From a virus, in IMG/VR virus record IMGVR_UViG_3300029911_000060, positions 1 through 45,349 of that record: a DNA stretch of 45,349 bases; one strand, written 5' to 3'. Within the stretch, counting starts at the first letter, position 1. Every line of letters begins with the position of its first letter. Shown piece after piece: positions 1 to 45,349 of the stretch. The notes under the pieces are model-generated. The model ran no database searches. It was not told where the DNA came from and saw nothing but the letters and a program-made list of their open reading frames with translations. A program made the position numbers and the translations under genes.

Positions 1-1858
1 GCTCATGCTCATGCTCGTCGCCATCGCCCTCAAGTCCACCTTCAAGACCTTCCTCTTCACCTTCAAGGTCTTCCAGACCCTCAAAGCCGCTCTCGGAACC
101 GTCAAGCTTAGCAAGGTCAAGCTCTTCGTCACGTTCAACGTTGAGTTCTTCCTCGATAGCGTGGATAGCCTGTTGTGCTTCGTCAATCTTCTCTTCGAGA
201 ACCTGCTTCTTTTCATCCGTCAGAATCTCGGTGGCCTCAGCTTCGGGGTTGTCCTCAACAGGGGGTAGTTCACCCATGGGGGATTCCTCAACTGGAGCCT
301 CATCTTCTACTGGAGCATCGTCAACGGGTGCCTCAGCAGGAGCTTCAGGAGCCGGGGCTCCGCCTTCAGCCGGTGGGAATTCGGCCTTCTTCACGCCAGC
401 CTTCTTACCCTTGCAGTCCTTGTTGGTGCAGCCAGTGCAATCCTTGCCAACGCAAGCCTTCTTGGCACCAGCGTTCTTGCCATCAGACAGGTTCTGAGTC
501 TGACCGGGCTTCTCGCCAGCATCTGGACGATCACCAGCCTTGGAAGCGTCGATTTGCTTTGGCTCAGAGTTGTGACGGCCATCATCGTACTTGTCAGGCT
601 GAGGGCCGGATTCCTTGCGGTCATCGGCTACCTTGCCAGCGGACTTGGCATCACCCTTCAATTCGCTCTCGACTGACTTCTTCTCAGCGTTGAGAACAGA
701 CGGGTCTTCCAACAGATCGTTCAACTCAACCTTGTGAACTTCCTTGAAAGTCTCAGCAAGCTTGGTGTTGTGGGCATTGATAGCAGTCTGACGAAGTGCC
801 GCCGTGAGCACTTGCGTAGAGTTGGTTAGGAGAGAAGCTGCGAAAGCCTTCTTCACCGCGTCCGGAGCCGTGGGGAGCATTGTCTTGGCGATAGTCCACG
901 CGGATGCCACACGGGTCTTGGCCTCCTTAGTAATCGCCTCCCGCTTGTTCTTAGCCTCGGCAAGCTTCTCCTTCAATGAGGATGTGGGCTTGGTAGGTTG
1001 ATTTGCCATGTGAGTATCGCCTTTCTTCAAGTCAGAGGGATTTTTAGACCCCTTCTTATCTTGGAGTCCATAGTTAGTTTTTTCGTTGATTTTTGAGTTT
1101 TTAGTGCTTGCCATCGGTGGAGCAAGAGGTTCTGGTTCAGCCGGGGGAGCGTCAGGTGCCGCTTCGGGCGTTGGCTCTATGGCTGGTTCATCAAGTGATG
1201 GCTCGATAGACGCATCTGCCGGAATATCAGGAGTTGGAGGAAGAAGGGGAGCGTCCGGTATCTCAGGTGAGAGAGGGGCCGAAGGAAGCGAGGGTGCTCC
1301 CAATGGATCAGATGATGCTCCGTCCGCAATGTTCGAAAACTGTTGGTCGAGAGAGTTTAGCTCGGATTGGATATCATCACTCCAACCACTGCCCTTAAAC
1401 TTTTCCCACTCGGAGATAAGCTGCACTCGTTCACGCATCGAGCGAATCTCTTGTTCGAGTTCCTCACGCTTATCGGAGAGGAGGTTAAACTGTTCACCCA
1501 CACCCGTGTCCATCATGTCCATGGGAGCGGAGGCGTCGAGGTCGGCGAACTCTTCATCCAATGCATCCAACTCAGCGAACTTCTGCTTTAAGTTAGCAAT
1601 GACCTGAAGAATTGCCTTGTCTGCTGCTTCTTTTGTTATGTTAGCCATAGTCTGTTTTCCTTCTTTACTAGCTATCCGACCCCAGAAAGGCAGTGTAGAT
1701 TTACTTCTCTCAATAATTTGATGAGCCCTATCCACATCTCCGGTTCGTTCAGCCTCAAGGGCAGCAGGAGGTAGAATGTAACACTCGTGACCTACTGGTT
1801 TTCCAGTGGTTAGGTCATGACCTTGATTACAATAACTGGTTTGGTAAATATTAGCCAT
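1..1858 (-). CDS. Scaffold-like acidic virion protein, partial
   Basis: Open frame of at least 619 codons that runs off the left edge, so its C-terminus is missing. The ATG at 1858 has a GGAG about 9 nt upstream; internal ATGs at 1648 (GAAGGA upstream) and 1009 lie in the same frame and could be internal starts. Visible parts: an N-terminal segment with Cys and His (YCNQGH, GHECYILPP), a helical charged region, a long Pro/Ala/Glu/Asp-rich linker, a tight Cys cluster (CVGKDC-TG-CTNKDC) around positions 410-460, then a helical, extremely acidic tail rich in EEGLEG-type repeats. It directly follows the protease in transcription order. In T4 this slot is the prohead core/scaffold gene, and the low-complexity acidic composition fits that. 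The scaffold role is inferred from position and composition, not from recognised homology. Confidence 0.6.
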   Translation of the reverse strand, partial: MANIYQTSYCNQGHDLTTGKPVGHECYILPPAALEAERTGDVDRAHQIIERSKSTLPFWGRIASKEGKQTMANITKEAADKAILQVIANLKQKFAELDALDEEFADLDASAPMDMMDTGVGEQFNLLSDKREELEQEIRSMRERVQLISEWEKFKGSGWSDDIQSELNSLDQQFSNIADGASSDPLGAPSLPSAPLSPEIPDAPLLPPTPDIPADASIEPSLDEPAIEPTPEAAPDAPPAEPEPLAPPMASTKNSKINEKTNYGLQDKKGSKNPSDLKKGDTHMANQPTKPTSSLKEKLAEAKNKREAITKEAKTRVASAWTIAKTMLPTAPDAVKKAFAASLLTNSTQVLTAALRQTAINAHNTKLAETFKEVHKVELNDLLEDPSVLNAEKKSVESELKGDAKSAGKVADDRKESGPQPDKYDDGRHNSEPKQIDASKAGDRPDAGEKPGQTQNLSDGKNAGAKKACVGKDCTGCTNKDCKGKKAGVKKAEFPPAEGGAPAPEAPAEAPVDDAPVEDEAPVEESPMGELPPVEDNPEAEATEILTDEKKQVLEEKIDEAQQAIHAIEEELNVERDEELDLAKLDGSESGFEGLEDLEGEEEGLEGGLEGDGDEHEHE

Positions 1859-1962
1859 TAGCGTAAATCTCCATTCCCTATAAAGGTTCTCGTAGTGTGG
1901 TATTTAACAACTCGACTTATCCACGCTACAAATTTCTCGTACCCCATGCGACCCGAAAGTCA

Positions 1963-2829
1963 TTATCTTAGTAAGCCACCTTCCAAATCTGAACTCATTA
2001 GTGCTTCACCGACATCAACTGCGGAAGCCGCTTTTGCAAAGGCACCAAAACTAGCTGCTTTGCGCGTATAAGGTGTCTTCGGACCTACCCATTCGTCAGC
2101 CACGATAGACCGCTTGGCTGCACCGGGGAAAGCCGGGGTTGCTACCCAAGACGCTTCCACGAATTTCACACCACCGTTAGGTAATGACTTGTGGCCGCAC
2201 AATTCGGCGACACGACGTGAGATACCGTCGTCATCCACAAGGAATGTTCCCTTGTTGAAATTCAAGTGGTGACAATACGTGCTCTGGTCGGTGACACGGG
2301 CTCCGCAGAAAGAACAGATAACCAAATCGGTCACACAACCCATGGAAAGATAACGAACATTACCGCCACGAATATCGTGAACTAGCTTATCGTGAGCGAG
2401 GTCGGTGGCAACAAGGATGTCGCAAAAGTAAACCCAGCACTCCGGACCGGCGATTTGAATCTTGCGGAGGACAGCATCAAGGATGTGCCCCTTCGCGTAC
2501 TTGGAATTCTGGAAGTGCTCGACAAAGTTGAAAGCACCAACGAAGGAGCGGTGAGAGAGTTTGAGTGTACTGTTCTCCCACGCATCATCATTGTTATTGA
2601 CGAGATGTGAACACTCCGGTTTGATAAGATAGTCAAACGGGTCGGCCTCTGTCATCACCGAGGCCATAATTGTGCAATGACTAAGCAAGTAGCGGCTTGA
2701 GTCGGCTGAGATTTTATTGAATGCGGCGGTCTTGCGTCCGAACGTATGGATACCATACATTTTACCCCAATCTGACATGCTCAGAGTGGGCTCTTTGAGT
2801 TCCGCATTGGCTACTTTAGTGAATGGCAT
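1963..2829 (-). CDS. Putative prohead (head maturation) protease
   Basis: 288 aa. The central part has the pattern I associate with phage prohead proteases: KGHILDAVLRK (candidate catalytic His), a strand ending in YLSMGC (candidate nucleophile Ser), a CSFCG...C..H insertion that may bind zinc, then ELCG...FVEASWVATPAFPGA. This family cleaves scaffold and capsid proteins inside the prohead. Its place between the tail tube and a scaffold-like gene copies the T4 order 18-19-20-21-22, which supports the call. The C-terminal 40 residues are Ala-rich. The catalytic residues are my assignment by pattern; exact family membership (XkdF-like or T4 gp21-like) was not tested. Confidence 0.6.
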   Translation of the reverse strand: MPFTKVANAELKEPTLSMSDWGKMYGIHTFGRKTAAFNKISADSSRYLLSHCTIMASVMTEADPFDYLIKPECSHLVNNNDDAWENSTLKLSHRSFVGAFNFVEHFQNSKYAKGHILDAVLRKIQIAGPECWVYFCDILVATDLAHDKLVHDIRGGNVRYLSMGCVTDLVICSFCGARVTDQSTYCHHLNFNKGTFLVDDDGISRRVAELCGHKSLPNGGVKFVEASWVATPAFPGAAKRSIVADEWVGPKTPYTRKAASFGAFAKAASAVDVGEALMSSDLEGGLLR

Positions 2830-2849
2830 AAGCTTCTATAAATACAGTC

Positions 2850-4769
2850 CTATAGTGCGAAAAAACATCCGCACGCGATGCATTCCATCAAGCTGCCGTC
2901 CTCAGCGGTTGAATCTTCCACCTTTTTTGCCTCAGGCGAATGACAAGCTGGACAGACCAGATTGACGCCTTCTTCAGTCTGCACGGCTACTTTACTCGCC
3001 TTAATGCCAAGTTCTTGCAACCACTTTTTGTCCTTATCTGTAGTGCGGAATCGCTTCTTAGGCTTTGACGCCGCTGGTGTACGCATCCGTTCCTGCATAG
3101 CCATCGCTTCCTCTTCAGGAACGCCAGCAGCTTCCAGTAGTTCAACATCATCTGGTTCAATATATTGAACCAGACTCTCTAGCTCCGTCTGTTCACCTTG
3201 ACTGATACATTCGGCTCTCAGTTGACTCCTCAGGTACTCCAAACGTTCCTGAGGAGTGTTGGCTACTTCTGAATTTCCCAACGGCTTGCCATACAGAGTA
3301 CCCAAGGCTCCATCGTCTTCATCATCTTCATCATCCTCATCATCCTCATCATCCTCATCATCCTCATCATCCTCATCATCCTCATCATCCTCATCATCCT
3401 CATCATCCTCATCATCTTCAACCCAAGCTTTCTTATCCGAAGACAATGTTTGCTTCAACAACTCCTGTTGAGCCGTGGGAGCGACTGGTTGTACTGGCTG
3501 ACTTTGAGGTTGTACTGGCTGCTGCGGTGTCGTAGGAGCCGGTGAAGGATTATTGCCAACACCTTCCATAACCTCAGCCTGTGCAGTCTCATCAATATGG
3601 CGACGCATATCATCGCGAGGTGGTAACGAAGTGGGGGACTCCTTGATAGGCACCGCAGCCTTCACAACGGTTCCAACAGAAGGAGCAAACTCTTCCACCG
3701 CGTCTACAACATCATTCTGTATCTTCACACCCGAAGACTTCAGAGCTTGGAGTACCTGACTCAATTGTTGCTGAGTCAGGTTGCCAGCTTCCTGAGGCGC
3801 ACCTTGTGCCTCATCATGAAGCTGTTGCGGTCCTTTGTTCTGCGTCTGTACAGGCGGGACTGGGTTTGGCATCGGTGCGGTCGGGCTTGGATTAACATCT
3901 GTAGGCTTTGGAGCCGTGGGGGTGCCACCAAGCGGTGTACCAGCCCCATAGGACTTCGTGTCAGCTTGTTTAAAACGAGAGACTTCCTCATGAGTTAGCT
4001 CTTCCTGCTCATTTTTAACGGCCTCGTCCTGTGCGGCATCAGCAACAACGATCCTACCTGAGGCTGTACGGTATACCTCGAAATCTCCATCACTCTCTTT
4101 AAAGAAGGTGGCGTCCTCGACCGTAGGTGCTTCAAGAGCACCGGGCACAACTGTATTGGTTAGATCATTGATAGTTCCACCGTGACCGATGCAGTCCCCG
4201 CTCTCGCAAGCGACACAATGCATTTTCGAGGTTTTCAAAGCTGTCTTAGGCGCTTTGATGGTCTTCAAATACTGCACAGGAATTGGCTCAAGGACGAGCA
4301 TGGCATAAGCAGTTGGAATCGCCTTGTATTTAAATCTCCGCAAATCCCTATTTGTAATGCACAAAATCTGGTCACCAAAAAGGGCGGCATCCTCTACATG
4401 AGAAGCAAACCAAATACCAGCGGGATATTCCTCATCCACAACTCGGGGCTCAAGTCGTCCAGATTTAAGAATACTCTCCAACTTTGACGTACCGTGATAC
4501 CACATCTGCGTGGCGGAGGCCAGCAAGCTACCGGGAACGGATGCGTTCAACGCGCCTTGCTCGACCTCGGTGCCCTTGCCCATCATCTTGCCATTTTGTG
4601 TTGTGTATTCTTGTTCGGGATGCTTCTCTTGATCGATAGTTTCGAGCATGGCATCGAGAGCCACCTTGAGGGAAGAGAGGCGAGGAGTTTTAAATAGCGG
4701 GTTTTTTAGACTAGACACTCGTATACCGTCTCTCTTAGCTTCTTCATCTGATTCTGGTCTCTTGAACAA
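2850..4769 (-). CDS. ART-like domain protein with acidic repeat and C-terminal zinc ribbon
   Basis: 639 aa read from TTG at 4769 (AGGG about 9 nt upstream; in-frame TAA at 4791-4793, no earlier ATG), so the start is provisional. Residues about 88-175 look like an ADP-ribosyltransferase/KptA-type fold: WYHGTSKLESILKSG, then AGIWFAS, then AALFGDQILCI. Next come a Cys/His patch, a Pro/Gln-rich linker, a run of about 11 Asp-Asp-Glu units, a helical segment, and a C-terminal CPAC...CIAC zinc ribbon. It sits between tail tube and protease, the position of the T4 portal gene, but I see no portal features. It may be a virion-packaged effector or a head component. ART activity is inferred from motif shape only. 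Confidence 0.5.
   Translation of the reverse strand: MFKRPESDEEAKRDGIRVSSLKNPLFKTPRLSSLKVALDAMLETIDQEKHPEQEYTTQNGKMMGKGTEVEQGALNASVPGSLLASATQMWYHGTSKLESILKSGRLEPRVVDEEYPAGIWFASHVEDAALFGDQILCITNRDLRRFKYKAIPTAYAMLVLEPIPVQYLKTIKAPKTALKTSKMHCVACESGDCIGHGGTINDLTNTVVPGALEAPTVEDATFFKESDGDFEVYRTASGRIVVADAAQDEAVKNEQEELTHEEVSRFKQADTKSYGAGTPLGGTPTAPKPTDVNPSPTAPMPNPVPPVQTQNKGPQQLHDEAQGAPQEAGNLTQQQLSQVLQALKSSGVKIQNDVVDAVEEFAPSVGTVVKAAVPIKESPTSLPPRDDMRRHIDETAQAEVMEGVGNNPSPAPTTPQQPVQPQSQPVQPVAPTAQQELLKQTLSSDKKAWVEDDEDDEDDEDDEDDEDDEDDEDDEDDEDDEDDEDDGALGTLYGKPLGNSEVANTPQERLEYLRSQLRAECISQGEQTELESLVQYIEPDDVELLEAAGVPEEEAMAMQERMRTPAASKPKKRFRTTDKDKKWLQELGIKASKVAVQTEEGVNLVCPACHSPEAKKVEDSTAEDGSLMECIACGCFFAL
3311..3420. 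repeat. 9-bp microsatellite coding for (DDE)n
   Basis: About eleven near-perfect copies of the 9-mer tcatcctca on the plus strand, encoding Asp-Asp-Glu repeats on the minus strand inside the ART-like gene. Unit-length changes keep the frame, so copy number can drift without breaking the protein. Read on the plus strand it yields a spurious poly-Ser frame. Confidence 0.95.
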
Positions 4770-4902
4770 CCGTTGTACCCTGCGGCTTCTTTAACCACCG
4801 AGGCAAGGATTGAGCTAAATTTTAGGAGGGGGTTTTTCAGATTGGGCATTCACAACCTCAGTATAGGTTGAGCCCCCAGCTATTCACCGAGGGCTCGAAA
4901 CC

Positions 4903-5571
4903 TTAGCTGATGCTATAGAGGAGCGAAGCACCAGTTGTATCATTTGGACTCAGGCCGCTGTCGAGGAACTCACCGTACACGCTACCAGAGATGTCAAAAA
5001 GGTCCGTGACCATAACAGTGCAATTTTCAGTCACAGCCGCTGTTTCAATAGCATAACCAGTGTTATAGCTACTCATCCAGCATCCTTCATACACAGTTGC
5101 CACAGCGTAAAGGCCGGGGTTGCCTGTGTTGTTGAGACCGCCTTCGTTCGGGATGTCGGCCAATGTGGCCTGACCAAGATTCGAGTCGGTGTTGGCAAGT
5201 TCGGAGAAGACAATTTCAGTCTTGATGTCGAACGGCCATTTGTGGTGACGGATAGAACGAACCGCACCGCTGACGCCAGCCTTGTAACCAAGAACCTGCA
5301 TGAGGTTTGCAAGGTACAAACAAGTACGGGCAATGGTTAGCTGCATCGGCTCTGTCACGCCGGGAACGAGTTCTGCCACTTGGTCACCATAACCAAGACC
5401 GCGAATCGTTTCAACGTTCTTCGTCTCTGAAAGTTCAAAGGACGAGGTGACGCCAAGCTTCACGAACTTACCCACGTCAACAACGTCAGTAAAAATCTTG
5501 AAGCGAGACGAGATGACAGATTCAGTCTGTGCGCTCGTACCCTGCTGGTAGATGTATCCCCCTTGGGCCAT
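4903..5571 (-). CDS. Tail tube protein
   Basis: 222 aa, beginning MAQGGYIYQQG. It has the length and beta-rich character of phage tube proteins, including the ETIRGLGYG segment and the later TVYEGCWMSSYNTGYAIE segment typical of the gp19-like fold, which polymerises into the inner tube of a contractile tail. It lies two genes downstream of the sheath on the same strand, as expected for a sheath-tube module. The start ATG at 5571 follows AAGGAGAATT. Downstream, around 4871-4897, gagccc/gggctc arms could form a weak hairpin before the next gene. Confidence 0.85.
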   Translation of the reverse strand: MAQGGYIYQQGTSAQTESVISSRFKIFTDVVDVGKFVKLGVTSSFELSETKNVETIRGLGYGDQVAELVPGVTEPMQLTIARTCLYLANLMQVLGYKAGVSGAVRSIRHHKWPFDIKTEIVFSELANTDSNLGQATLADIPNEGGLNNTGNPGLYAVATVYEGCWMSSYNTGYAIETAAVTENCTVMVTDLFDISGSVYGEFLDSGLSPNDTTGASLLYSIS

Positions 5572-5691
5572 GTCTAATTCTCCTTAGCCGTAATCGGCTG
5601 TTCAAATGAAGTAACGCATAGTCTGGAAGTTGGTAAATACATATCCGTATTCCGAATTAGATAAACCCCACGATCAAACCAAGCCATACAC

Positions 5692-7134
5692 TTACTTAAC
5701 TTCTTCGTCGTCGTCTTCTTCATCCTCAGCCGCGAGAGCCAATCCAAAGAGAACCGAGGAACTCTTCTTTTTGTTCTTGTCCTTAACTTCAAGAGCTTGT
5801 TCTTCTGCTTCTTCCTGCATACGCTGCTTATTCAACGCCTTTGAAGCCTCACCAAGCAGGTTGTATGCCCGATAAATCGCTTCAACTCCCTCACGAACAG
5901 GACGAGAGCCGAGAGCCTCTGTGACTGGCTTTGCTTCAAAGTAGAGGCGCTTGAGTTCATTTTCCAACCTCTCAACCAACTTAAGAGCTTTGGCGGCGGT
6001 CATGTCACCAGCGGCAATTTTAGCAGCAGTCTTATTTCCACGTCCCTGAATAAGATCAACCAGTTGTTCCAACCTATTCCATTGTTCGGAGGTCGGCTCA
6101 GTCCCAGCGAGAATAGTCTTGATGGCCGCGAAGACCTCACTCAAAAACCCCGCCTCTTTAATAAAAGCGAACTTTGAGGGAAGCTCAGTCGCTGGACGCT
6201 TGATGCCGGTGTTGTCTTCCAGCTTGCTGTGAGCTTCGCCAATCTCAGGAGTGCGACCACCATCTTCCTTGATGGTGAATGTGTCCTTATCGGTCACAAA
6301 CCATGCACCACCTTGAGAGGTGGCGACCTTGGTGTTACCATCTTCATCAGCAGCGATGACCAACCCACCCATAATCGAGGCGGCAAGAGGTAGAGGTGCA
6401 GCGGCAGGGGATGCGGCTGGAGCAGTAGCGGGTGCCTCCTGTTCAACCTCAACAGGACGAAGGGCAAGTTCTGCGGCAATAGCACCAATGAATTTGTTCG
6501 CCGCCTTGTCATTCATAAGGTCTTCCGCTGTAGACAGAGCCTTCAACATCTTGGCGAGAACGTCGCTGGATAGTTGTTTAATGTCGGCATCTGGGTTAAC
6601 TGTCGGCGTCTTAGCTGGTCTAGGGGCATTGATAGGAGTAACTTTTTCGGCCTTCTTGCCGTAAAATAAATCGGCATTCTTCAACCCGGCGAGACGAGGA
6701 ACCTCGGCCAATTCGGGAGCTTGAGGCTTACCGTCTTCATCTCGATCACTAACAAAGTCAACACCGGAGGCCATGACAGGTGCCGCAGCTTCCTGACCCT
6801 GACCTTCTACTCCTGCATTTTTAAATTTGGCAATCATGTCCACATCCTGTTTAATTTTTTCTGCCATGTCTGGCATCACTGCATCATCCAAATAGTCGTC
6901 CAGTGTTGCTGCCCCTTCTTGCTGCATCTCTGCTGGGGACTTTTTAAGGATGCTGGTAAGAAAACTAATTGCTTCTTCAAGCTGGTCAAGACGTACATCG
7001 TGAACGTTGGTGCGTACGAACTGTTGAACAAGCTCATTTGCCTCTTGTACTGCCTGTTCAAGCGTTTGCTTGGAGACGAGTGTAGTCGCTTTTTTTGGTT
7101 CCTGACGACGACGGGCGATTAGTCTTGATGCCAT
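5692..7134 (-). CDS. Unassigned virion-type protein between sheath and tube
   Basis: 480 aa. The N-terminus is basic (ASRLIARRRQ), followed by a helical region, a Pro/Ala-rich linker around residues 230-255, a short beta-like segment (MGGLVIAADEDGNTKVATS) and a second helical region rich in Glu/Lys. The tail is very acidic and ends in DEEDDDEEVK. The modular build with disordered linkers resembles internal or scaffold-type phage proteins, and the position between tail sheath and tail tube implies a structural or assembly role. I do not recognise a family. Confidence 0.6.
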   Translation of the reverse strand: MASRLIARRRQEPKKATTLVSKQTLEQAVQEANELVQQFVRTNVHDVRLDQLEEAISFLTSILKKSPAEMQQEGAATLDDYLDDAVMPDMAEKIKQDVDMIAKFKNAGVEGQGQEAAAPVMASGVDFVSDRDEDGKPQAPELAEVPRLAGLKNADLFYGKKAEKVTPINAPRPAKTPTVNPDADIKQLSSDVLAKMLKALSTAEDLMNDKAANKFIGAIAAELALRPVEVEQEAPATAPAASPAAAPLPLAASIMGGLVIAADEDGNTKVATSQGGAWFVTDKDTFTIKEDGGRTPEIGEAHSKLEDNTGIKRPATELPSKFAFIKEAGFLSEVFAAIKTILAGTEPTSEQWNRLEQLVDLIQGRGNKTAAKIAAGDMTAAKALKLVERLENELKRLYFEAKPVTEALGSRPVREGVEAIYRAYNLLGEASKALNKQRMQEEAEEQALEVKDKNKKKSSSVLFGLALAAEDEEDDDEEVK

Positions 7135-7150
7135 ATATTCTTCTCCGAAC

Positions 7151-7582
7151 TTAAACAGTTACATCCCCGATTGAGGGAACCAACACTTGACTACGCAATG
7201 CAGCCATCGCCGCTTGAATACGAGTAACCACCACTGCTTGCCATGCTGTCGCAGCCTCACTCGGATTAGGAGTAATGCACGACATTGGGCCTTGTACCGG
7301 AGCCGATTGATTTGGCGGACCGGAGGGGAGTGCAAGCATGAACTGAGCTACCTGTGATGAAAGCTGAGTTGTAACCCCTACATAGAGTTCAGAAGTGGGG
7401 AACTGAAAAGTGAAAGCGGTATTACTTGGGTCTGTGAAGCTGCCAGCAATGTTCACTTGAGGGTCGCCAAAGGCAGCAATGAGGGCCTTATCATTAGCGT
7501 CAGTCATGTCACCAACGAACGACGGTTGAATGACAAGGCTGATAATGCCATTCGCCTGAGTAACCACGGTGTGAACTTTCAT
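7151..7582 (-). CDS. Small tail-module protein, function unknown
   Basis: 143 aa, beginning MKVHTVVTQANGIISLVIQ. It is beta-rich in the first two thirds and has a helical C-terminus (EAATAWQAVVVTRIQAAMAALRS). It is encoded 50 nt after the sheath stop and just before the 480-aa protein, all on one strand, so it is probably part of the tail operon. It could be a tail-associated cap or chaperone-like protein. No family recognised. Confidence 0.6.
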   Translation of the reverse strand: MKVHTVVTQANGIISLVIQPSFVGDMTDANDKALIAAFGDPQVNIAGSFTDPSNTAFTFQFPTSELYVGVTTQLSSQVAQFMLALPSGPPNQSAPVQGPMSCITPNPSEAATAWQAVVVTRIQAAMAALRSQVLVPSIGDVTV

Positions 7583-7631
7583 CTAAAACTCCAAAGTATG
7601 TTGAGGGGTGGTTTACCCACCCCTCGGTTGA

Positions 7632-10600
7632 TTACAAGGTTGTCGTTACGGTAAACGTCACACTGATGTAGAGCAAGCTGAACATAGGCATGAAGGTCAC
7701 AGTGACATCAACTGTTGTCGGGTCATTCGGGTCAGGAACAACTGACAGGTTCTTATACCCGTTGATGATTTCATTCGAAACCAGTGAACGGAGACGGGCG
7801 TTGCAGACTGCCGTGATGTCGTTCACAAGGCTGCTTACCAACTTACGACCGATGAACTGCTTTAGGTCGCCACGGAACTGCTGACGGACATAATCGGTGA
7901 TAGTAGTGCATGTCGGTTCCGAGGTAATCGGGTTCGACGGGTCGGTAGATTTGTAGTGACGAATGCTCAACGCACCGGAGTTGTCAGTGAGCATAACGAG
8001 TCCCTGCGAAGCCATCAGGTTCATGGTTGCATCGTCGTAGCGGATGAGGAGACGAGAGAAGCCAACCAAATCCTGCAACGTAAGCGATGTTGCTACGTCA
8101 TTGGCTGGGTTGACATTCAGGCCAGCCAACGCTGCTGCCATGAATTCGCCGGATACTGCGTATTCCTGTGCAATGCCTGTCTGGCTGTTCGTAATCTGAA
8201 CACCAGCAACCGGGTTGCCGATAGCAATCATACGACCGTTTGCCAAGCCCTGTGCATTGGTAATGGCCTGAGTTGAAGTTGTGTATTGGCTGTAACCAAC
8301 AAAGCCGATACCCTCACCCTTGTAACGGGCGGTGGCCTGAGTGATAAGCTGGCGGCTCAAGAACTGGTGAACCGTGGGGCTTGTGCTCAGAGGAACAATA
8401 ACATCTGCCTTCTTTGTGTAACCCGGCAGATTCGTTGTCAGCGATTGGATAGCCGAGATGAAATCTGCATCTGACGCAGTGTTCAATCCGGGTTGCTGAG
8501 GCACCTGAATGCAACCGAATACGTTAGCCCCGTTACCAACCAAGAACTGGACACCCAAGGAGAGGCGGTTGACCACACTTGGCTGACCGTAAACCGTGTA
8601 GGCATCCGCTTCATTGTCGAACAGTTGGAGCGCCATATCAGCGGCGGTCTTGGCTACTGTAAATGTCACGTAGTAGAACTCACCGACTGTAGGACCGCTG
8701 CCCGACTTGTTATAGGTGTTGACAATTGCTGTGTCACCCGTAGACGCACCGAAGGTCGTAACGACACTGGTGGTCAAGCCGGGGATGGCAATCAAGTTGT
8801 TGGGTTGAGCAGGTCCGAACGGAACGTAAGTAGAGCCCGTGTATCGTACAGTGGACTGGCTGGTCGTGAAAGTGAGTGTGTCTGCCGGTGCGAAAGCGTA
8901 CTGAGGAGAAGGCAGTTGTGTGTAGCCAAAGCCCAAGGCATCAGCAGGGTTGACAATCGTCACCTTAAAGCCTGTGGTGGCGTCGATGTATGTCTGGTCA
9001 AGGTACCCAGTACCGTGTGATCCGCTGGAACCCAAGGAAGAGGTAACAGCATAGCTGTGCGTGTAGGGGACGGAGGTTGGGTTTATACCACCAGCCAAGT
9101 GCAGAAGAGAAGCGATTGCTGCATTGCTCGATGAACCACCCGTCGCGGTGATTATGCCACCTCCCGTTGTAGTTGGTGGGTAGGTACCAAACAAAGCCAC
9201 AATTTGAGCAGTTGTACGGGTTGCAGAACCTGATGTTGTGATGTCCACTGTTAGGGCATTGGTGCCACCCCCTGTGATAGCTGCCGAATCAGCAGAACCA
9301 ACGCTAGTAAACGCGATGGTTACAGAGTTGCCGCTTGTCCCCGTTGTAGTGGCGGTGAAAGTGATACCCTGCGTAATCAATGATGCCTGAACACCGGGTG
9401 TGGTGGTCGAACCGTCATTGTTGAATGTCAGAGTGATGGTTTCATTCGGAGCATTGGGCTCGTCCCATGCATCCGAGAACGCATGTGGATAGACAATGCC
9501 GGTTGTTGCGAAGTTGGAAGCTGCTACCGTGTTGGTGCTGTTGGCAACCACAGGGAGGATATAACCAAGCTCGTTGGCAATTGTGTAAGTGCCCTGACCA
9601 GACTGAGCCGCATTGACAACGCTCAATGTGTAGCTGTGGTCATTCAACGTGTTGCGATAGTAGCTGGCATATACATAGCTTCCAGCAGAAGGGATATTGT
9701 ACAAAGTGACCTGTGCCGAAGCGCCGTTCACACGAGCAACCTTTACCGCACCGGCCTGATATGCAAGGTAGGGGTTGGTGCCAACATAAACCTGAATTAG
9801 ATTCGGGTTGTCAGTCGGGTTGTCTAAACCACTACCATCTGTTGGAACATCAGGAAGTGTGAAGACCGCCGTATTACCGTTGCCTGTACCAGCGAACTGC
9901 AAGTACACATGTTCATCCACCAAGGTGGTGACGATGTCGGCAGGGCCGAATGGTGTAGTGTCAGCGGAGTTTGAGGTTCCTACTGTAGTCGAGGTCGAAG
10001 CGCCCCAGTTGAGAATTGGATTGCCGTTCGAATCAGTACCCAACACGTAATCCACATCCTGAATGAAGTCAGCACGATTTGGGCCGAGGCCAACCTCAAC
10101 GATGCTGGCAACATTACTAGCCGGTAGCAAATCGTAGGTGTTCTGATAGGTGTTTGTGAAGTACGTGATGGTAAAGGTGGAAGTAGTAGAAGGTACCGGG
10201 TTAACAAGAGTCACCAAACCAGCCGCACCATCGACAGCCGAAACTGCGACCGCGACTCCATTGACCTTTACGGTAACCTTTGCTGGGCTTGTAGTCACAA
10301 CACCGCCGTTTGTACCATCCACAATTGGAAGATTATGGACTTGGAACTGAGTGTTGGAGTTCGGGCCAGCCCCACCAGTTAGGTGAGTAGTAGACAAAGT
10401 GGACAAGGCTCCAGTACCAACCGGAGTCGTGGCTGTAAGGTACCCAGCGGAGAGGGTAAGAATACCCGCTTCAACAAGGTTGTGAAGATCAACAACAGTC
10501 CTTGTGGTAGAGTCTGTCTTCAGAATATTGATGACGATGGTGTTGGTGCCATACCCTGAGACTGCTAGAGAATCAGTGACACCCGGACCCGTGCTGACCA

Positions 10601-11165
10601 GTTGGAGAGAGACTTCGTTACCCACGGCACCGGGAAGCGTTGTACCGAGGATGATTGAAGAGGATGAAGCTCCTGAGACAGTGAGACTGGCGAAAACCGG
10701 AATCTGAGGGGCCAAGTTCTCATTGGAGATGAGGGTATCGCCACGCAGGAAGTAGTAGGTTGCCACAAGGTTACTTCCTAGAGCAGGAATGTCTTGCAGA
10801 ACAAACGAACCAGTCGTACCATTCAAAGAAATTACTGTGGCTGGGACGCCGTCTACTGTTACCTGAATCTGTGTGGGGTCAGTGGTTACTGTGCCGGTAC
10901 CACCGCTGTTAACCACAGGGAAATAAGTTGTGGTAAAGGTGTTTGTTGTGCCGGTGACTTGGTCAGACAGATTCTCATTGACTGCTTGGGGATCAGCGAC
11001 TGCGGAGGAGCCACGAAACAGTTCCACATTGTTTTGAGTGAAGGACTGTTGACCCTCACCAATAATGACGGGGATACGAGCGGAACCGAACAGCGGCTGC
11101 CCGCCGCCTGAAATAATCACGCTTGTGTAAACTCCGGGGGGTGCATACGAACCAAACAACGCCAT
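7632..11165 (-). CDS. Tail sheath protein, enlarged
   Basis: 1177 aa, about twice the usual sheath length. The N-terminus (PPGVYTSVIISGG then PVIIGEG) and the C-terminal third (KADVIVPLS, SGEFMAAALAGL, GFSRLLIRYDD, then ITDYVRQQFRGDLKQFIGR near the end) are sheath-like; this protein forms the contractile outer tail. Between them sit repeated beta-rich inserts. One type occurs at about residues 74-140, 272-345 and 420-510 (pattern V.VNG.....VTL..IP......TYY). Another occurs at about 175-265 and 605-692 (pattern G..GN.V....S.G..DS). These would project from the sheath surface, perhaps as adhesion or decoration domains. The start at 11165 (MALFGSYAPPG) is secure. Confidence 0.9.
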   Translation of the reverse strand: MALFGSYAPPGVYTSVIISGGGQPLFGSARIPVIIGEGQQSFTQNNVELFRGSSAVADPQAVNENLSDQVTGTTNTFTTTYFPVVNSGGTGTVTTDPTQIQVTVDGVPATVISLNGTTGSFVLQDIPALGSNLVATYYFLRGDTLISNENLAPQIPVFASLTVSGASSSSIILGTTLPGAVGNEVSLQLVSTGPGVTDSLAVSGYGTNTIVINILKTDSTTRTVVDLHNLVEAGILTLSAGYLTATTPVGTGALSTLSTTHLTGGAGPNSNTQFQVHNLPIVDGTNGGVVTTSPAKVTVKVNGVAVAVSAVDGAAGLVTLVNPVPSTTSTFTITYFTNTYQNTYDLLPASNVASIVEVGLGPNRADFIQDVDYVLGTDSNGNPILNWGASTSTTVGTSNSADTTPFGPADIVTTLVDEHVYLQFAGTGNGNTAVFTLPDVPTDGSGLDNPTDNPNLIQVYVGTNPYLAYQAGAVKVARVNGASAQVTLYNIPSAGSYVYASYYRNTLNDHSYTLSVVNAAQSGQGTYTIANELGYILPVVANSTNTVAASNFATTGIVYPHAFSDAWDEPNAPNETITLTFNNDGSTTTPGVQASLITQGITFTATTTGTSGNSVTIAFTSVGSADSAAITGGGTNALTVDITTSGSATRTTAQIVALFGTYPPTTTGGGIITATGGSSSNAAIASLLHLAGGINPTSVPYTHSYAVTSSLGSSGSHGTGYLDQTYIDATTGFKVTIVNPADALGFGYTQLPSPQYAFAPADTLTFTTSQSTVRYTGSTYVPFGPAQPNNLIAIPGLTTSVVTTFGASTGDTAIVNTYNKSGSGPTVGEFYYVTFTVAKTAADMALQLFDNEADAYTVYGQPSVVNRLSLGVQFLVGNGANVFGCIQVPQQPGLNTASDADFISAIQSLTTNLPGYTKKADVIVPLSTSPTVHQFLSRQLITQATARYKGEGIGFVGYSQYTTSTQAITNAQGLANGRMIAIGNPVAGVQITNSQTGIAQEYAVSGEFMAAALAGLNVNPANDVATSLTLQDLVGFSRLLIRYDDATMNLMASQGLVMLTDNSGALSIRHYKSTDPSNPITSEPTCTTITDYVRQQFRGDLKQFIGRKLVSSLVNDITAVCNARLRSLVSNEIINGYKNLSVVPDPNDPTTVDVTVTFMPMFSLLYISVTFTVTTTL

Positions 11166-11222
11166 GAGGTGCTCCAGTCTAAAATGGACTTCAATCTGAG
11201 AAAACCAAAGTCCAAATTTTTC

Positions 11223-11753
11223 TTAGTTATTCTTGTTTAATGGAATTTTAGGCATTGATGTTGCTTCAACCTCTGCCAAACGTCCATCCTTTATAGGTTT
11301 TCCAAACACCTGTCCATTACTTTCAGTGATGGATAATGCTTGTGTCCCCGTTTCCTTGCGAAACTTATCACGAACCGCTTTACGTTCGTGAATTCGACCC
11401 CATCTTTCCTCTGCGGATCGACCAATCGCCACGTCCACACTCGCGCCCTTGTTCATAGTTTTCCCATGAACGATGGCAAAACCTTCAAGCTTCTTTGGGG
11501 CAGGTACACTACACAGAGGACATGGGTACGTTTTAGGTGCCTGTCCTGTTAAGTGCTCCACACTAAATGTGATCTTGCACGTCTCAGTCAAACAGTTGTA
11601 CACATAGTCTTCGCTAATCTCCGGCTCTTCGTAAGTCATAGCCTTTCCACAAACGGAGCAAGGAGGAACCGCTTTGTCCCACTTGGTTCCAAATGAAAGG
11701 TGCTCGTATTCAAAGTTGCAAGGTTCACAACGATATACTTTCTTAGTTGGCAT
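11223..11753 (-). CDS. FmdB-type zinc-ribbon protein
   Basis: 176 aa from ATG 11753, chosen over an upstream non-ATG start because AAGGAAGG sits about 6 nt before it. The N-terminus KKVYRCEPCNFEYEHL followed by CSVCGKAMTYEEPE is the FmdB-like zinc ribbon common next to phage structural genes. A second cysteine set (CLTETC ... CPLCSVP) follows, then a basic helical C-terminal region containing GRSAEERWGRIHERK. Probable role: a small zinc-binding accessory or assembly protein; no enzymatic activity is evident. Its start overlaps the end of the small HTH frame upstream (11743-11883), suggesting coupled translation. Confidence 0.75.
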   Translation of the reverse strand: MPTKKVYRCEPCNFEYEHLSFGTKWDKAVPPCSVCGKAMTYEEPEISEDYVYNCLTETCKITFSVEHLTGQAPKTYPCPLCSVPAPKKLEGFAIVHGKTMNKGASVDVAIGRSAEERWGRIHERKAVRDKFRKETGTQALSITESNGQVFGKPIKDGRLAEVEATSMPKIPLNKNN

Positions 11754-11883
11754 ACATGCCTTCCTTAAACTTGATATGGCGACGGACAAATGTCATCGAC
11801 ATATTTATTTGCTCTGCTATAGCTGAAAGTGAAAGTCCACTTGCGTGTAGACTTTTTGCTTGGTCTCTCTTGAAAAATTTCAC
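11743..11883 (-). CDS. 46-aa helix-turn-helix peptide, possible remnant
   Basis: GTG-started frame immediately after, and in frame with, the TGA that ends the upstream 541-aa gene (TGA-CCT-GTG). It encodes FKRDQAKSLHASGLSLSAIA followed by EQINMSMTFVRRHIK, a recruitment-type helix-turn-helix of the sort found in resolvases and at the C-termini of homing endonucleases. No clear ribosome-binding site precedes it, so it could be translated by re-initiation or read-through, or be the debris of a homing endonuclease. It overlaps the FmdB gene start by 11 nt. Confidence 0.5.
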   Translation of the reverse strand: MKFFKRDQAKSLHASGLSLSAIAEQINMSMTFVRRHIKFKEGMYAN

Positions 11884-11886
11884 AGG

Positions 11887-13512
11887 TCACGAGTAGTGGT
11901 TAATAAATTGAAATCGCGTAGAGCCAAGTGCCGAAACCCGAGGCGTCATCTCCAGTTTCCCTTGGAAATCAGGAATAGCCGCTGTATCGCTAATCTCGAA
12001 AGAGGTCACTCGGGTCACTTTGGGTATAAAAACCTTCCAATCAGCCGAAGCTGAAATGGAAACGCTATAAACAAACATAGGTGCAGTTCCTGACATGTCA
12101 CGTTGCTGACCACGATACGACCGCCGCGCCTCAAAAATAGTAATGCCATCAGCTTCCATATTCTGCCGACGCATAATCAAAAGCTGCTGCTTGAGCAACT
12201 CACTTAAATCAGAGGATGTCTGAAGGTCATTAGAACGAAAGTCTAGTGTGAAATCCAAGTTCTCCTTGGAGCCATAAACCTCATATGTCTCAGTTGTAGT
12301 TGGACTCACGATGAGGGCTGCTTGGTCACCGGCCACAACAGCGTCTCCCATGGCAACGGCTAGTCCGGGAAAAGCATCAACACGTTGTTGAGTGCTGGGG
12401 TCGAGATAATATTGAAGAGTTCCTTGCAGGTCTGTGTATGTTTGCCAGAACCCATTGATGGCGAACTTCTTTCCTCGACAGGTGGTTTGACCTGCGTCGA
12501 TACGAACCTCCCAACGAACCCACTCACCGGGTTTGAGGAGTTGGGGCAGCGTTACCGTGCCATCGGCGTTGACCGTTGCATCGTACCAGTCACCCTCAGT
12601 TGTATGGATGAACACTTGTCCGGGGGCTAGACTTTCGTTAGGGCCGACACCAAGATGAAGGATATTCTCTGGGTTGGTACCTGATACAGTTGAGGGGTCA
12701 ACCTTCTGAACAATGTTCGCCGTGATGGTGCTCCCCGCTGGGCTCCACTGACCTAACTGAATGAACCCTTTTCCGAAATACTGCCAATCCCTGTTTTTTT
12801 GAAGCTGATAATTGTCTTGATCGAACAATGTGAAAGACACCCACTGGCCGGGAATGTTGGCTACTTCCGCACCTCCCAATGTGCTTTGAATAATCACCTC
12901 TGAACTGGCTCGTTGGTACCAAAAATCTGTCATAGGAACAAGAGGGGTATCGTCGGCATAATAGAGTTGAAGGGTTTGAGTCGGGACGGTAAGAATGACA
13001 TAATTTACAAACCCTTCGATGGCGACGGTGTCCCCTGTTGCCAAATCTTTGGCGGTGAGAGTGGTACCGTCAATGCCACTTTTCAGGTAAGCGATAGAGC
13101 CGACTGCATTGTAATATTTGCCTTCAACCCAGCGGAACTTATGGATCGTTAAATCAACATCGTTGGTCTTTTCATTCACCGCATTGACGTTGAAATAGTA
13201 GACTCCGGAGACCGGGGTTTGCCCCGTGACATCCGTTTCCTTAATCCACTCAATGAAGGTACCTTCTTTGTTTTCAACCTTGGCAACAAGGGCTCTACCA
13301 TACTGATTACAAACAAAATAATCGGGGCTGAGTCTATTACCGGAGGTGCTAACATCACGAACAGTAATCTGCACATCGCGATACTGAATCATGTTGTTAG
13401 ATTGGAATGTAACTTCACCGAGGGATTGATTAAACCTTGGATTTCGAGATACAGAGTCCCGAATAACACGCATGAGGTACGATACGAGGTTAGCCCCAGT
13501 TAAATCGAGCAT
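11887..13512 (-). CDS. Large virion or baseplate-type protein
   Basis: 541 aa from ATG 13512; a GTG at 13521 is possible, but AAGGGG is placed correctly for the ATG. It is beta-rich with repeated short strand/turn blocks: VQITVRDVSTSGNRLSPDYF near the N-terminus, GEWVRWEVRIDAGQTTCRG in the middle, and VYSVSISASADWKVFIPKV near the C-terminus. Helical DLSELLKQQLLIMRRQNME lies at about residue 440. It is surrounded by tail genes, so a baseplate or head-tail connector role is likely. I do not recognise the family. Confidence 0.6.
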   Translation of the reverse strand: MLDLTGANLVSYLMRVIRDSVSRNPRFNQSLGEVTFQSNNMIQYRDVQITVRDVSTSGNRLSPDYFVCNQYGRALVAKVENKEGTFIEWIKETDVTGQTPVSGVYYFNVNAVNEKTNDVDLTIHKFRWVEGKYYNAVGSIAYLKSGIDGTTLTAKDLATGDTVAIEGFVNYVILTVPTQTLQLYYADDTPLVPMTDFWYQRASSEVIIQSTLGGAEVANIPGQWVSFTLFDQDNYQLQKNRDWQYFGKGFIQLGQWSPAGSTITANIVQKVDPSTVSGTNPENILHLGVGPNESLAPGQVFIHTTEGDWYDATVNADGTVTLPQLLKPGEWVRWEVRIDAGQTTCRGKKFAINGFWQTYTDLQGTLQYYLDPSTQQRVDAFPGLAVAMGDAVVAGDQAALIVSPTTTETYEVYGSKENLDFTLDFRSNDLQTSSDLSELLKQQLLIMRRQNMEADGITIFEARRSYRGQQRDMSGTAPMFVYSVSISASADWKVFIPKVTRVTSFEISDTAAIPDFQGKLEMTPRVSALGSTRFQFINHYS

Positions 13513-13961
13513 CTTGTCCACCCCTTGTGCTGTTTACGACTTCCATGATAGGTTGAATTCATGTGAGAAGCATTTAGCCCCTGTTCCAGACAAAATGCCT
13601 TCAAGTTAGTAATGACAACTGTGCCCCCCGTCGGGGACAGAAATTCATAAGTCTTAGAGTTTGCATTTTGTATCTTTTGTCCCAAAGTCAAGTTGTAACC
13701 TAACTCTCGGCGGTACGACTGAAACTGTTGGATGAACCCCTTCTCCATCTTATTTAGTTCGTCTTCACTTATAGCTTGAATTAGTTGCTCTACTTCAAAC
13801 GCCTCTGAACCATACTTACGTATGGCTGCACCCAGATAAGGACACCCGCCACCCATCTTAGCAAACCAAAGATGCTGTGCCCACCGCACGTCAACTGGAC
13901 GCACAGTCTTCCCGATGTAGACCTTACCATTTAGCTTATTGGTGACTTTGTATATGAACAC
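13500..13961 (-). CDS. GIY-YIG homing endonuclease with NUMOD-like C-terminus
   Basis: 153 aa, GTG start at 13961 with GAGG 6 nt upstream. The GIY-YIG core is at the N-terminus: FIYKVTNKLNGKVYIGKT (GIY equivalent IYK, YIG present), a conserved Arg in VDVRWAQHL, and the Glu-containing segment ELNKMEKGFIQQF. The C-terminal 40 residues (NLKAFCLEQGLNASHMN ... HKGWT) match a NUMOD-type DNA-binding module. Such enzymes cut unmodified alleles to spread. The free-standing gene is wedged into the structural operon and overlaps the next gene by 13 nt. Confidence 0.85.
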   Translation of the reverse strand: MFIYKVTNKLNGKVYIGKTVRPVDVRWAQHLWFAKMGGGCPYLGAAIRKYGSEAFEVEQLIQAISEDELNKMEKGFIQQFQSYRRELGYNLTLGQKIQNANSKTYEFLSPTGGTVVITNLKAFCLEQGLNASHMNSTYHGSRKQHKGWTRCSI

Positions 13962-13993
13962 AGACGCCTCTACCCTAGAGGAGGAAAGTTAAG

Positions 13994-14359
13994 TTACCAC
14001 GTATCCCAGTCAGGAATCTCTACAGTCTGTCCAGAAAGCTTGTGCGTACTATCGGAGAGGAACTGAATCTTCCCATCTGTTACAAAACTGTGGCACACCT
14101 TGCATTTGAAACCAGAGGGATGATCCGGGTGCTCCGCGTCATAGGTACACCAGCAGCTATTGGTAACACCATTCGGAGCATAATGTCCCGAACGCACCAA
14201 AATACTGGGGGTGAAAGTAGGAGCATCCACGCTCCCATTCCACCCCCATACAGGGTGATCCCCGCTTACACTTACACCATGGCACTCCTCACAACCGGGG
14301 CAACAAAAAGCGAGAATGCCGCCTTCTATTGTGCGGAGTTTTTTGCCCAAGGCACCCAT
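13994..14359 (-). CDS. DUF6527-like protein
   Basis: 121 aa. The order of motifs fits the DUF6527 family as I know it: GGILAFCCPGCEECHGVSV, WGWNGSVDAPTFTPSILV, then KCKVCHSFVTDGKIQFLSD, HKLSGQTVEIPDW. The cysteines and histidines probably bind zinc. The family is common in phages and its function is unknown. Its ATG directly follows the stop of the upstream gene (14360), so the two are likely co-translated. Confidence 0.75.
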   Translation of the reverse strand: MGALGKKLRTIEGGILAFCCPGCEECHGVSVSGDHPVWGWNGSVDAPTFTPSILVRSGHYAPNGVTNSCWCTYDAEHPDHPSGFKCKVCHSFVTDGKIQFLSDSTHKLSGQTVEIPDWDTW

Positions 14360-14953
14360 TTACCAGCCACCGCCACCGTCATTTTTCTGATAGTCGGTAA
14401 TCTGGTCGCCAGCACCATAACGCTCAGGCCCGTCAACAATCTTGACAGGCAGAGCACCGTAATCGACACCCGGAGGTGGAGGCGGTACCGTCTGTGTTAT
14501 CGGGCTAGTCCACTGATGAATGGAACGGCGAACGTCATTGAGAGATACAATGGGTTGAACCGATGGGTACCATACATTGTAAATCTCAATCTCATCTGGG
14601 TTAACATAGTTCTGAATCATCCACTCGGAACCATCATGAGATTGAAAGCGGGAGCCGGGAATCATATACGCAAAGAAAATCTCATCCCCTTCAATCGGAG
14701 ATAGCGGGTTGGGGAGTTGCATAGTGCCGGGATTCGGCTTGAACTGGACAAACGTGGAAGAACGAGAGTCTGACGGGTCGCCAACAATCGCTTGAAGTGT
14801 AGAGTCAGAGTTTACTTCTTCGTCTTCACACAGGATGCGTGCAGTCTTAGCCAAATTTTCAATCATCGAAGCGGTAGCGGTCATAGGTTTTGTTCCTTCA
14901 TTTTCCACAAGCTCTAAATCCCAAGGTGTGACTGATACAGGGGCCGTATTCAT
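14360..14953 (-). CDS. Unassigned structural-module protein
   Basis: 197 aa from ATG 14953 (a TTG at 14986 would add 11 residues; neither start has a good ribosome-binding site). The N-terminal half is helical. The C-terminal half is beta/loop-rich with a Pro run (QTVPPPPPGVDYG) and ends in Gly residues (KNDGGGGW). EDEIFFAYMIPGSRF-type strands in the middle suggest a small beta domain. It lies between virion proteins and is probably a minor tail or connector component. No family recognised. Confidence 0.55.
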   Translation of the reverse strand: MNTAPVSVTPWDLELVENEGTKPMTATASMIENLAKTARILCEDEEVNSDSTLQAIVGDPSDSRSSTFVQFKPNPGTMQLPNPLSPIEGDEIFFAYMIPGSRFQSHDGSEWMIQNYVNPDEIEIYNVWYPSVQPIVSLNDVRRSIHQWTSPITQTVPPPPPGVDYGALPVKIVDGPERYGAGDQITDYQKNDGGGGW

Positions 14954-15042
14954 ACTTCTTAGCTTTGTCGGAGTGGAAATCGACAAACGCCGTGCTGGGA
15001 TACTTCCTGTAGTAGGGAGTCATAGTTGAGAAATTCTAGGGG

Positions 15043-16344
15043 TCACGACATTATACGTCCGAACGTTACCGTCCGACCAATTGGAATCTCGGCCTGATTC
15101 TCCCATACAGGTTTACCCGGCTGAACACGGGCGTCATAAAGGGGTTCCCCGTTTCCATTAAGGTTATTAGGGTCAAGACCTTGGAATGGATTTCTATTCA
15201 CAACAGGGTCGTACAAAGTAGGTAAGCCTGTATTGAGAGGGATAAGGTATCGGGTGTCGCCCCATTTCAGCAATTCAGTGTTAAAATCCTGCTGCAAGAG
15301 GATGCCACGAGGGGACTTATACGTGACACTATGCACCACCATCCGGTCGCCCGTGCGACGAATGATAAGATCACCATCCTGAATAATAGGAGTTCGAGTC
15401 AAATAGCTTTTGCTATCACGAGTCGCTTTGATACCGCCGCCCTCATCTAGCTCACGAGTGATAGCGGAATCTGGTGGAACATAAAGAAGGTCATACGGCC
15501 CGTAGTAGCCGCCAACAATACCGACCTCAAAACAAATCGGGCATCCTGTCCGGGCTGCTCCCAAGCCAGTCTCGGGACCACGGCAACCACACAACTCACC
15601 GCGAGTTTTGCGGAACATCACATACGCTGGCTCACCAACCTGCTCGAATAACCACTCGTTGCGGCGTACCATCTCCGCATACTCCCACGTTATTTCATCA
15701 ACCTCTTGACTGTTGACCACCTTGGAGCCGGGGATTCCGGGTTTATGAAGCTCCCCAGTGGCACCTACCGGAACTATGGTGTAAAACGTACGAACCATTC
15801 CGCTGTAAATGTCCACATAATTAGCCAGCTTGTTGTAGACAACTTGGAAGGTTTGAATTCCTGAATAATCTGTCCGCCAGACAACGTCTGTGCTCACCGG
15901 AGCCAAGTCTGAGACGTAACCTCCCGGCTTGAGTTCATTGTCGGCCTGAAGCCAGACGGTTCGGTCGAGCCCTTGCACTTGCACCGGAGTGACGATGGTC
16001 GTCCCATCCAAAATCACCTGAACATCCTGAGGGTTGTTAGAGACATACGGACGGCCTTTATCCACGTCGGCGTAGGGGATGTCAGGAATCTGAAACACCC
16101 ATTTACCCAACGTGCCTTTATCCCGCCAATCAGAATCCTGCACAGTGTAGGTGACCTGCTGTAGAGTCACTTGGTCGCGGTAGAAATGACCTGACCATGG
16201 GGCAGCGTTCAGCTTCACCCAGTTCACCGGGTAGTCAAAAGCTCGATAGATGTTGTAACCTTTCGTGGCTTTCTCATCATCCATCCACCAAAGGTCACGG
16301 GAGCCAATATACGAACTGTTCATTACAAGAAGCTGTTGAATCAT
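15043..16344 (-). CDS. Virion-associated protein with Cys cluster
   Basis: 433 aa. It begins MIQQLLVMNSSYIGSRDLWW and contains a mostly beta N-terminal region, then at about residues 255-275 a cysteine cluster (LCGCRGPETG ... TGCPICFEVG) that could bind zinc. After this come GYYGPYDLLYVPPDSA and a strand-rich region with GDLIIRRTGDRMVVHSV. Its context (flanked by large tail-type proteins, same strand) suggests a baseplate or connector component. The overall layout matches conserved hypothetical structural proteins of large phages, but no named family is recognised. Confidence 0.6.
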   Translation of the reverse strand: MIQQLLVMNSSYIGSRDLWWMDDEKATKGYNIYRAFDYPVNWVKLNAAPWSGHFYRDQVTLQQVTYTVQDSDWRDKGTLGKWVFQIPDIPYADVDKGRPYVSNNPQDVQVILDGTTIVTPVQVQGLDRTVWLQADNELKPGGYVSDLAPVSTDVVWRTDYSGIQTFQVVYNKLANYVDIYSGMVRTFYTIVPVGATGELHKPGIPGSKVVNSQEVDEITWEYAEMVRRNEWLFEQVGEPAYVMFRKTRGELCGCRGPETGLGAARTGCPICFEVGIVGGYYGPYDLLYVPPDSAITRELDEGGGIKATRDSKSYLTRTPIIQDGDLIIRRTGDRMVVHSVTYKSPRGILLQQDFNTELLKWGDTRYLIPLNTGLPTLYDPVVNRNPFQGLDPNNLNGNGEPLYDARVQPGKPVWENQAEIPIGRTVTFGRIMS

Positions 16345-16388
16345 AATTCTTCACACCTAAATAAAGGTGAAAATTTTCGTTTTGAAGT

Positions 16389-17384
16389 CTAGCAACCACT
16401 ACTGCTGACAAACGCAGAAACTAAAGGAGGGATAAGAATAGCTAACCAAGCTAAAGCGCCTAGCAACCATCTCTGTTGTCTGAGACCCGCACTGAACGGT
16501 CTGTTAGCCGTGATGAGAGGAGCCCACTCATTAAACTCCTGTTGATATGTCTGTCCAAGGGATTGATACAAGTTGGCCTTGTTGATGTCGAGAGACACGC
16601 CGTTCAGACTGTAGCTGAACTCGTCAGCAGCCCAACGTGCGCCTTCCTTGAGTAAGCAAGATGATGCTGCCCCAATAGCCGCACACCGACCCCAGTCAAT
16701 TGGAATAGTATCGAGTGTCCAATTCCAGTAGTTTTTGATGTTCCACGTATTCAGTTTAGAAATGGAAATGTCAAGCATTCGAAGAATAGTGGAATCAAGC
16801 CAGATGTACCCCACGCGAGTAGTGTACCCGGCGACGACCTTACCCGGCGTCGGCGGACGAAAGTGGTAATTGCGGTCGGGGTTTTCATCGGAGATGAGTT
16901 CCCGAACGTACATAATGGCCGGGGCGTATTTGTTTGTCGTGATGGGAGCTTGGGCAATAATGGAAGAAGGGGCTTCAAAAGAGTTCGATGCCGGGTCCAC
17001 GTTTTGGACGACAAAGTCTTCAAATGCCTGATTCTCTGGCTGATCCTTATATTGAGTTAGATACCAAACCAGCCGATACACACCATTCCACATCGTAGGG
17101 ATGGTAATATTGACCCAATAAGCCCCCTGAGAGGCTCTGGAGGGCACCATTCGGGGCTGACCCACCAAGACAGCGTTCTGAGGTGTGTACGTAGGCTGTA
17201 GGAGGTTCTGAGGCTGTAGAGTGTCGTACTCATACGCCCCACGAACCTTGACAGGAATTTGAGATGATACCTGAAATATGCTGTAAGTAATCAGGGCTGG
17301 GTCTATAAGGGCTCCGCTAATGTCCCTAACTAAAAAGTTCAGGTCGCCTGAGCCTAAAGTTTTTCCCTGTGTAAGTGTAACCAT
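16389..17384 (-). CDS. Structural protein with C-terminal membrane segment
   Basis: 331 aa, ATG preceded by AGGGGAA. The N-terminal 130 residues look like a beta-sandwich (GDLNFLVRDISGALIDPALI ... GVYRLVWYLTQYKD). A middle region contains GYIWLDSTILRMLDISISKL and a helical segment. The C-terminus (RWLLGALAWLAILIPPLVSAF) is a strong transmembrane helix, unusual for a tail protein unless it contacts the host membrane or acts late. It is the first gene of the structural run in transcription order. Function unassigned. Confidence 0.6.
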   Translation of the reverse strand: MVTLTQGKTLGSGDLNFLVRDISGALIDPALITYSIFQVSSQIPVKVRGAYEYDTLQPQNLLQPTYTPQNAVLVGQPRMVPSRASQGAYWVNITIPTMWNGVYRLVWYLTQYKDQPENQAFEDFVVQNVDPASNSFEAPSSIIAQAPITTNKYAPAIMYVRELISDENPDRNYHFRPPTPGKVVAGYTTRVGYIWLDSTILRMLDISISKLNTWNIKNYWNWTLDTIPIDWGRCAAIGAASSCLLKEGARWAADEFSYSLNGVSLDINKANLYQSLGQTYQQEFNEWAPLITANRPFSAGLRQQRWLLGALAWLAILIPPLVSAFVSSSGC

Positions 17385-17448
17385 GCGAAGTATTCCCCTC
17401 TTCTAAGAACCCGGTAGCGTAATTCTTGAAAAGAAGGAATTTTTTCAC

Positions 17449-17877
17449 TTAGTCGTCGGCTTCTGCCAGCCATGTTTCTATATTGGCATCCATCTCAGCC
17501 ATCAGCCGGTCATGTTCAGCCGCATCCTCCGGGTGTTCCAGACGCCACTTAGCTTCTGATTCTTCCATGTTCTTCCTGCACAATTCATTGTGAACTGTAA
17601 TCTCTTCTGGAGTGGGGTGCCGCCCGTCAATCTTCAGCTTGGAACAACAGTTAATGCATACCGGAGCACCGAATATAACGTGGCTGGTATATGCCTCATA
17701 TCCAAATTGGTCATGACCAGCGTAGGCGCAATGCACCTTATTCCATACCCTACAGATGGCCCGTTTAACCCAATCAGGAGCCCATCGCAGGGCACCATGT
17801 TCCATCCCATAGCCCATTGCACCGTTGCCGATAAATACAAGCCCCATGTCATCGAGTAGCTTGCAGTGTGTCTTCAT
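17449..17877 (-). CDS. Hypothetical Cys/His-rich phage protein
   Basis: 142 aa. The N-terminal half contains a Gly/Met-rich stretch and a possible metal site (HCAYAGHDQFGYEAY ... CINCCSKL). The C-terminal half is a charged helix (ITVHNELCRKNMEESEAKWR onward) with an acidic end. It starts in an ATGA overlap with the upstream gene, indicating coupled translation. No family recognised. Confidence 0.6.
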   Translation of the reverse strand: MKTHCKLLDDMGLVFIGNGAMGYGMEHGALRWAPDWVKRAICRVWNKVHCAYAGHDQFGYEAYTSHVIFGAPVCINCCSKLKIDGRHPTPEEITVHNELCRKNMEESEAKWRLEHPEDAAEHDRLMAEMDANIETWLAEADD

Positions 17878-18167
17878 GACAAACCAAGTTTCTGCTTAAG
17901 AGCATCTAGGATAAAATTAGCGACCGCGATTTCGCCTACGGCTTTCTTGCTGGTTTCATTCTTGGCATGAATTTCAATAGCTGCGATTTCAATACCGCGA
18001 GGAGCCGCAACTGTCTTGGCTGCGTCAAGAACATTGAAGGCATAGTTCACTGCCTTGAGCCCACCCCCAATATAAGGAGCCATGGGAGCCAACTCAGGGT
18101 TGGCCTTAAACAGCTTGCGAAGTGTTGCAACCGAGGGGGCTTTTGAATTGATTGGCGTATAGCTCAT
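17874..18167 (-). CDS. Small helical hypothetical protein
   Basis: 97 aa, ATG 18167 with GAGGA 7 nt upstream. It is Ala/Lys-rich and helical, with PYIGGGLKAVNYAFNVLDAA and IEIAAIEIHAKNETSKKAV segments. It overlaps both neighbours by 4 nt and so belongs to a tight three-gene cassette with the MazG-like gene upstream. Function unknown. Confidence 0.6.
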   Translation of the reverse strand: MSYTPINSKAPSVATLRKLFKANPELAPMAPYIGGGLKAVNYAFNVLDAAKTVAAPRGIEIAAIEIHAKNETSKKAVGEIAVANFILDALKQKLGLS

Positions 18168-18907
18168 GTATTATCCTCATCCAATTCATGGATTAAACTC
18201 CATGCAATAATACAATACCCAAGTAAATCTCTGGCCGAGTCCAACTTGGGTTCATATTTTGCATCCCGACCCAGTGCCGAGAGTTGGGCATATCGGGCTA
18301 TCTTGTCCCACAGCCGAGGCAAAGTACCTTGCACACCATGACGACGGAAACTTTCACCATACTCAGCACATTTGGAGTATATGGTACTGGTCAACTCCTG
18401 CACCTTGTTTCGCACGTGAATCTTGGTGGATTGAAAATTATCATCGGTTACTACAGCTTTAAACTGACCCTCTTCATACAGAAGAATAAGTGCCGCGATG
18501 TAGGTCATCACATGCAGCTTGTCTTCAAACAGAGTTATGAAAGTAGGGTTCCACTCCGGCAGCGGGGTGGCATTAAGGTGAGAAGCGAGGGTTTCAATGA
18601 TGCAAAACTGATACATCCACTGAAGGAACAAATTCTCTGTGGTGTAAACTCCTTCAAAAAGAGGAGCGGTGTCGAGGAGTATGTATTTGTCCGGGGTGAC
18701 TTCAATCTTCTTGTTTCCAATTGTACCTACACCATGCAACCCGGAGGCAAGGAGTTGGTCAACAGTTTGGAGGGACTTATAGACGATCCCTGAATTCAAT
18801 AGCTCAGGGAGCCGCTTGACAGTTTCATCCCATTTTTCATTGTGTACGAATAGGCTGCTTCTAATTTCACGCCAGTATACTGTACCCTTGAGTAGCTCTT
18901 GGCTCAT
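18164..18907 (-). CDS. Protein with MazG-like/DUF1599-type C-terminal domain
   Basis: 247 aa. The C-terminus reads RLWDKIARYAQLSAL, then KLDSARDLLGYCIIAWSLI, which resembles the helical nucleotide-modification-associated domain 1 (DUF1599) and other MazG-like folds (R-x-x-D-K motif, then a D-x-x-x-D-L-x-x-Y helix). The N-terminal 150 residues are unassigned. Such domains hydrolyse or sense nucleotides in phages; catalysis here is inferred. The ATG is preceded by AGTATTAAGTAGC rather than a Shine-Dalgarno sequence. Confidence 0.5.
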   Translation of the reverse strand: MSQELLKGTVYWREIRSSLFVHNEKWDETVKRLPELLNSGIVYKSLQTVDQLLASGLHGVGTIGNKKIEVTPDKYILLDTAPLFEGVYTTENLFLQWMYQFCIIETLASHLNATPLPEWNPTFITLFEDKLHVMTYIAALILLYEEGQFKAVVTDDNFQSTKIHVRNKVQELTSTIYSKCAEYGESFRRHGVQGTLPRLWDKIARYAQLSALGRDAKYEPKLDSARDLLGYCIIAWSLIHELDEDNT

Positions 18908-18912
18908 GCTAC

Positions 18913-19128
18913 TTAATACTGAGTCATCGAAGGGTTTGATTGCAAATACAGTTCGACGCGGACACTGTGCGGTCTAACCCACGTCACATTCATTGCGCGA
19001 TTCCAGAAACCGCAACCCTCACCAGCAACACTGCCACATTTAGGACAATCCGTCGTGTCCACAACATCCGTTTCGATTTCGATGTTTTGTGTTGTCATTC
19101 CTTCGCCATCGATCCATCTCATACTCAT
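18913..19128 (-). CDS. Small zinc-finger-like protein
   Basis: 71 aa, ATG 19128 with GAGG 7 nt upstream. It contains CPKCGSVAGEGC followed about 16 residues later by HSVRVELY, the C-x2-C-x7-C...H-x2-R pattern of small phage zinc-finger proteins. These are widespread in actinophages and large phages; their role is unknown. Confidence 0.65.
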   Translation of the reverse strand: MSMRWIDGEGMTTQNIEIETDVVDTTDCPKCGSVAGEGCGFWNRAMNVTWVRPHSVRVELYLQSNPSMTQY

Positions 19129-19192
19129 CTGAACACCTCACCTTTATCTAGTTCTATCATCTCTTGATTTGCCGAGTTAACTACGTAAGTCC

Positions 19193-19348
19193 CTATTGAT
19201 TCATCCACCTGAGTTTCATCTGCGGGGTGTTGGGAATGAGCCCCAAGTCAGCGAGGAGAGCCGATGCGGCCATGAGTTTCTCTTGGTTACCTTTGGCCTC
19301 TTTGAGGTCATTAAGAAGCCGAGCTACTTCCGCCCTCTTGTTATCCAT
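19193..19348 (-). CDS. 51-aa hypothetical protein
   Basis: Reads MDNKRAEVARLLNDLKEAKG and continues as a helical, Leu/Ala-rich peptide ending in MNQ-TAG. AAGGAG lies 8 nt before the ATG, one of the best ribosome-binding sites in the region, so this is very likely a real gene. Its start overlaps the end of the 41-aa frame upstream. It ends in an amber codon, relevant to the CTA tRNAs found elsewhere. Function unknown. Confidence 0.7.
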   Translation of the reverse strand: MDNKRAEVARLLNDLKEAKGNQEKLMAASALLADLGLIPNTPQMKLRWMNQ

Positions 19349-19466
19349 TGCGATACTCCTTGACTCTTTTCAAGAGAGTGGGGATGCTTTCATTGCGGAA
19401 ATGAATCCAACCCAAAAAGCCTATATCAGGGGATGCCGTCATCTCCACCCACACATCATCATACAT
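19341..19466 (-). CDS. 41-aa hypothetical protein
   Basis: Frame beginning MYDDVWVEMTASPDIGFLGW and ending in EYRNG. It overlaps the end of the upstream gene and the start of the 51-aa gene by 8 nt each, which fits the coupled gene style here. No clear Shine-Dalgarno precedes the ATG, so confidence is limited. Confidence 0.45.
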   Translation of the reverse strand: MYDDVWVEMTASPDIGFLGWIHFRNESIPTLLKRVKEYRNG

Positions 19467-19701
19467 ATCTTTGGTGATCCCATCCAAGTGATTTGCTAAT
19501 TTCAGGACTAAAGCCCCCTAGATCATACAGCCGCGTCTTGAAGTAGTCTCCCGCTTCGCCTTGTAATAAAGAGTGCCCACTGGCAGCATAACGCCATATG
19601 CGGCACATCTCATAGCGATCTAGGCTATCGATCTTTGCTTTTATCTCTTCCGTCATTTCGCCTGCTTCACTCCAACTCCAAGTCATACTTTCCACCACCA
19701 T
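19459..19701 (-). CDS. Conserved small phage protein; upstream zinc-ribbon frame interrupted by TAG
   Basis: At least 80 aa from ATG 19701; later ATGs (M6 and M16) are alternatives. The core EEIKAKIDSLDRYEMCRIWR and GGFSPEISKSLGW matches a recurrent small phage protein whose function is unknown. The same frame stays open upstream to an in-frame TAG at 19783-19785 and encodes GHYGAPCSRC-x5-C there, a convincing zinc-ribbon start. A separate ATG frame at 19817 (GGAAG upstream) runs into this region one frame off. The full protein may therefore need amber suppression or a frameshift, or the upstream part may be relic. Confidence 0.6.
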   Translation of the reverse strand: MVVESMTWSWSEAGEMTEEIKAKIDSLDRYEMCRIWRYAASGHSLLQGEAGDYFKTRLYDLGGFSPEISKSLGWDHQRYV

Positions 19702-19819
19702 CCAATTGTCAGAAACCCGACACTTAAAATGCGATTTACACCGAGAGCACGGAGCACCGTAGTGTCCGGTAACCGTGTAAAACTAAGCTGCGGGTTTCTG
19801 TGCAATTGAAATCTCATAG

Positions 19820-21256
19820 TTAAAAGTCTTCCGCCGTTCCGTCGTTTGCCACAACCCGAGTCCGAACTTCATCGAAGCCATAACGCTTCAGAATCTTTCC
19901 AGTATCGAACACAGGAACCAAGCAATCCTGCGGGTAGGTGATACCTTCCTGCTTGGGGATGGTGCGGTATACCCCATTCACACAGACTACCGCGAGGTGA
20001 CCGGCCTTCGATGCCTTGCCGGGGTCGGTCTTGGGGTCTTTGAACACATCGTGCCACACCCCTTCAATGTCGATGGCCGACGCTTTCAGAGCAGTGCGCT
20101 GTGTGTCACGGTTGACCTTCTGGAGTGCTCCGCCACCCTCACCGAGGGTAAGGTTGTCCAGCGAGTATTTGGAACGCTCCAGTGTGGCAAGAATCTCGTA
20201 AGCGGAGTCGTAGTCAATGCCATCACCTTGAATGACACGAACGTGCTTGTTGAGAACTTTGTAGCCCTTGTCGTTGTAATCGGCACCAAAATTTTCTTCC
20301 AACCACTGGCAGGAGCGAAGGACCATCGTGGCCGGGTCACCAGAGTCTGGGCGAACCACAACCACACCTTCACGGCGAAGGATGCTGTCGCGATACTTAC
20401 CACCGATGATGGCGCGAACAAAGTTCTCGTAGTCGTACGAGTCGCCAACAATGGAGACAATACCTGTGGGGTACGCTTCCAGAATGTTGCCGATAGCACG
20501 AGGCTCGTTTTCCTTGCCCCACGAGGTTGTCGTGGAGTGCTCCGAGGCTGGAACGCTGCCCATCTTCACCGTGTGTGGAGCGCCGGTTAAATCGGGGTAG
20601 TAGGCTTCCACGAAGTCGTCTGCAATCATCGTGTCGCTCGATTTGAAGCTGAGCAAGTGAGCCGCACCACCAAGAGCCGCTGACTCCTGCGAAGACACAC
20701 CACGATAGCCAAAGTCCACCCACTTGTAGTCGATGAGACCGGGGTCGCCTGTCTTGTACAGGAATTCGAGGAACATCTGTCGCTTGGCGAACTGAGCCGA
20801 GGCGACGGTGGTGGGATACCACGACTGCATAATGGCAGTTTCAGCGAAGTTGTTGAACCAGATGAAACGGTCGTCAACGCTTTCGAGCACCAGCAGAGCG
20901 TTGGAGTTGTCCAATACGGTGCCCTCAGGAATCGCTTTGATGCGAATGGGTAGAGCGCCATCGTGTGCTTCGAGCATATCCAGCCAACCCTTGATGTTGA
21001 AGGTTCCCGGTCCCATCATTTGGTCAATCTTCCACTGGCGACGAAGAATGCCATCCTTCGAAAGGCGCTTGCCGGTGAAGTATTCCTCCAAGATGTACTG
21101 GAGACCAAAGGGCACGGTCTTGTGATACTTCGCACCGATGCGGCATTCGAGGTACGATTCAAGGCGTCGAGCGCCCGGTGGGTACATCCGCCAGTGGGAG
21201 TATTTGTACAGGTCTCCCCTACCATCAAACTCTTGCGACAATTTCGAAAGTGCCAT
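19820..21256 (-). CDS. nadV: Nicotinamide phosphoribosyltransferase (NadV/NAMPT)
   Basis: 478 aa, full family length. It makes nicotinamide mononucleotide from nicotinamide and PRPP. Recognisable family blocks: DFGYRGVSSQESAALGGAAH, LLSFKSSDTM (Asp equivalent to human D219), MGSVPASEHSTTTSWG (catalytic His equivalent to H247), VVVRPDSGDP (D313 equivalent) and VIQGDGIDYDSAYEIL. AAGGGGG precedes the ATG by 7 nt. It is followed, in transcription order, by small genes and preceded directly by the NMN adenylyltransferase/Nudix gene. Together the two form a complete two-step nicotinamide-to-NAD+ route as in phage KVP40. Confidence 0.95.
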   Translation of the reverse strand: MALSKLSQEFDGRGDLYKYSHWRMYPPGARRLESYLECRIGAKYHKTVPFGLQYILEEYFTGKRLSKDGILRRQWKIDQMMGPGTFNIKGWLDMLEAHDGALPIRIKAIPEGTVLDNSNALLVLESVDDRFIWFNNFAETAIMQSWYPTTVASAQFAKRQMFLEFLYKTGDPGLIDYKWVDFGYRGVSSQESAALGGAAHLLSFKSSDTMIADDFVEAYYPDLTGAPHTVKMGSVPASEHSTTTSWGKENEPRAIGNILEAYPTGIVSIVGDSYDYENFVRAIIGGKYRDSILRREGVVVVRPDSGDPATMVLRSCQWLEENFGADYNDKGYKVLNKHVRVIQGDGIDYDSAYEILATLERSKYSLDNLTLGEGGGALQKVNRDTQRTALKASAIDIEGVWHDVFKDPKTDPGKASKAGHLAVVCVNGVYRTIPKQEGITYPQDCLVPVFDTGKILKRYGFDEVRTRVVANDGTAEDF

Positions 21257-21268
21257 ATGTTGCCCCCT

Positions 21269-22213
21269 TTACAGATTGAAGTGCTTTTTGACGATGTGCC
21301 AAATGGGTTTGTGAACATCACTGAACAACGACTCGGAGAGTTCGCTGGCCTTAACCCACTTCACCTTGGCGATGTCGTCGTTGGCCTTACCCCCCATGGT
21401 CATGGACGTTCCAACAAAAACGAGCGTCTTGATTTGGTCGGGCTCCCCTGCCCAACGCCAGTCCGGAACCAGAGTTGAGCCAATATACTTCAGGTCTTCA
21501 ATCGGCAAGCCGGTCTCTTCCATGGCTTCACGAGCCGCATCGAATTCGTAGGAAGGTGTGGTGGGCTCTGAGAAACCCCCGATGAAGCGCCAGCACGTTT
21601 CACCGGGCTTCTGGCCGAGGAGAAAGAACCGCGTCAACCTAGCGGCGTCAGGGCCGGGATGCGACCACGATAGCAGGGTCTCGGTGGTAATCACGATGTC
21701 CACGGTCGCCTTGACCTGCGGACGGAGATTGGTGATGGCATGAATGACCCCGGCCCGGAAGTCGGCGGAGGCAATGATTTGATTAGTGAGGCCAGCCCGA
21801 ATCTCCGTACCATTGATGCTGCGAAGGTCGTGTGGCATGGTCAGTTCAACGGGCGTAAACGAGCCGGTGTAGTGCTTTGTGAAAGAATCACGAGAGCCGT
21901 ATAGCGTCACTTCGCCATAATCACAAAGTTCACGGATGCGACCATCCAGAACCTTCGACCACGCTTCATCGGTCGGCATGTCGGGAAGTGGAAGGATATT
22001 GAAATCCTTGTAGGCGGGAATTGCTTGAATCATCGCCCTGCGGGTCTCGAAGTCAAGAGGGTTCTTGTAAGTGGCTCCGATTGGTTTGACGCCAAGGAAA
22101 ATAATGACACGCGAGTTACGTGCCTTGACTTCGTTGAACAACCAGAGATGCCCTTCATGCAATTCATGCACTTGGCACCGGGCGACGAGTACACCATAAC
22201 TGGGTTTTTGCAT
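21269..22213 (-). CDS. nadM: Bifunctional NMN adenylyltransferase / Nudix hydrolase
   Basis: 314 aa from ATG 22213 (TGATG overlap with the upstream gene). The N-terminal domain (about 1-170) has the nucleotidyltransferase signature YGVLVARCQVHELHEGHLWL (HxGH-type HEGH) and a late ISxxxR-like region (NGTEIRAGLT), and should adenylate NMN to NAD+. The C-terminal domain carries a Nudix box: GGFSEPTTPSYEFDAAREA followed by MEETGL. This architecture is known from KVP40 NatV and bacterial NadM-Nudix proteins; the Nudix half usually hydrolyses ADP-ribose. Here it sits directly upstream of nadV, so salvage is co-expressed. Confidence 0.92.
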   Translation of the reverse strand: MQKPSYGVLVARCQVHELHEGHLWLFNEVKARNSRVIIFLGVKPIGATYKNPLDFETRRAMIQAIPAYKDFNILPLPDMPTDEAWSKVLDGRIRELCDYGEVTLYGSRDSFTKHYTGSFTPVELTMPHDLRSINGTEIRAGLTNQIIASADFRAGVIHAITNLRPQVKATVDIVITTETLLSWSHPGPDAARLTRFFLLGQKPGETCWRFIGGFSEPTTPSYEFDAAREAMEETGLPIEDLKYIGSTLVPDWRWAGEPDQIKTLVFVGTSMTMGGKANDDIAKVKWVKASELSESLFSDVHKPIWHIVKKHFNL

Positions 22214-22335
22214 CAATCTTCCTCTTCCAACCCCAATGTAATGGGGATGATTTTCATGTCGTGGCCGACCATTGCTTCCAACTCTTCATGGGGGTCGATA
22301 TGGGTGTGCATGTCAACGATTAAAAACTCAGGCAT
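22213..22335 (-). CDS. 40-aa acidic hypothetical protein
   Basis: Begins MPEFLIVDMHTHIDPHEELE and ends in GLEEED. GAGGGA lies 6 nt before the ATG. It overlaps the upstream gene stop by 8 nt and its TGA overlaps the ATG of the NadM-Nudix gene, so it is embedded in the NAD+ operon. Several His and Asp residues (MHTHIDPH) might bind metal. No family recognised. Confidence 0.6.
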   Translation of the reverse strand: MPEFLIVDMHTHIDPHEELEAMVGHDMKIIPITLGLEEED

Positions 22336-22591
22336 AGGAATCCCTCACTAACCGCGCCGAAGGAAGATGCATCCGTTCCACTACTGAAAGATTGAAGTGT
22401 ATGAGCCAAGAGGGGCCGTAGGCGTTGCGAAGCTGCTGAAGAAAATTGCTACCCTCGAAACCAGCATAGTCGCCGGTCATCCAAGCATCGCGGAGTTTCG
22501 ACTTCCATGTGCGACCATAAAGGTTCGCCCACTTACGCATAGCCTGAAGTTGTTCGGATGTGAGGTTCTCGTCCATCTCGAAGTAGCTCAT
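22328..22591 (-). CDS. Conserved small phage protein (YGRTWKSKLRDAW type)
   Basis: 87 aa. The central segment WANLYGRTWKSKLRDAW followed by NFLQQLRNAYGPSWL is a conserved short phage protein of unknown function that I have seen in many large phage genomes. The composition suggests a small helical nucleic-acid-binding fold, an inference only. The upstream sequence has a GTATACTAC element and no strong ribosome-binding site. Confidence 0.6.
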   Translation of the reverse strand: MSYFEMDENLTSEQLQAMRKWANLYGRTWKSKLRDAWMTGDYAGFEGSNFLQQLRNAYGPSWLIHFNLSVVERMHLPSARLVRDSYA

Positions 22592-22636
22592 GTACGTAGT
22601 ATACCTGAACCAGTCTAACTCTGGATACTTTTCCCC

Positions 22637-22870
22637 CTAATTTTTTTTTGGACCTTGGGGTAACGGCATCCAATGGGTGGCCTCTTCGTTCGCCAGCGTC
22701 CAGTAGACATCCTCGAATTCAGAGCAATCAAAATAACCCTTTCTGCGCTTGTCATGACGACAAAATCGAGCCTTGAAGCACTGGTGTTCGTCGGGGGCAT
22801 TAGGCCACCAGACCAGCACAACTTGGTCATGGTTTGGTTTACGCTCTTTTAGAGGAACCCAATCACTCAT
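22637..22870 (-). CDS. DUF551-like protein
   Basis: 77 aa from ATG 22870, GGAG 6 nt upstream, start overlapping the helicase stop (ATGAGTGA). It begins MSDWVPLKERKPNHDQVVLV and ends with ATHWMPLPQGPKKN, the DUF551 layout (W-x-P at the start, THWMPLP at the end). DUF551 proteins are common small phage proteins of unknown function. Confidence 0.75.
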   Translation of the reverse strand: MSDWVPLKERKPNHDQVVLVWWPNAPDEHQCFKARFCRHDKRRKGYFDCSEFEDVYWTLANEEATHWMPLPQGPKKN

Positions 22871-25649
22871 TGATGACTCCAATCTCTGACAAGAACCGAC
22901 TGGGTGTTACTCTCCGAGTGTTGCTCTCGTTCTGCTCCATGGAGTGTACACAAATGGTGAGGGCGTCTTTAGCGCGAGTCACGGCCACGTACCAAAGTCT
23001 GCGCTCCTCCTCAATTTCGGCCTCACTCCCCATTGAAAACCGATGAGGTAAACTACCTTCAACTACATTCGTCACATAAACCCTCCGCCACTCCAGCCCC
23101 TTTGCCGAGTGGATAGTGGACACCGTGACCATACCATCCTTGTCATCCTCACGTGCCCGGTCGATAGTAAGTTGGAATACAAGGTCTTCAGTGGACATCT
23201 TATGATCTTCGGAAAGACCACGTACAAGCTCCCTGAAGCGGTCGATGTTTTCCAGTTTGGTTTTTATCTTGTCGGGTTCCTTCTTGTACTTGTTGGAAAC
23301 ATAGCTCTTATAGTTCATGTAGTCAATGATTTGGTCAAGAGCCTGAACCGGATAGTCACCGAACTTCTGAAACCGTTCCAACGCCATTACAAACGTTGAC
23401 AACTTGTCAACAGAGGTGCAGCCCTTAATCAAGTCACCGCCGAACTTATCATTGGCCGTCTTGCGAATCTTTTCCAACGTCACATCACCAGCACCTGTCT
23501 TGGGTACGGTGACTGCACGAGCGAGAGCAGTAAAATCTTTGGGGTTGGTGGCAAGCCTCAAGTATGAAAGCACATCACGAATCTCTTCTGTTTGAAGAAG
23601 TCCGCGACCCCCGCGTATCTGATAGGGGACGCGATGACGCACCAGTGCGCTCTCAAGGTCAGGTATCTGACGGGCACTGCGAACAAGGATGCAGTTCTCT
23701 TTATATGGAATCTGATCCTTCTTACGCTGGTTATCTTTGGAAATCTCTCCGGCGATAATCAGTGCGATGTCAAGGGGCATCGAAGCACGAGTTAGTTCGA
23801 TGGTGCCCTTGTTATCCGAGTCACCACGGAAGACTTGCATCTTGAGTGGAATGGTGTCAGTCATCTTTGACTGAATGTGGTTAGCGAGATATACGATGCG
23901 CGGAAGGCTGCGATGGTTGCGTGCGATACGATACAGTATGGGTGTGTGCCCTCTCCACCCCTCTGAAAACTCCTTGAGAAGGTGTGGTGCAGACCCATTG
24001 AATCCCATGATGGAGTTCCCTACGACTAACCCATCAGCTATATACGTGTGCTCTTCTTCAACATCTAGGGAGTAGACTAACCCCTCATAGTGCCTAGATG
24101 GACAAGCAATAATAGGTACGCTTTTGTTCCGTCCCTCAATTGGGATGTCCATCAATCCCGGCAGGATGTTAGCCGCTGCTGTTTTGAAGTACCCACGCCA
24201 ACTTCTACCTATAAACCCGTCTGCACGTGGAGACAGAATCGGTTGTTCAAAAATAAGACCGTGGTCTGATAAGCAACGCTGACCCCCTTCAGGGTTAGCG
24301 TGAGAGAAGATTAGCCTAATTAGCTCATCAGTTTTGTGCCAGCACACTGTAGCTTCAAAAAGGGACTCAGGGATGCCATATTTTAGTGAGATGATTTCTT
24401 CCCATGCTTCCGCTTCCTGTCGAGTGTCATAGACGCCCAAAATCCAAGCCTTATCAGCCTTTTCTTGAGTGAACCTAGAGGAGAGCCCATAACTACCTGT
24501 AGTGCCCTTCCCTGTACTGCGCTTAAAAATGCTAAGACCCACTCTAAACCCCAAATCAGAACGATACATGAGATACACCATGTATTTTCCTGTTGTGTTT
24601 TTATTGAATCTCACCCAATTCCAGTGATTGGGGGTGCATTCAGTCGAACTGGTTTCAGTGGTGATTTTAAGTAATGCCCCTGAATAGGGGCGGTGGGCTA
24701 CTTTTATTTTCCGCCCTGAATGATAGGATATTTGGTCACGCTTGTGCCAAGTAGGAACTAAGTCACCGTCGCGCAAATCTTCGATGTTACGCAATTCGAA
24801 CCTTGATTTGACGCTACCCCTTGAAAGGGAGGTAGTGACCTTAACCTTAGTTCCCGGAGGTTGGCACTGGCTCAAATCTCCCACCGTCATTAGGTTTGGA
24901 TTAGCCGGAGCGAGAAGCCCGTTAACTACCCCCCACTGCGGAACAGACAAGTCCTGTGCCTCATCAACCAGCACAACATCAAATGCCTTCTGTAGTTGGG
25001 CTCTCCATGCTGAGTCTTGCTCACAGCGACGGTTAAACAGGCAAAGCATGTCGTCAAAATCTATCGAACCACAAGATTGTTTTTCAGCTTCGTACAGCTT
25101 CCAAATCTGCAAATCAAACGGCTCAAGAGCGTGGTGCCCTGCGTGGGCAACCAACGCTTGCTCGTGAACCTCATCGGTGTAGTCCACACAAAACCCGAGA
25201 CCCCGAGCGCGGTGATAGCCCACCTTATCAAGGAAACCATACACATAAGAACCAAGGCTGATACCTTTTTCCTTAACATCAACCGTCCGTTCTACAATCC
25301 GGCGAATCATCTGACTCTGGTCATAATCGTCCAGCGGTGTCACCTTTTGCTGGAGACCAAAACCAACCGGGTCACGGCGTATCGCTGAGAGGGCAATAGA
25401 GTGAATGGTGGATACTTTGGGGACATCGAAGGAGGCACCATCAAGTTGAAGCCGGTCTAATAATTCGTTTGCGGCCTTATTAGTAAAGGTTATCGCCGCT
25501 ATCTTTCTAGGTGGAATCCCTTGAGCGATAAGCCATTTTACTCTTTCGGTAAGAACGCGAGTCTTGCCTGATCCGGCTCCGGCGATGAGACAAGCTGGTT
25601 GCCCGAGTGGGTGTTCTACTGCGGCTATCTGTTCTTCATTCAGTTGCAT
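22863..25649 (-). CDS. UvrD/Rep-family superfamily 1 DNA helicase containing an intein
   Basis: 928 aa, of which residues 262-545 are an intein, leaving a 644-aa helicase. Helicase motifs in order: AGAGSGKT (Walker A, about residues 23-30), AITFTNKAA (Ia), VDEAQD (motif II, 228-233), VGDLSQ / SIMGFNGSAP (motif III, split by the intein), FRGDSDNKGT region, VSTIHSAKGLEWRRVYV (motif V) and RRLWYVAVTRAKDAL (motif VI). It should unwind DNA 3'-5' using ATP, in replication, repair or recombination. The ATG lies in AGTATTAGTCTACATG, identical in layout to the thioredoxin start and without a Shine-Dalgarno. It ends overlapping the DUF551 gene. Confidence 0.93.
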   Translation of the reverse strand: MQLNEEQIAAVEHPLGQPACLIAGAGSGKTRVLTERVKWLIAQGIPPRKIAAITFTNKAANELLDRLQLDGASFDVPKVSTIHSIALSAIRRDPVGFGLQQKVTPLDDYDQSQMIRRIVERTVDVKEKGISLGSYVYGFLDKVGYHRARGLGFCVDYTDEVHEQALVAHAGHHALEPFDLQIWKLYEAEKQSCGSIDFDDMLCLFNRRCEQDSAWRAQLQKAFDVVLVDEAQDLSVPQWGVVNGLLAPANPNLMTVGDLSQCQPPGTKVKVTTSLSRGSVKSRFELRNIEDLRDGDLVPTWHKRDQISYHSGRKIKVAHRPYSGALLKITTETSSTECTPNHWNWVRFNKNTTGKYMVYLMYRSDLGFRVGLSIFKRSTGKGTTGSYGLSSRFTQEKADKAWILGVYDTRQEAEAWEEIISLKYGIPESLFEATVCWHKTDELIRLIFSHANPEGGQRCLSDHGLIFEQPILSPRADGFIGRSWRGYFKTAAANILPGLMDIPIEGRNKSVPIIACPSRHYEGLVYSLDVEEEHTYIADGLVVGNSIMGFNGSAPHLLKEFSEGWRGHTPILYRIARNHRSLPRIVYLANHIQSKMTDTIPLKMQVFRGDSDNKGTIELTRASMPLDIALIIAGEISKDNQRKKDQIPYKENCILVRSARQIPDLESALVRHRVPYQIRGGRGLLQTEEIRDVLSYLRLATNPKDFTALARAVTVPKTGAGDVTLEKIRKTANDKFGGDLIKGCTSVDKLSTFVMALERFQKFGDYPVQALDQIIDYMNYKSYVSNKYKKEPDKIKTKLENIDRFRELVRGLSEDHKMSTEDLVFQLTIDRAREDDKDGMVTVSTIHSAKGLEWRRVYVTNVVEGSLPHRFSMGSEAEIEEERRLWYVAVTRAKDALTICVHSMEQNESNTRRVTPSRFLSEIGVINE
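24015..24866 (-). mobile_element. Intein inside the helicase, with GIY-YIG-like insert
   Basis: 284 residues from Cys262 (QCQPPGTKVKV) to Asn545, inserted within helicase motif III after VGDLSQ; the +1 residue is Ser. Splicing signals: N-terminal Cys, TPNH block B (His342), and a C-terminal block HTYIADGLVVGN. The penultimate residue is Gly rather than the usual His. Between the blocks, about residues 356-428, a segment starting YMVYLMYRSDLGFRVGLS and ending EEIISLKYGIPE looks like a GIY-YIG-type endonuclease core rather than the usual LAGLIDADG. Splicing would restore GDLSQSIMGF. Confidence 0.88.
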
Positions 25650-25660
25650 GTAGACTAATA

Positions 25661-25810
25661 CTATGTCTCAGCTTCAGTCTTATCAACAAACGCTATAAAA
25701 ACCACAGTGGGACTTTCAACACCATCCACTTGCAAAGTGTCCGCAGGAAGAACTCGAATAGTCTTTGGAGTCTGTACCCATGCCTTCAAAGGGATAGCGA
25801 ATATACGCAT
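25661..25810 (-). CDS. 49-aa hypothetical protein
   Basis: Begins MRIFAIPLKAWVQTPKTIRV and is beta-rich (TVVFIAFVD near the end); it ends in TAG. GAGGG lies about 9 nt upstream. It overlaps another small frame (25716-25886) in a different phase for about 95 nt, so one of the two may be spurious; this one has the more protein-like composition. It lies 11 nt upstream of the helicase start. Confidence 0.5.
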   Translation of the reverse strand: MRIFAIPLKAWVQTPKTIRVLPADTLQVDGVESPTVVFIAFVDKTEAET

Positions 25811-25886
25811 CCTCATCACCCTCTTCAAACGCTTTCCGGCCATAATACCGAATGAATGCAGCGAACTTACGATCATCAATTTCCAT
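25716..25886 (-). CDS. 56-aa hypothetical protein overlapping its neighbour
   Basis: Begins MEIDDRKFAAFIRYYGRKAF and continues EEGDEDAYIRYPFEGMG. AGAAGG lies 5-6 nt before the ATG. The first 40 residues look natural; the last 15 (Ser-rich, ending FASGWC) lie in the overlap with the next frame. It could be a real out-of-phase overlapping gene. Confidence 0.45.
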   Translation of the reverse strand: MEIDDRKFAAFIRYYGRKAFEEGDEDAYIRYPFEGMGTDSKDYSSSSCGHFASGWC

Positions 25887-25894
25887 AGCACCTT

Positions 25895-26233
25895 CTATGC
25901 TGATGCTGCTTTTCTCTCTTTTAAAGCTGCCTTATGAATCTTTGTAGCCGTTTCACAGAAGTAGCCAATTTCTCGAAGGCAGGTCTCCTCGAACACCATG
26001 CCGCCCTCGGTGAATAACCCATACTTACGCCAACGGGGGAACCACCTTACTTGACCAAGTATAGTTCCGTGAAGGAGTTTCCCCTCGTTCACAACCCAAA
26101 TCTTGGTAACTTTGCCGACTTCCTGTGCCCACTCCCTACGGAAGGTAATGTATGACCCCATAATAAATGAATCATCTTTGTTAAGACCGAAGGCGATGCC
26201 TTCAAGAACTTCTTGCTTGTCTTTTAGTGGCAT
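25895..26233 (-). CDS. Conserved phage hypothetical protein (FxxTCLREI type)
   Basis: 112 aa from ATG 26233 (TAATG overlap with the upstream stop). The second half reads GTILGQVRWFPRWRKYGLF then MVFEETCLREIGYFC, a pattern I recognise from many phage hypothetical proteins (beta strands followed by a C-L-x-x-I-x-x-F helix). The C-terminus is Lys/Ala-rich. Function unknown. Confidence 0.65.
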   Translation of the reverse strand: MPLKDKQEVLEGIAFGLNKDDSFIMGSYITFRREWAQEVGKVTKIWVVNEGKLLHGTILGQVRWFPRWRKYGLFTEGGMVFEETCLREIGYFCETATKIHKAALKERKAASA

Positions 26234-26592
26234 TAGTGTGGCCTCGCAGCGAAGTAAATAACACCCAACGCCAGTAACAAAAACCCTATCGTTATCCCAA
26301 ACGAGATTGCGGCTGCGACGAGCATGAACCACCAAGGCTCACTGCTACGCTTCAAAGGGAGTTGGACTTGAGAACAGCGGGATTTCATCTGAGCAAACAT
26401 CGCGGAAAAGCCGATATGCCCCGCTGCGATAAATGCTCCATCCTCTTCTGCCGCCTTCTGGGTGATCCAAGCATCCTCCTCAATCCGAGTATGACATACG
26501 CACCGGCAATGGCTGGCGAGTTCATCGTCAGGCCACATTATGGCACAAGCACAATCATAGTCCTTGTTTGGTTCGATACATTTATTCTCCAT
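26233..26592 (-). CDS. Small membrane protein with Cys-rich N-terminus
   Basis: 119 aa from ATG 26592, overlapping the upstream gene by 11 nt. The N-terminal 35 residues carry seven cysteines and two histidines (CIEPNKDYDCACAIM ... HCRCVCHTR), a possible metal-binding cytoplasmic domain. The C-terminus (WWFMLVAAAISFGITIGFLL and beyond) is a long hydrophobic stretch, one or two transmembrane helices. No family recognised. Confidence 0.6.
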   Translation of the reverse strand: MENKCIEPNKDYDCACAIMWPDDELASHCRCVCHTRIEEDAWITQKAAEEDGAFIAAGHIGFSAMFAQMKSRCSQVQLPLKRSSEPWWFMLVAAAISFGITIGFLLLALGVIYFAARPH

Positions 26593-26779
26593 GTAAAACA
26601 ACTTCTTCAAGGGTGGTAATCCGCACAACGCAAGGTTCCCTGCCCTGCCAGAATTCCTTTTTCATTTCTAACTCAGCATCTTCTTGATTAACGAATATCT
26701 TTGACTCCAGATACACACCATTGCTCGACTTCACATAGAAGCGAACTGTTTCAGAACTGTTCTGGCTAGGAAGAAGCAT
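26582..26779 (-). CDS. 65-aa hypothetical protein
   Basis: Begins MLLPSQNSSETVRFYVKSSN; GAGGG is placed 5-6 nt before the ATG and a GTATTAG element lies further upstream, just after the terminator at 26806-26838. It may therefore be the first gene of a new transcript running into the helicase. The sequence suggests a small alpha/beta fold. Function unknown. Confidence 0.6.
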   Translation of the reverse strand: MLLPSQNSSETVRFYVKSSNGVYLESKIFVNQEDAELEMKKEFWQGREPCVVRITTLEEVVLHGE

Positions 26780-26805
26780 GAGGCCCTCAATAGCTAATAC
26801 AAGGT

Positions 26806-26838
26806 TTTGTTAAAACCCCCAAGTTTACTTGGGGGTTT
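26806..26838 (-). terminator. Rho-independent terminator
   Basis: Minus-strand hairpin AAACCCCCAAG / CTTGGGGGTTT with a TAAA loop, followed by a short T-rich tract (TTTTAAC). It ends the transcript carrying the TerD-like and GIY-YIG genes. Confidence 0.85.
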
Positions 26839-26845
26839 CGATGGT

Positions 26846-26922
26846 ATTGGCGGAGAGCAGGAGACCTTTTAGTTTGATTATCGGTCAATTTTTAGAAGGA
26901 AGGGCTCCAATAGCCGCGCAAT
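26846..26922 (-). ncRNA. Structured RNA element, copy D
   Basis: Same element as copies A-C (29803-30081): minus-strand consensus GGCUAUUG(S)A(R)CCCUUCCUUCU ... AGGU(Y)U(S)CUGCU(Y)UCC enclosed by a variable outer stem. Here the inner stem is GGAGCCCU/AGGUCUCC and the outer stem ATTGCGCGG/CCGCCAAT is nearly complete. It overlaps the last codons of the GIY-YIG gene and precedes the terminator. No known RNA family recognised. Confidence 0.6.
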
Positions 26923-27508
26923 GTCTAATAATACCACGATTTAATCGAGATTGTCGTATTTTTTCTTTAGTCTCCTCAGATAGAACCTTGCCTTTGTTTG
27001 CGGCTCGTATCTTCTCTCTGGTCTCTTGGGTACGTTCACCCAATATCCGACCTTCCAAAGCCTTCCGTAACTTGAGTTTTGTTTCTTCTGAACAAGGGTG
27101 AGAGCGCGGGTGTGCCACCAAACATGCCCTGACCGCTTCAATTCGCTTAGGGTTTAACCTGTTGTCAGCAGCCAGTCCGTTGGCATTTATGTAGTTAAAT
27201 CCCGGTGATAGCCCCGCCTGATTGATGTAGTCGAAACCCCCGCTACCCCCTTGTCTCAGGTTATAGCACAACGGGTCTTCGCGATACGATTCAATCAATT
27301 CAAACTCTTTGGAGAAAGCGTCTTCAGGGTTGTCGAAGACAAAACATATGTTCTTGATGAACGAGGATTCACCATACTTTTTAACCGCAGTCCGGAGCAC
27401 TTTTCCCGACCCAAGGTACCCATCATACGGGTTCCTAGTCTTGTGGACGCCGAAGTAATACCTGCCGTTTGTGATGTTCTGAGTTCTGTATACCGTGTAA
27501 AATACCAT
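26885..27508 (-). CDS. GIY-YIG homing endonuclease with NUMOD3 repeats
   Basis: 207 aa from ATG 27508 (MVFYTVYRTQNITNGRYYFG). GIY-YIG core: FYTVYRTQ and YYFGVHKT in the GIY and YIG positions, DGYLGSGKVLRTAVKKYG, and the Glu in FSKEFELIESYR. The C-terminal half has tandem NUMOD3-like units (SEETKLKLRKALEGR, TQETREKIRAANKGK, SEETKEKIRQSRLNR) that contact DNA. The start lies just after hairpin E, whose 3' arm carries the AAGGG Shine-Dalgarno, so translation is probably restrained by structure. Its last codons are part of RNA element D. Confidence 0.9.
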   Translation of the reverse strand: MVFYTVYRTQNITNGRYYFGVHKTRNPYDGYLGSGKVLRTAVKKYGESSFIKNICFVFDNPEDAFSKEFELIESYREDPLCYNLRQGGSGGFDYINQAGLSPGFNYINANGLAADNRLNPKRIEAVRACLVAHPRSHPCSEETKLKLRKALEGRILGERTQETREKIRAANKGKVLSEETKEKIRQSRLNRGIIRHCAAIGALPSKN

Positions 27509-27566
27509 GACTATCGCCCTTAGTAGGAAGGGCTTCAATAGCCCCTCTAATTAGAGGGTGATAGTC
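27509..27566 (-). promoter_or_regulatory. Hairpin E in front of the GIY-YIG gene
   Basis: Minus strand: GACTATC...GATAGTC closes a 58-nt fold ending directly at the start codon. Inside is GGCTATTGAAGCCCTTCCT, shared with the 5' half of elements A-D, followed by CCCTT/AAGGG pairing that would bury the Shine-Dalgarno AAGGG. It reads as a diverged, SD-sequestering relative of A-D. Confidence 0.6.
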
Positions 27567-27574
27567 AAGAAACT

Positions 27575-29785
27575 TTAGACTGCCACCGCCTCCCGCTTCA
27601 CAGCAGATTCCTTTACGGCGTCTGCCATGAACTCGGAAGCGATGCGGTCGAGTTCAAAAGGAGTACCGGCTTCCACCGAAAACACCACATCCGCCTCTTC
27701 CTTGGTAGCTACTACTTCACCACGCACGGCTGCGTGGAGACTTAACAACCTGTACAGAGTCGGCTTGTGAATGTTGGTGAACGCCTTACCCAACAATTCA
27801 ATTGTACCACGGGTTGAAGCTACGTTGTTGCCACGAGAGAAATAACGGTAACCACGGCTACCTCCAGTTGTCATCGCTGCATCAACCCAAATAACCTTGC
27901 GGTCAACGATGTCGATAATCATCGGCACAACAGAGGTGGCCTCGGTCGTCACATCCGCCCGGTCAACAACAGTACGAGGGTCGTATACCTCACCAGACTG
28001 GGGCTTATCACGAAGCATGAATCCAGCGAGAGCCTCCGGCACGTCAGAGAACTTCTGGCCGGTGAAGCTGTGAACCGTCTGAACGATGTAACGCGCACCA
28101 GCCTTAACAGCCCCCGCAATATCCACGTCGATGAACTCACTCGCGCCTTTCGGTGCCGAAGTGATATCACCGCTGTGAACTGCGTACTGCTCACGCATGT
28201 TGTAATACGTCACCGCTCCCATGCTCACCCAATTCTCATCATAGGCACACGCCGAGAGGTCAAGGTCAACCCGTCCGTTGTCGAAGCTATTATCGGACTT
28301 ATCTTCGTCTTTCCACCAGATGAAGAAACGAATGGTGTTTTTCTCGTCACCGAAGGACAACTTGGAGCCACGCACCAAGGTGCGGAGAGCCTTGTTGGCC
28401 GAACGCTGCGAGAACGGTAAGAGAACATCCTGCAATGCCGGGTCGAGATATACTTTACCCATATCCGGCAATGCTGAGAAACGAGACAACAGGACTGACT
28501 CGATACCAACAGAGACAGCATTAGTGATTATCTTTGGCAGCTTCGCCAAGGGCTTATCCAGAGACATAACCTTCGCCACGTTCCCCTTCGGGAACACAAC
28601 ACGCAGGTCAGTTTCATCACGATGCTCAAAGTGAGCGAGTACCTGCAACAGAACCGGGGTTGAGACCTCGTGAGCCACTGACAAAAAAGCATCAACAACA
28701 CGAAGCTGGGTGTGAGCGTTGGGGGCTTGACGTAACACGTGGTCGAGCCGACGAGCGAACTCACCCGGATGCTGAGTCAACAGCGTCACAGCCTGAAGTA
28801 CATGTCCGGAGCGAACAGCGGACTCCACCTGTGTGCGGAACGTGTCCACATGTTCATTGTTACGGAGAATGGTGAACGCCCGAGCCGTGGTCGGAAACCG
28901 CTTAGCAGACTCACCCGGATGCAGTGGATGACCAAGACGCACCCAACGCTCGCGCCAGCGGAGCATGTCCTCAACCTTGTTACCGATAGGCTCCAACAGG
29001 CCAAGTAAGAACCGACGCTCTGAGTTTTTGAACTTCTTGAACTTGGAGTCGTCCTTAAGCGACACGTCACCACCACTCATCGCGGTCGCCAAACGTAGGA
29101 TGTCGGTGGCCGTGCGGAAATATGGAGTGATGTCAGTTGCTGATCCCGACGACAAGATGATGGAACTCACGAAGGCGAGGTTCTCTTTGTTGCTAATCCG
29201 CGAAAGCATGTCGTCAATGTTCCGCCCATACCCACTGGTAAGCAGTGTACGCAAGTCGTCCTTGTCCGATGCTGAGAGGGATGTGTTGCTCGTAGCGATA
29301 CGGTCGGTCAGGATGTCAACAGCCACCTTGTCGGCCACGCCGAGCACACGCAGTTCAATCTTCTCGTCAAGTGGCTCACGCTTATCCTTCGCATACTTCG
29401 GCAACCAAATCTTGTTGGAGTCACCCGTGAGGTCAACCAGCAAGAAGCTGAAATAGTGCATCGTCGCGTTGAGGTACAGTTCTGCATCCAAAGCCTCGAT
29501 GACCTGCTTCGGAAAGTTCGGGTACATGGGCCTGTAACTGCGTACGCCTTTGATTTCCTTGAGGCTCGACAGGACTTCATCAAACACAAGAGTGGCCGAG
29601 GTCACACCCAACTTCAAGATAGCCTTGATTGCATCGGCAGATAGGGTGTAGCCGAGAGACTGAATGTTCAGATTGAAAGTAGCAACAAGGGCCTGAGACA
29701 CAGGGGACTTGGCTACAAACACGGTGTTCCGAACCGGGAGTATAACCTTGTTCGAACGACGCAAAACAATGGACTGTACAGACAT
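27575..29785 (-). CDS. TerD-like stress-domain protein
   Basis: 736 aa from ATG 29785 (an ATG at 29791 is possible; AAAGG is better spaced for 29785). The C-terminal third carries a TerD-like signature: FFIWWKDEDKSDN, GRVDLDLSACAYDENW, a TYYNMR strand, HSGDITSAPKGASEFIDVD, then RYIVQTVHSFTGQKFSDVPE and GFMLRD. TerD domains bind calcium through acidic residues and belong to tellurite/phage-resistance-associated stress systems. The N-terminal 450 residues are helical and unassigned. The gene has a long leader carrying three copies of an RNA element (29803-30081), so its expression is probably RNA-controlled. Confidence 0.65.
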   Translation of the reverse strand: MSVQSIVLRRSNKVILPVRNTVFVAKSPVSQALVATFNLNIQSLGYTLSADAIKAILKLGVTSATLVFDEVLSSLKEIKGVRSYRPMYPNFPKQVIEALDAELYLNATMHYFSFLLVDLTGDSNKIWLPKYAKDKREPLDEKIELRVLGVADKVAVDILTDRIATSNTSLSASDKDDLRTLLTSGYGRNIDDMLSRISNKENLAFVSSIILSSGSATDITPYFRTATDILRLATAMSGGDVSLKDDSKFKKFKNSERRFLLGLLEPIGNKVEDMLRWRERWVRLGHPLHPGESAKRFPTTARAFTILRNNEHVDTFRTQVESAVRSGHVLQAVTLLTQHPGEFARRLDHVLRQAPNAHTQLRVVDAFLSVAHEVSTPVLLQVLAHFEHRDETDLRVVFPKGNVAKVMSLDKPLAKLPKIITNAVSVGIESVLLSRFSALPDMGKVYLDPALQDVLLPFSQRSANKALRTLVRGSKLSFGDEKNTIRFFIWWKDEDKSDNSFDNGRVDLDLSACAYDENWVSMGAVTYYNMREQYAVHSGDITSAPKGASEFIDVDIAGAVKAGARYIVQTVHSFTGQKFSDVPEALAGFMLRDKPQSGEVYDPRTVVDRADVTTEATSVVPMIIDIVDRKVIWVDAAMTTGGSRGYRYFSRGNNVASTRGTIELLGKAFTNIHKPTLYRLLSLHAAVRGEVVATKEEADVVFSVEAGTPFELDRIASEFMADAVKESAVKREAVAV

Positions 29786-29802
29786 GGACATTACCTTTCA
29801 GT

Positions 29803-29888
29803 ATAGGTTGGAAAGCAGGAGACCTGATTCTCGAAGGGAGCCTTGCGGCTCTGATTTTTAGAAGGAAGGGCTCCAATAGCCAACCTAT
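29803..29888 (-). ncRNA. Structured RNA element, copy A
   Basis: Leader of the TerD-like gene, nearest to the start codon. Outer stem ATAGGTTGG/CCAACCTAT, internal loop CUAUU/UGCUUU, inner stem GGAGCCCU/AGGUCUCC with one mismatch, conserved UCCUUCU, and a hairpin GAGCC-GCAA-GGCTC. The GNRA loop appears only on the minus strand, which fixes the likely RNA polarity. Confidence 0.7.
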
Positions 29889-29893
29889 GTTAT

Positions 29894-29976
29894 GAACCGG
29901 AAAGCAGCAAACCTGTTATCGGTAATCCCCTTGCGGGGGTTATTAAGTGAGAAGGAAGGGTTGCAATAGCCGGTTC
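29894..29976 (-). ncRNA. Structured RNA element, copy B
   Basis: Outer stem GAACCGG/CCGGTTC, inner stem GCAACCCU/AGGUUUGC (compensating changes against copies A and C), conserved loops identical to A, and hairpin CCCC-GCAA-GGGG again with a GNRA loop on the minus strand. Confidence 0.7.
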
Positions 29977-30013
29977 TACTTGATGAGTGCAATCAACAAC
30001 ACTCAAAATTTGC

Positions 30014-30081
30014 GAGTCGGAGAGCAGCAGACCTAAGCTCTGTCCAATAGATGTAGAAGGAAGGGCTGCAATAGCCGACTC
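30014..30081 (-). ncRNA. Structured RNA element, copy C
   Basis: Outer stem GAGTCGG/CCGACTC, inner stem GCAGCCCU/AGGUCUGC. The distal hairpin is shorter and less regular than in A and B. A GGTATTGTATACC sequence just upstream (30083-30096) may be the promoter of this leader. Confidence 0.68.
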
Positions 30082-30118
30082 AAGGTATACAATACCACAA
30101 AAAATCAAAAGCAACCAA

Positions 30119-30202
30119 TTATTTTTTCGACAACCAGTAGGTTACAGTTGTCATGATTGCAGTGCAACCGATGATACCCCAAAATTCAGGCCAAGTAATC
30201 AT
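30119..30202 (-). CDS. 27-aa single-pass membrane peptide
   Basis: Reads MITWPEFWGIIGCTAIMTTV then TYWLSKK: one hydrophobic helix with a lysine tail. AAAGG lies about 8 nt before the ATG. It lies between tRNA-Gln and the RNA element array. Such tiny membrane peptides occur in phage early regions; function unknown. Confidence 0.5.
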   Translation of the reverse strand: MITWPEFWGIIGCTAIMTTVTYWLSKK

Positions 30203-30222
30203 ACAAAAAACCTTTCAATTAT

Positions 30223-30296
30223 TGGCTCCGGGCTGAAGATTCGAACTTCAATTCACGGAGTCAAAGTCCGTTGTCCTACCATTGAACGAGCCCGGA
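30223..30296 (-). tRNA. tRNA-Gln(TTG)
   Basis: 74 nt with encoded CCA. Acceptor TCCGGGC/GCCCGGA, anticodon arm ACGGA-CTTTGAC-TCCGT, T-arm TGAAG-TTCGAAT-CTTCA. It begins one base after the stop codon of the zinc-ribbon gene. Confidence 0.93.
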
Positions 30297-30476
30297 TTAT
30301 TCTTCCCAACAATCGAGTAGCGGATTGAACCTCTGAACATTTAAACCAATAGCGGCAAAATTCGCCTGAGTCTGTGCCCATGTGACAGGTGTCTGGCCGG
30401 TGTAGTACCCACATTTCATACAGTAGATCGTACATGTATTGTCGATCAACTCTGTCTGACATTCGGGGCAGTTCAT
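30297..30476 (-). CDS. 59-aa zinc-ribbon protein
   Basis: Begins MNCPECQTELIDNTCTIYCM then KCGYYTGQTP: two CxxC pairs forming a small zinc ribbon. Start overlaps the stop of the upstream gene (ATGA) and a GGTGG-rich sequence precedes it. The stop abuts tRNA-Gln, so the tRNA is probably cleaved from the same transcript. Function unknown. Confidence 0.7.
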   Translation of the reverse strand: MNCPECQTELIDNTCTIYCMKCGYYTGQTPVTWAQTQANFAAIGLNVQRFNPLLDCWEE

Positions 30477-31051
30477 TCCGCCACCACCAGAGCCAGAGAA
30501 GGAGGGGCCTCCACAGTGAACGCTGGGGTCTCACCCTCCACGTAGTCAATCACCTTGTTGATGTCCTCACCAGAGAGTCGCGTAATCAACCAACGACCGT
30601 TCTTCAACGGGTAGTGGTAATCCCATGGAGCACAGTAGCCCACCCCGAAGGCCACATAATCCACATTGATGCTCATGTTGGTCTTCCATGGGAAGAGGTT
30701 GGTGCTGATTCCCGCAGCGTTTGCAGCCGCGCTCAACACAGTGTCCGGATGGTAATCTACCCCCACACTGTTGTGGAGGGACTTATAACAATTTTCAGGC
30801 TCAGGCTCTCCTTTAATCTCCTCCAAGGAAAGCTCATTCATCAGGAAGTATTTCAGCTTCTCGCCGAACGCCTCAAGCTGCTCAGGAGTTGCTTTGCTTT
30901 TGTTTGCCAGACCTGTCGCCAGTGCGCTGGCAAACATGTTCGGTAGATCGTGTGCCCCATTGTCAAAAGTCGGAGCCTGAAGAAGAGTCCGTTTCCACAA
31001 CTCTACCGCTCGATCAACTACTCTCTCGTTCGGAACGTATGGTTTGTACAT
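30473..31051 (-). CDS. Conserved phage hypothetical protein
   Basis: 192 aa, GAGG 7 nt before the ATG. The second half contains GISTNLFPWKTNMSINVDYV and GRWLITRLSGEDINKVIDYV, blocks I have seen in hypothetical proteins of large phages. The N-terminal half is helical. Probably a cytoplasmic early protein; no function is known to me. Confidence 0.6.
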   Translation of the reverse strand: MYKPYVPNERVVDRAVELWKRTLLQAPTFDNGAHDLPNMFASALATGLANKSKATPEQLEAFGEKLKYFLMNELSLEEIKGEPEPENCYKSLHNSVGVDYHPDTVLSAAANAAGISTNLFPWKTNMSINVDYVAFGVGYCAPWDYHYPLKNGRWLITRLSGEDINKVIDYVEGETPAFTVEAPPSLALVVAE

Positions 31052-31073
31052 GTAGATGCCTCACGTGATAATA

Positions 31074-31514
31074 CTACCACCGACCCCAATCTTTGGTGTC
31101 GTACTTAACTTTTACCATAATTCCATTTTCTGTGCCATCAAGACCAGCATAATCCAACACAACTAAAGTACCGTCAAGGAAACCATAGTTGCTTGCCTTT
31201 AGGTAATCCGTGTCCATGATGTTCTGTCGAACGGTGTGGAACAGAAATTGGGTTCTGGTAAAAGTCTTCAAGTCGGCGAAGTAGTTGGGAGGTAGCAATT
31301 TGGCTCGACGCATGACCACAGCGAAACCAAATGGAAGGGAGAACACAATAGGACATAATCGAATGTTGCCACCGGGGTAGTCAAAGATGGTGTTCCCAAT
31401 GCTTCGCCACTTGGCAACTTCACGTTGATTGGCTTTCAAGCCTTCAGGTGACCGAGGGATTTTAATCGCCCACTTTTCTATGAACCAGACGGTTCTGAAC
31501 GCACCTTGAGGCAT
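31074..31514 (-). CDS. Kinase-fold-like hypothetical protein
   Basis: 146 aa; start overlaps the upstream stop (TAATG) with GAGGG just before. WAIKIPRSPEGLKANQREV resembles a kinase beta3-Lys/alphaC region, and YGFLDGTLVVLDYAGLDG resembles a DxD/DFG-like metal site of aminoglycoside- or RIO-like small phage kinases. The length is short for a full kinase. Function is an inference from two motifs. Confidence 0.45.
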   Translation of the reverse strand: MPQGAFRTVWFIEKWAIKIPRSPEGLKANQREVAKWRSIGNTIFDYPGGNIRLCPIVFSLPFGFAVVMRRAKLLPPNYFADLKTFTRTQFLFHTVRQNIMDTDYLKASNYGFLDGTLVVLDYAGLDGTENGIMVKVKYDTKDWGRW

Positions 31515-31693
31515 TAGCCCTCCACGATAGCTACTTGTGCCCTCTTCCGAGCTTCTCCGACCGGCACTTCAACTACCTTGCCAGTGGCTTCTGCTTCAAG
31601 GATGGCGTTGTACAGGTTGTGAGCAAAAGCTCCGTCGCCGTTCAACTCTTGTATGGTACTTCTTGGAATCTCAACTTGAATGACCTTTGCCAT
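31514..31693 (-). CDS. 59-aa hypothetical protein
   Basis: Begins MAKVIQVEIPRSTIQELNGD, ends with KRAQVAIVEG. GGAG lies 8 nt before the ATG. The pattern (short strand, Asn/Asp-rich turn, helix, strand) suggests a compact alpha/beta peptide. It is coupled to the next gene by TAATG. Confidence 0.6.
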   Translation of the reverse strand: MAKVIQVEIPRSTIQELNGDGAFAHNLYNAILEAEATGKVVEVPVGEARKRAQVAIVEG

Positions 31694-31769
31694 ATAATCT
31701 CCATAAACCTTCTTTTTATTCAATACGCACTCAGCCACTATTATCGCTCCCAAAACGAACCCGGAATGG

Positions 31770-32033
31770 TTAATCCTCGTAACGAGAGCAATGAACAAAC
31801 ACACCACCGAATTCCTTGTACACCCGAGGATGCACGAACATGTATGACGGTACGAAATCATGCTTTTGAATCATCGCAAATCCAGCCGCCATCTGTCCAA
31901 CAGTCATGGGGTTATAGCAGAGAGACCCAATCTCCTCGGTAATCGAGTCTGACTTAGGTAGCAGCATCTCAGGTGCGACCGTTGCAACACCCGCGACTAC
32001 GAAAAAACTTTTAAGAAACGACCTGCGATTCAT
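31770..32033 (-). CDS. Small protein with Tat signal peptide
   Basis: 87 aa beginning MNRRSFLKSFFVVAGVATVA: a twin-arginine motif (RRSFLK) followed by a hydrophobic segment, a standard Tat signal. The mature part (about 55 residues, MTVGQMAAGFAMIQKHDFVP and so on) has no recognised domain. A Tat signal on a phage protein is unusual and implies export of a folded product. It overlaps the Pth2-like gene by 4 nt. A second Tat peptide lies at 37574-37678. Confidence 0.7.
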   Translation of the reverse strand: MNRRSFLKSFFVVAGVATVAPEMLLPKSDSITEEIGSLCYNPMTVGQMAAGFAMIQKHDFVPSYMFVHPRVYKEFGGVFVHCSRYED

Positions 32034-32332
32034 TTGTACAACCTCAGAAACTTGAACATCTTCGGATACTCTTCACGGGGCACGAATGCAATCGCTGTTT
32101 CCTGAACCAACCATGCCGACTCGGTGAGCACCACATGGTCTCGCTCTTCCTTGGCCTTTTCAAACTCGCCATCAGAGACCTTGCAGACCGCCTTGTAGAA
32201 CGGTCCTTCCAACCACTTCTTCATGTCCGGGTGGTCTTGAAATCTCAGGTAGCACGCCAATGACGCATGGGCAGCGGCTACTACGGCAAGACCCGGTGGA
32301 ACAGCATCCCGGATTAGAATGTACATCTTCAT
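32030..32332 (-). CDS. Peptidyl-tRNA hydrolase 2-like protein A
   Basis: 100 aa from ATG 32332 (ATGA overlap with the gene upstream). MYILIRDAVPPGLAVVAAAH corresponds to the Pth2 N-terminus (strand, then Gly-rich helix with Ala-x-x-x-H), and KAVCKVSDGEFEKAKEERDH to its central strand-helix. The C-terminus ends PREEYPKMFKFLRLYK. Pth2 enzymes recycle peptidyl-tRNA; activity here is inferred. A close paralogue lies at 35418-35720. Confidence 0.65.
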   Translation of the reverse strand: MKMYILIRDAVPPGLAVVAAAHASLACYLRFQDHPDMKKWLEGPFYKAVCKVSDGEFEKAKEERDHVVLTESAWLVQETAIAFVPREEYPKMFKFLRLYK

Positions 32333-32529
32333 GAACGTCTCAGCCTGAGTATCCAAACCACAATCCCGGCTGCGAGAACGTATGTCCCGATATTGGCAAT
32401 ATGCTCACCAGCCGGGTTGTGGACGAAGACCCCGAAGACGATGGCTATCAGACCGAGGGTCATCACAAGGATAGGATTTTTCCACCAAAAGTCAGGCTTA
32501 CGCGAAGCCGATTGCAAATCAAGTTTCAT
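32329..32529 (-). CDS. 66-aa membrane protein
   Basis: Two predicted transmembrane helices (ILVMTLGLIAIVFGVFV and IGTYVLAAGIVVWIL) separated by a short HNPAGEH loop, with a basic N-terminus and an LRLRRS tail. It lies between thioredoxin and Pth2-like A and overlaps the latter. Function unknown; the topology is compatible with a small holin- or exclusion-like protein, which is not shown. Confidence 0.6.
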   Translation of the reverse strand: MKLDLQSASRKPDFWWKNPILVMTLGLIAIVFGVFVHNPAGEHIANIGTYVLAAGIVVWILRLRRS

Positions 32530-32538
32530 TGCAAACCT

Positions 32539-32859
32539 CTATTTGAGTCGTTCGTTCAGCAAACTTTCAAGTCGCTCCTGCGTCCTGAATCCCACAGCGA
32601 TAACCTCGTCCTTATCCCCCTTGAACCACACCAGAGTGGGGATACTGCGGATACCGTAGTCTGCAACCGCCTTGCTGTTTTTGTCAACATCTGCCTTGAC
32701 AACCTTCACGCGACCGGCGTATTTCTCAGCGAGGGCTTCGATTGTGGGTGCTAACTGCTTGCATGGGCTGCACCATCCTGCCCAAAAATCAACGATGACT
32801 GGAATCGTGGACTGGATAACCACCGATTCAAAATCCGCATTTGTTACTTCAATCGCCAT
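32539..32859 (-). CDS. trxA: Thioredoxin
   Basis: 106 aa, complete family length. VIVDFWAGWCSPCKQLAPTI carries the active site as WCSPC (classical WCGPC with Gly to Ser), followed by VKADVDKN and the cis-Pro segment IRSIPTLVWF. It reduces disulfides, for example for ribonucleotide reductase or as a polymerase processivity partner in T7-like systems; which applies here is unknown. The start lies in AGTATTAGTCTGCATG, with no Shine-Dalgarno, the same arrangement as the helicase start. Confidence 0.95.
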   Translation of the reverse strand: MAIEVTNADFESVVIQSTIPVIVDFWAGWCSPCKQLAPTIEALAEKYAGRVKVVKADVDKNSKAVADYGIRSIPTLVWFKGDKDEVIAVGFRTQERLESLLNERLK

Positions 32860-32871
32860 GCAGACTAATAC

Positions 32872-33168
32872 TCATTCAGCGGGGATTCCAAAGTGTAGTC
32901 GCTTGACTAAAGTGCGACCCTTTTCCATCCGCTTCTGTCGTTCAGCACGTAGTCTCTGCCAACGCTCTTCCACGTCCACCATGAAGTCATGCATCCCGAT
33001 TTGATTCATGTGCTCATTGAACCGGGCGTAGACTTCATCCCCGATGTCCACACGAAGCATGACGAAAGAAAACCCTGAAAGTTCGCCACGCGAAGGTTGA
33101 CCATACAGGTCCATGAGGTACTCTGTCGTCTTGTCCTTGAACCTTGAATTGCACCAGTTTCTTACCAT
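32872..33168 (-). CDS. 98-aa hypothetical protein
   Basis: Begins MVRNWCNSRFKDKTTEYLMD. GGGAG lies 6 nt before the ATG, inside the end of the RNA ligase gene. The middle (LSGFSFVMLRVDIGDEVYAR) is beta-like and the second half is a basic helix (VEERWQRLRAERQKRMEKG). It directly follows the RNA ligase gene and may be functionally linked. No family recognised. Confidence 0.6.
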   Translation of the reverse strand: MVRNWCNSRFKDKTTEYLMDLYGQPSRGELSGFSFVMLRVDIGDEVYARFNEHMNQIGMHDFMVDVEERWQRLRAERQKRMEKGRTLVKRLHFGIPAE

Positions 33169-33170
33169 GC

Positions 33171-33767
33171 TCACTCCCAAAACTGATTCCATCGCTGCGG
33201 GTATACCTGCCGCAGCTTCCTCAAGTAGGCATCGGTCTTCACCTTGAACATGAAGTTGTCGCCCTTGCAGACGACCCCCTCCCAAACTGGATACTCTCCA
33301 GCCCGGACCCCCTGAACAAATGATTGGTTGATGTTGCCATCGTAAACCACTTCCGCTACATAAGGCAAACCACCAAAGGTCTTCACAAACTGTCGGGGCT
33401 TCATTAACCCCTTCTTGAACAAGTACACATCGAACAACTTGAGTTGCTTCGGCTCTTCCAGAATATGGCTCCCGGCGAAACTGCTCTCGCCGAAGAATTC
33501 CGTGTAAGCTGTAATGCGTTGCGGTTGTCGTTCAACACTTTTCACACGATGGACAATCTCATCGCCCATCTGCATAAAAAGGGGAATGGCCTGACCAAAT
33601 AACGGCTCCGACTTATCGAACAGTTGGGTGCGGGTGCCAAACTTGAACCACCCCTTCTTGGGGTTCCACTCCCACCTGAGGTTCGAGCCGTCATACTTGT
33701 AGAAGGCAAGACCCGCCTCACCAAGGGGGGCCTTTGAACTGCCTTCGATACTCGGATACTGTTCCAT
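33171..33767 (-). CDS. RNA ligase (Rnl2-like nucleotidyltransferase fold)
   Basis: 198 aa from ATG 33767, GAAGGG 8 nt upstream. Ligase motifs: AFYKYDGSNLRWEW (motif I, K-x-D-G-S-N with the adenylated Lys), RITAYTEFFGESSFAG (motif III), YPVWEGVVCKG (motif IV, E-G-V-V) and MFKVKTDAYL (motif V, K-x-K). It should seal 3'-OH/5'-PO4 RNA ends using ATP. There is no C-terminal domain, so it is shorter than T4 Rnl2. Sitting next to the tRNA cluster, it is well placed for tRNA repair after host anticodon nucleases. Confidence 0.85.
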   Translation of the reverse strand: MEQYPSIEGSSKAPLGEAGLAFYKYDGSNLRWEWNPKKGWFKFGTRTQLFDKSEPLFGQAIPLFMQMGDEIVHRVKSVERQPQRITAYTEFFGESSFAGSHILEEPKQLKLFDVYLFKKGLMKPRQFVKTFGGLPYVAEVVYDGNINQSFVQGVRAGEYPVWEGVVCKGDNFMFKVKTDAYLRKLRQVYPQRWNQFWE

Positions 33768-33994
33768 TAACAAAACCCTTCAGCTACAAATCGTGCTTTC
33801 ACCAAAGCCCAGTTATTTTTCAACAACTGCGCGTCCATCGGACACTCTTAAACCCCGAACTAATGTACAGACATATCCGTTGGTATACTGCTTTAATTAG
33901 CGGGTCTGATTTGGATACAGTAAGCCGTGATATTGATGGCTTTAGTTCAGAATTGAACCAAGAGGAGGCTTCAATGGAATCCCCTTTCAAGATT

Positions 33995-34070
33995 TGGAGC
34001 CAGAGACGGGGTTCTAACCCGTGACCTCCGTCTTACCAAGACGGCGCTCTAACAACTGAGCTACTCCGGC
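33995..34070 (-). tRNA. tRNA-Thr(GGT), copy 1
   Basis: 76 nt with encoded CCA. Acceptor GCCGGAG/CTCTGGC, anticodon arm CCGTC-TTGGTAA-GACGG. Its 5' end overlaps the last codons and TAG stop of the 66-aa gene. Confidence 0.93.
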
Positions 34071-34261
34071 CTAAAATTGACAAGCTTCCTCATCCAAAAT
34101 CCGATACAACCGAAAGCATCCCCATTCATAGGACATCCACGAACTCCCGGCTGTGTATACCTCTGATACCTCCACAGCCACTGACGCATAACTGCCAACT
34201 TCCACCGAGGCAGGATCGTGAATGGAGGCACGAAGAAGAACCAACTACTGAGCAACTTCAT
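34061..34261 (-). CDS. 66-aa hydrophobic/aromatic hypothetical protein
   Basis: Begins MKLLSSWFFFVPPFTILPRW. GGAGGAG lies 7 nt before the ATG, a strong ribosome-binding site. It overlaps the zinc-protein gene upstream and ends with TAG inside the 5' end of tRNA-Thr. The N-terminus could be membrane-inserted; the middle has GVRGCPMNGDAFGCIGF. Function unknown. Confidence 0.55.
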   Translation of the reverse strand: MKLLSSWFFFVPPFTILPRWKLAVMRQWLWRYQRYTQPGVRGCPMNGDAFGCIGFWMRKLVNFRPE

Positions 34262-34424
34262 GTAAAAGCTCCTCCCAAACCACATAGCTGGACTCTTCAC
34301 CAAAATCATCTTCCTTCTTTGCACACTCAGTGCAGAAAGGATGAGTACCGGCAAACTGCGTGTGACGAACCCAAGTGGCTTGCTTGCCACAAGCGGCGTT
34401 ATGGCGCGATTCCGAATCACGCAA
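34245..34424 (-). CDS. Small zinc-binding protein
   Basis: 59 aa from a TTG at 34424 (AGG upstream; no ATG available after the in-frame TAA). The sequence ACGKQATWVRHTQFAGTHPF, CTECAKKEDDFGEESSYVVW matches a recurrent small phage protein with a likely Cys/His metal site. It ends in TAG. The start lies inside the loop of a 10-bp inverted repeat (34403-34443), which may control it. Confidence 0.6.
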   Translation of the reverse strand: MRDSESRHNAACGKQATWVRHTQFAGTHPFCTECAKKEDDFGEESSYVVWEELLHEVAQ

Positions 34425-34443
34425 TTAAAACCTGAATCGCGCC
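34403..34443. repeat. 10-bp inverted repeat GGCGCGATTC/GAATCGCGCC
   Basis: Perfect 10-bp arms separated by 21 bp, with two further related copies (ATCACGCAATT inside the loop and ATTGCGCGATTT at 34450-34461). It lies over the start of the small zinc-binding gene. Could be an operator or an RNA hairpin hiding the start codon. Confidence 0.7.
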
Positions 34444-34459
34444 ACTTATATTGCGCGAT

Positions 34460-34651
34460 TTACTCTTTTGGTTCCTTCGGAGGTTGCAACCTTGAAGGTG
34501 GCCTCTTAGGAATCAGCACGGGAAACGTCCCGTACAGATAGTCGTTCTCACGTTCGCTACTGTCATCCGTGAAATGCGGTGAGGGGGCGTTGATATCACA
34601 CTCCGAATCATCCAACTCCCAACACAACCCCTTTTCAACTTTCTTACCCAT
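34460..34651 (-). CDS. 63-aa hypothetical protein
   Basis: Begins MGKKVEKGLCWELDDSECDI and ends with a Pro/Lys-rich tail (PPSRLQPPKEPKE). GAGG lies about 11 nt upstream, after two direct GTATTAGTGA repeats (34663-34684). No family recognised. Confidence 0.5.
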   Translation of the reverse strand: MGKKVEKGLCWELDDSECDINAPSPHFTDDSSERENDYLYGTFPVLIPKRPPSRLQPPKEPKE

Positions 34652-34714
34652 TTAGTCAGTACCTCGTACTCACTAATACTCACTAATACGGAAACTGGAG
34701 CCACGACTCGTAGC

Positions 34715-34933
34715 TTAAAACTCTTTGAACATGCAAACTACATCGTTGGTGTAGTCGCTCTTGGTAATGTAGAGCGTTCGACCATCATCGAAGCGGATTT
34801 CATACTCTGCTCCATGACCCCAGAATCTCCGCACTCCGGTTACAGCACAGCCTACTAAAGTCCCCAACTCTTCTTCAGTAAGCTGTTCCTTTTTAATCCG
34901 CTGGTTTCGTTCTTCCCACGTCAATGTACTCAT
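34715..34933 (-). CDS. 72-aa hypothetical protein
   Basis: From ATG 34933 (MSTLTWEERNQRIKKEQLTE); no Shine-Dalgarno, but GGTATTG lies close upstream. The C-terminal half reads GAEYEIRFDDGRTLYITKSD, a small beta domain. It lies between two tRNA genes. Function unknown. Confidence 0.55.
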   Translation of the reverse strand: MSTLTWEERNQRIKKEQLTEEELGTLVGCAVTGVRRFWGHGAEYEIRFDDGRTLYITKSDYTNDVVCMFKEF

Positions 34934-34954
34934 AGAAGAACAATACCATAAAAT

Positions 34955-35030
34955 TGGAGCACCCGAGGGGATTTGAACCCCTGTACCCTCCATACCAAGG
35001 AGGAGTCCTGAGCCACTAGACGACAGGTGC
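34955..35030 (-). tRNA. tRNA-Thr(GGT), copy 2, with Glu-like body
   Basis: 76 nt with encoded CCA. Acceptor GCACCTG/CGGGTGC, anticodon arm CCTCC-TTGGTAT-GGAGG, T-arm CAGGGG-TTCAAAT-CCCC. The D-arm (GTCGTCTAGTGGCTCAGGAC) resembles bacterial tRNA-Glu more than tRNA-Thr although the anticodon is GGT. Confidence 0.9.
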
Positions 35031-35153
35031 ATGTTTTTCGAACCACCAACGCAATCGGTCGATTGGATAGGTCACTGGTTCCCATATCGACTCAGGTAGA
35101 ACGTAAGACAGCGCCTGAGCAAATCGGTACAACGCGATGCTGATAACTCTCAT
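35016..35153 (-). CDS. 45-aa hypothetical protein
   Basis: Reads MRVISIALYRFAQALSYVLP then ESIWEPVTYPIDRLRWW. GAGG is 6 nt before the ATG. It ends with TAG inside the 5' end of the second tRNA-Thr(GGT). Hydrophobic N-terminus, possibly membrane-associated. Confidence 0.45.
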   Translation of the reverse strand: MRVISIALYRFAQALSYVLPESIWEPVTYPIDRLRWWFEKHAPVV

Positions 35154-35167
35154 ATCGTACCTCAAAC

Positions 35168-35243
35168 TGGAGCAGATGGTCAGATTCGAACTGACGGCGT
35201 CCTCGTTACAAGGGAGGCGCATTGACCGCTATGCTACATCTGC
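35168..35243 (-). tRNA. tRNA-Thr(TGT), copy 1
   Basis: 76 nt with CCA. Acceptor GCAGATG/CATCTGC, anticodon loop CTTGTAA on a stem with one C-C mismatch next to the loop, T-arm GTCAG-TTCGAAT-CTGAC. Confidence 0.88.
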
Positions 35244-35256
35244 AAAACAACTAAAC

Positions 35257-35333
35257 TGGAGCCAACGGAGGGCATCGAACCCCCGACCCGCAGTTTACAA
35301 AACTGCCGCTCTGACCATCTGAGCTACGTTGGC
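35257..35333 (-). tRNA. tRNA-Thr(TGT), copy 2
   Basis: 77 nt with CCA. Acceptor GCCAACG/CGTTGGC, anticodon arm GCAGT-TTTGTAA-ACTGC (perfect stem). The body differs from copy 1, so this is not a recent duplicate. Confidence 0.9.
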
Positions 35334-35346
35334 ATAAACCTAAACT

Positions 35347-35419
35347 TGGCAGGGGCGGAGGGAGTCGAACCCTCATTCACTGCTTCAAAGGCAGCTAGAC
35401 TACCGTCGCCATCACCCCT
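35347..35419 (-). tRNA. tRNA-Gln(TTG), copy 2
   Basis: 73 nt with CCA. Acceptor AGGGGTG/CGCCCCT, anticodon arm GCTGC-CTTTGAA-GCAGT, T-arm GAGGG-TTCGACT-CCCTC. Its first two bases lie within the TAG stop of the Pth2-like B gene. Confidence 0.9.
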
Positions 35420-35720
35420 ATTTCCACAACCGCAAAAACTTAAACATCTTCGGATATTCTTCCCGAGGACAGAAAGCTACAGCAACCTCTACATTTTCCA
35501 ACGTGGATTCCGTCAATACCACGTTGTCAGCCTCGGTCTTTGCCCGTTCAAATTCTGCGTCAGTTACAGTACATACAACCTTAAAGAATTGACTACTCAC
35601 CCATGTCTGCATCTCAGGCCGTTCCTTAAACTTCAGGTAGCACGCCAGCGAGGCATGTGCAGAGATTAGTACCGCCTTGCCCACAGGTACCACCTCGCGA
35701 ATTAGGATGTACATCTTCAT
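35418..35720 (-). CDS. Peptidyl-tRNA hydrolase 2-like protein B
   Basis: 100 aa from ATG 35720. A paralogue of the 32030-32332 gene: both begin MKMYILIR and end EEYPKMFKFLRL(Y/W)K, with the same A-H-A-S-L-A-C-Y-L helix. It is sandwiched between two tRNA genes and ends with TAG at the first base of tRNA-Gln. The tRNA context agrees with a tRNA-handling role. No Shine-Dalgarno is visible; the upstream tRNA ends 4 nt before the ATG. Confidence 0.65.
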   Translation of the reverse strand: MKMYILIREVVPVGKAVLISAHASLACYLKFKERPEMQTWVSSQFFKVVCTVTDAEFERAKTEADNVVLTESTLENVEVAVAFCPREEYPKMFKFLRLWK

Positions 35721-35724
35721 AACT

Positions 35725-35807
35725 TGGGGCCACGGGAGGGACTCGAACCCCCGATGTTGGTGTGACGGTTTACGGAACCGTTGCAGTCGCCGCTGTGCCA
35801 CCGTGGC
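35725..35807 (-). tRNA. tRNA with CGT-like anticodon (Thr?), unusual loop
   Basis: 83 nt with CCA. Acceptor GCCACGG/CCGTGGC, T-arm GGGGG-TTCGAGT-CCCTC, anticodon stem ACGGT/ACCGT with loop TCCGTAA. That loop gives CGT but has C instead of the invariant U at position 33, and the variable region is long (about 12 nt). Identity is uncertain. Confidence 0.7.
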
Positions 35808-35819
35808 ATTTCAAATTCG

Positions 35820-35918
35820 TTCCGTAGTCGGAGTCGAACCTACGAACTCGCATGATCCGTAAAAACCATTTTGAGTTCTGACAACAGTGTGGTTTACGCC
35901 ACCCTCAGTCATACGGAA
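35820..35918 (-). tRNA. tRNA-like sequence, fold unresolved
   Basis: Acceptor arms TTCCGTA/TACGGAA and a T-arm GTAGG-TTCGACT-CCGAC are clear, but the 99-nt length and the middle (an AACTC/GAGTT stem with a 23-nt loop) do not give a normal cloverleaf. No CCA is encoded. Could be a class II tRNA, a pseudogene or an interrupted tRNA. Confidence 0.4.
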
Positions 35919-36044
35919 AATCAACCCTGTGTTGCCTCGCCACTTGGCAAAGCGTGTTTCTTTTTCTTCGGCTCTTTCTTCTGAGCCCACGACATGTCGG
36001 CATTCTTACCAGCTACAAACTCACGACATGCCGCATATTTTACT

Positions 36045-36119
36045 TGGTGCCCGTAGTTGGGATCGAACCAACGACCTTTCGCTTATCAAGCGACTGCGCT
36101 ACCACTGAGCCATACGGGC
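36045..36119 (-). tRNA. tRNA-Ile(GAT)
   Basis: 75 nt with CCA. Acceptor GCCCGTA/TACGGGC, anticodon loop TTGATAA on a GTCGC/GCGAA stem, T-arm GTTGG-TTCGATC-CCAAC. Confidence 0.9.
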
Positions 36120-36132
36120 TTACCCACTTGAT

Positions 36133-36215
36133 GGACTTGGGCGGAGTTGAACCGCCTCTACGCATGAGGTCTTCCTGAAGGGCAATACCTTTCGGTTTCC
36201 CATCTCAGACATAAA
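36133..36215 (-). tRNA. tRNA-like remnant
   Basis: A perfect T-arm (GGCGG-TTCAACT-CCGCC) and a CTC/GAG variable-arm-like stem are present, but there is no matching 5' acceptor strand or anticodon stem. Best read as a decayed class II tRNA. The adjoining 36216-36288 holds a small hairpin (gcaagg..ccttgc) and no gene. Confidence 0.35.
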
Positions 36216-36288
36216 GCAAGGTCGCGTACCTTGCCGACTCTGAGTGCCGGTTTTCTCCCTACGTGCCTGACCACAGCAAGCCCAAACT

Positions 36289-36363
36289 TGGTGCGCCCTC
36301 AGAGACTCGAACTCTGGTCATCCGATAATCGGTCGGAGGCCCTAGCCGCTAGGCGAAAGGCGC
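36289..36363 (-). tRNA. tRNA with GAT-like anticodon, unusual loop
   Basis: 75 nt with CCA. Acceptor GCGCCTT/AGGGCGC, D-arm GCC...GGC, T-arm CAGAG-TTCGAGT-CTCTG all regular. The anticodon stem TCCGA/TCGGA encloses CCGATTA: C at position 33 and T at 37 depart from the norm, so the decoding identity (nominally Ile) is doubtful. Its 5' end overlaps the upstream gene. Confidence 0.75.
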
Positions 36364-36609
36364 AAAAACTTTGCGGCATTTACACTCGGCGGTGTTGTCA
36401 CTGCCGAATCCAAAGCAATCAGGGTTAGCCGCTTTCAAACTCTCAACCTCTGCTGGTGGAGGAGTCTCTTTCAACTTCTCCTGCAACTCTTCGAGAGCCG
36501 TGATTGCTTTCTTGTACGCGGAGATTAACGACCCCGCGTATCCAAATCCATCTCCGCGTACATCTTTTCTTTCAGCCCGGAGTTGACTGATAATGTCTTC
36601 GATACTCAC
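36349..36609 (-). CDS. 86-aa hypothetical protein with Cys tail
   Basis: GTG start at 36609 overlapping the upstream TGA, GAGGG 5 nt before it. A helical N-terminus (IEDIISQLRAERKDVRGDGF), a long helix with Pro-rich break, then CFGFGSDNTAECKCRKVF. The stop lies inside the tRNA at 36289-36363. Function unknown. Confidence 0.55.
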   Translation of the reverse strand: MSIEDIISQLRAERKDVRGDGFGYAGSLISAYKKAITALEELQEKLKETPPPAEVESLKAANPDCFGFGSDNTAECKCRKVFAPFA

Positions 36610-36995
36610 GATGCCCTCGCCTGATAACGAGCCTTGAGCATCAGGTTATCCAAACCCACGTGACCACAGGCGACCTTATCGAACTGCTCCGGCTCCCAGT
36701 GACCGTTAAACTTCCCACCGGGCTTCATGCCGAGGCTGTCAACACTCTGGCCGTCTGCCCATTCCCTCGCCTTTGGCACCTGTCCACAGTCCTTCAGGAT
36801 ATGAACTATCGCCGCCTTACGACCGAGAGCCCCAAACAACTGCTCCGCTTCATCAACCCCACGCCAGTGATGTCGGGCAAATCGGTGCAAGGGACCGAAC
36901 TGCTTGAAACAATCGTCCATCCAACGGTTCACGTTTTCGCAACGGTCAGATAAAAGCCTATAACAGTCCTGACAATGTTCTTCAAAACTCGCCAT
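36606..36995 (-). CDS. DUF6915-like conserved phage protein
   Basis: 129 aa with GGGGGTAAATC before the ATG. NRWMDDCFKQFGPLHRFARH then HWRGVDEAEQLFGALGRKAA and HILKDCGQVP resemble the His-rich family I know as DUF6915 (H-R-x-x-R-H core). Function unknown; the histidines and cysteines could bind metal. It lies just downstream of a terminator, so it may have its own promoter. Confidence 0.6.
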   Translation of the reverse strand: MASFEEHCQDCYRLLSDRCENVNRWMDDCFKQFGPLHRFARHHWRGVDEAEQLFGALGRKAAIVHILKDCGQVPKAREWADGQSVDSLGMKPGGKFNGHWEPEQFDKVACGHVGLDNLMLKARYQARAS

Positions 36996-37018
36996 GATTT
37001 ACCCCCAAAAACACTAAA

Positions 37019-37041
37019 GCCGCCCCGGTGTTGGGCGGCTC
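37019..37041 (-). terminator. Terminator hairpin
   Basis: Minus-strand GCCGCCC-AACACCG-GGGCGGC followed by TTTAGTGTTTTT. Ends the short transcript that carries the structured leader and the 28-aa frame. Confidence 0.75.
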
Positions 37042-37071
37042 GTTTGCGTCTAGTTGGATTTGACTCTTGTT

Positions 37072-37158
37072 TTAGTCGAATTCCGTGCCAGACACTACGA
37101 TACCGCCACCGCTGGTTTGCGTTGTGGTAGTAATTCGTGTTTGGCTCGTCAGACGCAT
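37072..37158 (-). CDS. 28-aa peptide
   Basis: Reads MRLTSQTRITTTTQTSGGGI then VVSGTEFD. AAGGA lies 9 nt before the ATG and a terminator follows 30 nt after the stop. Thr/Ser/Gly-rich. It has its own promoter-leader-terminator unit, unusual for so short a frame. Confidence 0.45.
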   Translation of the reverse strand: MRLTSQTRITTTTQTSGGGIVVSGTEFD

Positions 37159-37159
37159 G

Positions 37160-37410
37160 TACGATTTCCTTCTTTGTTACATGTTCAAGAAACTTAATGC
37201 TTAGGCCGGAGGTAAACCTGCTCTTTATAAACCCTGTTTCCCACTTCTGGTACTTCGAGTCTTAGGGATTAGCCTTTTTGGTCGGGGAGCCCAGATATTT
37301 CACCAAACCCCCCGATGGAGCCGGGATAATAGTTGCCCACTAACCCGGCATGGTCGGGAACGTAGATTTTACTCTACCTCCCCGGTCTCAGCGGTGTTTA
37401 ACCACCACTG
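37160..37410 (-). ncRNA. Highly structured leader or ncRNA
   Basis: Region of about 250 nt without a gene. Minus-strand hairpins in order: GGTG/CACC, GTAGA/TCTAC within CGGGGA/TTCCCG, GCCGGG/CCCGGC, and TCGGGG/CCCCGA, then smaller GGTTTACC-type palindromes. It lies between a promoter-like sequence and the 28-aa frame. It could be a cis-regulatory leader or an independent RNA; no known family recognised. Confidence 0.5.
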
Positions 37411-37415
37411 TCTAC

Positions 37416-37442
37416 ATAATACCATTGAAAGTTGATTTTCAA
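37416..37442 (-). promoter_or_regulatory. Putative sigma70-type promoter
   Basis: TTGAAA (37442-37437) and TATTAT (37421-37416) with 15-bp spacing, shorter than ideal; TTTGAA one base further would give 16. Upstream of the structured leader. Confidence 0.4.
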
Positions 37443-37452
37443 ACACAAACTT

Positions 37453-37551
37453 TCAATTATTTTTCCACAGCATATAAAGTTCCGGTTCGTCCTCGGCGAG
37501 ATGATGAGCAAGGTAGTGCTCTTCCCACTCAGCCCGGTTCTTCAAATGCAT
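37453..37551 (-). CDS. 32-aa frame, possible zinc-finger remnant
   Basis: From ATG 37551: MHLKNRAEWEEHYLAHHLAE. The same frame is open upstream and contains HPACYQCCNPKTGKTP, giving a C-x2-C ... H-x3-H pattern, but has no start codon there. It lies one frame away from the end of the Tat peptide gene, so the two may once have been one exported zinc protein. Confidence 0.35.
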   Translation of the reverse strand: MHLKNRAEWEEHYLAHHLAEDEPELYMLWKNN

Positions 37552-37573
37552 AGGTGTTTTGCCAGTCTTTGGG

Positions 37574-37678
37574 TTACAGCACTGATAGCAAGCTGGGTGC
37601 GACTGAAACAGGCTGAAGGACTACAGCCGTACTTAGTGCGGCCATGCCGGTCAGTGCAAGAAACCCTCTGCGATTCAT
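37574..37678 (-). CDS. 34-aa Tat-signal peptide
   Basis: Reads MNRRGFLALTGMAALSTAVV then LQPVSVAP..., a complete twin-arginine signal (RRGFLA, hydrophobic core, Ala-rich end) that stops at TAA almost at once. The start overlaps the upstream stop (ATGA) and GAGGAG lies 11 nt before it, so it is probably translated. The continuing frame shifted by one encodes the Cys/His segment above. Confidence 0.55.
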   Translation of the reverse strand: MNRRGFLALTGMAALSTAVVLQPVSVAPSLLSVL

Positions 37679-37857
37679 TTGATTAAAGACTCCTCAAATT
37701 TACGTTTCTCTTTCGCCGCCAAGCTATGCAAGCAGCGGAAAGCCTGTTGTGGCGGATGTAGTGACATGGGCTTAAAACAAACAGGACAGTAAAGCGTCTC
37801 CAGTTCGTTTGCCGCCCGTTCTCTATCGGAAAGCATTTGAATTACTTTCTCATTCAT
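37675..37857 (-). CDS. 60-aa Cys/His protein
   Basis: Begins MNEKVIQMLSDRERAANELE then TLYCPVCFKPMSLHPP ... CLHSL: a helix followed by a small zinc-finger-like site. AAGG precedes the ATG. Coupled to the Tat peptide by ATGA. Function unknown. Confidence 0.6.
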   Translation of the reverse strand: MNEKVIQMLSDRERAANELETLYCPVCFKPMSLHPPQQAFRCLHSLAAKEKRKFEESLIK

Positions 37858-37910
37858 AACCTTACCTTCTTAGAGAAGCCATGAACAGTGTATCACAATA
37901 CGACGCTTAA

Positions 37911-37988
37911 TGGTGCGCCCGGTGGGACTTGAACCCACGCTGACAGGGCTTTAGAGACCCCCGCTCTAGCCAACTGAGCTACGGGCGC
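37911..37988 (-). tRNA. Suppressor tRNA (CTA, reads UAG), copy 1
   Basis: 78 nt with CCA. Acceptor GCGCCCG/CGGGCGC, anticodon loop CTCTAAA (U33, CTA, A37) on a GGGGT/GCCCT stem, T-arm GTGGG-TTCAAGT-CCCAC. The CTA anticodon pairs with the amber codon UAG. The amino acid carried cannot be told from the sequence by eye. Confidence 0.88.
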
Positions 37989-38038
37989 ATTACTTAATGC
38001 GTTTTACTTCGTCGGCGTTTATCTGAATCGTTGGCATG

Positions 38039-38284
38039 TCAGAGCAACTCAATTCGAGGATTAGGTGCTTCCACCCAATACCCATACACCAATTCAATTT
38101 CCAGTCGGCCACCAGCGTTAATTCTGGCACCTACAATCGTATCGTGGTCGTTTCCAAACCATGCACGGCATGAACCTGCCCTAGCTAGATGTTCGGTGAC
38201 TCTCTGTACAATTTCAGCCGGAGTTCCAAACACCGGGAGGGGGTGATGCACACCTCCCCATCCTATAGATTTAGCGGTTTCCAT
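38039..38284 (-). CDS. 81-aa hypothetical protein
   Basis: From ATG 38284 (METAKSIGWGGVHHPLPVFG), GAAGGA 7 nt upstream, overlapping the upstream gene by 22 nt. HDTIVGARINAGGRLEIELV forms a likely beta hairpin. Function unknown. Confidence 0.6.
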   Translation of the reverse strand: METAKSIGWGGVHHPLPVFGTPAEIVQRVTEHLARAGSCRAWFGNDHDTIVGARINAGGRLEIELVYGYWVEAPNPRIELL

Positions 38285-38571
38285 TGCAGTCCTTCCTCTA
38301 CATCGAGCGGGATAGTGAAATCCGCATTCAACCAATCAGGGCTATTATGCTCACCAAGAACCTTGATGAGTGTCTCCACAGCCTTTTTATACCCTTGAGC
38401 AGGTACATCGGGACGAAAGGTATTGTAGCCGGTGATAGTGCCATCATCTACCAGCTTGGACAGAAGACGCTGAAAGTCGATGAGTTCCCCCTCCGTGAGG
38501 AGGACAAGCACCCGTTGCCAATCACGGTTGCCATACATCACGATTTGAAATTCCCGCTTCACTTCACTCAT
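38263..38571 (-). CDS. 102-aa hypothetical protein
   Basis: Begins MSEVKREFQIVMYGNRDWQR. It looks like a compact alpha/beta protein (VLVLLTEGELIDFQRLLSKL, then DDGTITGYNTF). AAAGGG lies about 10 nt before the ATG. No family recognised. Confidence 0.6.
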   Translation of the reverse strand: MSEVKREFQIVMYGNRDWQRVLVLLTEGELIDFQRLLSKLVDDGTITGYNTFRPDVPAQGYKKAVETLIKVLGEHNSPDWLNADFTIPLDVEEGLQWKPLNL

Positions 38572-38625
38572 GGTTACAGTGCCCTTTGTCTTCGTTCATC
38601 GTGACCATCACCACCCTCACACCTT

Positions 38626-38702
38626 TGGTGCCCCCGGAGGGACTCGAACCCACAACCTCCGGTTTTAGAGACCGTCACTCTAACCAGTTGAGCTACGGGG
38701 GC
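38626..38702 (-). tRNA. Suppressor tRNA (CTA, reads UAG), copy 2
   Basis: 77 nt with CCA. Acceptor GCCCCCG/CGGGGGC, anticodon loop CTCTAAA identical to copy 1 on an ACGGT/ACCGG stem (outermost pair mismatched). The body is related to but distinct from copy 1. Confidence 0.88.
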
Positions 38703-38728
38703 ACTTAGTACATAGTACATACTCAGCC

Positions 38729-39109
38729 TCAGTTTTGGCTACTAATTTTTGGTGGGATTGGAATGCAGCGGGTTTTTGGCGTCAACCTTTTGTATTCCAG
38801 CACAAGTTTGGTTATCTCTTGTTTACGCCAGTCCGGGATGTCAAGGTGGTTCCAGACCGACACCGGACGACCGTAGCAATCGTTAAACACGTCTTCGCCA
38901 CAAATTGCACAAACCTTGTAAGTACGTGCCGGGAGAGACCCCTGCTTTGCTTGCCGCTTGGTTTTCACCCATAGTACCCCCTCCGGGTTGCGGTGGTTAC
39001 ACTCCCTCTTCAACTTGGCTAATCGCACATCCAGACTATTCCACCGCTTGTGGGCTTCCTTTACCTGAGTTAACAGCCGGGTAGTCTTCGAGATGAAAGT
39101 TTTGTTCAT
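38729..39109 (-). CDS. Zinc-finger-like hypothetical protein
   Basis: 126 aa from ATG 39109 (a GTG at 39115 is possible). A basic helical N-terminus (LLTQVKEAHKRWNSLDVRLA) then CNHRNPEGVLWV ... TYKVCAICGEDVFNDCYG, a plausible C/H zinc site, and a basic C-terminus. Divergent from the plus-strand HNH-like gene, with a shared AT-rich TATAC/GTATTAG spacer. Function unknown. Confidence 0.6.
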   Translation of the reverse strand: MNKTFISKTTRLLTQVKEAHKRWNSLDVRLAKLKRECNHRNPEGVLWVKTKRQAKQGSLPARTYKVCAICGEDVFNDCYGRPVSVWNHLDIPDWRKQEITKLVLEYKRLTPKTRCIPIPPKISSQN

Positions 39110-39136
39110 GCTCACCTAATACTGTATACTTTACCC

Positions 39137-39787
39137 ATGAAGAGATTATGGGTTCTATTAAAATTATGGTTAATCACCACAGCCTTAACTCTGATAACCC
39201 TTTGGTTTCTCTTTCACCCTCTGCTTAAAATGCACTTTCAAACCGCCCCGACTGAAAAACGTCAAAGGCTGACAATAAACGATGTCGGCCCCGGTCCGGG
39301 TAGGTTCTACCATCATGGACAGGTACTCCTACCCAATCCTAACATCTCTCCCGGTATGCTCCGCCCCGGCGTCACTGCGGATGAAGTATGCAGCACCAGC
39401 ACCAAAGAGTTCAGGCACACCACCGAAGCGATGAAGATGGAAGTGTACCGTGCCTATGGGGTGGCTCCACACGAGGGTATCTGTGCTCCAACCAGCCGCA
39501 CCACCGCATCCGGCCAGCAGCGAATTGAATCCTGCGAGGTTGACCATATCGATTCTCTTGAACTAGGTGGTGCCGACGACATTAAAAACCTGTTCATCCA
39601 GCCGTACAATCCGGCTGATGGCGTGCCCGGAGCCCACGCGAAGGACGCTGTGGAGAACTGGCTACACCATCAGGTATGTGTCACCCACACCATGACTCTA
39701 CAAGAGGCACAGCGGGAAATATCCACAGACTGGTATCAGGTCTACCTGAACAACCATTTAGCTCCTGCTGACGCTTTGAGCGAGTAG
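39137..39787 (+). CDS. Membrane-anchored HNH-like nuclease
   Basis: 216 aa, one of only two genes on the plus strand. The N-terminus (LLKLWLITTALTLITLWFLF) is a signal anchor. The C-terminal half has SCEVDHIDSLELGGADDIKN then LFIQPYNP and AKDAVENWLHHQVC, the layout of a bacterial HNH-type domain (C-E-V-D-H ... E-L-G-G ... N-L). The segment TADEVCSTSTKEFRHTTEAM upstream is typical of that family. Exported or periplasm-facing nucleases of this kind could degrade incoming DNA or act as a moron; the role is unproven. A TATACT element 7 nt before the start suggests its own promoter. The 3' end overlaps the minus-strand gene at 39758. Confidence 0.7.
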   Translation: MKRLWVLLKLWLITTALTLITLWFLFHPLLKMHFQTAPTEKRQRLTINDVGPGPGRFYHHGQVLLPNPNISPGMLRPGVTADEVCSTSTKEFRHTTEAMKMEVYRAYGVAPHEGICAPTSRTTASGQQRIESCEVDHIDSLELGGADDIKNLFIQPYNPADGVPGAHAKDAVENWLHHQVCVTHTMTLQEAQREISTDWYQVYLNNHLAPADALSE

Positions 39788-39919
39788 CACAGGGCATTCA
39801 CTGTCATGGTCTTCCCAGTGCAACCACACCTTACAAAAGCGGCAACAGGTGTGTTTCCCTTTGTCGTGTTGTACGAATGCTTTGAGAACCGCCTCGGCGA
39901 GGATTTTGCTGTTTTCCAT
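39758..39919 (-). CDS. 53-aa zinc-finger protein with amber codon in its leader
   Basis: From ATG 39919: MENSKILAEAVLKAFVQHDK, then CCRFCKVWLHWEDHDSECP, a clear C-x2-C ... H ... C zinc site. The only good ribosome-binding site (GAAGGAG) is 8 nt before an in-frame ATG at 39931, which reads ATG-ACG-TAG-GAT-ATG. Full translation from there requires decoding UAG, which the CTA tRNAs could do; otherwise re-initiation at 39919 is needed. Overlaps the 3' end of the HNH-like gene by 30 nt (convergent). Confidence 0.65.
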   Translation of the reverse strand: MENSKILAEAVLKAFVQHDKGKHTCCRFCKVWLHWEDHDSECPVLLAQSVSRS

Positions 39920-40043
39920 ATCCTACGTCATGTTTGTAACTCCTTCTTCGTTGTGCTACAGTTTGAATGATGCTGGATACGGGCTTCTATCCTTTCACCG
40001 TATCACAGCAGGGACGGGGGCAGATTTGACGCAGCCCCCTGCG

Positions 40044-40682
40044 TCAGACTTCGGTCGTCTGCCCCTCGACTTTCTTCCGGATGCCAACGCCAAGCCCCCA
40101 GTACACTTCAATCGTGTCCTCCCACATGGCCTCGCGGCATTCATTCCAGCTTGGACGCCACATGTATCCGTCGCTTCCCTTCTTCGGCGGCAAGTCCTTC
40201 ACCGGGTCTTTCGGGCTTAGTGGGGCGTGCCGATAAAACTGGTCTGCTTCAAAACGACAGTCTTCTCCGGGACGAATCTCATCCATTTTTTTCTTGACCC
40301 AGTTGTGAAATGCTTCCATCTCCACCTTGAGTTCAATGTTGCGTATTTCCTCGCGGGTTTTGTCGTCGGTTTCACGGTATCGCTTTGCCGTGTCCTCGTT
40401 ACCAACCTCAGAGTAGTCCACCGGCAAATCGGGATTGTTCAAGATGGCATCAGTTACACCCATGGCGGTGATGACTACCTTGCTGCCCCTTGACGTATAC
40501 TTGGCTCCCACTACGTTGTAATACGGGTCTTTACTGTAGTCTCTGATAAGTAATTGGGCTCGACCATCCCAATAACTTGGCTCCGTGTGGAGGCTGAAAA
40601 TGTCACGGTTGCCCACGCTGACTTCAACCTCCCCACTGGGGTCTTCTTCTTGTAACAACCTTATAAGTTCCTTGCTCTTCAT
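40044..40682 (-). CDS. Conserved large-phage hypothetical protein
   Basis: 212 aa, GAAGGGT 6-7 nt before the ATG. MKSKELIRLLQEEDPSGEVE opens an N-terminal domain of a type I have seen in other phage hypothetical proteins (VSVGNRDIFSL, PSYWDGRAQLLIRD). A helical middle and a C-terminus with WRPSWNECREAMWEDTIEVY follow. It overlaps the next upstream gene by 4 nt. Function unknown. Confidence 0.6.
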   Translation of the reverse strand: MKSKELIRLLQEEDPSGEVEVSVGNRDIFSLHTEPSYWDGRAQLLIRDYSKDPYYNVVGAKYTSRGSKVVITAMGVTDAILNNPDLPVDYSEVGNEDTAKRYRETDDKTREEIRNIELKVEMEAFHNWVKKKMDEIRPGEDCRFEADQFYRHAPLSPKDPVKDLPPKKGSDGYMWRPSWNECREAMWEDTIEVYWGLGVGIRKKVEGQTTEV

Positions 40683-41152
40683 GCCTTACCCTTCACGGCT
40701 TCGAGAGTAGCGATGAACTCCTCACGAGCCTGTTGTTTGATGGCGGGACGCATCTTTTCGATGGCCTCAAATACCTTCGCCTCGGTAAGCCGGTCGGATT
40801 CGGCTTGCTTGGCGGCGAAGAACTCATTGACGGCCTTCTCCCACCGGGTGACTTCGGCCTTGAAGTACGTCTGTACAGCTTCCTTGACGAGGGACTCAAT
40901 GATAGCCTTGGCCTCGGGAGGGAACTTGTACGTGCTGGTGATGCTCTTGTTGAATTCGGCGATGGACTTCCGAATGGTGGACTGCATCTCCAACTCAAAC
41001 TGAGCAAGAGAGATGGTTTGGGCTTTACGCTTAAGCTCCTCGGCAATCTTTTCGATAGCCATGTTCTGAAGCTTAAGTTTGACCTCGGGCTCTTCTTCAA
41101 GAATTTTACGAAGAGCGTCTGTACGAACAAGAAGTTCAACTTGTGTACTCAT
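40679..41152 (-). CDS. Coiled-coil-type hypothetical protein
   Basis: 157 aa, AAGGAG 8 nt upstream. Nearly all helical with regular Leu/Ile spacing (KLKLQNMAIEKIAEELKRKA, then FEAIEKMRPAIKQQAREEFI). Probably an oligomeric helical protein. Coupled to the downstream gene by ATGA. No family recognised. Confidence 0.6.
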   Translation of the reverse strand: MSTQVELLVRTDALRKILEEEPEVKLKLQNMAIEKIAEELKRKAQTISLAQFELEMQSTIRKSIAEFNKSITSTYKFPPEAKAIIESLVKEAVQTYFKAEVTRWEKAVNEFFAAKQAESDRLTEAKVFEAIEKMRPAIKQQAREEFIATLEAVKGKA

Positions 41153-41164
41153 GTCATTAACTCC

Positions 41165-41674
41165 TTAGACCAGTGGATACGTCGTGACTCTCATGGACTG
41201 AGCATGTGCTAACTTCTGCTTGTCCGCTGCTTCACCCTTCAACGTGAACTTGAGATTACGTGAATCGTAGGTGCTTTTAACCCCACTCAACGTCTTGTCG
41301 GAAGGCATGTGGGCATCGAGCCACACATTCCAGTTGATGACCACCGGAAGGTTCTCGTCCATGGCCTTGTAAATGGTGTACTCCCAGTCGGGGTTGTTCT
41401 GCTTACCCTTCTCGAAGTCCCGGTTAGCCCAAGTCCAAGCGTCAAGGTTCCAGCGGACGCTCGACCAGTAGAGAAACGTACGGTTTGGTTCCACACCAAG
41501 ACTGAATGAGTTCTCGACCGGCCCGTAAAGCTTGTCGTCGTTCGGCTTCTTGATGATAATGACATAGCCTTCTTTGGCTATATCCATAAGACGAGTGTTT
41601 CTCGCCATATCCTCGTCGGTGGCTACGAGGGGCTCTGATGGTTCAATAAGGCGTACAACTTCGTTAGGCTGCAC
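41165..41674 (-). CDS. 169-aa hypothetical protein
   Basis: GTG start at 41674 chosen because AGGAGG sits 6 nt upstream; overlaps the upstream gene by 11 nt. Contains GYVIIIKKPNDDKLYGPVEN, TFLYWSSVRWNLDAWTW and PVVINWNVWLDAHMPSDKTL; alpha/beta character. Function unknown. Confidence 0.55.
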   Translation of the reverse strand: MQPNEVVRLIEPSEPLVATDEDMARNTRLMDIAKEGYVIIIKKPNDDKLYGPVENSFSLGVEPNRTFLYWSSVRWNLDAWTWANRDFEKGKQNNPDWEYTIYKAMDENLPVVINWNVWLDAHMPSDKTLSGVKSTYDSRNLKFTLKGEAADKQKLAHAQSMRVTTYPLV

Positions 41675-42020
41675 AGGCAACCTCCTCTCTTTCACGGATG
41701 ATGAAAGCTTCCGTGACTTTACGGTTCTTGTAGTCGGCGGCGAGAATCTCAGCGATAGTCTGATGGAGAGCCACGCGGAGTATCTTGCCCTTCCTGCGGT
41801 CGATGATGGCATAGAGCCCGGTGGATGAGACCTCACCCTTCTGAAGCTCCTTGCTGCCTTCCCTGATGGAGACACGCTCCACATGATAGGGAAGGCTGGA
41901 AAGCTTCACAGCGTGGTCGGCAAGCGCCTTGCTGAAGGTAATGCGATGGACAGCTTTGTCGCTGACAATCGCCCAAGCCTTATCGTTAGGGCACCCTTTG
42001 ATGGAGCATTGAATAGCCAT
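41664..42020 (-). CDS. 118-aa hypothetical protein
   Basis: From ATG 42020, GGAGG 7 nt upstream. Begins MAIQCSIKGCPNDKAWAIVS; the N-terminal cysteines may bind metal. The middle is helical (LADHAVKLSSLPYHVERVSI) and the C-terminus is basic. In tight overlap with both neighbours. Function unknown. Confidence 0.55.
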   Translation of the reverse strand: MAIQCSIKGCPNDKAWAIVSDKAVHRITFSKALADHAVKLSSLPYHVERVSIREGSKELQKGEVSSTGLYAIIDRRKGKILRVALHQTIAEILAADYKNRKVTEAFIIREREEVACAA

Positions 42021-42283
42021 TATGCCGCCTCCTGTAACAGGAGAGTTGATTCCTGTGGAGACCAAAGCTTGTACGTACCAAGAGCACGACGCTGCTTCTT
42101 ATTAGTGATGGGGTATGTGGCGATAGCGGTGAGGCCAAGGTCGTAATCGGGCTCGTAGAAAGCCTCGAATGCGATACCATAGCGCGTGAGCCTAGCGGCT
42201 ACGGCTTCAAGGGATGACTTGTCGGGGATACCGATGAGGACAACCGAAGGTGTTTCATTGTAGTCGGTGAGTCGTTTTGCCAT
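42020..42283 (-). CDS. Pth2-fold-like small protein
   Basis: 87 aa. SVVLIGIPDKSSLEAVAARL then AFYEPDYDLGLTAIATYPIT resembles the second half of the Pth2 fold (strand-helix, then an E-P-D-x-x-L-G-x-T-A-I-A-T block). The C-terminus is basic. It could be a third Pth2-related protein here or a distinct phage family of similar shape. Faces the plus-strand endonuclease gene across an AT-rich spacer. Confidence 0.5.
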   Translation of the reverse strand: MAKRLTDYNETPSVVLIGIPDKSSLEAVAARLTRYGIAFEAFYEPDYDLGLTAIATYPITNKKQRRALGTYKLWSPQESTLLLQEAA

Positions 42284-42321
42284 CTCGAAAGTGGCGTGGT
42301 TGGATTGGACTATCTGTTGGG

Positions 42322-42346
42322 CAAGATTATCTTTGGGAAAATCTTG
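42322..42346. promoter_or_regulatory. Inverted repeat in the divergent intergenic region
   Basis: CAAGATT...AATCTTG, 7-bp arms with an 11-bp spacer, midway between two divergent genes. Could be an operator or a hairpin in one leader. Confidence 0.45.
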
Positions 42347-42414
42347 TCTAACAAATACATAGATGTAGGGGTCATTCAGCTAGGTCATACATTTAGCCCC
42401 TCCTTGAGGCTACC

Positions 42415-43059
42415 GTGCAAAAATATGCTACTTTGAAATCTGTAACTCCAGTTGAACTACAAACGATTATTACCGAGTCCACTCATGTTTGTCAAATTCT
42501 TCATAAATTTGGACTAACCAATGGTACCGGGAACCACCGCACATTCTGGAAAACCATAGAAGAGTTGGGTCTTGATACTTCCAACATCGTCAGAGGGCGC
42601 GGAGGGCCTCTAGTAAGTAAATCCGAAAACCACAAACTTAAACTTCGACTGAGTAAATTGGCAAAACACGGAGTGTCGGCTGAAGATTGTGAAAGTAACA
42701 AAGGCAACCGCTGGTGTGCGAGGCATAAATCATTTCTTCCACAATCGGCGTTCCACACCGGGAAGCGCGGCTCATGTAGGCAATGCTGCCGAGAACAGAA
42801 CTTTGAAAGGTCGCACCACCTTCCGTACGAATGGTACACAACCACACTGCAAAAGCAAAACGGAGGGTGTGCCATCTGCCACACACCGCCCGAAGAGGGC
42901 CGGGTGTTGTGCTTAGACCACGACCATAGATGCTGTGCAGGAGAGGGGTCATGTGGTGAGTGTGCGAGGGGCTTGCTTTGCAGCCGCTGCAACACACTCG
43001 TGGGTTGGTTAGAGTGCAACCGAGAGATAGTTGAGACAGCGTTGCAGTATGCAGCCTAG
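42415..43059 (+). CDS. Endonuclease VII-like HNH endonuclease
   Basis: 214 aa from a GTG with GAGG 6-7 nt upstream, on the plus strand. The C-terminal half contains CAICHTPPEEGRVLCLDHDH, then CARGLLCSRCNTLVGWL: the zinc-binding, D-H-D-H-bearing fold of the recombination endonuclease VII/HNH group. The N-terminus has HTH-like character (SLSKLAKHG-type region). Free-standing relatives are often homing endonucleases in phages; a Holliday-junction role is also possible. Its stop overlaps the end of a minus-strand gene by 4 nt. Confidence 0.8.
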   Translation: MQKYATLKSVTPVELQTIITESTHVCQILHKFGLTNGTGNHRTFWKTIEELGLDTSNIVRGRGGPLVSKSENHKLKLRLSKLAKHGVSAEDCESNKGNRWCARHKSFLPQSAFHTGKRGSCRQCCREQNFERSHHLPYEWYTTTLQKQNGGCAICHTPPEEGRVLCLDHDHRCCAGEGSCGECARGLLCSRCNTLVGWLECNREIVETALQYAA

Positions 43060-43232
43060 CGGAATTCGGAAGACCGGGGGTCGGTGTTATCAAGTCTGAA
43101 AATAACCTTACCCCCTTCAATTTCAGGGAGAACAGGACGGTTGATAGTCACCGTCGAATCTCCTTTTTGAATGGTTCCATTTGCACCCAACAACATGAGG
43201 TCGTTAAAGTCAAGTTCGATTTCAATTTTCAT
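43056..43232 (-). CDS. 58-aa hypothetical protein
   Basis: From ATG 43232: MKIEIELDFNDLMLLGANGT. TAGGAG lies 6 nt upstream. Beta-rich, acidic, ends GGKVIFRLDNTDPRSSEFR. Function unknown. Confidence 0.6.
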   Translation of the reverse strand: MKIEIELDFNDLMLLGANGTIQKGDSTVTINRPVLPEIEGGKVIFRLDNTDPRSSEFR

Positions 43233-43233
43233 T

Positions 43234-43452
43234 CTAGCTCCTACTACCAAAATCTTTTTCGTCGTTCCAGCCGTACCGCATGAACTCACTGTTGTGAAGT
43301 TCGAACCGGCACCAGTCTTCGAGTTCTTCCTGAATATCGCTCTCGTCCCAATCTGCCGGAACATTTACAAACTCGCTGTGCTGACCGCCGCGATATGTCT
43401 TCCAGAACTCAAGCTTACGGTCGCCCTCGGGTTTGATATAGCGTGTCGGCAT
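43234..43452 (-). CDS. 72-aa hypothetical protein
   Basis: Begins MPTRYIKPEGDRKLEFWKTY; GAGGTGA 8 nt upstream. An acidic middle (ADWDESDIQEELEDWCRFEL) resembles small phage acidic proteins. One nt separates it from the next gene. Function unknown. Confidence 0.6.
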   Translation of the reverse strand: MPTRYIKPEGDRKLEFWKTYRGGQHSEFVNVPADWDESDIQEELEDWCRFELHNSEFMRYGWNDEKDFGSRS

Positions 43453-43459
43453 GTCAGTT

Positions 43460-43702
43460 TCACCTCGGTGTCACTACCTTGGAGACTCTCTCCATTGTGG
43501 AGAAAAGACACGCAGTCTCCGATATCGAAAAAAAGCTTACGAAGATCTTGTGCTCACCGCCATCTTTAGTATTGCCATCACTCCAGATTTGAGCCACGCC
43601 GGTCCAGCCACCATAGTCCTCATCCTCAATCCAATGCACTTGAAATGAAGGGTAGTGTGAATTATTAAGACGGGTTCTGGTTGTGTGAGTTCTGCGAGAC
43701 AT
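43460..43702 (-). CDS. 80-aa hypothetical protein
   Basis: Begins MSRRTHTTRTRLNNSHYPSF; AGGAG 4-5 nt upstream. Contains QVHWIEDEDYGGWTGVAQIW, a beta-rich aromatic stretch. First gene after the tmRNA hairpin. Function unknown. Confidence 0.6.
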   Translation of the reverse strand: MSRRTHTTRTRLNNSHYPSFQVHWIEDEDYGGWTGVAQIWSDGNTKDGGEHKIFVSFFSISETACLFSTMERVSKVVTPR

Positions 43703-43718
43703 AGACTCCTAATCGGCA

Positions 43719-43738
43719 GAGGCCGCTTTCGCGGCCTC
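43719..43738 (-). terminator. Terminator-like hairpin after the tmRNA
   Basis: Perfect 8-bp stem GAGGCCGC/GCGGCCTC with a GAAA tetraloop on the minus strand. No strong U-tract follows, so it may also be a processing or stabilising hairpin. Confidence 0.65.
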
Positions 43739-43744
43739 ACCCTA

Positions 43745-44080
43745 GACAGGACTGGGAACAAGGTAACTGTCAACCTTGGCAGGGCTGGTTATTAAGCAGC
43801 CATTGCGTATGCAGGAGTTTCCGCATTTATTTTTGTTGCATTCCCGTATAGGCCATGCCATCCACCGTATTGCGTGGAATCGCTGACCCTCTCCGGCTCC
43901 CCGGAGAACGAACAGGTATACTAAAACGAGTTGTAGACCGCTTCCGCCTGAACACCCGTCGAAACCGTGACACACCCAAGGTGAAACAATGAAACCAAAC
44001 TTGGTGGATGTGGTGGGAGTCGGACCCACGTCCGAATGTCGTTTAGAACGTCTTCAGTCCCTTGCGGGACAAACAACCAT
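43745..44080 (-). ncRNA. ssrA: Circularly permuted (two-piece) tmRNA
   Basis: Transcription order: first the 3' acceptor piece (44080-44002) with hairpin GTCCC-GCAA-GGGAC, T-arm GTGGG-TCCGACT-CCCAC, acceptor strand CACATCC, discriminator A and CCA. A spacer of about 24 nt follows, then the coding piece starting at 43977 with GGGTGTG, which pairs with CACATCC (one G-U), and the hallmark GGTTTCGACGGG. The tag frame at 43839-43789 is GCA...GCT-GCT-TAA-TAA, encoding ATKINAETPAYAMAA; its end resembles the YALAA ClpXP degron. A hairpin CAAGGT/ACCTTG follows. It rescues stalled ribosomes and tags nascent proteins. Confidence 0.9.
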
Positions 44081-44086
44081 GTACAA

Positions 44087-44116
44087 ATAATACCCGTATT
44101 CGAAAAACTTTGTCAA
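44087..44116 (-). promoter_or_regulatory. Strong sigma70-type promoter of the tmRNA
   Basis: Consensus TTGACA (44116-44111), 18-bp spacer, TATTAT (44092-44087). Transcription would start near 44080, exactly at the acceptor piece of the permuted tmRNA. Confidence 0.8.
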
Positions 44117-44353
44117 CTATTCTTCTTCACCCTCGCCACTGTGAGAGAAGGCGTGCTGCATGGAGAACAACTGCACAACCGGCCAGAGCACGATGGTCAA
44201 CATGGAATAGAGGCAGACCATGACGAAAAATGTTCGGTCGTTGTTCATGGTTTCGCGATACTCGATTTCAATGATGGCCTGATTGACGCGGTAGGTTTGC
44301 CACATGCCCATCAACCAAACGAAGACAGCTACACTCCAGCCTATACCCATCAT
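44117..44353 (-). CDS. 78-aa membrane protein
   Basis: Begins MMGIGWSVAVFVWLMGMWQT (first helix) and has a second helix in FFVMVCLYSMLTIVLWPVVQ, with an acidic tail ending GEGEEE. GTATTAG sits just before the ATG. Its stop abuts the tmRNA promoter. Function unknown. Confidence 0.6.
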   Translation of the reverse strand: MMGIGWSVAVFVWLMGMWQTYRVNQAIIEIEYRETMNNDRTFFVMVCLYSMLTIVLWPVVQLFSMQHAFSHSGEGEEE

Positions 44354-44355
44354 GT

Positions 44356-45349
44356 CTAATACCCTTCTTGTAAGGCTTCGAGATTCTCCGGGCTCATAAA
44401 CTGCCGATAAAACGTGATGTCACTTGGGTCGATAGTTACATTTGGTATCTTCTTCCACTCGAAGCCCCCGCCAGTCTCATATGTGTAAGGATTCAAATCC
44501 ACATCTACAACTTCGGACTGACCATTCTCATCTTCGTTCTCGTATTCCCACACCATGAGGCTGACATGTTGTACATCAGAGTGTGTCCACGTGGTGGCGG
44601 CGTATCCTTGGTTGATTAGTAGGTCTTGCCATCCATCCGCAATGAGATGACAGATGCCACCGAAGCCAACCTCAGCATCTCCGTAGTCCTCATCGGATGC
44701 ATCCCATTCGTCATATATCCTTTGAGCAATGGCGGCAAGCTGAGGGCGGAAAGCGGTAAGCTTCGCAACGAGACCACCTGATGCCGTCTTGTATGGGACG
44801 CGGGATTCTAGGAAGTCCACATCCGAATCTTTAACGTTGTAATCCAACCCCTTCTGCCATTTGACTTCGAGGAGTCGTTTCGTTCCGCCATGGTAGAGTC
44901 GCGATTGTTCAGGCTCAAGGTTTCGAACCCTGCGGATAACACCCTTCATTCCATCAGATTTCCGACGAACCTTGGAGCCGATGTCTCCGGGCTTGGAAAG
45001 TGTGGGGTCAATCTCGTAGACTCGACTCGGGTCATACACACAAATTTGGTCGCCATCGAGAAACTTACGAAGTCCCTGACCCCTGAACCATACCGCATCC
45101 CACTGAGACTTTAAATGCTCAGTCATTTTCTTAGTTGCAGCTACCCGGTCTTTCTTAGCTAACTCAGGGTCATAGCCATTCTTAATCCACCAATTCATCA
45201 TGGTGTGAGGGACGGCGAAGTTAATAGTTTCGCAGTTAGACACATTGAGATAGTAAGTCTTCATCCCTTTGGTGGAATTCTCATTAAACATCTTGGCTAC
45301 GCTCTGGCTGGTCGTAAAATATACACCATAACCAAGGTGATGAACAGGG
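44356..45349 (-). CDS. ART-like protein, partial
   Basis: Runs off the right edge: the frame is open through 45348 and the extra N-terminal residues (LGYGVYFTTSQSVAKMF) form the G-x-G-V-Y-F-T ... A block of ADP-ribosyltransferase/PARP-like folds. Later, HLKSQWDAVWFRG then GDQICVYDPSRVYEIDP matches the usual end of such domains. The remaining about 200 residues, including RIYDEWDASDEDYGDAEVGF and acidic stretches, are unassigned. It would modify a protein or nucleic acid with ADP-ribose if active; the catalytic residues upstream lie outside the window. Internal ATG at 45291 is not the likely start. Confidence 0.55.
   Translation of the reverse strand, partial: PVHHLGYGVYFTTSQSVAKMFNENSTKGMKTYYLNVSNCETINFAVPHTMMNWWIKNGYDPELAKKDRVAATKKMTEHLKSQWDAVWFRGQGLRKFLDGDQICVYDPSRVYEIDPTLSKPGDIGSKVRRKSDGMKGVIRRVRNLEPEQSRLYHGGTKRLLEVKWQKGLDYNVKDSDVDFLESRVPYKTASGGLVAKLTAFRPQLAAIAQRIYDEWDASDEDYGDAEVGFGGICHLIADGWQDLLINQGYAATTWTHSDVQHVSLMVWEYENEDENGQSEVVDVDLNPYTYETGGGFEWKKIPNVTIDPSDITFYRQFMSPENLEALQEGY

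Follow-up and report, generated by a model that had tools for sequence, protein, structure and literature searches.

The locus analysed here raises the question of how a small gene is translated when its third codon is an in-frame amber TAG. The window, that is, the whole stretch of 45,349 bases of an IMG/VR virus record that was analysed, derives from a large tailed phage and encodes a tail sheath, a head protease, a nicotinamide phosphoribosyltransferase, and a helicase whose best match among named phages is Tunturiibacter phage Tunturi_5. An earlier note had reported GAAGGAG followed by ATG-ACG-TAG-GAT-ATG, all in frame with a zinc-finger gene, together with CTA tRNAs in the same genome, and had proposed either activation by amber suppression or a start-stop leader that forces re-initiation. 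Direct reading of the minus strand reproduced the arrangement exactly: the open reading frame of 53 residues ends at 39758 and is in frame with the upstream motif, in which the first and second ATG occupy 39931–39929 and 39919–39917, respectively. Two CTA tRNA genes are indeed present on the same strand. The features of the window are summarized in Table 1.

Table 1. Features of the window discussed in the text.
Feature	Position	Strand	Remarks
tRNA, anticodon CTA, putative amber suppressor	37911..37988	minus	ARAGORN label "Pyl" reflects the anticodon only
Second tRNA, anticodon CTA	38626..38702	minus	
HNH-like gene	39137..39787	plus	Convergent with the zinc-finger gene; overlaps its 3′ end
Zinc-finger-like gene, from first ATG	39758..39931	minus	M-T-amber-D-M-ENSKILAEAV...HDSECPVLLAQSVSRS
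In-frame amber TAG, codon 3 of zinc-finger gene, conserved	39923..39925	minus	Homologue comparison
Shine-Dalgarno-like GAAGGAG, zinc-finger gene	39940..39946	minus	8-nt spacer to first ATG
Pth2-like gene, from first ATG	42020..42388	minus	M-T-amber-LNDPYIYVFVRQDFPKDNLAQQIVQSNHA...
In-frame amber TAG, codon 3 of Pth2-like gene, conserved	42380..42382	minus	Homologue comparison
Shine-Dalgarno-like AAGGAGGGG, Pth2-like gene	42397..42405	minus	8 nt before ATG; sequence read directly
Sigma-70-like promoter match TTGACA-18-AATAAT, 11/12	42466..42495	minus	5′ of Pth2-like gene; consensus match only
Permuted tmRNA	43701..44094	minus	Rfam RF04321; predicted tag AETPAYAMAA

In the window, the HNH-like gene lies between the zinc-finger gene and a 128-residue gene. 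In an 88.9-kb relative (G003; L020 1874–2491) it lies on the opposite side of the zinc-finger gene, and only the tail (GVLEKLEGQKTEV) of the 212-residue neighbour was seen in that relative. The HNH-like gene looks mobile from its sequence context. Elsewhere in the window, a 928-residue helicase (22863–25649, minus strand) aligned over its full length with intein-containing SPO1-type UvrD-like helicases and likely contains an intein. Short near-identical repeats at 26884–26937, 29854–29881, and 30054–30098, about 3 kb apart, also occur in relatives.

Conservation of the amber codon in zinc-finger homologues

Homologues of the zinc-finger protein were gathered, in part by profile search and motif search, and five distinct members were compared. 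Residues C27, C30, H39, and C43 (positions as in the window sequence after alignment) were invariant in all five, and the protein gave no Pfam or PHROG match above the cut-off. The zinc-finger assignment of the earlier note thus holds at the level of the invariant C..C and H...C pairs and finds no counterpart among the profile families; we regard the label as reasonable and metal binding as putative. An Rfam search for a structured leader 5′ of the gene returned no family.

The earlier note had suggested checking whether related phages keep TAG or a sense codon at this position. TAG was kept in all five distinct homologues, each time as ATG-ACN-TAG. The start of the 88.9-kb relative, ATG-ACA-TAG-GAA-ATG-GAA-AAC-AGC, differs from the leader of the window by two changes, both at third codon positions. 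G020, G021, and G022 have ATG-ACA-TAG-GTG-ATG-GAA in common, L026/G019 has ATG-ACG-TAG-GTG-GAA-GAG-AAC, and L148 has ATG-ACA-TAG-GAT-AAA-GAA-AAT. The second ATG is therefore replaced by GAA in L026 and by AAA in L148, and the L148 gene contains no start codon from the TAG to the conserved block. The stop codon of the preceding gene and the first ATG overlap in L026 (ATGA), in keeping with this ATG being the true start. Homologues that start at the second ATG behind an unconserved leader had been named as the outcome that speaks against the claim; what we found is the opposite, with the leader kept in every member and the second ATG absent from two.

A second early-amber gene encodes a Pth2-like protein

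We scanned the window for a Shine-Dalgarno-like site followed by ATG, TAG at codons 2–6, and an open frame. Exactly two matches were obtained, the zinc-finger gene and a Pth2-like gene starting at 42388 with ATG-ACC-TAG-CTG-AAT-GAC, and in both the TAG at codon 3 recurs in related phages. These results indicate that the early amber codon in the two genes is not due to chance. Apart from these two, no credible early-amber gene was found in the window, G003, G019, or G022. The list of open reading frames made under the standard code began the Pth2-like gene 35 codons too late.

The AlphaFold2 model of the Pth2-like protein had a pLDDT of 90.5, and in a Foldseek search with this model PDB ranks 1–13 were all Pth2 (E = 1.9e-5 to 4e-4), with the next match at E ~0.1. 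The Pfam PF01981 score was 13.7 for the window member, below the cut-off of 23, and 25.3 for the member from phage XacN1, above it; 8 of 12 members matched PF01981 at E ≤ 0.1. The modelled protein is thus assigned to the Pth2 fold, and its peptidyl-tRNA hydrolase activity is putative. All 12 members matched PHROG 34073, a 77-residue profile, which is consistent with a family built from truncated gene calls.

Among the homologues, the start reads M-T-amber in G019, M-H-amber in G003 and G020–G022, and M-K-amber in G009 (36% identical). Codon 2 is variable and the amber codon constant among these relatives. A bacterial homologue from Paraburkholderia has no amber codon.

Distribution of the amber codon across the Pth2-like family

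The set of 70 Pth2-like genes consisted of 63 loci from an IMG/VR profile scan, the window, G009, four isolated phages (ME3, BF, Arash, and XacN1), and LR756511, and was reduced to 49 distinct genes (below 85% identity). In 35 of the 49, an amber codon follows an ATG and precedes the domain, at codon 3 in 24 genes, codon 4 in 3, codon 5 in 3, and codons 6–13 in 4. The remaining gene, L175 (4960–5001), has the TAG with no in-frame start and an ATG in another frame, which we ascribe to a sequencing error or a frameshift. XacN1 falls among the 14 genes without amber merely because its amber codon sits far upstream, at the start of a fusion, and the other 13 contain no early stop of any kind. TAA or TGA was never found at the early-stop position in this set.

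Several of the phages with early-stop-free genes have a CTA tRNA (L156, L159, L161, L167, L179–181, L183, and L184), so the tRNA does not require the amber codon there and may have other targets. In L179–L181, which are among these phages, codon 3 of the Pth2-like gene is CAA (M-T-Q) instead of the amber seen in M-T-amber starts.

One explanation for the early stops is that the genes are dead or decaying and are not expressed, as a stop near the start is normally inactivating. Much the same codon is stopped in proteins that are just 33–45% identical, however, the conserved domain behind the stop has remained open, and ribosome-binding sites persist: a Shine-Dalgarno-like site precedes 31 of 34 amber-bearing Pth2-like genes. 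We consider inactivation very improbable.

A second explanation is a start-stop minigene, in which the two-codon reading frame ends by RF1 termination or drop-off and the protein arises from re-initiation downstream. Early peptidyl-tRNA drop-off with clearance by Pth is established (PMC10192219), and a minigene is reported to regulate the axe-txe operon (PMC8708949). Drop-off would also suit a sensor for a peptidyl-tRNA hydrolase, and in the window the second ATG of the zinc-finger gene lies one codon past the TAG. On the other hand, no ATG, GTG, or TTG occurs between the TAG and the conserved R-x-D in 24 of the 35 distinct amber-bearing Pth2-like genes, so re-initiation is unable to make those proteins, and the L148 zinc-finger gene likewise offers no restart codon. 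Moreover, TAG is the sole stop used and the leader reaches up to 13 codons. The re-initiation reading of the earlier note is accordingly disfavoured, and we judge a minigene to be improbable as the general explanation. Weak re-initiation may take place on the zinc-finger genes of the window, G003, and G022, in which the second codon past the amber is ATG.

The base 3′ of the TAG was a purine (G or A) in 32 of the 35 Pth2-like genes. In a comparison set of 100 TAG stops, taken from mechanically predicted open reading frames in five phages, a purine followed in 44. A 3′ purine favours amber suppression.

A conserved amber at codon 3, again preceded by a Shine-Dalgarno-like site, occurs in two further families, one of an HD-like gene and one of a gene of L134/L137. 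The HD-like gene, which is part of the fusions in XacN1 and RAS14 and separate in L132, gave no Pfam match, and its name rests on a reading of its HD motif.

Early amber codons in isolated phages

Isolates were found by tblastn in a phage collection, and their N-termini were then read. The Pth2-like gene starts M-T-amber in Acinetobacter phage ME3, M-L-amber in Salmonella phage Arash, M-T-H-amber in Serratia phage BF and the uncultured 595-kb LR756511, M-A-Q-amber in Pectobacterium phage CBB and Cronobacter phage GAP32, and M-A-H-amber in Erwinia phage Kaldavass and Xanthomonas phage XbC2. In the annotated records the gene starts 3′ of the amber or is missing, and the early amber explains why GenBank mostly truncates or misses it (GAP32, CBB, Arash, BF, and RAS14). 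XacN1 was considered as an exception without amber, which was ruled out by the M-K-amber start of its HD-Pth2 fusion (ORF364; GAGGA..ATG-AAG-TAG-ACC, upstream of the annotated start). The same HD-Pth2 gene of Stenotrophomonas phage RAS14 also starts M-K-amber, with no ATG from the amber to the conserved block.

RaK2 has no amber in its Pth2-like gene and has eight tRNAs, none of which is CTA. Just 5′ of the RaK2 start (L064 ~1465–1485), the stretch CTT-CAT-TAG-GTA-AAC-AAT-ATG resembles the M-H-amber-V-N of G022 with the ATG lost, and may be a relic or chance.

CTA tRNAs and tmRNA accompany the amber-bearing genes

All amber-bearing isolate genomes that were searched, whether in full or by pattern, yielded a CTA tRNA (ME3, Arash, GAP32, BF, XacN1, and RAS14), as did LR756511, the window (two), G003, G019, G022, and G009. 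G028 contains a CTA tRNA-like sequence missed by ARAGORN, and no CTA tRNA was found in the amber-bearing contigs G026, in which an ATG directly follows the TAG, and G029. The association of amber and CTA tRNA within 5 kb was modest (21/10 versus 4/9, Fisher p = 0.044). The body and discriminator base of 60 distinct CTA tRNAs were very diverse, so no synthetase can be assigned. The Arash tRNA (L059 2801–2875; 49173–49247) is tRNA-Phe in GenBank and has the anticodon CTA by ARAGORN. ARAGORN also predicted TTA-anticodon (ochre) tRNAs near the Pth2-like genes of L138, L164, and L169.

The window, G003, and G022 share the order tmRNA, Pth2-like gene, zinc-finger gene, CTA tRNA, with all four on a single strand. 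Among the 31 distinct IMG/VR loci with an amber, nine have a tmRNA within 5 kb. Several other phages likewise have a tmRNA similar to that of the window close to a Pth2-like gene.

TAG still serves as a regular stop codon

In the window, G003, and G022, 25–30% of the predicted genes end with TAG. Long genes of the window, such as the tail-sheath gene, have no internal TAG, and no other TAG conserved inside a sense-strand gene was found in the window family, which argues against general recoding. These observations rule out recoding of TAG across the genome. Conserved internal TAGs listed between relatives of the window were judged to be antisense shadows of real genes. A thioredoxin frame that continues past a TAG into a membrane segment (32859–32329) was rejected as a readthrough candidate: the near relatives searched yielded no such thioredoxin, and its TAG was taken as a real stop. 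In regards to other phages, the Pth2-like genes of Myxococcus phage Mx1 and of Lak phage have no in-frame amber start. An opal test made use of Agrobacterium phage Atu_ph07, a carrier of a UCA suppressor, and its annotated archaeal-type Pth2 showed no early TGA.

Proposed mechanism and purpose

Of the two readings in the earlier note, the comparative evidence favours amber suppression: the stop is always TAG, a CTA tRNA is its usual companion, and restart codons are mostly absent. Coding sequence directly behind the conserved amber and the 3′ purine are further features seen in the sequences. It is probable, judging from these features, that translation of the zinc-finger and Pth2-like genes is gated by the phage amber-suppressor tRNA and that TAG is otherwise a stop. 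Ribosomes would initiate at the strong ribosome-binding site and, without the suppressor, terminate after two or three residues at UAG. The phage CUA tRNA would insert an amino acid at UAG to give the full-length protein, which would appear only when the suppressor tRNA is made and charged. Since termination is expected unless the CUA tRNA is present, protein output would follow suppressor activity. We infer that suppression takes place in infected cells, as well as the insertion of an amino acid and the use of the codon as a gate or homeostat.

As to purpose, the likeliest, which we hold with less confidence, would be to couple the amount of an enzyme that clears peptidyl-tRNA to the level of amber suppression, within a gene block that frequently includes tmRNA. 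Such a homeostat is conceivable because amber suppression gives readthrough ribosomes that tmRNA helps clear. The main rival shares the suppression step and differs in purpose: in a plain timing gate, suppression would simply hold back the products until the phage tRNAs have built up, and would itself receive no feedback. The suppressor tRNA is made by the phage, a near-consensus promoter (a consensus match only) lies 5′ of the Pth2-like gene, and timing has been discussed for recoded phages, being proposed for the late genes of code 15 phages (PMC10879173). However, the gated genes are translation-related or small rather than structural or lysis genes, and the longest window genes are free of internal TAG as described above. 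We regard a pure timing gate as possible, with some doubt.

Coupling to suppression may extend to many large phages that use the standard code, in which the CUA tRNA would permit and meter a few translation-related genes, so that suppression makes the hydrolase that cleans up after suppression. We put this generalization forward tentatively, as a serious possibility. The early-amber genes themselves point to a conserved stop-codon control in phages without genome recoding.

Comparison with known systems

The prfB gene for release factor 2 is autoregulated through an early UGA stop with a frameshift. As in prfB, a stop close to the 5′ end of the present genes would sense how termination is proceeding and regulate a protein of translation; unlike prfB, they use UAG and a suppressor tRNA with no change of frame, instead of UGA and a frameshift.

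In phages with code 15 (crAss-like and Lak), TAG is recoded by a phage CUA tRNA (Borges et al. 2022, cited in PMC10879173; PMC9523058). The likeness is that a phage CUA tRNA lets UAG be sense, possibly as a regulatory gate; in the window family, by contrast, TAG is an ordinary stop and a few genes have one amber near the start.

Bacterial SsrA offers a further parallel. Readthrough ribosomes arising from suppression are cleared by tmRNA (Ueda et al. 2002, as cited in PMC3985003), and several of the present phages have a tmRNA next to their Pth2-like and CTA tRNA genes; the citing passage in PMC3985003, unlike the present case, mentions no amber-gated gene. No report of start-proximal ambers was found in the literature searched, of which coverage was partial.

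A further likeness is to standard-code jumbo phages with CTA tRNAs. XacN1 has two CUA suppressor tRNAs, whose target genes were not identified by its authors (PMC5852040), and RsoM2USA has one, with targets only assumed (PMC8504454). ORF364 of XacN1 also starts M-x-amber, and because this amber lies upstream of the annotated start it was out of its authors' view. The early-amber genes described here thus supply a candidate target for these orphan CUA suppressor tRNAs, which jumbo phages encode.

Follow-up and report, generated by a model that had tools for sequence, protein, structure and literature searches.

A circularly permuted, two-piece tmRNA gene in a large myophage with a probable Acidobacteriota host

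Structure of the tmRNA gene

The DNA analyzed here, hereafter called the window, is a virus record of 45,349 bases and is a fragment. A complete circularly permuted tmRNA gene, including its promoter, occupies positions 44116-43719 on the minus strand, the strand on which all parts of the gene described below are located. A single tmRNA was predicted in the window by ARAGORN, of the permuted form, at 44094-43701 with the tag AETPAYAMAA followed by two stops. The Rfam model RF04321 (tmRNA_permuted) matched positions 44059-43792 at 73.3 bits (E 2.5e-12; gathering score 47), and these two results bear out the sequence-only reading of this DNA, which had proposed a phage-encoded permuted tmRNA in two pieces. 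The parts are ordered as promoter, acceptor piece ending in CCA, 24-nt spacer, and coding piece. The sigma70-like promoter, TTGACA-18-TATTAT (44087-44116), agrees with the consensus at 11 of 12 positions. This element had been correctly recognized, but it does not start exactly at the acceptor piece as had been claimed; the tmRNA presumably starts near 44080, about 7 nt downstream of it. Similar -10 elements, and often -35 elements, were found by eye 5' of the homologues in L101, L103, L104, L105, and L361.

The acceptor piece (44002-44080, with the 5' end placed from the promoter) contains a hairpin, GTCCC-GCAA-GGGAC (44057-44070), a T-arm, GTGGG-TCCGACT-CCCAC (44013-44029), and the 3' strand of the acceptor stem, CACATCC (44006-44012), followed by ACCA ending at 44002. 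The 24-nt intervening sequence (43978-44001) is presumably removed by host tRNA-processing enzymes. The coding piece (43719-43977, with the 3' end placed at a hairpin) starts at 43977 with the 5' strand of the acceptor stem, GGGTGTG (43971-43977), which forms seven base pairs with CACATCC, including G3-U70, so that the pairing previously proposed between the pieces was found. Two further elements of the earlier reading were also recovered, namely the GGTTTCGACGGG hallmark (43955-43966) and a tag ending in YAMAA with two stops, here the ARAGORN-predicted frame AETPAYAMAA (43795-43824) and the tandem stops TAA TAA (43789-43794). The 3'-end hairpin of eight base pairs, GAGGCCGC-GAAA-GCGGCCTC (43719-43738), is not accompanied by a T run. 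A resume codon, a tag frame ending near AA, and a stop are all present, as are both G3-U70 and the CCA end. An open reading frame of 80 amino acids with no family match lies directly downstream (43460-43702, minus strand) and is possibly co-transcribed with the tmRNA.

The T-loop, TCCGACT, departs from the canonical TTCRANY, having a C at position 55 where tRNAs and nearly all relatives have U. TTCRANY is usual for tmRNA without being strictly defining, and alphaproteobacterial tmRNAs also lack it. This C could represent slight decay or a sequencing error. Together with a more aberrant T-loop in the L103 homologue it might indicate that the gene is a non-functional relic, an explanation made very improbable by the covarying stems, the open tag frame, the promoter, and the persistence of the gene across diverged phages.

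Pairing between the two pieces was compared with a strand-swap control in 41 permuted genes of phages, among which 14 acceptor helices are distinct. Acceptor helices were fully paired within the gene in 13 of 14 distinct cases versus 20 of 182 after strands were swapped between genes, the offset of the 5' strand being picked by best pairing in both arms. On the whole minus strand of the window only 11 sites are able to pair fully with CACATCC. Energy folding of the two pieces recovered the acceptor stem and left P2 unsettled; covariation was therefore used for this helix. In the proximal part of P2, GACATTC (44034-44040) pairs with GGGTGTT of the coding piece (43951-43957, read from 43957 to 43951). 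Over the six positions nearest the tRNA-like domain, a mean of 4.45 were paired versus 3.48 in swapped combinations (31 distinct sequence pairs). The observed total was reached by none of 10,000 permutations, a test that can be inflated by relatedness and in which the regular expression misread two rows (L101 and L361). In the distal part of P2, GGTTGT (44073-44078) pairs with ACAACT (43929-43934, read from 43934 to 43929). The window and L101 share GGTTGT/ACAACT, and GGTCGT occurs with ACGACC or CGACC in L104, L105, and L361; as judged from these sequences, the change on both sides is compensatory. Several matches to the pattern GGCTTCGACGG, such as L317 and L357, lie inside protein-coding sequence and were set aside as chance occurrences.

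Among 396 acidobacterial genomes, RF04321 passed its threshold in 13. Matches occurred in 19 genomes in total, counting these 13, and each of the 19 has a full one-piece gene at the site. In most of the over-threshold cases the acceptor half is supplied by a tRNA gene just upstream or, in genome G191, by a tandem tmRNA copy. False permuted calls of this kind on one-piece genes preceded by a tRNA gene were seen at L260, L264, L266, and similar loci, and they matter for annotation. Because one-piece genes behind a tRNA gene also pass, a match to RF04321 alone is no proof of permutation. A permuted tmRNA native to Acidobacteriota was considered and rejected, as the matches there sit on one-piece genes. 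No tRNA gene lies upstream of the window tmRNA, and ARAGORN calls only the permuted form.

Identity of the phage and its likely host

The genes of the window include those for a head maturation protease, a tail sheath, NAMPT, a NUDIX/cytidyltransferase, a helicase, and homing endonucleases. At the DNA level, only short tRNA-like pieces of the window matched the phage collection. The tail sheath has a full-length match, at 48%, in Tunturi_5 (PP885688, PMC11924767), a complete isolate phage genome of 308,711 bp from the acidobacterium Tunturiibacter. Fourteen window genes match Tunturi_5 at about 37-71% at the amino acid level. The structural genes in the first 17 kb of the window are collinear with positions 260-280 kb of Tunturi_5, and those for NAMPT, cytidyltransferase, and helicase have matches there as well. 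Based upon this collinearity an acidobacterial host is likely, and the window probably derives from a large (jumbo-type) myophage infecting Acidobacteriota. A search of the 396 acidobacterial genomes for the sheath gene gave no match. The permuted form of the gene had been read as a sign of a host among the Alphaproteobacteria, Betaproteobacteria, or Cyanobacteria; this inference finds no support, the closest isolate phage infecting an acidobacterium whose relatives have one-piece tmRNA.

One-piece tmRNA was found in all 24 acidobacterial genomes tested (five named genomes and 19 others), the genus of Tunturiibacter included. The five named genomes, which include Edaphobacter lichenicola M8UP30 (now placed in Tunturiibacter), Granulicella, and Terriglobus, gave scores of 164-198 bits and tags such as AEPQFALAA and ANNNLALAA.

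Permuted tmRNA was above threshold in five of 39 records with a related sheath gene; most of the 39 are short fragments, so the lack of an over-threshold tmRNA in the other 34 is uninterpretable. Tunturi_5 carries a permuted tmRNA at 158195-157899 on the minus strand (86.4 bits). It is unannotated, with no feature at these positions in the record, and the Tunturi_5 paper reports 43 tRNAs without mention of a tmRNA (PMC11924767). Tunturi_5 resembles the window both in its collinear structural genes and in its permuted tmRNA. The two differ in that the Tunturi_5 tmRNA adjoins cytidyltransferase and NAMPT genes, directly upstream of the same pair (NAD salvage) that occupies 19820-22216 on the minus strand of the window, and in that its tag, AKNSPVVRGTAKVLSFARKFVPAVSSTRAFAMAA, is 34 amino acids long (read by eye). 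Across phages with 48-68% sheath identity the gene persists with open tag frames, and every homologue retains a coding piece together with a tag frame that is open and ends in stops. The tags of the homologues are ANSNVALPIAA in L101 and L102, ATAPKAFAAAA in L103 (read by eye), ATAPKALAMAAAA in L104, and ANAPKAMAAHA in L105; a 456-kb contig outside the sheath set has a tag ending in ANAPKAMAMAAAA (L371, and also L361 from a second contig). The permuted tmRNA of L103 (1350-1880), which has an aberrant T-loop without TTCGA, was missed by ARAGORN and is followed by a match to CyVA-1 RNA (RF02965).

Origin of the permuted form

None of the alpha, beta, and cyano tmRNA models (RF01849, RF01850, RF01851) matched the window at its gathering score. 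The best lineage model of the clan was the betaproteobacterial one, both for the window (54.4 bits, gathering score 84) and for L131 (46.9), L104 (45.5), and L103 (33.9). The window tmRNA resembles betaproteobacterial permuted tmRNA in its piece order, a TTCGA-type T-loop, and a AUGGUUGU-like start of the acceptor piece, but differs in the body of the coding piece. It shares its piece order with alphaproteobacterial permuted tmRNA as well. The alphaproteobacterial genes, however, have T-arms of the form CCCGGGGGCRGTACCCGG and tags of the ANDN... type, and their T-loop region GGGGGCRGTACCC is absent from the window tmRNA. With Acidobacteriota one-piece tmRNA (RF00023) the gene has in common a similar tRNA-like domain, GGGGGCGTCACGG(C/T)TTCGACGGG, although the acidobacterial genes are not permuted and specify tags of the AEPQFALAA and ANNNLALAA kind. 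In this domain the phage group is 60-80% identical to the alphaproteobacterial genes retrieved (mean or best match) and 75-98% identical to acidobacterial one-piece genes. Taken together with the different T-loop, these identities make a recent alphaproteobacterial donor very unlikely, while fitting a permutation of independent origin and an old capture from beta or cyano lineages alike.

The suggestion that the gene was captured from a host of a permuted lineage was not upheld in its original form, since the alphaproteobacterial T-loop is missing and the betaproteobacterial model, at 54.4 bits, falls far short of its threshold of 84. Capture from a betaproteobacterial, cyanobacterial, or other permuted lineage would nonetheless account for the form as a legacy of the donor with no separate event. 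We consider this possible rather than probable, insofar as the betaproteobacterial model is the best lineage-specific one for the window, L131, L104, and L103 and its consensus shares the acceptor-piece 5' motif AUGGUUGU, while all of these scores lie far under threshold. The permuted form may instead have originated independently by conversion of a one-piece tmRNA; for instance, a host gene could have been duplicated in tandem, with the outer halves of the pair then lost. The phage tRNA-like domains from G029 and G036 are 89-98% identical to acidobacterial one-piece genes, with L104 (G029) reaching 98%. In one acidobacterial genome, two one-piece tmRNA genes follow each other in tandem (G191:C13:201907-202671; L294 and L298); they are a conceivable intermediate for circular permutation and show that the arrangement needed can occur. 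However, this generic tRNA-like domain spans only about 56 nt, and that of the window is equally close, at best 89%, to acidobacterial and to proteobacterial one-piece genes. The likeness could also stem from adaptation to the host AlaRS and SmpB, and an independent permutation is rated as doubtful. The broader proposal, that these genes form a phage-borne two-piece lineage outside the alpha, beta, and cyano groups, with a permutation of its own (possibly from an acidobacterial one-piece source), phage-chosen tags, and hosts with one-piece tmRNA, is likewise offered only tentatively.

Proposed function

With good confidence, the gene is predicted to supply a large myophage, whose host is probably one of the Acidobacteriota, with a complete two-piece tmRNA that would rescue ribosomes stalled during infection. 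A single transcript from the gene's own promoter would be cut by host tRNA-processing enzymes into acceptor and coding pieces, with RNase P and 3' processing enzymes the expected nucleases from established tmRNA biology, and the two pieces would be held together by the acceptor stem and P2. The host AlaRS would charge the RNA with alanine by way of G3-U70, and host SmpB and EF-Tu would bind the charged tmRNA. SmpB (PF01668) was not found in the complete Tunturi_5 genome or in seven other related records, and so host SmpB would be needed. The tmRNA would then enter ribosomes stalled on nonstop mRNA, AETPAYAMAA would be added, and translation would terminate. In this manner the phage tmRNA may supplement or replace the one-piece tmRNA of the host as the phage takes over translation. 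The simplest reason for a phage to keep such a gene would be to free ribosomes while host messages are destroyed, and redirecting of the tag is a possible further reason.

Tag sequences vary among these phages and do not match those of the hosts: some phage tags end in AMAAAA or AMAAHA, host tags in LALAA or FALAA. These differences would also fit an RNA that acts as a decoy, competing with the host tmRNA for SmpB, or as a tag switch whose product is handled differently by host proteases. One known phage RNA (DS6A) consists of a TLD alone, and a molecule of this type inhibits tmRNA (PMC4131195, PMC11915505). A mere decoy, however, would not need the coding piece and open tag frame with stops that every homologue keeps, and the window tag ends in MAA, near ordinary degrons; both roles are considered unlikely. 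A working tmRNA that adds a phage-specified tag during infection is the most likely interpretation of the gene.

Two-piece phage tmRNAs are not new as a kind, because a 2022 count classed 53 of the 133 unique structures of phage tmRNAs as two-piece, 50 of the 53 being aquatic (PMC9004378). A 2025 tmRNA database lists 79 phage tmRNAs of all forms (PMC11915505). The sequence-only reading had stressed the rarity of permuted phage tmRNAs, an argument that the 2022 counts leave weaker than stated. Phage Melnitz and other marine phages (PMC9004378) resemble the window phage in encoding a permuted tmRNA directly behind a promoter. Unlike Melnitz, whose tmRNA is alphaproteobacterial-like, the window represents a jumbo-type phage with a probable acidobacterial host and a tmRNA for which no lineage model exceeds threshold. 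A literature search for Acidobacteria with permuted tmRNA returned nothing relevant, and the setting observed here, phages of a phylum with one-piece tmRNA whose own tmRNAs fall outside the three modelled lineages, is undescribed in the papers searched. If the proposed reading is true, the form of a phage tmRNA gene would be no guide to the host, and permuted tmRNAs would be active in cells that have evolved alongside the one-piece form. Tunturi_5 and its host are both culturable, making the processing, charging, and tagging by a two-piece phage tmRNA directly testable.

Additional observations

Two tRNAs with CTA anticodons are present on the minus strand of the window (37911-37988 and 38626-38702); these are amber suppressors, labelled Pyl by ARAGORN. 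TAG terminates several window genes, and extending these by readthrough revealed no conserved protein. TAG therefore appears to remain a stop, and amber recoding in the window was rejected. At 22328-22882 on the minus strand, two short frames in the same register are split by a single TAG and would yield one protein of 184 amino acids were it read as sense, which makes this TAG a suppression candidate. Weak homologues of the downstream half occur in phages of Brevundimonas and Rhodobacter. In a tRNA array at 33995-36363 on the minus strand, five of the eight tRNAs are for threonine (GGT, GGT, TGT, TGT, and CGT) and two are Ile-GAT, and a similar array is found in the relative L116.
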